NCBI GenBank assembly: GCA_016291725.1
Contig: JAEEYJ010000196.1
Location: forward strand, 1 to 28,345
Direction of reading: 5' to 3'
Origin: Solobacterium sp.
Lineage (GTDB): Bacteria; Bacillota_I; Bacilli_A; Erysipelotrichales; Erysipelotrichaceae
Length of the DNA stretch: 28,345 nucleotides
Shown here: positions 1 through 28,345 of the stretch, in pieces
Position numbering within the stretch: the first letter of the stretch is position 1
How the letters are laid out: every line of letters starts with the position of its first letter
The notes under the pieces: model-generated
Database searches by the model: none
What the model was told of the DNA's origin: nothing
Seen by the model: the letters and a program-made list of their open reading frames with translations, nothing else
Position numbers and translations under genes: made by a program

Positions 1-1472
1 ACATGTCCCTGACATTCAACAATGGAATCAGTGAAGTGACCAAGTCCGGCAGTGAACAGCTACCGCTGGTTGCCAAGACACTTTCCAGAGGAATGCTGAT
101 GGGTGCCAGAGGAAACAGCGGTGTTATCCTGTCGCAGATTTTCCGCGGCTTCAGCGCTGCAGTCGGCGATCAGGAAGAACTGGATGCAGCTGCGTTCAGC
201 GCCTGCATGCTGAGCGGTTCCAAACAGGCATACAAAGCGGTCATGCGCCCGGTGGAAGGCACAATCCTGACCGTCGTACGTGAGTCTGCGGAATTTGCGT
301 CTGTATGGCTGGAAGATCATCCGGAAGCCAAGCTGGATGAATACATGGATATTCTCTGCAAAGAGGCCAAGGCATCCCTGGACAGAACACCTGATCTGCT
401 GCCGGTGCTGAAGGAAGCCCGTGTAGTGGATTCCGGTGGAAGCGGACTGCTTACGGTCTTTGATGGATTCCGCGCGTTCCTGCAAGGTGCGCCGGTCACC
501 GTCGGTGAGAATGTTCGTTCGCAGGAAGTTCGCAAAGCAGAGTCAGGTTATACCCAAGAATTCATTCTGAGGCTGAGCAGCCAGGGCAAGCATCTGTACC
601 GAGAGGACAGGTTCCGCAATTCGCTGGGCCGTCTTGGTACAGATATCCGTCTTGTACAGGAAGACGATATTGTAAAATGCCGTGTCAGCACAATGACACC
701 CGGTGAAGTACTGACCTTTGCGCAGCGCTATGGTGAATTCACCAGGATCCAGATAGACAACAACAATGAGGAAAGACATCCTTCCATCATTGATGAACCG
801 GTTCCGGCTGAGGAAAAGGAGTTCGGCATCATAGCTGTAGCTGCAGGCGACGGGCTGAAGAAGCTGTTCCGTGACTACCGTGCGGATGTGGTTGTTTCCG
901 GCGGCCAGACGATGAATCCTTCTACAGAGGATTTCGTGGCTGCTGCGGGCATGATCAATGCGAGGAACATATTTATCCTGCCCAACAACGGCAATATCAT
1001 CATGGCCGCGAAACAGGCTGCAGGCGTCATCCAGGACAAGAACATCATTGTTCTGGAAACCCGTTCCATCCCGCAGGGTCTCTCTGCCTGCATCAGCTTT
1101 GATCCGGAGTATTCCGTCGAAGAAAACACTGATGCGATGAAGGAAGCCATCCGTGCGGTAAAGAGCGGATCTGTCACGTATGCCATCAAGGATACAACAG
1201 TGGAAGGCCGCCGGATCAAGAGGGGCGACTACATGGGAATCCTGGACGGAGACATCGTTCTGACGCACAGGGATATGGTCAAGGCAGCCTGCCGTCTGAT
1301 CCGTGAGATGTGTGATGAGGATTCAGCTGTAGTTACCCTGATCCAGGGCAAGGACGCTACGGATGAAGACTGCGAGCGTGTACGTGAATTCGTTGAAAAG
1401 AACTACGAAGTCGACATCGATGTACAGAAGGGTGCCCAGCCGGTCTACAGTTTCCTGATCGGCGTAGAGTAA
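1..1472 (+). CDS. fakA: Fatty acid kinase ATP-binding subunit FakA (YloV/DAK family), 5' end outside the window
   Basis: FakA binds ATP and, with a FakB protein carrying a fatty acid, makes acyl-phosphate for phospholipid synthesis. The frame is open from the first base; bases 1-2 end a codon begun upstream, and residues MSLTF match the family segment just after the DGDTGTNM nucleotide/metal motif, so I infer about 45-50 N-terminal residues are missing and the ATG at 3 is internal. Visible family motifs are ARGNSGVILSQ, KPVEGTILTV and VDSGGSGLL of the DhaL-like kinase domain, then SGGQTMNPSTEDF and ILPNNGNI of the C-terminal DegV-like part. The stop is TAA at 1470-1472, followed closely by a terminator. 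In many Bacillota the gene lies between an Asp23-family gene and recG; the recG side is kept here. Confidence 0.95.
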   Translation, partial: MSLTFNNGISEVTKSGSEQLPLVAKTLSRGMLMGARGNSGVILSQIFRGFSAAVGDQEELDAAAFSACMLSGSKQAYKAVMRPVEGTILTVVRESAEFASVWLEDHPEAKLDEYMDILCKEAKASLDRTPDLLPVLKEARVVDSGGSGLLTVFDGFRAFLQGAPVTVGENVRSQEVRKAESGYTQEFILRLSSQGKHLYREDRFRNSLGRLGTDIRLVQEDDIVKCRVSTMTPGEVLTFAQRYGEFTRIQIDNNNEERHPSIIDEPVPAEEKEFGIIAVAAGDGLKKLFRDYRADVVVSGGQTMNPSTEDFVAAAGMINARNIFILPNNGNIIMAAKQAAGVIQDKNIIVLETRSIPQGLSACISFDPEYSVEENTDAMKEAIRAVKSGSVTYAIKDTTVEGRRIKRGDYMGILDGDIVLTHRDMVKAACRLIREMCDEDSAVVTLIQGKDATDEDCERVREFVEKNYEVDIDVQKGAQPVYSFLIGVE

Positions 1473-1484
1473 GAGGAGACAGAG

Positions 1485-1519
1485 GCAGCCGGGCATCTGC
1501 TAACCGCCCGGCTGCTTTT
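1485..1519 (+). terminator. Rho-independent terminator after fakA
   Basis: A perfect 10-bp stem, GCAGCCGGGC (1485-1494) with GCCCGGCTGC (1506-1515), has an 11-base loop and is followed by TTTTCTGT. It ends the fakA transcript and lies only 14 bases before the recG start codon. Confidence 0.9.
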
Positions 1520-1533
1520 CTGTATCGAAGAGT

Positions 1534-3549
1534 ATGGAACTGACGGACAAGCAGCTGAAACTGACAAAGCACCGCATTGAGGTCCTTCACAGCCTCGGTG
1601 TTTTCACTGTGGAGGATCTGCTGACCTATTATCCCATACGCTATGAAACGCTCAATGTACGTCCGTATGATGACTGGCGGATCAATGACCGTGTTTCCTT
1701 TGAGGGTGAAGTAGTGTCACGGGTGAATTCGTGGCGCTATGCCGGCAAAAAGACAGTCAGCCGGTTTGAAGTACTGGCATTCGGCACCTATCTGCATGTA
1801 ACTGTATTCAACCGGCCCTGGACGAACCGTCTGGCTATGAACCGAATTATAACCATTACCGGTATATACAAAGGAAAGGGGCAGGTTACCGCTACCGGTT
1901 ATACAGAAAAGCCGATAGCTGAAGTCCCTGCGGTTACACCCGTATACTCTACAAAAGCAGGCATTCCGCAGAGAACCATCCGTGAATGTATCCGGAAGAC
2001 AATGGACAACTGTCCGGACATCCTGGATGTGGTGCCTCAGGAGCTGGTGATGCGCTATCGTCTGCTTCACCGGCAGGATGCATTGAACAGAATCCATTTC
2101 CCGTCTTCACAGGACGATGTAGCATCTGCACTGCGTACCCTGAAGTACGAAGAATTCCTGAAGTTCTTTACCGCAGTGAAACTGTCTTCCCTGTCCATGC
2201 TGAATGAGAATGCCAAGGAGCCCAAGCGGATTGATAAAGAAAAGGTTGAGGAACTGCTGAGAAGCCTGCCGTATGCACCGACTGCGGACCAGCAGCGCAC
2301 CATTGATGAGATCGTGTCCGATATGTCATCCGGCAGAGCGATGTACAGACTGGTGCAGGGAGATGTCGGCTGCGGCAAGACACTCGTGGCGGAAGCGGCA
2401 CTGTACGCTGCCTGGACCGCTGGATATCAAAGTGCTCTGCTGGCGCCTACAGAGATTCTTGCGGTACAGCATTATATGGCTGTCAGTACACTTCTGATGC
2501 CGTACGGCATTCATGTACGCCTGCTGCATTCCGGACTGAAGAGCAGTGTATGGCAGGAGATCATTGATGATATTGCAGCAGGAAAGACCGATATCCTGAT
2601 CGGAACGCACAGCATTCTCCAGGACGATGTTGAATTCCAAAAGCTCGGCCTGGTCATTGCAGACGAACAGCAGCGTTTCGGTGTAGAGCAGCGCAGGAAA
2701 CTGCGGGATAAAGGTACGCAGGTTGATTTCCTGCTGATGAGCGCTACACCGATTCCGCGGACACTTGCCGGTACGATCTACGGAGATATGGATATCAGTA
2801 CGATCGAGACCATGCCGCCGGGCAGGATGCCGGTCATCACAAAACTGATCGAAGAGAACAGTTTCCGCAGTGTTCTGCCGGAAGTCAACGAGTTGATCGA
2901 GAGAGGCCAGCAGCTGTATGTTGTATGCGCTGCACTGGAGGACAGTCCGGACTACGATGCAAGAAATGTTGTAGATGCAGGAAATGCACTGTCAAAGCTG
3001 TTTGCCGGACGGGCTGCGGTCGGAATCCTGCACGGTCAGATGAACAGTGCACTGAAGCAGTCCGTCATGAATGATTTCCAGGATAACCGGATCCAGGTTC
3101 TGGTATCCACGACAGTCGTGGAAGTCGGTGTCAACGTCGTCAACGCTACCGGTATGATCATCTATGATGCCGATCGCTTCGGCATGAGCCAGATCCATCA
3201 GCTCCGCGGCAGGGTACAGCGCGGCAGTACGCAGGGCAGATGCTGGCTCCTGACGGATACGGAAGACGAAGGCGCTCTGGAGCGTCTGCGTATTCTGGCA
3301 TCCACAACGGATGGTTTCCGGATCGCTTATGAAGATTTACGGCTCAGGGGACCAGGTGATATACTTGGAACGAGGCAGAGCGGCCTGCCGGGCATTACGC
3401 TCGGGAATCTTGTAGAGGATACCGGTATCATCAATACCGCACGCAGGGACGCATCGGAAATCGTTGAACACCGCGATGATCCTGCATGCAGAGCACTGAT
3501 CACGCTGGTCATGGCAGAGAACAGCAGGAACGCTGCCTATATAGACTGA
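1534..3549 (+). CDS. recG: ATP-dependent DNA helicase RecG
   Basis: RecG is a superfamily 2 helicase that remodels stalled forks and branch-migrates Holliday junctions. The 671-residue product has the family length: an N-terminal wedge/OB part (about 1-230), then two helicase lobes. Motif I is GDVGCGKT (about 275-282), motif II reads DEQQRFG (about 377-383) where most RecG have DEQHRFG, motif III is SATPIPRTL, motif V STTVVEVGVNV, and motif VI reads QLRGRVQRG (556-564) where GRVGRG is usual. ATG 1534 is the first possible start, since an in-frame TAA lies at 1501. It has only a weak, badly spaced GAAGAG in front, and the fakA terminator leaves little room for a promoter. rnc follows after 4 bases, so recG, rnc and the HerA-like gene are probably one transcript. 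Confidence 0.95.
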   Translation: MELTDKQLKLTKHRIEVLHSLGVFTVEDLLTYYPIRYETLNVRPYDDWRINDRVSFEGEVVSRVNSWRYAGKKTVSRFEVLAFGTYLHVTVFNRPWTNRLAMNRIITITGIYKGKGQVTATGYTEKPIAEVPAVTPVYSTKAGIPQRTIRECIRKTMDNCPDILDVVPQELVMRYRLLHRQDALNRIHFPSSQDDVASALRTLKYEEFLKFFTAVKLSSLSMLNENAKEPKRIDKEKVEELLRSLPYAPTADQQRTIDEIVSDMSSGRAMYRLVQGDVGCGKTLVAEAALYAAWTAGYQSALLAPTEILAVQHYMAVSTLLMPYGIHVRLLHSGLKSSVWQEIIDDIAAGKTDILIGTHSILQDDVEFQKLGLVIADEQQRFGVEQRRKLRDKGTQVDFLLMSATPIPRTLAGTIYGDMDISTIETMPPGRMPVITKLIEENSFRSVLPEVNELIERGQQLYVVCAALEDSPDYDARNVVDAGNALSKLFAGRAAVGILHGQMNSALKQSVMNDFQDNRIQVLVSTTVVEVGVNVVNATGMIIYDADRFGMSQIHQLRGRVQRGSTQGRCWLLTDTEDEGALERLRILASTTDGFRIAYEDLRLRGPGDILGTRQSGLPGITLGNLVEDTGIINTARRDASEIVEHRDDPACRALITLVMAENSRNAAYID

Positions 3550-3553
3550 TTGT

Positions 3554-4234
3554 ATGGAGATTATAACCTGGCTGAAAAACAGAGGAATCAATGTACAGGA
3601 CCCGGAACTGGTCCGGCAGGCTTTCATGCACTCTTCCTATGCCAATGAGCACCGGAAGCATCATGACAATGAACGGCTGGAATTCATGGGGGACGCTGTT
3701 CTGCAGCTGTACAGCAGTGACCGGATCTATGCATTGCAGCCGCCGCTGCCGGAAGGGAAGATGAGCCGGCTGCGTGCACAGCTGGTATGCGAGAAGTCGC
3801 TGGCTATGTACGGCAGGAACCTGAAGCTGAACCGGTACCTGATGCTTGGAAGCGGAGAAGAGAAGACCGGCGGCCGCAATAAGGACGCGATCATTGCGGA
3901 TATGTTCGAGGCCTTCCTGGGTGCGCTGTATCTGGATCAGGGCATGACGGCTGTCGAGAATATACTCGATGAAGTATTCGAGCCGTATCTGACCGCGCCG
4001 CAGTCCGTCGCTCTGGTGATGGACTACAAGACAAAGCTGCAGGAGTATGTACAGGCAGATGACAGAAGAACGGTTAAATACCGTCTCGTCAGCGAAACCG
4101 GGCCGTCCAATGCACCAACATTCATAATGAATGTCGTCGTAGATGATCTGGTGCTGGGTACAGGAAGCGGCTCCAGCAAGAAGGAAGCAGAACAGAATGC
4201 GGCCAAGGACGCGTTTCATAAAATGGTAAGATAG
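3554..4234 (+). CDS. rnc: Ribonuclease III
   Basis: RNase III cuts double-stranded RNA in rRNA precursors and structured mRNAs. The 226-residue protein has the normal length. The family signature NERLEFMGDAV occupies residues 39-49, with metal-binding acidic residues; a second acidic cluster is at DMFEAFLGALYLD. A C-terminal double-stranded RNA-binding domain runs from about residue 155 and ends with SSKKEAEQNAAKDAF. ATG 3554 lies 4 bases after the recG stop and has no clear Shine-Dalgarno sequence, which suggests translation coupled to recG. In many Bacillota rnc is followed by smc and ftsY; here a HerA-like ATPase gene follows. Confidence 0.96.
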   Translation: MEIITWLKNRGINVQDPELVRQAFMHSSYANEHRKHHDNERLEFMGDAVLQLYSSDRIYALQPPLPEGKMSRLRAQLVCEKSLAMYGRNLKLNRYLMLGSGEEKTGGRNKDAIIADMFEAFLGALYLDQGMTAVENILDEVFEPYLTAPQSVALVMDYKTKLQEYVQADDRRTVKYRLVSETGPSNAPTFIMNVVVDDLVLGTGSGSSKKEAEQNAAKDAFHKMVR

Positions 4235-4245
4235 GGAGAATTCGT

Positions 4246-5748
4246 ATGATCAAAGATGAAAAGATTCTGATCGGCAAAGCAGGAGACAAGGAAATCTTCA
4301 TGTATCCGAAGCAGATGAACCGGCATGGGCTGATTGCCGGCGCATCCGGTACAGGTAAAACCGTTACACTGAAAGTCATAGCGGAATCATTGGCAGAGAT
4401 CGGTGTACCGACAGTCATTGCGGACATAAAGGGTGACCTGTCCGGCATGATCGTTCCCGGTGATGCTGATGGGATCCAGGGACGTCTGGAATCCATGGGC
4501 ATCGAAGACTACGAGACCCGGAAGTACCGTGTTCATTTCTTTGATGTATACCAGACAGAAGGACATCCTATCCGTGCCGTTATGCAGGAGATGGGTCCGC
4601 TTCTGCTGAGCAGGATCATGGATCTGACGGAAGCTCAGGAAGGGATCCTCAATATCATTTTCCGGGTTGCCAGGGATATGGATCTGGCCATCTATGACCT
4701 GAAGGATCTCCAGGCAATGACGAACTACGTCTATGAAAAGTCAAAGGAACTGTCCGGCCAGTACGGCAATGTATCCAAGCAGAGCGTCGGTGCCATTCAG
4801 AGAAAGCTTCTGGTACTGGAGGAACAGGGAGGCAATCTGTTCTTCGGTCTTCCGGCATTGAACATTGATGACTGGATTGCCAGAGAAGGCGGCCAGGGTG
4901 TCATGAACATCATTGAATGTGATCAACTGTTCCAGCATCCAGCACTGTATTCCATGTTCCTGTTCTGGATGCTCAATGAACTGTATGAAAATCTGCCGGA
5001 AGTCGGTGATCTGGACAAACCGAAACTTGTGTTCTTCTTCGACGAAGCGCATCTGCTGTTCCAGGATGCTCCGAAACAGCTTCTGCAGAAGATCTCACAG
5101 ACCGTGAAGCTGATCCGTTCCAAGGGTGTCGGTGTATTCTTCTGCACCCAGGTTCCCAGCGATATCCCGTCCGATGTACTGGGACAGCTGAGCAACCGGA
5201 TCCAGCATTCACTGCGTGCCTATACACCGTCCGAGATCAAGGCTGCTAAGCTTGCGGCGGAAAGCTTCCGCCAGAATCCCGAACTGGATGCTGCAGAGGC
5301 GATTTCCAACATGAAGACAGGAACGGCACTTGTATCCGTGCTCGGAGATGACGGTGCTCCGACGATTGTTGAAAAGACAAAGATTCTGCCGCCCCGAAGC
5401 AGTATGAATATTGCGGACAAGGCTTTGGTGGAAAGGTGCATCAACAACGATTCCATCTACGGCATCTATGAGAAGACCATCGATCCGGACAGCGCCTATG
5501 AGATCATCGACGATATCCGGGCAGATGAAATACGGGTAGAGCAGGAGCAGAAAGAAGCGGAAGCGCGCGAGAAGGCCGAGGCCAAGGAAGCAGAACGCCA
5601 GGCTCGGGAAGAAGCGAAGAGAAAAGCCAGTGAACAGTCGTGGAGCGACCGTATGAGCAAGAAGGCCCAGAGAAAGCTGGAAACCGAACTGATCAACATG
5701 GCTGCCAGATCGGCAAAGAAAATGCTGAAGAACTTCCTGAACAGGTAA
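4246..5748 (+). CDS. HerA-like ATPase/helicase, DUF853 (YjgR) family
   Basis: This 500-residue P-loop ATPase belongs to the HerA/FtsK-type group, DUF853 branch (YjgR in E. coli), whose cellular role is not settled; DNA translocation or unwinding is inferred from the fold. Walker A is GASGTGKT at residues 32-39 and Walker B is FFFDEAH with D266 and E267. KGDLSGM, LLSRIMDLTEAQEGIL and the ISQTVKLIRSKGVGVFFCTQ segment are typical of the family. The C-terminus (about 425-465) is a Lys/Glu/Ala-rich helical stretch, probably a coiled coil. GGGAGA seven bases before ATG 4246 supports the start. It is probably cotranscribed with recG and rnc, and a terminator follows. Confidence 0.88.
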   Translation: MIKDEKILIGKAGDKEIFMYPKQMNRHGLIAGASGTGKTVTLKVIAESLAEIGVPTVIADIKGDLSGMIVPGDADGIQGRLESMGIEDYETRKYRVHFFDVYQTEGHPIRAVMQEMGPLLLSRIMDLTEAQEGILNIIFRVARDMDLAIYDLKDLQAMTNYVYEKSKELSGQYGNVSKQSVGAIQRKLLVLEEQGGNLFFGLPALNIDDWIAREGGQGVMNIIECDQLFQHPALYSMFLFWMLNELYENLPEVGDLDKPKLVFFFDEAHLLFQDAPKQLLQKISQTVKLIRSKGVGVFFCTQVPSDIPSDVLGQLSNRIQHSLRAYTPSEIKAAKLAAESFRQNPELDAAEAISNMKTGTALVSVLGDDGAPTIVEKTKILPPRSSMNIADKALVERCINNDSIYGIYEKTIDPDSAYEIIDDIRADEIRVEQEQKEAEAREKAEAKEAERQAREEAKRKASEQSWSDRMSKKAQRKLETELINMAARSAKKMLKNFLNR

Positions 5749-5754
5749 GTTCGT

Positions 5755-5779
5755 AACAACTGTGAGAACAGTTGTTTTT
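5755..5779 (+). terminator. Rho-independent terminator after the HerA-like gene
   Basis: The stem AACAACTGT (5755-5763) pairs perfectly with ACAGTTGTT (5768-5776) around a GAGA loop and runs into a short T tract (5775-5779). It separates the recG group from polC. Confidence 0.82.
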
Positions 5780-5798
5780 AAACCAACGGAGTCATACT

Positions 5799-8700
5799 AT
5801 GAGTGTCATTTTAAGCGATATTGTCCTTCCCTCCGAAGGATATGAACAAGCGGAGATCCTGGCTGTACGTTTCTTTCATAAAGAGAACCGTGCTGTCTTT
5901 AGGCTTCGTGTTCCGGTGTTTCCGGCACTGGAAGCTACACTGGAACTGCAGCAGTCGCTGCAGGAAAAGCTGAAGACGGACGCTGTGGTCTGTTTTGAGA
6001 GTACGGAACCGTGCCGGTCGCAGACGGAAGCTGCCAAGTACATTGAATACTGCTGTACTGCAGAGGATGCACTGCATTCTTTCATCAGTGCACCGATCCG
6101 CTTTGAGCAGGAAGAGCGCAGAATCGTTTTCCTGTACGATGATGACGCTTCCCTTGCGGCAGCGTCGGCTGCAGTCGAACAGCTGTCTGCAGCATTGGCG
6201 GATTACGGTTTTGCCGGATGGCATATGAGTGCCGAGAAGCATGAAACAGAAACGATTGAAGTCCGCAGTGTCGAGATGCCCAAGCCTGCAGCAGTAAAAG
6301 CACCGCAGCCCGCAAGACGCAAGCACCGCGGCAAAGGCCGGCGTGACAGGTACGCAGAGATTACATTGTCGGACATCACGGATCAGATGCGCGATGTCCA
6401 GTTTGAGGGAGAAGTCTTCAAGGATCCGGACAACTTCGTGATCCGGGCAACCGGCAAAACGATCCAGTCCTTGTACGTCTATGATGGACATGATGCCGTT
6501 ACGGTCAAACGGTTTGAAGGCAATGACTGCCCCCTGGAAGAACTCAGCAAAGTCAAGAACGGTGACTGGTGCCGTTTCTACGGGTCCGTTTCCTATGATA
6601 CGTATGCCAAGGATCTGGTCTTCAATGCAGAGGAAGTAGAGATCCTGCCTCCTCAGACTGTATTCGATGAAGCGCCTGAGAAGCGGATAGAGCTTCATGC
6701 ACATACAAATATGAGTGAGATGGACGGTGTGTGCAGCGCCTCCGATATCGTGGAGTATGCGTACGGACTGGGCCATGATGGCATTGTCATTACAGACCAT
6801 GCGGACGTCCAGAGCTTTGTAAAAGCATTCAATGCCGCAGCTTCACTGAACAAGAAACACCCGGAACGCCGGTTCAAAGTCGGGCTTGGCTGTGAGGTCA
6901 ACCTGGCCAATGATCATCTGAACATCGTCTACAACAGTACGGATCAGGACATCAATGATCTGGAATATGTTGTCTACGACCTGGAAACGACCGGACTGTC
7001 CTGCAAGTATGATTCCATTATTGAATTCGGTGCGGTCAAGGTTTCCAACGGAATGACCCCTCAGCGCATCCAGATGTTCATAAAGCCGCCGCAGCCCATT
7101 CCTGCCTACATCACCGGCAAGACGAAGATCACCAATGATATGGTCCGCAATGCGAAGCCCTTTGCTGAAGCCGCTAAGGAGATCGTCGAGTGGATCGGTG
7201 ATGCGGTACTGGTAGCGCACAATGCATCCTTTGACTACTACTTCCTGAATGAAGAGCTCAGGAGGGCAGGGTATCCGGAACTGAAGAATCCTGTCATCGA
7301 TACACTGGATCTGTCCAGAGCGCTTCTTACAGAAAGAAGGGCGTACCGTCTGGGCAATATCGCCCGCAACTACGGTATATCCTACGATGAAGAAGTAGCG
7401 CACCGGGCTGACTACGATGCTGAAACGCTGGCCAGTGTATTCCAGAGCCTGCTGCGCGATGCGCAGACAAAGGGTGTACGGACGCTCAATGATCTGCAGT
7501 GGATGGTGCAGGATGAGAACGCCTACCGGAAAGTACGCCGTTCCCATACTGTACTGCTGGCGAAAAATGCACAGGGTCTGAAGGATCTGTACCGTCTGGT
7601 CAGTGAATCCAATACCAGGACACTGTATGTAGTGTCGAAGGGTGCTTCCAAGGATACCGGGGAAGTAACCGCAGAACCGCGCGTACTGCGCAGTTCCGTT
7701 GAGAAAGTAAGGGAGAACCTGCTCATCGGCACTTCCTGCCAGAACAATGAAGTGTTTGAGCTGGCCTGCAACGCAGACGATGCCCGTCTGGAAACTGCGA
7801 TGTCCTGGTACGACTATGTGGAAATCCAGCCGCTGAGTGTGTATTCCACGTTTGTTGCCCTGCAGAATGTACCGAGCCTGGACAGACTGAAGATGGTAAT
7901 CCGCAGAATCATCCAGACGGCACAGAAACTGGGCATTCCTGTTGTAGCGGACAGCGATGCGCATTACTGCAGTCCGAAGCAGAAGATCTTCCGCGATGTC
8001 TACATCATGAGCCAGGGGGTCGGCGGTGTCCCGCACCCTCTGTACATCCGTGATGACATGCTTCGGCAGAAAACGAAAAATCCGGATCAGCATATCCGGC
8101 TGACCGATGAGATGCTGGATGAATTCCGCTGGCTCAATGATGATGAACTGGTTCATCGTATGGTCATTGAGGAACCTCACAGGATCTTTGATCAGCTGGA
8201 AGAAATCCGGCCGGTACCTGCCGGTACGTTCCCGCCGATGATCGAAGGCTCGGATGAAAAACTTCGCAGCATCTGCTACGGTACAGCCCGCAGCATGTAC
8301 GAGTACAAAGGAAAACTGCCGGAAATCGTTGAGAACCGTCTGAAACAGGAACTGGATATTATCATCAACGATGGCTTCGGTGTGCATTACTACATTGCTC
8401 ATCTGCTCGTAAAGAAGTCGAATGATGATGGCTACATGGTCGGTTCCAGAGGATCCGTCGGTTCTTCATTTACAGCTACAATGGCCGGAATCACGGAAGT
8501 CAACCCGCTGATCCCGCATTACCGCTGCCCGCACTGCCACCATACCGAGTTCTTTGACGATCCGAAAGTGAAGTCCGGCTATGATCTTCCTGATAAGGTT
8601 TGTCCTGAATGCGGTCATGTGATGAAGGGTGACGGACAGAACATTCCGTTCCAGACGTTCCTGACCAAGGGGAAAACACCGGATATCGACCTGAACTTCT

Positions 8701-10127
8701 CCAATGAATACCAGGCAAAAGCCCATGCCTTCATCAGAGATGTCTTCGGTGAAGCGCATGCCTACCGTGCCGGCACGATCGGTACGATCCAGGAGAAAAC
8801 AGCGTACGGCTATGTTTCCGGCTACTGTGAGAAGATGGGCATCACCGATATGCGGCGTGTCATGCGCGACTATCTGGCGCAGGGATGCCAGGAGGTCAAA
8901 CGTACGACCGGGCAGCACCCCGGCGGAATCATCATCATCCCCGAAGAATACGAAGCAGAGGACTTCACGCCGGTCCAGTATCCTGCCAACGATCCGAATT
9001 CAGAGTGGAAAACAACTCACTATGATTTCCATGATATTCATGACAATGTACTGAAGTTCGATATTCTCGGACATGTTGACCCTACAGCCATGCGCCTTCT
9101 GCAGAGAATATCCGATGTAAAGCCGCAGGACATTCCGATGAATGACCCGGAGACGCTCAGCCTGTTCTACAGTGATGATGCGCTGAAGGCAGATCCCAGA
9201 ATCTATCATAAGGAGACCGGTGCGCTCGGTCTGCCGGAATTCGGCACAAAGATTACCAGAAGAACACTGGAGGATACCCGTCCGAAGCTCTTTTCGGAAC
9301 TGGTGATGATATCCGGTCTGTCTCATGGAACCGATGTCTGGGCAGGAAACGCAGAGGTACTGATCAAACAGGGGCATCCTCTGGATGAAGTCATTGCCTG
9401 CCGTGATGATATCATGACCTACCTGATGGAAAAGGGACTCGTGCTGAATGATGCATTCCGCATTATGGAAGATGTACGGAAAGGCAGAGGACTGAAGGAA
9501 GAACAGGAAACCCTGATGAAGGAACATCAGGTTCCGGACTGGTACATCGAGTCATGCAAGAAGATCAAGTACATGTTCCCGAAGGCGCATGCAGTCGCAT
9601 ATGTCATGATGGCCGTACGCATTGCCTGGTACAAGGTCCATGAACCGCAGAACTTCTACATACAGTATCTGTCCCTGCGCTGCGATGCGTACGAGATTGA
9701 AACGATGACCCGCGGACTGGATCCCATACGTCAGCGTATGACGGACATCAGTGAGCGCATGAATAACCGTTTTGCGCCGAATGCCGCAACCAACAAGGAA
9801 AGGGCTCTGTACAATACACTGGAAGTCTGTGAAGAGCTCTATGCCCGCGGCTTCCGCATCGCCAATGTGGATCTGTACAAGAGCGATGCCGGCATCTTCA
9901 AAGTGGATGAAGAAGACGATCACGTGATCATTCCGCCGTTTACGGTTGTGGACGGTCTGGGTGCCAACGTAGCCAGAAGCATCGTCGAGGCGCGCAATGC
10001 CGGGCCGTTCCTCTCCAAGGAAGATGTACTGAAGCGTACACAGCTTTCTGCAGCGATGCTGAAGAAACTAGAACAGATGGGCAGTGTAGGTGACCTTCAG
10101 GAGCTCAATCAGCTGTCTTTGTTCTGA
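5799..10127 (+). CDS. polC: DNA polymerase III alpha subunit, Gram-positive PolC type
   Basis: PolC is the replicative polymerase of low-G+C Gram-positive bacteria, with built-in 3'-5' proofreading. The 1442-residue product has family length. In order: N-terminal domain, OB fold (about 190-290), PHP domain beginning at H300-A-H302, a DEDD exonuclease inserted in it (DLETTGL, D394 and E396), then the polymerase core. The core carries a zinc-binding pair CPHC (910-913) and CPECG (935-939), and the catalytic aspartates in PDIDLNFS (D962 and D964). A helix-hairpin-helix-like segment precedes the C-terminal end NQLSLF. ATG 5799 is chosen because GGAG lies seven bases upstream and the N-terminus fits. 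A longer reading from TTG 5772 would begin inside the preceding terminator. No promoter was found in the short upstream gap. Confidence 0.98.
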   Translation: MSVILSDIVLPSEGYEQAEILAVRFFHKENRAVFRLRVPVFPALEATLELQQSLQEKLKTDAVVCFESTEPCRSQTEAAKYIEYCCTAEDALHSFISAPIRFEQEERRIVFLYDDDASLAAASAAVEQLSAALADYGFAGWHMSAEKHETETIEVRSVEMPKPAAVKAPQPARRKHRGKGRRDRYAEITLSDITDQMRDVQFEGEVFKDPDNFVIRATGKTIQSLYVYDGHDAVTVKRFEGNDCPLEELSKVKNGDWCRFYGSVSYDTYAKDLVFNAEEVEILPPQTVFDEAPEKRIELHAHTNMSEMDGVCSASDIVEYAYGLGHDGIVITDHADVQSFVKAFNAAASLNKKHPERRFKVGLGCEVNLANDHLNIVYNSTDQDINDLEYVVYDLETTGLSCKYDSIIEFGAVKVSNGMTPQRIQMFIKPPQPIPAYITGKTKITNDMVRNAKPFAEAAKEIVEWIGDAVLVAHNASFDYYFLNEELRRAGYPELKNPVIDTLDLSRALLTERRAYRLGNIARNYGISYDEEVAHRADYDAETLASVFQSLLRDAQTKGVRTLNDLQWMVQDENAYRKVRRSHTVLLAKNAQGLKDLYRLVSESNTRTLYVVSKGASKDTGEVTAEPRVLRSSVEKVRENLLIGTSCQNNEVFELACNADDARLETAMSWYDYVEIQPLSVYSTFVALQNVPSLDRLKMVIRRIIQTAQKLGIPVVADSDAHYCSPKQKIFRDVYIMSQGVGGVPHPLYIRDDMLRQKTKNPDQHIRLTDEMLDEFRWLNDDELVHRMVIEEPHRIFDQLEEIRPVPAGTFPPMIEGSDEKLRSICYGTARSMYEYKGKLPEIVENRLKQELDIIINDGFGVHYYIAHLLVKKSNDDGYMVGSRGSVGSSFTATMAGITEVNPLIPHYRCPHCHHTEFFDDPKVKSGYDLPDKVCPECGHVMKGDGQNIPFQTFLTKGKTPDIDLNFSNEYQAKAHAFIRDVFGEAHAYRAGTIGTIQEKTAYGYVSGYCEKMGITDMRRVMRDYLAQGCQEVKRTTGQHPGGIIIIPEEYEAEDFTPVQYPANDPNSEWKTTHYDFHDIHDNVLKFDILGHVDPTAMRLLQRISDVKPQDIPMNDPETLSLFYSDDALKADPRIYHKETGALGLPEFGTKITRRTLEDTRPKLFSELVMISGLSHGTDVWAGNAEVLIKQGHPLDEVIACRDDIMTYLMEKGLVLNDAFRIMEDVRKGRGLKEEQETLMKEHQVPDWYIESCKKIKYMFPKAHAVAYVMMAVRIAWYKVHEPQNFYIQYLSLRCDAYEIETMTRGLDPIRQRMTDISERMNNRFAPNAATNKERALYNTLEVCEELYARGFRIANVDLYKSDAGIFKVDEEDDHVIIPPFTVVDGLGANVARSIVEARNAGPFLSKEDVLKRTQLSAAMLKKLEQMGSVGDLQELNQLSLF

Positions 10128-10133
10128 AATTGC

Positions 10134-10162
10134 TTGCAAAGTGACTCAGAATCATTTATATT
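10134..10162 (+). promoter_or_regulatory. SigA-type promoter of the rimP-nusA operon
   Basis: TTGCAA (10134-10139), a 17-base spacer and TATATT (10157-10162) form a plausible vegetative promoter starting seven bases after the polC stop. The predicted start site is about 10169. It gives rimP-nusA-ylxR-infB-rbfA expression independent of polC, although no terminator was seen after polC. Confidence 0.65.
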
Positions 10163-10174
10163 CTACGTGTCAAG

Positions 10175-10192
10175 GGAGTGCGGAAGCACTCC
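10175..10192 (+). other. Stem-loop in the rimP 5' leader
   Basis: GGAGTGC (10175-10181) and GCACTCC (10186-10192) pair perfectly around a GGAA (GNRA-type) loop. It lies about 6 bases from the predicted transcript start and 9 bases before the rimP ribosome binding site. The following TTCATTT is a poor T tract, so a transcript-stabilising or regulatory hairpin is more likely than a terminator. Confidence 0.65.
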
Positions 10193-10209
10193 TTCATTTA
10201 TGGAGGAAT

Positions 10210-10677
10210 ATGGAATCGATCAAACGTTTGAAGGAACTGTGCCTCCCTGTGCTCGAGGAATGCAATGTCATTCTCTACGACATCAAATGGCAGGGAACCG
10301 GCAAGGAACGTACACTGGAAGTCTCGATCATGCATGAAGACGGCAGTATGGATCTGGATACCTGCGCACTGGTCAGTGACAGGCTTTCTGAAGTGCTTGA
10401 CAGCGCGGAAGAGCTGCAGACAAGTTATATGCTGGAAGTATGCAGCCCCGGTGCAGAACGGGAGATCAGAGATCCGTCCGAACTGGCAAAGATGGATGAA
10501 CCCTATGTGTTTGTCCGTCTGAAGCATCCCATCAACAAAAAACTGGAGTGGTACGGCACCGTAGTGAAATATGAGGATGGTGTCCTGCACTTCCGTTACC
10601 GTGATAAAGCGGCACAGAAGGAAACAGAGATTCCGGAGGAAGACATTGATTACCTCCGGCTGGCCGTCAGGCTGTAG
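10210..10677 (+). CDS. rimP: Ribosome maturation factor RimP
   Basis: RimP binds free 30S subunits and helps late assembly. The 155-residue product matches the family: an N-terminal alpha/beta domain with MDLDTCALVSDRLSEVLD, the hallmark LEVCSPGAEREI, and a C-terminal SH3-like barrel ending in LRLAVRL, at usual length. The reading frame stays open upstream into polC, but ATG 10210 gives the family N-terminus and has GGAGG just upstream (10202-10206; spacing only three bases, somewhat short). It is the first gene of the rimP-nusA-ylxR-infB-rbfA operon and is followed by nusA after 15 bases. Confidence 0.95.
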   Translation: MESIKRLKELCLPVLEECNVILYDIKWQGTGKERTLEVSIMHEDGSMDLDTCALVSDRLSEVLDSAEELQTSYMLEVCSPGAEREIRDPSELAKMDEPYVFVRLKHPINKKLEWYGTVVKYEDGVLHFRYRDKAAQKETEIPEEDIDYLRLAVRL

Positions 10678-10692
10678 AGGAGAGTGATTGCT

Positions 10693-12471
10693 GTGGAACT
10701 GAAATACAAGGATATGCTTGCCGCGCTCGATGCAATAGAAACAGAGCGCAGGATTCCGGAAGAAGTCGTCCTGGACGCGCTGAAGGAAGCGATGTGCAAG
10801 GCCTACAAGAAAGACGCTGAACTGAGTGACATCAATATTGAAGCGGAAATCAATGAAAAGAACGAAACCATTGATATCTACCAGGTCTATCAGGTTGTGG
10901 ATGATGTAACCGATGATGAACTGGAAATGGCACCGGAGGATGCTGTTGTCTACAACCCGGAAGCCAAGGCAGGTGATACGGTCAGACGGAAGATTGAAAT
11001 CACTTCGATGTCCCGTGCTGCTGCCTCACTGGCCAGGAATGTCATCCGCCAGAAGATCCGGGAAGCCGAGAAGGTAGCGGTATACAACGAATATATTGAT
11101 CAGCTGGACGATATGGTGATCGGTGTCGTCGAGTCCGTTAAGGAAAAATTTGTACTGGTCAATCTGGGCAAGACGGTCGCTATGATGCCCAAATCCGCGC
11201 AGATTCCGGGCGAACGTCTCTATGAAGGGCAGCAGCTCCGTGTCGTCATCACCGAAGTCGCAAAGGATACAAAGGGCTCCCAGGTGCTGGTATCCCGGGC
11301 AACACCGGTACTGGTCAAGCGCCTGTTTGAAAAGGAAGTGCCGGAAGTCTATCAGGGTATCGTTGAAATCAAGGCGATTGCCCGTGATGCCGGTGACAGA
11401 ACCAAGATGGCTGTTATGAGCCACAATCCCGAGATTGATCCGATCGGCTCCTGCATTGGACAACGAGGCAGCCGTGTGCAGGAAATCATTGAAGAGCTTC
11501 ATGGTGAAAAGATCGATATTTTCCTGTGGAACGATGATATTGCGCAGCTCGTCAAGAATGCACTGGCGCCGGCAGAGATCGTCGCCGTATTCCCCGGTCT
11601 GGAAGAGCGCAGCCTGCTGGTTGTGGTTGACAAGGATGAACTGAGCCTGGCCATCGGACGCCGCGGCAAGAATGCCCGCCTGGCTGTCAAGCTGTGCAAC
11701 CGGAAGATCGACATCAAGACCAGGGAAGACCTGGATGAAATGGGTCTGGACTTCAATGAACTGGCACGCAGAGCGGAAGAAGCCAGAATTGCGCATGAGC
11801 TTGAAATGCGCCGCAAAGAAGCCGAGCAGAGGGAGCGTGAAGCCCGTGAAGCAGAAGAGCGCAGGAAAGCCGCAATGGCTGCTCTGGCTGAGCAGAAGGC
11901 TGCTGAGGCCGCTGTCGAAGAGGAAGAAGAACTGATTCCGGAAGAGATGCAGGAAGCCGTCAAGGAGCGCATCCGTACAGAGATCGCTATGACGCCGGAC
12001 GAGGAAGCGAAGGAAGAACCTGCTGAAGCAACAGAAGCTGAAGAACTGCCTGCAGAAGCAGAGAAGCCCATGGAAACGGAAGAAGTGCCCGCTGAACCTG
12101 AAGAAGAGCCTGAGACAGATGAAGCCGTCAAGGAACCGGTTGCCAGAAAGCGCAAGGTGGATCTGGAAGCAGTTGCCCAGAACAATGATTATGTTTCTTC
12201 GCTGGAGAAACTGGCTGAAGTCACAAGACCGAAGCAGCAGGCAAAGAAGAACCCCCGCAAGCGCAAGAGCGATGAAGAAGATATCCGTGTAAACAACAAG
12301 GAACTTGAGGAGCAGATCCGCAAGGAGATGAAGACGGACGATCTGATGAAGCCGGTCTATACCGAGGAAGAACTCGAAGAGATCGAAGCTCAGCAGCGTG
12401 AGGAAGAAGAAAGCATGTACGACTTCGACTACGATGAGTACGAAGACTACTATGACGAGGATATGAACTGA
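10693..12471 (+). CDS. nusA: Transcription termination/antitermination factor NusA with a long acidic C-terminal extension
   Basis: NusA binds RNA polymerase and nascent RNA and modulates pausing, termination and antitermination. The first 350 residues or so are a standard NusA: N-terminal polymerase-binding domain, S1 domain, and two KH domains with GxxG loops at G256-Q-R-G259 and G322-R-R-G325. The protein continues to 592 residues, while many Bacillota NusA end near 350-400. The extra part has a charged Arg/Glu/Ala helix (about 357-410), a Glu/Ala/Pro-rich stretch, basic patches ARKRK and NPRKRK, and an extremely acidic Asp/Tyr end. GTG 10693 is preferred: AGGAG lies 10 bases upstream and MELKYKDML fits the family start. 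GTG 10684 is too close to the AGGAG. The stop overlaps the ylxR start by one base. Confidence 0.96.
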   Translation: MELKYKDMLAALDAIETERRIPEEVVLDALKEAMCKAYKKDAELSDINIEAEINEKNETIDIYQVYQVVDDVTDDELEMAPEDAVVYNPEAKAGDTVRRKIEITSMSRAAASLARNVIRQKIREAEKVAVYNEYIDQLDDMVIGVVESVKEKFVLVNLGKTVAMMPKSAQIPGERLYEGQQLRVVITEVAKDTKGSQVLVSRATPVLVKRLFEKEVPEVYQGIVEIKAIARDAGDRTKMAVMSHNPEIDPIGSCIGQRGSRVQEIIEELHGEKIDIFLWNDDIAQLVKNALAPAEIVAVFPGLEERSLLVVVDKDELSLAIGRRGKNARLAVKLCNRKIDIKTREDLDEMGLDFNELARRAEEARIAHELEMRRKEAEQREREAREAEERRKAAMAALAEQKAAEAAVEEEEELIPEEMQEAVKERIRTEIAMTPDEEAKEEPAEATEAEELPAEAEKPMETEEVPAEPEEEPETDEAVKEPVARKRKVDLEAVAQNNDYVSSLEKLAEVTRPKQQAKKNPRKRKSDEEDIRVNNKELEEQIRKEMKTDDLMKPVYTEEELEEIEAQQREEEESMYDFDYDEYEDYYDEDMN

Positions 12472-12728
12472 TGCCCAGGAAGATACCGATGAGGCGGTGC
12501 GTTGCGACTGGGGAGCAGCTTCCCAAAAAGGAGCTCCTGCGCATTGTACGTACACCGGAGGGCATTCCAGCGGTTGATCCTACCGGAAAGGCCAATGGGA
12601 GAGGCGCTTATCTGAAAAAGGATCCGGAAGCGGTGGAAAAAGCCAGGAAATCCGGCATTCTTGCCAAAGCACTGGAAATCAGCATTCCGGAAGAATTCTG
12701 GGATGAAGTCCGCAAAGCAGTCAAATAG
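12471..12728 (+). CDS. ylxR: YlxR/RnpM family RNA-binding protein
   Basis: This 85-residue basic protein has the YlxR fold signature: MPRKIPMRRCVATGEQLPK at the start and GKANGRGAYLKKD in the middle. The family is encoded between nusA and infB in most Bacillota; the B. subtilis member has been reported as an RNase P modulator (RnpM), but that function is not shown for this protein. ATG 12471 overlaps the nusA stop in a TGATG arrangement, which indicates translational coupling. The usual next gene, ylxQ, is missing. Confidence 0.93.
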   Translation: MPRKIPMRRCVATGEQLPKKELLRIVRTPEGIPAVDPTGKANGRGAYLKKDPEAVEKARKSGILAKALEISIPEEFWDEVRKAVK

Positions 12729-12746
12729 CTGAAAGAAGGAACGAAC

Positions 12747-12797
12747 ATGAGCAAAAGGCCGCAAGGCCAAGGAAAGGGAGGTGTGCTGAATGCCTAA
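12747..12797 (+). CDS. Possible 16-codon leader peptide overlapping the infB start
   Basis: ATG 12747 is preceded by AGAAGGA at good spacing and encodes [16 protein letters not shown], ending at TAA 12795-12797, eight bases into infB in a different frame. The infB Shine-Dalgarno sequence (GGGAGGTG, 12776-12783) lies inside it. A small GGCC-GCAA-GGCC hairpin is also within it. It occupies the place where ylxQ normally stands. It may be a coupling or attenuation leader, a remnant of a deleted gene, or chance; I cannot tell which. Confidence 0.4.
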
Positions 12798-14655
12798 AAA
12801 CAACGGAAGACCCGGCGGGAACCGGAACCGGTCCCGCAGAAACAATAACCGGAACAACTCGCGTCCGCCCCAGAACAATATGTCCCGGGGCAGGACGCCG
12901 GATATCCATGCAATCACGTATTCGGACGGAATCACAGTATCCCAGCTTGCGCAGAAGTGCGGCCGTTCCGCCGGTGATGTAATCAAGATCCTTTTCATGG
13001 AAGGCATCATGGTGACCATCAACAGCGAGCTGAACGATGACATGGTCGAGACAGTCTGCCTGTCCTGGGATATCGAACCCACAAAGGTTGCCGAGAAGGA
13101 AGAAGACAGCCTCGAAGATGATGAAGAGGATCTTCCTGAAAGCCTGAAGGAACGCCCGCCGGTTGTTACGATCATGGGACATGTCGATCATGGTAAAACA
13201 ACACTGCTGGATTCCATCCGCAAGACCAAGGTAGCATCCGGAGAAGCCGGCGGCATTACACAGGCAATCGGTGCCTATCAGGTCGAAATCGACGGAAGGA
13301 AGATCACCTTCATCGATACCCCGGGCCATGAAGCATTCACGGCAATGCGTGCGCGTGGTGCCAAAGTAACCGATATCGCTGTCATTGTTGTCGCAGCGGA
13401 CGATTCTGTCATGCCGCAGACCAGGGAAGCGATTGACCATGCCAGGGCTGCCGGTGTACCGATGATTGTCGCTGTCAACAAGATGGATATGCCCAATGCC
13501 AATCCGGACCGCGTTAAGAGCGATCTGTCCGAACTGGATGTTATGCCTGAAGAATGGGGCGGCGATACGATCTTCGTCGAAACATCGGCCAAGAGCGGTA
13601 TGGGCGTCATCGAACTGCTGGAAACCATTGCGACACTGGCGGATGTACAGGAACTGAAAGCGAATCCGGACCGGATCGCTACCGGTACCGTCATCGAAGC
13701 CAAACTGGATAAAGGACGCGGCCCGGTCGCAACTCTTCTGGTACAAAAAGGTACTCTGCACCAGGGTGAGCCGGTCGTCGTCGGTACCTGCTTCGGCAAG
13801 GTGCGCCGTATGAGCGATGAAGACGGTAATGAGCTGAAATCGGCAGGTCCGAGTACACCGGTCGAAATCATCGGTCTGAACGATGTGCCGGCAGCCGGAG
13901 ATACATTCCGTGCTTATGAAAACGAAAAGGAAGCCAGGGCGATCGCAGACAGGAGAGCACGCAAGAAGATCGAGCAGATGCGCCGCAAGACCAGCGCGAT
14001 GAGCCTGGAAGACCTGTCCAGAGAGATTGAAGCAGGCGAGATCCAGGAGATTCCGGTCATCGTCAAAGCCGATGTACAGGGATCTGCGGAAGCGGTCAAG
14101 TCCTCGCTGGAAAAGCTGGATGTCAAGGGTGTGCGCATCAACGTCATCCACAGTACAGCCGGCGCGATCAGTGAATCCGATATTATGCTTGCGGATGCGT
14201 CCAAAGCGATGATCATCGGATTCAACGTCCGGCCGGATGCGGTAATCCGCAAGAAGGCAGAGGAAGCGGGCGTTGAAATCCGTCTGCACAATATTATCTA
14301 CAAAGCAACCGAAGAGATGGAAAACGCCATGAGGGGCATGCTTGCGCCGGTATACGCAGAAGTCGTCATCGGTCAGGCAGAGGTACGCGAAATCTACAAA
14401 GTGTCCAAGGTCGGCACCATCGGCGGCTGTATGGTTACGGACGGCAAAATCACTGCGCACTGCGGTATCCGCCTGATCCGTGACAGCATTGTCATCTATA
14501 CAGGAAAACTGGGCTCTCTGCGGCGCTTCAAGGATGATGTCAGAGAAGTCACACAGGGCTATGACTGCGGTCTGACGATCGAAAACTACAACGATCTCAA
14601 GATCGGCGACATCATCGAAGCCTACGAGGAGCAGGAAGTCGCACCGGAGGTGTAG
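12790..14655 (+). CDS. infB: Translation initiation factor IF-2
   Basis: IF-2 is the GTPase that brings initiator tRNA to the ribosome. The 621-residue product has a short Asn/Arg-rich N-terminus (1-38), an IF2-N helical domain (about 40-95), an acidic linker, and the GTPase domain: G1 GHVDHGKT (130-137), G3 DTPGH (176-180), G4 NKMD (230-233), G5 SAKSG. Domains II, III and IV follow; the C-terminal fMet-tRNA binding part contains GTIGGCMV and YDCGL. The N-terminal region is shorter than in B. subtilis. ATG 12790 has AAAGGGAGGTG six bases upstream. Confidence 0.97.
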
Positions 14656-14656
14656 G

Positions 14657-15007
14657 ATGTCCAGTGTAAAGCAGAAGAGGATTGAAGGACTGATCCGCAA
14701 GAACATCAGTGACATCATCCAGTTTGAAGTCAAGGATCCTAAGATCGGTTTCGCAACGATTACCGACGTCCGGGTGTCCAGCGACCATAGCTACGCTACT
14801 GTGTATGTTTCCTTCCTGGGGAAGGAAGCACGCAATGAAGCAGGTCTGAAGGCGCTGGAACGGGCAAAGGGACATATCCGTTCGGAACTGAGCAAACGGA
14901 TGTCCATCAGACGCGTGCCTGAGCTGAACTTCGAGATCGATACCGCGATGAAGGAAGGACAGCATATCGAAGAAATCATTGCACAGATCCACAAGCAGGA
15001 AATGTGA
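14657..15007 (+). CDS. rbfA: Ribosome-binding factor A
   Basis: RbfA is a small KH-type protein needed for 16S rRNA 5'-end processing and late 30S assembly. The 116-residue product shows the family pattern: VKQKRIEGLIRKNISDII, then VKDPKIGFATITDVRVSSD, YVSFLG, and a C-terminal region with RRVPELNFEID. ATG 14657 lies one base after the infB stop, with GGAGGTG inside the end of infB, so it is coupled to infB. In the classical Bacillota operon truB comes next; here trxA follows after a promoter. Confidence 0.95.
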   Translation: MSSVKQKRIEGLIRKNISDIIQFEVKDPKIGFATITDVRVSSDHSYATVYVSFLGKEARNEAGLKALERAKGHIRSELSKRMSIRRVPELNFEIDTAMKEGQHIEEIIAQIHKQEM

Positions 15008-15034
15008 CCGGGTTACAGACACTTTGCAGGGATC

Positions 15035-15043
15035 TGCTATGAT
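15035..15043 (+). promoter_or_regulatory. Extended -10 promoter for trxA and the Crp-type gene
   Basis: TGCTATGAT contains the TGn extension (15035-15037) and a -10 hexamer TATGAT (15038-15043). The -35 side is weak; TTACAG at 15013-15018 would need a 19-base spacer. The predicted start site is about 15050. Confidence 0.6.
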
Positions 15044-15051
15044 GATCATGC

Positions 15052-15066
15052 GCATCCAAGGGATGC
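15052..15066 (+). other. 5'-terminal stem-loop of the trxA transcript
   Basis: GCATCC (15052-15057) and GGATGC (15061-15066) pair around an AAG loop. The stem starts within a few bases of the predicted transcript start and ends directly against the AGGAGG ribosome binding site of trxA (15067-15072). The position suits a stabilising 5' hairpin or an element that affects ribosome access. Confidence 0.55.
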
Positions 15067-15080
15067 AGGAGGAAATGAAA

Positions 15081-15395
15081 ATGGCTGAAATTACGATTAC
15101 AAAGGAAAACTTCGAAGAAGAAGTGCTGAAGAGCGATAAACCTGTTCTGATTGATTTCTGGGCAACATGGTGCGGACCGTGCCGTATGATGGCTCCGGTT
15201 GTTGCACAGATTGCGGAAGAGTATCCGGATGTCTACAAGGTAGGCAAAATCAACGTTGATGAAGAACAGGAACTGGCTGCTCAGTTCGGCATCATGTCCA
15301 TTCCGAGCTTCATTGTCTTCAAGGACGGGGAAGCCAAGGCCGGCACTGTCGGTGTACAGCCGAAGGAAAACCTGATTAGAATGCTTCAGAAGTGA
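15081..15395 (+). CDS. trxA: Thioredoxin
   Basis: This 104-residue protein is a standard cytoplasmic thioredoxin, a dithiol reductant for ribonucleotide reductase, peroxiredoxins and oxidised proteins. The active site is W30-C31-G-P-C34 in FWATWCGPCRMMAP; the cis-proline loop is MSIPSF. ATG 15081 is chosen because AGGAGG (15067-15072) is then eight bases away. ATG 15075 in the same frame would be only two bases away, and longer readings cross the promoter. It probably shares a transcript with the downstream Crp/Fnr-type gene, eight bases on. Confidence 0.95.
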   Translation: MAEITITKENFEEEVLKSDKPVLIDFWATWCGPCRMMAPVVAQIAEEYPDVYKVGKINVDEEQELAAQFGIMSIPSFIVFKDGEAKAGTVGVQPKENLIRMLQK

Positions 15396-15402
15396 GATAT
15401 CC

Positions 15403-16068
15403 ATGAACGCGGAAACGGTTCTCCGGGAGATGCCGTTCTTCGTTCATCTCACAGAGGATGAGAAGAATCTGGCCCTGACTACAGTCAGTACCCGGACTTA
15501 CAGGAAAGGGGATATTCTTCACTCCCATACTTCGGAATGCCTTGGTCTGATCCGTCTTCTGAAAGGAAGCGTCCGGGTCACCATGCAGTCGGCAGAAGGA
15601 AGGGAAATCACAATCTATACACTCCAGGAAGGAGACGCAGATGTTCTGGCAGCGTCCTGTGTCATCAATCAGATCACTTTTGATACATTGATGATCGCTG
15701 ATACAGATGCAGAAGTGCTGATCCTTCCTGCAGCTGCAGTATCCTCAATGGACCGCAGCAACATCTATGTACACAGCTATCTCATGGAACTGAGTACAGA
15801 GCGATTCTCCGACGCTATGTGGACCATGCAGCAGATTCTGTTCCTGCGGATGGACCAGCGGGTAGCGAACTGGCTTCTGGATGAGTATTCACGTACAGAC
15901 AATCCGGAGATCAATGCAACCCAGGACCATATTGCCCGCAGTATCAGCTCCGCCAGGGAAGTCACTTCCCGTGTGCTGGGCAGAATGGAAAAGGACGGTC
16001 TGATCCAGACGAAACGGGGCAGCGTCCGGATTCTGGACGCAGACGGGCTGGAGGCACTGCTTGGATAA
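15403..16068 (+). CDS. Crp/Fnr-family transcriptional regulator
   Basis: The 221-residue protein has the two-part layout of the family: an N-terminal cyclic-nucleotide-type sensor domain (about 10-125), a long dimerisation helix, and a C-terminal winged helix-turn-helix (about 165-220) with TQDHIARSISSAREVTSRVL as the recognition region. It lacks the N-terminal cysteine cluster that binds iron-sulfur in Fnr, so an oxygen-sensing cluster is not expected. The sensor domain does hold Cys in SECLGL and AASCVIN. The ligand is unknown. The gene lies eight bases after trxA, so control by redox state is a reasonable guess only. No strong Shine-Dalgarno sequence precedes ATG 15403. A strong terminator follows. 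Confidence 0.87.
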   Translation: MNAETVLREMPFFVHLTEDEKNLALTTVSTRTYRKGDILHSHTSECLGLIRLLKGSVRVTMQSAEGREITIYTLQEGDADVLAASCVINQITFDTLMIADTDAEVLILPAAAVSSMDRSNIYVHSYLMELSTERFSDAMWTMQQILFLRMDQRVANWLLDEYSRTDNPEINATQDHIARSISSAREVTSRVLGRMEKDGLIQTKRGSVRILDADGLEALLG

Positions 16069-16071
16069 AGC

Positions 16072-16099
16072 AACACGGAAGAATTTCCGTGTTTTTTTT
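16072..16099 (+). terminator. Rho-independent terminator after the Crp-type gene
   Basis: AACACGGAA (16072-16080) pairs perfectly with TTCCGTGTT (16085-16093) around a GAAT loop, followed by eight T in a row (16092-16099). It isolates trxA and the regulator from the type VII-like locus. Confidence 0.93.
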
Positions 16100-16151
16100 G
16101 TGCGCTTTGCATGAACTGTGCGAATAACGGTAGTGAAAGGAGTTGATAGAC

Positions 16152-16451
16152 ATGAGAGTCATTACCGTCACACCGGCACAGCTGGAACAGACCGCAGCCC
16201 GGATCGACAGCGAAACAGACAACTACCGCCGCCTGTATACGCAGCTGTTCGATGCTGTCGACACGATGAAGGCAGGATGGTCCGGCAAGGACAATGAAGC
16301 ATTTACGAACCGTATCCACACATTCGAAAGTGATTTCCACCAGATTTCCGTACTCTGTACGCAGTACGCTGAATTCCTGCGCAATTCTGCCGGTGCATAC
16401 CGAAGGACACAGGAAACAATCACTTCACAGGCAAACCAGCTGAAGGGATGA
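16152..16451 (+). CDS. WXG100-family protein (EsxA-like), first of pair
   Basis: The 99-residue product has the size and helical-hairpin pattern of WXG100 proteins, with the turn motif W43-S-G45 in GWSGKDNEAF. Such proteins are small dimeric substrates or structural partners of type VII secretion. It lacks a signal peptide, as expected. The C-terminal helix ends in Gln/Thr-rich residues, and I see no exact YxxxD/E secretion signal. GAAAGGAG nine bases before ATG 16152 supports that start over an in-frame TTG at 16143. It begins a tight operon of five genes and starts 52 bases after a strong terminator; I found no convincing promoter in that gap. Confidence 0.9.
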   Translation: MRVITVTPAQLEQTAARIDSETDNYRRLYTQLFDAVDTMKAGWSGKDNEAFTNRIHTFESDFHQISVLCTQYAEFLRNSAGAYRRTQETITSQANQLKG

Positions 16452-16461
16452 GGAGGACTTT

Positions 16462-16761
16462 ATGGACCATTTGAACATTTCACTCGAACAGGTCAGTGAA
16501 ACAGCCGCATTGCTGAGAACACTGAACCAGTCCATGTATGATTCGCTGCAGCAGATGAAACGCTTTATGAACGACACGGATTCTTCCTGGATGTCGGAAG
16601 CCGGGGAGACCATCCGTACCCGGTTCAATCAGTTTGCTCTGCGCTTTGAATCCCAGAAAGAAGATATTGATAGCTATGCTCGTTTTCTGGACCGTACCGT
16701 AACAGACTACGATACGCTGGAGACGACGCTGAATGCCAATGCGTCGGGCATGCAGAACTGA
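16462..16761 (+). CDS. WXG100-like protein, second of pair, with a W-M-S turn
   Basis: It is also 99 residues and helical. The hairpin turn has W43 at exactly the same position as its neighbour but reads W-M-S followed by EAG, so the glycine of WxG is replaced or shifted. The C-terminal helix contains YDTLE, which fits the YxxxD/E export signal. Together the two suggest a heterodimer in which this protein supplies the signal; that is inference. AGGAGG five bases before ATG 16462 supports the start. The 3' end overlaps the lipoprotein gene by 29 bases. Confidence 0.83.
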   Translation: MDHLNISLEQVSETAALLRTLNQSMYDSLQQMKRFMNDTDSSWMSEAGETIRTRFNQFALRFESQKEDIDSYARFLDRTVTDYDTLETTLNANASGMQN

Positions 16762-18814
16762 TCGTTTCTGTACAGTATTTCTCTGCAGCATCCTGTTGCT
16801 ATCAACGGGATGCAGCAGGGAAGATGGTGAAACGATCAGCAACGGGGAATGGCTGTACGAAATCAGCCGCAGAGCAGGGCTGCCGGAAAATGATGCTCCG
16901 GCTGCCTTTATGAACATCACAGAGGACAGCATCTATTACCAGACGGTACAGAACGCAGTCGGATGGGATGTGGTCAGCACAGATATACCGCTTGATCCGG
17001 ATGAACCGCTGAACAGGGGTTTTGCGGCCTATACACTGATGAACCTGGCGGGTACATCAAAGTCTTCCGGGCGGCAGATCAAGGACATTTCAGACAGCCC
17101 ATACCGTGAACAGATTGAACAGGCAGTCGCGTTCGGGCTGTTTAATCTGGATTTCCGGTCCTGTTTCCGGCCGGACGAATGGATGGACCGGCAGGACAGT
17201 CTGCTTAAGCTGGAAACCGTGCTTGATTACATCAACGGGCGCATACCGCCGGTACAGAACAGTATTGAGATTCCTGATACGGTAGAAGAAAAACCGTCAG
17301 TCAGCGATCTGCCAAACGGTACAGCTTATTACTCGGGCAGACCGCAGATCAGTACAGGTATGCTCATAGAGGAGGACGGAGCCTATTACACCGTTGATCG
17401 TGTCAATGAAGATAAAAAGGGTATCACTGTAGAAGTTCACAGATCGGAACCGGAGGAAATTGCCGGCAGTTTCCGTATCGCCGGTACTTCAAAGATTGAC
17501 TTTACGAAAGCCGAAGTCATTGAATCATTCGACGGCAATCGCATGAAGAGTTCTTATACGGAGCCTGACCATACGAAGCTTGCGGCTCTGTATATCGCTT
17601 CACCACTGATGCATTCCTTTGAGTACAAAGGATATACCATCGATTGGGGCCTCTCATCTTCAGATATACATGTCAGCGTTGAGAAAGAATTCAGCAGCGG
17701 CCGGCATTTTCATGCCTTGTTCCGTCTGTCCAATGTTCAGCCGGTATATGACTGGCAGTATGATCAGGGAAAGATCGAGAAAGGCTATTTCCGGATTGAC
17801 AGTCTTGCTACGGAAAAAGTCAGCTTTACCGGCACAGCATCCAGAAACCTGAACAGCGATCTGAACGAACTGGACCCTTATGATCTGCTGGGAACGATCC
17901 GCTCTGTGTTCAAAGAGAGTGAAGCTGCAGATCTTGTTATTCCTATCTGCACACTTCGTATACCGCTTCCCGACCAACCATTGCTTACATTGGCACTGCG
18001 CCTGGAACTGACGCTGAAAGCCGATGGAAAGGCTGAACTCACACTGACACAGAACAGCAGCGTTGGTATGGAAATACGCAACGGCAAAATGCGGATGATC
18101 CGGGAGCTGAACAATGACAGCCAGGGACAATGCTGGGCTTCGGCCGAGGCTGCAGCCAATCTGTTTTTCGGGCTGAATGCGGGCAGCTTTGTGCTGGCTG
18201 ATATCGGGACACTGACCGGTATCCAGGCAAAAGTACAGCCTTATATTCACCTGTACAGAGGTAAAAATCACACGATTGTTCAGGAAAATAACGTAGGCTA
18301 TGACATTCTTGATGAGCACAGTACACCGGATTTTCTTGTCTGTGCTGACTTGATGGCAGGCTGGATTATGGATCTGGAGCTGAATTCTGCGGCAACACTG
18401 GCCGGCAGGCTGGGTTTTTCGTACAGCGGAACAATTCTGAAACCGGATCAGGACAGCATACTTCCACCGGGAATGAGGCATATGGAGAATGGTATGTTCA
18501 TGCGGGAGTGCACAAGAGGTGACAGAGAAATACAGGGTGAAAAAGCTGCTGCACCGCAGACGGAAAGAATCAGGATTTCTTCATACAGTCTGATCATTGA
18601 TCCGCAGGAATCCATTGAACTGCCTGTCACCGCACTGCCGGAAGGATACAGCATGAATGATCTGACCGTCCTCTCACTCGATCCGGATACGGTATCCGTT
18701 GAAGGGCTTCGCATAGCAGGCAGAAAGCCGGGAAGTGCAAGGATACGCATCAGCACAACAGACAGCCGGTACAGTGTGGAATGCTCTGTCTTGGTAAGGA
18801 GTCCTGCGGTATGA
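16733..18814 (+). CDS. Large lipoprotein with SLH-like and BIG2-like regions, in the type VII-like operon
   Basis: I do not recognise a named family. The 693-residue product starts with a lipoprotein signal: Arg-rich start, hydrophobic stretch FCTVFLCSILLL and lipobox LSTGC with Cys27, so it should be anchored outside the membrane. Residues about 35-170 resemble two S-layer-homology repeats (for example DISDSPYREQIEQAVAFGLF, then FRPDEW). About 180-580 is a long region probably rich in beta structure, with no match I can name. About 615-690 resembles a BIG2 immunoglobulin-like domain (ISSYSLIIDPQESIELP, then GRKPGSARIRI). ATG 16733 (or 16739) starts inside the preceding gene, and the stop overlaps the essC start as ATGA, so translation is coupled. 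It could replace EssB-like membrane or wall parts; that is speculation. Confidence 0.85.
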   Translation: MPMRRACRTDRFCTVFLCSILLLSTGCSREDGETISNGEWLYEISRRAGLPENDAPAAFMNITEDSIYYQTVQNAVGWDVVSTDIPLDPDEPLNRGFAAYTLMNLAGTSKSSGRQIKDISDSPYREQIEQAVAFGLFNLDFRSCFRPDEWMDRQDSLLKLETVLDYINGRIPPVQNSIEIPDTVEEKPSVSDLPNGTAYYSGRPQISTGMLIEEDGAYYTVDRVNEDKKGITVEVHRSEPEEIAGSFRIAGTSKIDFTKAEVIESFDGNRMKSSYTEPDHTKLAALYIASPLMHSFEYKGYTIDWGLSSSDIHVSVEKEFSSGRHFHALFRLSNVQPVYDWQYDQGKIEKGYFRIDSLATEKVSFTGTASRNLNSDLNELDPYDLLGTIRSVFKESEAADLVIPICTLRIPLPDQPLLTLALRLELTLKADGKAELTLTQNSSVGMEIRNGKMRMIRELNNDSQGQCWASAEAAANLFFGLNAGSFVLADIGTLTGIQAKVQPYIHLYRGKNHTIVQENNVGYDILDEHSTPDFLVCADLMAGWIMDLELNSAATLAGRLGFSYSGTILKPDQDSILPPGMRHMENGMFMRECTRGDREIQGEKAAAPQTERIRISSYSLIIDPQESIELPVTALPEGYSMNDLTVLSLDPDTVSVEGLRIAGRKPGSARIRISTTDSRYSVECSVLVRSPAV

Positions 18815-21800
18815 TGGTTTACTCTTCCGATGGTCAGATCGTATTCCTGAAAGGGACGAAGGTCTGGCTCGATGCGCTTGGCAGACAGATATCCTTTATC
18901 CGCAATGCAGGGAAATGGTATCTCCGGCTGCCCCATGATCTGTACACAGATACCCACAGGGAAGCTGTACATCAACTGCATATTGTGATCAATGAAAAGT
19001 ACGGGGGCAGGAATCTGTCCCTGTACTTTTCCCAGTATGATACAGGTTACTTTTCGTATCATAAATACCGGTATGCAGAACGCGTAACGATAGGCAGTTC
19101 CATAGAAGATGACATCTATGTCCAGGATATCAACATGCAGGAGTATGTACTCCTGCGGGATGATGGTAAACTGCGGCTGCTGAAGGGTGAAGAAACAATA
19201 CTGGAGCCTGTGAACGGCAGCCGGTTCCAGTATCTGAATCTGTGCATTGTATTTCATAGTGACTTCATCATGGTCAATTGTCCGTCAAATATCTATGTAT
19301 CACTGCAGACATATACAATACCGGAACCGTACGGTATCCTGCCGCAGGGACAGAAACAGACTGTACGTCCTGTATACCGCAATCCTGTTCTTACAGATGA
19401 ACTGCAGATAACGCTCCGCGAACCGATGCAGGCTGAAGTATTCCGCAGAATGCCTTTGATCTTCAGCGTTGGACCGGCACTGACCATGTCGTCAGCTGCT
19501 TTGCTGGTGGGCAGTATATCCGTATACCGAGGCTGGATGAACGGCAGGCAGATCATGGATATGCTGCCGATGGTGCTCCTGCCTGCAGTCATGGTGATCA
19601 GCGCGCTTGTCTGGACACCTATGCAGAGAATCTATGAGCGAGCCAAGGAAAAGAAGCAGCTGCGGAGACGGCAGGAAGACTATTCCCGGTACATTGAAGC
19701 AAGGTATCAGGAAGCCGATGCCTTCATGCATGAATACAGCAATCATGTACAGCAGTTGTTCCCGGACCTGCATGCACTTCCGGACAGCGTACCATACCAG
19801 CGTATGCCGTTTCATCGTGATTGGTTGACGGTGCGTTTGGGACATGGCATTCATGAATTCCGGATCAAGTATGAAATGCGTTTTAAAGTCGAAAAAGAAG
19901 ATTCACTGTATCCGGTGCTCCAGCGTCTTCTGGATTACACTTCTATCGATACACTCTATCTTCTCCATCTCACAGAGCATCGGAAGTATGCTGTACTGGA
20001 TGAGGCAACCGCACTGTATATCTTTGTACAGCTCTGCTGGTTCCACAGTCCGGCCGAACTGAAAATCTGCATTGCGGCCGATGAGAAATGGTTCACCGAT
20101 CATAGGTTTGTCTATCACATTCCTCACGTTATGTTAGGCAGGGAAGGATCCGGCCTGCGGCTGTTTGCGTCTGATGACAATAGCCTGCAGTCATTGATCA
20201 ACGAACTGGACGGACGAAAGGAACCGTGTATACTGTTTGCTTTCGGAAATTCCGTTGATACTTCATCGTTTCCCGGGATCACCATAAACTGTGTGAATGA
20301 AGAACAGATTCCTTACGAAACTGAAGCTGTAATCGATGGATCAGGAAGGGTGTCCTGCGAAGCGGATCAAACATGCTTTGTACCGGATCAGACCGAGGAA
20401 GAGGATATGCTTCAGGTACTGTCAGAGCTGAACCGGTATTGTATACAGGGAAATGATAATCTTCTGCTGTCTGCTGCGCCTTCTTTCTTTGATCTGTATG
20501 GGATCGGAAACGCTGCAGAAGCAATGATTGAACAGCACTGGTACAGCAATCGGGCCAAGGATGCAGTCCGGGCAGTGATCGGCCTGCAGGAAAACGGTAA
20601 GCCGTTGATTCTTGATCTGCATGAAAAAGCCCAGGGACCGCACGGTCTCATTGCCGGTATGACAGGAAGCGGCAAGTCGGAACTGATCATTTCACTTGTT
20701 CTTTCCCTCGCCGTTTCCTACAGTCCCAGGGAACTGCAGATTGCGATGATCGATTTCAAAGGCGGGGGCGCTGCCGGTATGCTTACCCGCGGACAGTACC
20801 GTCTGCCGCACATCAGCAGTGTACTGACCGATCTGGATGATTCCATCATCGAAAGGGCACTGGTCTCTTTCCAGAGTGAATGCCGCAGACGGGAAGAACT
20901 CTTTACATTGCTCGGTGAATACCATCAGACGGCAGTCATGGATATACATCAGTATCAGGAAGTGTGGGAACAGGACTGCGGTCTGCCTTATCTTTCCGAA
21001 CTGGTCATTATTGTGGATGAATTCGCTGAACTGAAGAAGAATCATCCGGATTTCATGAAGGACCTGATTACACTGGCAAGGGTAGGCAGAAGTCTGGGTG
21101 TGCACCTGATTCTGGCAACACAGAAACCAGCGGGCATCGTTGACGAACAGATCTGGTCAAACAGCCGTTTCAAGCTCTGTCTGCGTGTACAGGACAAGCA
21201 GGACTCCATGGAAGTGCTGCATGATGAATGCGCTTCAAAGCTGCGTAATCCGGGGAGTTTCTATCTACTGTGCGACGGTACATTGAAAAAGGGCAGCAGT
21301 GGATATACCGGACTGCCGGCTTCAAGGAATTCATGCTCTGTGTCATTGCTGTCGCTGCAGGCACAGCGGACATGGACAGTACATGGAGAAGACAAAGTCT
21401 CTGAGTCCCAGCTGAATGCAGTTCTGAAAGAGATTCACAGCGTTTATGTACAGGGGCAGTATGATGTACATCCTCTGTGGCTTCCACCGATGCATTCCGT
21501 TATGCCGGGACAGATCAACCGTTTACATCGGGTGCTGGGATTGATTGATGATTACCGGAACAACAGAAGGAAAGAGCTTGTACTGGAACCATATACTTCT
21601 GTCTTCATTGATTCTTTGAACCGAGTGGAGAAACGATCCTTTCTTGCCAATGTACTTTCGACTGTTCTTTCCGGCAGTGCAGAGCAGGTGGTCATCATCA
21701 ATGACAGTATGCCGGAAATCAATGCATGGGAGGAAAGCGGCAGACTGTCCGGCGTGTTTCCGAGCACAGATGGCTTTCGTATGCAGTGGTTCGCTGAAGA

Positions 21801-22560
21801 TGTTTCCAGCTCTAGAGCACTCGGCACAGCAGTAGTTATTACCGATATTTCTGCCTTTCTCGAAACAGAAAAAAACATTAAGTATCTGAACCGTTGGCTG
21901 GAAAATACAGAAATGCTGCACATGACACTCATTGTATTCGCTTCTTCCGCCCAGAGTATACCTTTCCGGATGCTGTCACTGTTCCGCATGCGCCTGAGTC
22001 TGCAGAACGAGAACAGACAGGACCTCAGCCTCCTGTTTGAAAAGAATGCCGACCGGGTGGTCAAAGAGGAGAAACATGGACTTGTGAGGGAAGACGACCT
22101 GATGCTGTTCTGCTGGCCGGATACTGAAATGCCCGATCCATCCGCCATGCCCGGCAATCATTACCGTGTACCAAGCATACCTGATCATTACACTCCGGAT
22201 GATCCGGGTGTCGTCGGACTGCGGATGAAGGACTGCACCGGTTTCCGACTGCCTCCGAGAACAATCATTGTATATGAAAGCAACCGGTTTGCTGAGTGGA
22301 TGAAGAACAGACTGATCCGTTCCGGACGGACAATCGATGAATCCATCAATTCCGTTCCAGCAGTCTTTGACCTGATTCTTATGAATGAGAATGCATTCCG
22401 CAGTATTCCTGCATCTGTACTGCCCGATATCCTTTACTGCGGCGGACGCTACCGCTCCTATTACACATTGCCGGTTCTGAGAGAAGACATCCCGGAACAT
22501 TGCGGTGTCTACGTCCATGATGGAAAAGCGGAGGTGATCCTGCTTGCAGAATACGACTGA
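18811..22560 (+). CDS. essC: Type VII secretion ATPase, EssC-like (FtsK/SpoIIIE family)
   Basis: This is the motor and membrane core of an Ess/Yuk-type secretion system. The 1249-residue product has an N-terminal region with an FHA-like segment (about 85-150, VTIGSSIEDDIYVQD), two membrane segments (about 214-239 and 249-271), then an FtsK/SpoIIIE ATPase with Walker A GMTGSGKS (616-623), Walker B LVIIVDE (731-737) and RVGRSLGVHLILATQKP. A second ATPase-like region has no P-loop (residues 931-943 in its place) and the end (from about 1150) resembles a short remnant of a third. It is shorter than the S. aureus protein of about 1480 residues. ATG 18811 is chosen because AAGGAG lies nine bases upstream. 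Confidence 0.92.
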   Translation: MMVYSSDGQIVFLKGTKVWLDALGRQISFIRNAGKWYLRLPHDLYTDTHREAVHQLHIVINEKYGGRNLSLYFSQYDTGYFSYHKYRYAERVTIGSSIEDDIYVQDINMQEYVLLRDDGKLRLLKGEETILEPVNGSRFQYLNLCIVFHSDFIMVNCPSNIYVSLQTYTIPEPYGILPQGQKQTVRPVYRNPVLTDELQITLREPMQAEVFRRMPLIFSVGPALTMSSAALLVGSISVYRGWMNGRQIMDMLPMVLLPAVMVISALVWTPMQRIYERAKEKKQLRRRQEDYSRYIEARYQEADAFMHEYSNHVQQLFPDLHALPDSVPYQRMPFHRDWLTVRLGHGIHEFRIKYEMRFKVEKEDSLYPVLQRLLDYTSIDTLYLLHLTEHRKYAVLDEATALYIFVQLCWFHSPAELKICIAADEKWFTDHRFVYHIPHVMLGREGSGLRLFASDDNSLQSLINELDGRKEPCILFAFGNSVDTSSFPGITINCVNEEQIPYETEAVIDGSGRVSCEADQTCFVPDQTEEEDMLQVLSELNRYCIQGNDNLLLSAAPSFFDLYGIGNAAEAMIEQHWYSNRAKDAVRAVIGLQENGKPLILDLHEKAQGPHGLIAGMTGSGKSELIISLVLSLAVSYSPRELQIAMIDFKGGGAAGMLTRGQYRLPHISSVLTDLDDSIIERALVSFQSECRRREELFTLLGEYHQTAVMDIHQYQEVWEQDCGLPYLSELVIIVDEFAELKKNHPDFMKDLITLARVGRSLGVHLILATQKPAGIVDEQIWSNSRFKLCLRVQDKQDSMEVLHDECASKLRNPGSFYLLCDGTLKKGSSGYTGLPASRNSCSVSLLSLQAQRTWTVHGEDKVSESQLNAVLKEIHSVYVQGQYDVHPLWLPPMHSVMPGQINRLHRVLGLIDDYRNNRRKELVLEPYTSVFIDSLNRVEKRSFLANVLSTVLSGSAEQVVIINDSMPEINAWEESGRLSGVFPSTDGFRMQWFAEDVSSSRALGTAVVITDISAFLETEKNIKYLNRWLENTEMLHMTLIVFASSAQSIPFRMLSLFRMRLSLQNENRQDLSLLFEKNADRVVKEEKHGLVREDDLMLFCWPDTEMPDPSAMPGNHYRVPSIPDHYTPDDPGVVGLRMKDCTGFRLPPRTIIVYESNRFAEWMKNRLIRSGRTIDESINSVPAVFDLILMNENAFRSIPASVLPDILYCGGRYRSYYTLPVLREDIPEHCGVYVHDGKAEVILLAEYD

Positions 22561-22795
22561 TGTGCATCTCTTCATCGAAATTGCCGTTATGCAGGAAACA
22601 TATGAATGCCTGTTTCATCGTTATTCATCACTGGATGACAGTCTGCAGCTGCTCGCTTCGGCTTTGCCGGAGGATACATTCTGTATGGATGAAGAAACGA
22701 TGGTCATAGAAAAGCAGACAGGAAGAATCTGCGATCGATGGATCAGCCCGGCAAAGCAGGGCATCTGCGACGGTATGACGCTGACAGTATACTGA
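22544..22795 (+). CDS. Small ubiquitin-fold protein, YukD/EsaB-like
   Basis: The 83-residue product has the pattern of YukD/EsaB, small beta-grasp proteins encoded in type VII loci of Bacillota and needed for secretion: an opening strand VHLFIEIAV, a central helix SSLDDSLQLLASAL, and the ending GICDGMTLTVY, similar to the GITNGDRLEI type of ending. TTG 22544 is taken as start: a ten-base perfect Shine-Dalgarno match GGAGGTGATC (22530-22539) stands upstream, and the first strand needs these residues. The next in-frame ATG (22589) would remove that strand. The gene overlaps the end of essC by 17 bases and closes the operon. Confidence 0.75.
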   Translation: MQNTTDVHLFIEIAVMQETYECLFHRYSSLDDSLQLLASALPEDTFCMDEETMVIEKQTGRICDRWISPAKQGICDGMTLTVY

Positions 22796-22803
22796 GCATG
22801 ATT

Positions 22804-22831
22804 TTGAAATTCATTTGTACTGCGGTATAAT
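22804..22831 (+). promoter_or_regulatory. Near-consensus promoter of truB with predicted leaderless start
   Basis: TTGAAA (22804-22809), a 16-base spacer and a perfect TATAAT (22826-22831) lie directly before truB. Seven bases separate the -10 box from ATG 22839, so transcription should begin at or within a base or two of the start codon. Confidence 0.82.
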
Positions 22832-22838
22832 TGCGCAT

Positions 22839-23684
22839 ATGGATGCTGTACTGCTTATCAACAAACCGACCGGAATGACGTCGTTTTCCGTTGTTTCCCA
22901 GTGCCGGAAGGCGTTTCATGAAAAGAAGGCCGGGCATACAGGAACACTGGATCCGAATGCATCCGGCCTTATGATCGTGCTGATCGGCCGGTGCACCAAG
23001 CTGGCACCTTACTGTGTCTCAGGGCACAAGCATTACCGGGCAGAGTTCATCCTCGGGCAATCCTATGATACCGAAGACATCTGGGGAGCACCTATGGAAG
23101 AGAAAGTTCCCAGCATCTATGGAGATGACATTCTTCAGAAAACCGCAGCCGGGTTTATCGGTATTTCCGAGCAGATACCGCCGATGTATTCCGCCATCAA
23201 GGTGCAGGGCAGAAAACTCTACGATCTGGCAAGGGAAGGAAAAACCATCGAGAGGCAGGCTAGACAGATCTGTGTATACAGCCTGGAAGTTCATCATCTT
23301 CATGAGAATACCTACGCGATGGATGCGGTCGTATCCTCCGGGACATATATCCGTACATTGATTGCCGACTATGCCCGCGCATTGGGTGAATTCGGTGCCA
23401 TGAGCCGTCTATGCAGGGAAGGCATCGAGCATCTGTCTCTATCGGAAGCCGATGAACTGAATGATGTCATAGCAGGAAACTACCGCGAAGCGGACATCAT
23501 GCATGTTCTTGACCCGTCATTTCCTGTGATTGAGTACTCTGATGCTCAGTGGATCAAGAACGGCCGTCCTGTACAGCTGGACTGCAGTGAACATACCGTG
23601 ATCCTGATGAACAATAATCGTGTGCTTGCCGCATATGAACTGCGCGATGATGGTCTGTATCACTGCGCAAGGGGGCTGTTTTGA
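22839..23684 (+). CDS. truB: tRNA pseudouridine(55) synthase TruB
   Basis: TruB makes the pseudouridine at position 55 of the tRNA T loop. The 281-residue protein shows the family motifs: LLINKPTGMTSF at the start, GHTGTLDPNASGL with catalytic Asp38, IPPMYSAIKVQGRKLYDLAR, and SSGTYIRTLIADYARALG. ATG 22839 gives exactly the family N-terminus. No Shine-Dalgarno sequence precedes it, and the promoter -10 box ends only seven bases before, so the mRNA is probably leaderless. A longer reading from TTG 22815 would lie inside the promoter. The stop overlaps the ribF start by one base. Confidence 0.95.
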   Translation: MDAVLLINKPTGMTSFSVVSQCRKAFHEKKAGHTGTLDPNASGLMIVLIGRCTKLAPYCVSGHKHYRAEFILGQSYDTEDIWGAPMEEKVPSIYGDDILQKTAAGFIGISEQIPPMYSAIKVQGRKLYDLAREGKTIERQARQICVYSLEVHHLHENTYAMDAVVSSGTYIRTLIADYARALGEFGAMSRLCREGIEHLSLSEADELNDVIAGNYREADIMHVLDPSFPVIEYSDAQWIKNGRPVQLDCSEHTVILMNNNRVLAAYELRDDGLYHCARGLF

Positions 23685-24598
23685 TGGAAACCGTGTATCT
23701 GGACATTCATTCCGTCCCGGATCAAAGGGAAGCCTGCGCTGTATGCGTCGGTTACTTTGATGGTCTTCACAGAGGACACATGCAGCTCGTGGACAAAGCA
23801 ATCGAAGAAGCACAGCGTCTGGGATGCCGCAGTGCACTGTTTACCTTTGATCCGGATCCTGTTGTGACATTGAGCGGCAATACGGATACACCCCATATTA
23901 CGCCTTTGCCGATGAAGCTTGAACTGATCGGTAAAACTTCCATAGATATTGTCTATATCCTCTCATTCACGCCGGAAACGGCTGCTATGAGCCACGAAGA
24001 CTTCAGCCGCGTTTTCCTTGCGTGTATTGATGCACGTTCTGTGATCTGCGGCTTCGATTACCGATACGGATACCGCGGTCGGGGAAACCCGCATACACTG
24101 GCTGAGGAAATGCCCTGCAGTGTCCGGATCATCGATTCCGTAGATGAGCAGGGGGAAAAGATATCCAGTACCCGGATCATTTCCTGCATTGAGAAAGGCA
24201 ATCTCACAGAAGCCGCTTTATTGCTGGGAAGGTACTACTGCGTTCAGGGACAGGTTGTCCACGGCCGCGGTAAAGGCCATCTGCATGGCTTCCCCACGGC
24301 CAACATCAAAACCGATCCGGAGTACGTAAAGCCGCTTCCCGGTGTATACGGCGGATGGATCACCATTGACGGCACACGATGGAAAACCATGGTAAACGTG
24401 GGACACAACCCGACCTACAACTACCGGAATGATCTGTCCATTGAAGCCTATATCCTGGATTTCAATCAGAATATCTACGGCCAGGATATCCTGCTGGAAT
24501 TTGCTGTATATCTGCGTCCAGAGCAGAAATTCACTTCCGTAGAAGAGCTGTCTGCTCAGCTGGTCTATGACCGGGAACGTGTAAGGGAGGAGCTTTAG
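23684..24598 (+). CDS. ribF: Bifunctional riboflavin kinase/FAD synthetase RibF
   Basis: RibF phosphorylates riboflavin to FMN and adenylylates it to FAD. The 304-residue protein has an N-terminal nucleotidyltransferase domain with GLHRGH (27-32) and the later SSTRI (161-165), then a riboflavin kinase barrel with GRGKGHLHGFPTANI (194-208) and VNVGHNPTY. Length is normal. ATG 23684 overlaps the truB stop (TGATG) and has AAGGGGG eight bases upstream. No FMN riboswitch is present before the group. The stop overlaps the next start codon. Confidence 0.96.
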   Translation: METVYLDIHSVPDQREACAVCVGYFDGLHRGHMQLVDKAIEEAQRLGCRSALFTFDPDPVVTLSGNTDTPHITPLPMKLELIGKTSIDIVYILSFTPETAAMSHEDFSRVFLACIDARSVICGFDYRYGYRGRGNPHTLAEEMPCSVRIIDSVDEQGEKISSTRIISCIEKGNLTEAALLLGRYYCVQGQVVHGRGKGHLHGFPTANIKTDPEYVKPLPGVYGGWITIDGTRWKTMVNVGHNPTYNYRNDLSIEAYILDFNQNIYGQDILLEFAVYLRPEQKFTSVEELSAQLVYDRERVREEL

Positions 24599-25920
24599 TG
24601 TACCCAGAACCATTCCTGAACATGATGCAGTCCTTGCTGGGCGAAGAGTACAACACCTGGCTGAAGGAAACGGAGAATGAACCGAAAAGGGGCTTTCGCA
24701 TTAACCCAATGCGCATTGACCCGGACGCCTTTTTCCGTATCTCCTCACTGGAACGCGTCCCGTCTCCTTTTGCAGAGAATGCCTACTACAACACAACGAG
24801 GCACGGACTGGGCAATCTGCCCGAATACCGGACAGGCGCGGTCTATCCGCAGGAGCCCAGCGCATCTTCCGCGGTTGCGGCAGTTGATGTACAGCCGGGC
24901 ATGCGGATCCTGGACCTTTGCGCAGCCCCGGGATCCAAAGCAACCCAGATCGCCGAACGCCTTCACAATGAAGGACTGCTGGTTGCCAACGATATTCATC
25001 ACAGACGCAGTCTTGTGCTTGCCGAGAACTTGGAAAGATGCGGCAGTACCTGCACTGTGGTAACAAACAATGATCCGGTTGATCTCGCAGCATCATTCCC
25101 TGCTTATTTTGACATCGTATTCTGTGATGCACCGTGTTCCGGAGAGGGTATGTTCCGCAAGGAGGATGAAGCGCTGGCTCAATGGTCCATGGAAAATGTC
25201 CTGATGTGTGCCTCCAGGCAACGGTCGATCCTGGACAGTGCAGTTGCCTGTCTCCGTCCCGGCGGTCTGCTTGTCTACAGTACCTGTACGCTCAATACCG
25301 TAGAGAATGAAGAGAACATCGTATGGCTTTGCCGCAAGTATCCGGAAATGGAGACAGTGCCTCTCAACCATACGCACACACGGCCTGGATTTGCCATTGG
25401 ACAGGGAACGGAACATGCACAGCGCATCTTTCCTATGGACGGTGGAGAAGGGCATTTTGTCTGCGTTCTGCGCAAAGCAGGCACGGGTGAGCGCCATGAT
25501 GTACCGTTCCATAAAACATGCCGGCTTCCGGCGGAAGCAGCCTCTTTCCTGAACGATCATTTTGAAAAGGGATTCCCGTACATCTACTGTTCAAAGGATA
25601 CCTACTACGGAAGCACTGCAGCCATGCCGGAAACAGGTTCCTGCCGGATCATCCGTCCGTTTGTACGCCTCGGTCAGCTGAAGAACAAACGGTTTGAACC
25701 GGACCATGCACTGGCTATGAATGCATACAGCAGGCCATTGCGCACCGTTGAATTCGATGATCAGGCTGCCCTGGAATATCTGAAAGGACTGACAAGGACA
25801 ACGGACCTGCCCAAAGGCTGGTATGTCTGCCGGTGGAACGCAATGCCGCTGGGCTGGATCTACAGTGACGGCAGAATACTGAAAAACAAGTATCCGAAAT
25901 CATACCGCATACGCGGATGA
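24598..25920 (+). CDS. RsmB/NOP-family (RsmF-like) rRNA cytosine-5 methyltransferase
   Basis: This 440-residue class I SAM-dependent methyltransferase belongs to the NOL1/NOP2/Sun family that makes 5-methylcytosine in rRNA. The SAM-binding motif is DLCAAPGSK (106-114); the two conserved cysteines are in DAPCSGEG (Cys180, product release) and STCTLN (Cys230, the nucleophile). The C-terminal third (from about 300) holds the RsmF-type N6/PUA-like domain, with a GWYVCRW and RILKNKYPKSYR ending. The exact target base is not deducible. GTG 24598 overlaps the ribF stop and has GGGAGGAG five bases upstream. This gene is not part of the classical B. subtilis operon. Confidence 0.92.
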   Translation: MYPEPFLNMMQSLLGEEYNTWLKETENEPKRGFRINPMRIDPDAFFRISSLERVPSPFAENAYYNTTRHGLGNLPEYRTGAVYPQEPSASSAVAAVDVQPGMRILDLCAAPGSKATQIAERLHNEGLLVANDIHHRRSLVLAENLERCGSTCTVVTNNDPVDLAASFPAYFDIVFCDAPCSGEGMFRKEDEALAQWSMENVLMCASRQRSILDSAVACLRPGGLLVYSTCTLNTVENEENIVWLCRKYPEMETVPLNHTHTRPGFAIGQGTEHAQRIFPMDGGEGHFVCVLRKAGTGERHDVPFHKTCRLPAEAASFLNDHFEKGFPYIYCSKDTYYGSTAAMPETGSCRIIRPFVRLGQLKNKRFEPDHALAMNAYSRPLRTVEFDDQAALEYLKGLTRTTDLPKGWYVCRWNAMPLGWIYSDGRILKNKYPKSYRIRG

Positions 25921-25922
25921 AT

Positions 25923-25931
25923 TGATATAAT
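25923..25931 (+). promoter_or_regulatory. Extended -10 promoter of the Asp23/Gls24 gene
   Basis: TGATATAAT combines the TGn extension with a perfect TATAAT (25926-25931), starting two bases after the methyltransferase stop. No good -35 box is visible. The predicted transcript start is about 25938, giving a leader of about 14 bases with AGAGGA as the ribosome binding site. Confidence 0.7.
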
Positions 25932-25951
25932 AAGCACAGAGGAAAACGAAT

Positions 25952-26263
25952 ATGGCACAGGATTATGTAGTACTGAAAAACCACAGTGAAGACGGTATGA
26001 TCGCAATCAACAAGGAAGTGATTCATTCCATTGCCAGGCTTTCACTGAATGATCTTGAAGATGTTGAGCCCGCAGGAAAGGCTGTCCAGGTCAGGATCGA
26101 GAAGAACCGGCTCTGGATCCGGGCTGACATCAATGTCCGCTACGGCGCAAGTGTCAGCGCAGCGTGCGAGCTTGTACAGCGTACGGTATATGACAACATA
26201 CTGTTCATGACAGGACTGAAACCGTACAACGTATCGGTCAGCGTCGCCGGCTTTACATTTTGA
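25952..26263 (+). CDS. Asp23/Gls24-family envelope stress protein
   Basis: The 103-residue protein matches the Asp23/Gls24 family (YloU and relatives): MIAINKEVIHSIARLSLNDLEDV at the start, a central strand pair with VQVRIEKNRLWIRADINVRYG, and a C-terminal helix and strand ending YNVSVSVAGFTF. Members are small, abundant, often membrane-associated proteins linked to alkaline or envelope stress; the biochemical role is unclear. In B. subtilis the yloU gene sits next to fakA, but this copy is elsewhere; another may lie upstream of the window. It appears to be transcribed alone or into infC, since no terminator is seen after it. Confidence 0.86.
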   Translation: MAQDYVVLKNHSEDGMIAINKEVIHSIARLSLNDLEDVEPAGKAVQVRIEKNRLWIRADINVRYGASVSAACELVQRTVYDNILFMTGLKPYNVSVSVAGFTF

Positions 26264-26265
26264 TA

Positions 26266-26294
26266 TTGACAGGACAAAAGTGCGAGTATAAGAT
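26266..26294 (+). promoter_or_regulatory. Promoter of the infC-rpmI-rplT operon
   Basis: A perfect TTGACA (26266-26271), 17-base spacer and TAAGAT (26289-26294) give a strong candidate. TATAAG at 26287-26292 with a 15-base spacer is an alternative. The predicted start is about 26301. Confidence 0.78.
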
Positions 26295-26300
26295 AGTATA

Positions 26301-26436
26301 GTAAATATGACGGAAAGCAGAAGCGCCGCTTCTCACCTGACATCCTGAGGGATCTGGGTTCATGCCATGTACGTAGAGTATACTTTCGGCAGGTGCGGCT
26401 TCTGTACCTGCTTTCTTTGTCTGGAGGAGGTAATTT
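26301..26436 (+). promoter_or_regulatory. infC leader with attenuator (L20-leader-like)
   Basis: The 136-base leader can form three competing structures. A local hairpin AGAAGC/GCTTCT (26319-26324 with 26328-26333). A long-range antiterminator-type helix joining CAGAAG, GCCG and CACCTG (26318-26339) to CAGGTG, CGGC and TTCTG (26390-26404). A terminator hairpin using 26389-26411. The last two share 26390-26404 and exclude each other. In B. subtilis and relatives ribosomal protein L20 represses infC-rpmI-rplT by promoting termination in such a leader; the same use here is inferred from position and structure, not from a sequence match to that family. Confidence 0.7.
26389..26418 (+). terminator. 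Conditional terminator in the infC leader
   Basis: GCAGGT (26389-26394) pairs with ACCTGC (26406-26411), extendable by G-U pairs at both ends, followed by TTTCTTT. It ends five bases before the infC ribosome binding site and is the probable termination point of the attenuator. Confidence 0.7.
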
Positions 26437-26973
26437 TTGCGCTACGATAAACCAAAGAGAAACGTACCGGAAGAACTGGTAAATGAAAACATCCGCTTTC
26501 ACGAAGTACTTGTGATCGGCCCGAACGGGGAACAGATGGGAAAAATGCTCCGTCGTGAAGCTATTCAGACAGCGTACGACATGGAGCTGGACCTTTACTG
26601 CGTCGCACCGAACGCGGAGGTTCCGGTATGTAAGATTATGGATTATGGCAGATACCGTTTCAACGAGCAGAAAAAAGCCCGCGAGGCAAAGAAAAAGCAG
26701 CATGTTACCGAAGTCAAGCCGCTCAGGCTCTCACCGGTCATCGATGACCATGACTTCGACACAAAGCTGAAACAGGCGAGAAAATGGATCGAGGAAGAAC
26801 AGAAGGTCAAGATCGACATGCGGTTCCGTGGAAGAATGATCACACGGAAGGAAGTCGGTGAAGAGGTTATGAACCGGTTCATTGCTCAGATTTCCGACAT
26901 TGCTCAGGTAGACAGAAAACCGAGCATGCAGGGGAATACGATGTCAGTCGTACTGTCGCCCCTAAAGAAGTAG
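26437..26973 (+). CDS. infC: Translation initiation factor IF-3
   Basis: IF-3 keeps 30S subunits free and checks start codon pairing. The 178-residue protein has the family pattern: VNENIRFHEVLVIGPNGEQMG, APNAEVPVCKIMDYGRYRF, a charged linker helix, then LRLSPVIDDHDFDTKLKQAR and VKIDMRFRGRMITRKE. The start is TTG 26437, with AGGAGG six bases upstream (26425-26430); no upstream ATG is in place. Use of a weak start codon is usual for infC and allows IF-3 to limit its own synthesis. It is followed by rpmI after 18 bases. Confidence 0.96.
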   Translation: MRYDKPKRNVPEELVNENIRFHEVLVIGPNGEQMGKMLRREAIQTAYDMELDLYCVAPNAEVPVCKIMDYGRYRFNEQKKAREAKKKQHVTEVKPLRLSPVIDDHDFDTKLKQARKWIEEEQKVKIDMRFRGRMITRKEVGEEVMNRFIAQISDIAQVDRKPSMQGNTMSVVLSPLKK

Positions 26974-26991
26974 GAATTGGAGGATATTCAG

Positions 26992-27213
26992 ATGAAGGCA
27001 AAAGCCAAGAAACCCAAAAAGATCAGAATGAAGACCAAGAAGACCTTTGCAAAGAGGATCAAGGTCACAGGTTCGGGAAAACTGAGAAGGAAGCATAACT
27101 ATATTTCCCACATGGCAGCACACAAGTCCCACAAACAGAAGAAGCACCTTTCCAAGACAACGATTATGGACGCTACGGACGAGAAGCGTGTAAAGCAGCT
27201 GCTGCAGGGTTAA
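26992..27213 (+). CDS. rpmI: 50S ribosomal protein bL35 with a short basic N-terminal extension
   Basis: The 73-residue protein aligns with bL35 from MKTKKTFAKRIKVTGSGKLRR onward, ending KRVKQLLQG. Family members usually have 64-66 residues and begin just before this MKT. Here about ten extra Lys-rich residues (MKAKAKKPKKIR) precede it. ATG 26992 is chosen because GGAGG (26979-26983) lies eight bases upstream. The internal ATG 27028 at the family start has no ribosome binding site. It sits between infC and rplT, as usual. Confidence 0.93.
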   Translation: MKAKAKKPKKIRMKTKKTFAKRIKVTGSGKLRRKHNYISHMAAHKSHKQKKHLSKTTIMDATDEKRVKQLLQG

Positions 27214-27228
27214 TAGGAGGTGTAAACA

Positions 27229-27585
27229 ATGAGAGTAAAAGGTTCAACACCGACAAGAAACCGTCGGAAGAAGGTACTGAAGCTTGCGAAGGGCTATTTC
27301 GGCAGCAAGCATCTGCTGTACAGAACAGCCAATGAGCAGGTTATGCGTTCCCTGCGCTATTCCTACATCGGACGCAGACAGACAAAGCGTGACATGCGCA
27401 AGCTCTGGATTGCCAGAATCAATGCGGCAGCCAGAATGCACGATATCAGCTATTCCAGACTGATGCACGGTCTTAAGCTGGCGGATGTCAACATCAACCG
27501 TAAGATGCTGAGTGAGATTGCAATCCACGACGAGAACGGTTTTAAAGAAATTGTTGACATTGCAAAGAAAGCATTGGAAAATTAA
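27229..27585 (+). CDS. rplT: 50S ribosomal protein bL20
   Basis: bL20 is needed early in 50S assembly and represses its own operon in Bacillota through the infC leader. The 118-residue product has normal length and the signature segment [17 protein letters not shown] with [10 protein letters not shown] after it. The N-terminal extension is basic ([20 protein letters not shown]). ATG 27229 has AGGAGGTG (27215-27222) upstream. No terminator separates it from the tRNA gene 29 bases downstream. Confidence 0.98.
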
Positions 27586-27614
27586 TAAGCACAGGGGCGA
27601 ACAGTCCCTGATCC

Positions 27615-27691
27615 GGCGAATTGGTGAAGCGGCTTAACACATCGCCCTCTCAAGGCGACATTCACGGGTTCGAATCCCGTATTCGTCACCA
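27615..27691 (+). tRNA. tRNA-Glu, anticodon CTC
   Basis: The 77-base sequence folds as a complete cloverleaf. The acceptor is GGCGAAT with ATTCGTC (one G-U pair) and an encoded CCA end. The anticodon stem TCGCC/GGCGA holds loop CTCTCAA, giving anticodon CTC for GAG codons. The T arm is ACGGG-TTCGAAT-CCCGT. No separate promoter was seen, so it is probably cut from the infC-rpmI-rplT transcript. Most low-G+C relatives rely on the TTC anticodon, so a second glutamate tRNA is expected elsewhere. Confidence 0.95.
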
Positions 27692-27701
27692 TCGGAAACA
27701 G

Positions 27702-27727
27702 ACCGCATGGATATACCATGCGGTTTT
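27702..27727 (+). terminator. Rho-independent terminator after tRNA-Glu
   Basis: ACCGCATGG (27702-27710) pairs perfectly with CCATGCGGT (27716-27724) around ATATA, followed by TTTTGTTCT. It closes the infC-rpmI-rplT-tRNA unit. Confidence 0.9.
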
Positions 27728-27773
27728 GTTCTGATGCAGGCGGGTGCTTCGCAGCCATATCCATCCGCAACAA

Positions 27774-27782
27774 TGATAGAAT
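27774..27782 (+). promoter_or_regulatory. Extended -10 promoter of the last gene
   Basis: TGATAGAAT holds the TGn extension and TAGAAT (27777-27782), 21 bases before ATG 27804. No clear -35 box. Predicted start about 27789. Confidence 0.55.
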
Positions 27783-27803
27783 AGAACAAAAGAGAGGATA
27801 TTC

Positions 27804-28345
27804 ATGTCCGAAACGGATTACAGTAAAGCCTTGAAATCAGCCCAGAAGGAACTGCAGTACTGCCGGAGCAATGGCATCGATCCGATGCTGCCTGCACTGG
27901 ATGATATACTGCTCGGCAAAGAGACTGCCGGGTCGGAGGAGCTTGGCATCATCCAGGTGCCTGCCGAATTCTTTGCCGGTACCGTCTCCGCTGCCAGAGC
28001 CAATCTTTTTGCCCGCAACTTCATGCCCCTCGCACAGGAAGGGACGGAGTTCGCCTACAAATGGGAAGCTCTCTGCCGTTCCCATCTGGAAGAAGGAATC
28101 CGGGATGCTGTACGGGCCTATGAGTACATGAACCGTTATTATGCCGCGGAAGGCAACAAACGTGTAAGCGTGCTGAAATACTTTGATGCCGTCAATATTC
28201 CGGCACGCGTAAAGTCCATTCTTCCGGTACGTGATGGATCACCGGCTGTCGAACTATACTATGAGCACCGTGAATTCATCCGCCTGACAGGCATACGCTT
28301 CATTGAATGTACAGAACAAGGAAGCTGCCGGAAGCTTCTGGAACT
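27804..28345 (+). CDS. Probable BMP/PnrA-family ABC transporter substrate-binding protein, N-terminal part
   Basis: The frame is open from ATG 27804 (AGAGAGGA five bases upstream) to the window end, giving 180 residues of a longer protein. The segments FARNFMPLAQEGTEFAYKW, HLEEGIRDAVRAYEYMNRYY and EGNKRVSVLKYFDA resemble the N-terminal domain that, in some Bacillota proteins annotated as BMP-family substrate-binding proteins, precedes the periplasmic-binding fold; GNKRVSVLK also recalls ParB-like nuclease domains. No signal peptide is seen, which is odd for a surface binding protein. The identification rests on my memory of these motifs, and the diagnostic C-terminal part lies outside the window. 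Confidence 0.7.
   Translation, partial: MSETDYSKALKSAQKELQYCRSNGIDPMLPALDDILLGKETAGSEELGIIQVPAEFFAGTVSAARANLFARNFMPLAQEGTEFAYKWEALCRSHLEEGIRDAVRAYEYMNRYYAAEGNKRVSVLKYFDAVNIPARVKSILPVRDGSPAVELYYEHREFIRLTGIRFIECTEQGSCRKLLE

What the first reader, a model, noticed from the sequence alone, without database searches (positions are those of the whole stretch)
16152..22795. Compact type VII-like secretion locus without EsaA, EssA or EssB
Seen: five tightly coupled genes, namely a WXG100 pair, a large lipoprotein, an EssC-like ATPase and a YukD/EsaB-like protein. Known: the Bacillota Ess/Yuk systems of S. aureus and B. subtilis need EsaA (YueB), EssA and EssB (YukC) besides EssC and EsaB. None of these three is encoded in or beside the locus. 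Inference: this is a reduced or divergent system in which the lipoprotein, or unlinked genes, takes over the missing envelope parts.
Basis: partly seen in the sequence, partly recalled or inferred. Interest (0 to 1): 0.78.

Follow-up and report, generated by a model that had tools for sequence, protein, structure and literature searches.

The report
Five-gene stripped-down type VII secretor
Gut bacteria of one family carry a very small version of a known protein-export machine, in which several of the usual parts are missing and a surface lipoprotein with a predicted wall-binding fold always stands beside the motor gene; it offers a simple way to ask what such a machine really needs.

Summary
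In detail: WXG100–WXG100–lipoprotein–EssC–YukD-like genes fill 16152–22795. Profiles for EsaA, EssA and EssB find nothing in this genome (81% complete) and nothing over cut-off in 60–70 genomes of its genus. In 41 of 41 lipoprotein-bearing stretches examined (window's genus and 11 others of its family, Erysipelotrichaceae), EssC is adjacent. It is not a stripped T7SSb. WXG2 belongs to NF035934, as do second WXG proteins of T7SSe-like clusters, and lipoprotein homologues lie in 12 such clusters of other Bacillota; 10 of 11 compared also carry kinase, phosphatase or DUF6382–FHA relatives, absent from this locus. The lipoprotein is predicted to hold an SLH (wall-polymer-binding) fold, a long-stranded beta middle and a Big_2 domain. 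EssC keeps one ATPase: the domain 2 P-loop is lost (0 of 23 rows, against 12 of 12 in those clusters) and domain 3 is truncated, although WXG2 keeps the YxxxD/E export signal (36 of 36). LXG proteins: 0 of 70 genomes over cut-off. Best reading: a reduced, fast-evolving sister of T7SSe that exports a WXG heterodimer. New variant of a known kind; function untested.

The parts
16072..16100 (+). terminator-like hairpin plus T-run between the Crp-type regulator gene and WXG1
   Evidence: 9 pairs, TTTTTTGTGC tail; but 6 such sites found in the region against 5.0 expected, so suggestive only
16152..16451 (+). WXG1 (TsxA-like), WXG100 protein with the WxG turn, no YxxxD/E tail motif; ORF opens at 16143 (TTG)
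   Evidence: WxG in 39 of 39 sequences, YxxxD/E in the last 25 residues in 0 of 39
16462..16761 (+). WXG2 (TsxA2-like), NF035934 family, W-x-S turn, YxxxE tail motif (YDTLE)
   Evidence: 127 bits, cut-off 100; YxxxD/E 36 of 36, WxG 1 of 36, WxS 33 of 36
16733..18814 (+). large lipoprotein, 693 aa (start perhaps 16739, where relatives begin)
   Evidence: lipobox-like pattern ending at cysteine 27; model pLDDT 81
16811..17248 (+). lipoprotein residues 27-172: three-repeat SLH fold
18554..18808 (+). lipoprotein residues 608-692: Big_2 Ig-like domain
18811..22560 (+). EssC-like membrane ATPase (ORF opens at 18781; relatives begin at the ATG at 18811 that overlaps the lipoprotein stop)
19078..19278 (+). 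EssC residues 100-166: FHA-like N-terminal domain
   Evidence: aligns with the FHA domain of L112 EssC in the profile comparison; PF16697 in 2 of 8 sequences of A3, no FHA hit in the window protein
20557..21132 (+). EssC ATPase domain 1, the only one with a P-loop (GMTGSGKSE) and VDEFAEL
21493..22560 (+). EssC degenerate ATPase domain 2 (no Walker A) and truncated domain 3
22544..22795 (+). YukD/EsaB-like small protein (TsxB-like), TTG start overlapping EssC

Best explanation
A reduced type VII secretion system of the Erysipelotrichaceae, apparently inherited vertically, sister to the T7SSe kind. WXG1 and WXG2 form a heterodimer that is the main exported cargo: WXG1 brings the WxG turn, WXG2 the YxxxE tail (inferred from motif partition). 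EssC assembles as the usual membrane ring and is driven by ATPase domain 1 alone; the YukD-like protein docks on it (inferred from other T7SS). The lipoprotein sits on the outer face of the membrane, with its SLH fold against the cell-wall polymer and its beta region and Ig domain beyond, and acts as tether or cap of the export site (inferred from predicted folds and linkage). Kinase, phosphatase and FHA adaptor genes of related clusters are not at this locus, and LXG proteins are not found. Shown: gene set, order, distribution, domain make-up, genes not found. Inferred: heterodimer, export, motor use, role of the lipoprotein.
For: EssC next to the lipoprotein in 41 of 41 lipoprotein-bearing stretches, all five in place by script in 34 of 41 (stretches chosen). 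Lipoprotein in 64 of 70 genus genomes at E <= 1e-21 (my count), 40 of 145 family genomes in 16 of 59 genera, 120 of 294 order genomes, one of them outside the family. Exactly two WXG100 hits in 52 of 70 genus genomes (my count). LXG 0 of 70 over cut-off. DUF6382 2 of 70. NF035934 for WXG2 here and in L112, L102, L053, L206. Lipoprotein homologues in 12 of the 68 loci L048-L115; kinase, PP2C and DUF6382-FHA by Pfam in L112 and L095. D1 P-loop in 41 of 41 EssC; D2 GK 0 of 23 rows here against 12 of 12 and 50 of 55. SLH and Big_2 folds. EssC with the T7SSe-like rows as one clade not rejected, p-AU 0.618.
Against: No experiment shows secretion. EssC branches are very long, so its place is unsure; a clade with the lipoprotein-bearing rows of other Bacillota alone is rejected (p-AU 0.015). 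The SLH binding motif is only partly kept: my pattern finds one TRE-like motif in 17 of 23 sequences and none in 6, never more than one per protein. A lipobox pattern is found in 31 of 41 lipoproteins. One of 41 EssC (L170) has a P-loop-like string outside the domain 2 position. A WXG-fused candidate effector exists in one genus genome (G058), and five of 70 genomes have four or more WXG100 hits, so cargo may not be only the pair. The machine proteins diverge fast (EssC and lipoprotein about 31% identity within the genus), which could also mean relaxed constraint.
Confidence: 0.62

Rival explanations
1. A classical T7SSb (Ess/Yuk) whose EsaA, EssA and EssB genes lie elsewhere in the genome or were lost recently, the lipoprotein standing in for them.
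For: EssC scores best with TIGR03928, NCBI's EssC model for Firmicutes; the own genome is only 80.9% complete.
Against: EssB 0 of 60, EssA 0 of 70, EsaA 0 of 70 over cut-off, B. subtilis control positive each time. EssB-bearing genomes exist in the class (6 of 247 over cut-off); three EssC of that kind form their own branch (100/100). TIGR03928 also fits a T7SSe-like EssC, L112, at 1043 bits. The WXG pair and lipoprotein tie the locus to T7SSe-like clusters.
Confidence: 0.05
2. A decaying or non-secreting remnant: EssC has lost most of two motor domains and the genes drift.
For: D2 P-loop lost, D3 truncated, EssC down to 873-874 aa in two genomes; EssC, lipoprotein and YukD 25-31% identical within the genus (medians) against 76% for InfB.
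Against: D1 P-loop in 41 of 41, lipoprotein-EssC linkage in 12 genera; WXG pair at about 53% median identity within the genus, with the WXG2 tail motif in 36 of 36.
Confidence: 0.12
3. A working T7SS whose real cargo is unlinked effectors (WXG-fused or of unknown type); the WXG pair is only the core trigger, and the lipoprotein is a surface receptor for target cells, not a structural part.
For: G058 encodes a 346-aa protein with a WXG100-like N-terminus (20.3 bits, below cut-off) and an HELAH motif; Ig domains are common in adhesins (recalled).
Against: 52 of 70 genus genomes have just two WXG100 hits (my count), LXG 0 of 70 over cut-off.
Confidence: 0.2

Closest known systems
T7SSe (and the related T7SSd/T7SSj) of Garrett, Higginson and Palmer 2024, PMC11217815
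   Same: Described without EsaA/EssA/EssB; WXG pair (TseA, TseA2), YukD-like TseB, EssC with FHA-type N-terminus (read); WXG2 is NF035934 here and in T7SSe-like loci
   Different: No kinase (TseD), phosphatase (TseF) or DUF6382-FHA (TseJ) at the locus, no room for TseH or TseK between the five genes; no TseI with C-terminal membrane helix, but a lipoprotein with SLH and Big_2; ATPase domain 2 without P-loop and domain 3 truncated; gene order WXG-WXG-lipoprotein-EssC-YukD against EssC-YukD-WXG-WXG-lipoprotein in the lipoprotein-bearing relatives
T7SSe-like clusters of other Bacillota (mostly titled Clostridia, Lachnospiraceae, Oscillospiraceae) with the homologous lipoprotein: L048, L054, L055, L066, L074, L076, L078, L084, L095, L099, L105, L112
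   Same: Homologous lipoprotein, WXG and YukD genes, EssC; FHA in EssC shown for L112
   Different: Long EssC (1519-1548 aa) with D2 GK in 12 of 12; relatives of kinase, phosphatase or DUF6382-FHA genes in 10 of the 11 compared; the word lipoprotein does not occur in the main text of PMC11217815
T7SSg (PMC11217815)
   Same: Five components, WXG pair, YukD-like protein, EssC, one extra protein
   Different: TsgC lacks FHA; the extra protein is a DUF5050 beta-propeller; Tad pilus genes beside it. None of this was found here
T7SSb (Ess/Yuk) of S. aureus and B. subtilis
   Same: EssC-type ATPase, WXG100, EsaB/YukD
   Different: EsaA, EssA and EssB not found; WXG pair instead of one EsxA

Membership tests
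Type VII secretion system (any) | EssC/EccC-type FtsK ATPase encoded with a WXG100 protein | tested here: met
T7SSb | EssB (PF10140) | tested here: not met
   own genome 0 hits, 0 of 60 genus genomes over cut-off; own genome 80.9% complete
T7SSb | EssA (PF10661) | tested here: not met
   own genome 0, 0 of 70 over cut-off
T7SSb | EsaA (TIGR03929) | tested here: not met
   0 of 70
T7SSe | WXG100 pair TseA/TseA2 | tested here: met
   two WXG100 genes; WXG2 in NF035934 like the second WXG of L112, L102, L053
T7SSe | ubiquitin-like TseB | tested here: met
   by profile chain only; no direct Pfam hit
T7SSe | TseC with N-terminal FHA | tested here: inconclusive
   aligned onto the FHA domain of L112 EssC; no Pfam FHA hit in the window protein
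T7SSe | kinase TseD and phosphatase TseF at the locus | tested here: not met
   locus has five genes; scanned flanks hold neither; genome-wide not tested
T7SSe | TseJ (DUF6382-FHA) | tested here: not met
   own genome 0; 2 of 70 genus genomes
T7SSe | TseH and TseK, short single-helix membrane proteins | not tested
   no profile at hand; no further gene lies between the five
T7SSe | TseI, large Ig protein with C-terminal membrane helix | tested here: not met
   none at the locus; the lipoprotein has one Ig domain and no C-terminal helix in the model; genome-wide not tested
T7SSg | DUF5050 beta-propeller TsgL and adjacent Tad genes | tested here: not met
   no DUF5050 hit, SLH and Big_2 folds; no Tad genes among the 15 scanned neighbours
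NF035934 (NCBI name: pore-forming ESAT-6 family) | score over curated cut-off | tested here: met
   WXG2 127.3 bits, cut-off 100; pore formation not tested
SLH-domain proteins | three-repeat SLH fold | tested here: met
   predicted model only; Pfam SLH in 7 of 23 sequences, not the window's; motif only partly kept; polymer binding not testable here

The most novel reading that the evidence does not exclude
A separate T7SS subtype in which export of a WXG heterodimer runs on ATPase domain 1 alone: the third ATPase domain, which binds the signal in other systems, is truncated, yet the YxxxD/E signal is strictly kept, so substrate reading must happen elsewhere; and an SLH-Big_2 lipoprotein, not an integral membrane protein, forms the extracellular part.
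Probability: 0.45. Interest if true: 0.75.

Novelty: new variant of a known kind. Interest (0 to 1): 0.6.

Why it matters
It is as small as the smallest T7SS gene sets described (five genes, none a recognised regulator or toxin) and its lipoprotein-EssC core is kept in at least 12 genera of one family, in its own genus usually beside translation genes, which hints at a core function rather than an arms-race toxin system. It makes two open questions testable: which ATPase domains are needed for export, and how the WXG tail signal is read when the domain known to bind it elsewhere is truncated. It also points to an undescribed lipoprotein component shared with T7SSe-like systems of other Bacillota.

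Tried and rejected
Considered and rejected: T7SSb with unlinked parts; T7SSg (no DUF5050, no Tad genes among scanned neighbours); the lipoprotein as EssB (no profile hit; other predicted folds); nesting of this lineage with the lipoprotein-bearing EssC of other Bacillota alone (p-AU 0.015). A strict P-loop pattern at first seemed to say that many relatives also have one P-loop only (4 of 12 lipoprotein-bearing rows, 31 of 55 others); the column-wise comparison showed GK at the domain 2 site in 12 of 12 and 50 of 55 of these, against 0 of 23 here and 0 of 1 for L206. The middle of the lipoprotein (about residues 175-600) had no clear structural match; its separate fold was not obtained. Foldseek's first row, a phage tail-tube protein (5ngj), had TM-scores of 0.10-0.16 and was not taken as a match.

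Led nowhere: the PDB sequence search with the lipoprotein profile gave 11 rows, 10 of them on the C-terminal Ig-like part and one at chance level; Streptomyces EccC rows as outgroup gave long branches. PMC10949312 (passages) and the papers listed (listings only) did not bear on the question.

Promoter-like sites were fewer and terminator-like sites about as many as in shuffles. L167 was left out of alignment A4 because its match had a stop in frame.
Full report
Observation. The five genes are present as described: WXG1 16152-16451, WXG2 16462-16761, lipoprotein 16733-18814, EssC 18811-22560 (open frame from 18781), YukD-like 22544-22795. Three of the four joints overlap (read from the ORF coordinates). 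WXG1 and WXG2 match WXG100 (42.2 and 27.5 bits, cut-off 27.3); WXG2 also matches NF035934 at 127 bits, cut-off 100. EssC matches FtsK/SpoIIIE and TIGR03928, the latter at 410 bits below the cut-off of 778. The lipoprotein and the YukD-like protein match nothing directly. The window lies in contig 22 of a 1.67-Mb, 218-contig assembly, 80.9% complete. Of the neighbours, 15 ORFs were scanned: FakA-like, RecG, ribonuclease III, HerA-like, RimP, NusA, IF-2, Crp-type, TruB, RibF, RsmF-type, Asp23-like, IF-3, L20, and one without a match; rbfA, a thioredoxin-like gene and a polC-sized ORF are named by eye only.

Who else has it. The lipoprotein found 8 proteins at E <= 0.001 among the 7,994 candidates scored from 5.8 billion, two of them named as Solobacterium sp. 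assemblies. With their profile, 66 of 70 genomes of the genus match at E <= 0.001; by my count 64 of 70 match at E <= 1e-21, two only weakly, four not at all. In the family 40 of 145 genomes in 16 of 59 genera match at 1e-15, in the order 120 of 294, one of them (G458) outside the family. I fetched 40 stretches around lipoprotein hits: 20 of the 64 genus hits and 20 of the 34 other-genus hits (11 further genera), chosen for contig room. EssC is adjacent to the lipoprotein in 41 of 41 with the window; the script finds all five in place in 34 of 41. Of the seven others, three had WXG1 in the WXG2 slot (L145, L164, L173; for the genomes of L145 and L164 the genome-wide search lists two WXG100 hits), two have an 80-aa ORF at the YukD place below threshold (L153, L154), and two have a recombinase gene where the pair should be (L152, L159). 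infB or rbfA upstream together with truB, ribF or rsmF downstream were found in 14 of 20 genus and 4 of 20 other stretches, besides the window; so that place is usual in the genus, not in the family. Equal contig lengths suggest that G037 is Erysipelotrichaceae bacterium NK3D112 (L046) and that G002 and G022 are Solobacterium sp. MAGs (L047, L037) (inference).

What is not found. EssB: 0 of 60 genus genomes over cut-off, one weak hit in G026. EssA: 0 of 70 over cut-off, weak hits in three. EsaA: 0 of 70. In each case the B. subtilis control was positive. LXG: 0 of 70 over cut-off, one weak match with stops in G004. DUF6382: 2 of 70, in assemblies listed with 10% and 7% contamination. WXG100: 62 of 70 genomes have hits; by my count 52 have exactly two, five have three, five have four or more, eight none. 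So in most genomes, the own one included, the locus pair seems to be the whole WXG100 set.

Relation to known systems. I read parts 1-4 of 7 of the text and the Discussion of PMC11217815 and searched its main text for Erysipel, Solobacterium, lipoprotein, SLH, Big and degenerate: 0 each. It describes T7SSc-T7SSj; in what I read none of them is given EsaA, EssA or EssB. The profile of 45 lipoproteins (A4) found homologues in 12 of the 68 loci L048-L115, which were fetched by EssC; all 12 also have YukD and WXG hits, in the order EssC-YukD-WXG-WXG-lipoprotein (L055 from its hit positions, L099 with an extra WXG gene). Matches cover N-terminal and C-terminal parts. Pfam scans show kinase, PP2C and DUF6382-FHA genes in L112 and L095, and FHA genes in L078 and L066; by BLAST clusters, 10 of the 11 loci compared hold relatives of at least one of these three, L099 none in its stretch. 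That is the make-up given for T7SSe. Neobacillus novalis L059 has the same three regulators and a lipase-like gene but no lipoprotein homologue in the stretch held. The second WXG protein of L112, L102, L053 and L206 is NF035934 like WXG2 here. G458 (L206), in the same order but another family, has EssC-YukD-WXG1-WXG2-lipoprotein, with a 1124-aa EssC frame whose FHA domain is still recognised. An EssC tree of 100 rows put 23 rows of this lineage with L206 (SH-aLRT 100) apart from 66 rows of the 12 lipoprotein-bearing and 54 other loci; a careful tree of 41 chosen rows gave 94/88 for this lineage and 91/55 with L206. Holding this lineage with all those T7SSe-like rows is not rejected (p-AU 0.618), holding it with the lipoprotein-bearing rows alone is (p-AU 0.015). 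Branches are long, so sister position is a best guess.

The motor. All 41 EssC have a P-loop in domain 1, one in a variant form; one (L170) has a P-loop-like string at residue 1129, outside the domain 2 site. At the domain 2 P-loop, GK is found in 0 of 23 rows of this lineage and 0 of 1 for L206, but in 12 of 12 lipoprotein-bearing rows, 50 of 55 others, 4 of 4 T7SSb, 3 of 3 second systems of the genus and 1 of 2 Streptomyces EccC. After domain 1 there are 171-459 residues (median 407) against 575-641 in the others, except L205 (T7SSb, 344) and L206 (350). The profile alignment puts domain 2 of L112 on the degenerate stretch and stops early in domain 3. In mycobacterial EccC the third ATPase domain binds the EsxB tail, and YxxxD/E is the required motif (passages of PMC6954902). 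Here WXG2 keeps YxxxD/E in 36 of 36, WXG1 in 0 of 39; WxG is in WXG1 39 of 39 and WXG2 1 of 36. So the signal is kept while its known reader is truncated.

Rates. Median identity to the window within the genus: EssC 30.7%, lipoprotein 31.3%, YukD 24.9%, WXG1 52.5%, WXG2 53.5%; InfB 76.4%, RbfA 68.1%, TruB 51.3%, RsmF 44.6%, RibF 40.5%. The machine changes faster than its cargo pair and than these neighbours, for a reason unknown.

In print. Searches of the held open-access library for type VII secretion with Solobacterium, with Erysipelotrich (with and without EssC), with Lachnospiraceae, EssC and WXG100, with S-layer homology, lipoprotein and WXG100, and for T7SSk and T7SSe showed no title or abstract start describing this system; T7SSe occurs only in PMC11217815 (listings, plus passages of PMC10949312). 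Of PMC9600267 I saw passages. Subscription papers and supplements were not searched.

Verdict. A real, conserved, reduced T7SS, best read as sister to the T7SSe kind: new variant of a known kind. The mechanism (heterodimer export by a single-motor EssC with a wall-tethered lipoprotein) is inferred.

Noticed in passing
L152, L159, L222, L223, L212 (G033, G055): A serine-recombinase gene sits directly before the lipoprotein gene, with a type I restriction gene (shown for G033) further up; in G055 the WXG pair is on another contig with WXG2 cut to 85 aa, in G033 no WXG100 hit is found.
   Followed up: partly
L216:3682-4722 (G058): 346-aa protein with a WXG100-like N-terminus (20.3 bits, below cut-off) and an HELAH metalloprotease-like motif: a candidate T7SS effector.
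   Followed up: partly
L209, L210, L211 (G026, G064, G025): A second T7SS with long EssC (1498-1567 aa), WXG and YukD-like genes occurs in some genomes of the genus beside the reduced one.
   Followed up: partly
L205 (G074): A genome of the same family has an EssB-type T7SSb, with a 1099-aa EssC frame, and no lipoprotein hit.
   Followed up: no
L217-L219: Permease-sized gene (FtsX domain shown in L218) next to a long coiled-coil lipoprotein-like gene with a weak WXG100 match inside; probably unrelated.
   Followed up: no
window 15403-16068: Crp-type regulator directly upstream of the locus in this genome, followed by a terminator-like hairpin; no gene with that label in the 40 fetched stretches.
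   Followed up: no
window 4246-5748: HerA-like helicase (HerA_C, E 5.5e-181) between a ribonuclease III gene and a polC-sized ORF.
   Followed up: no
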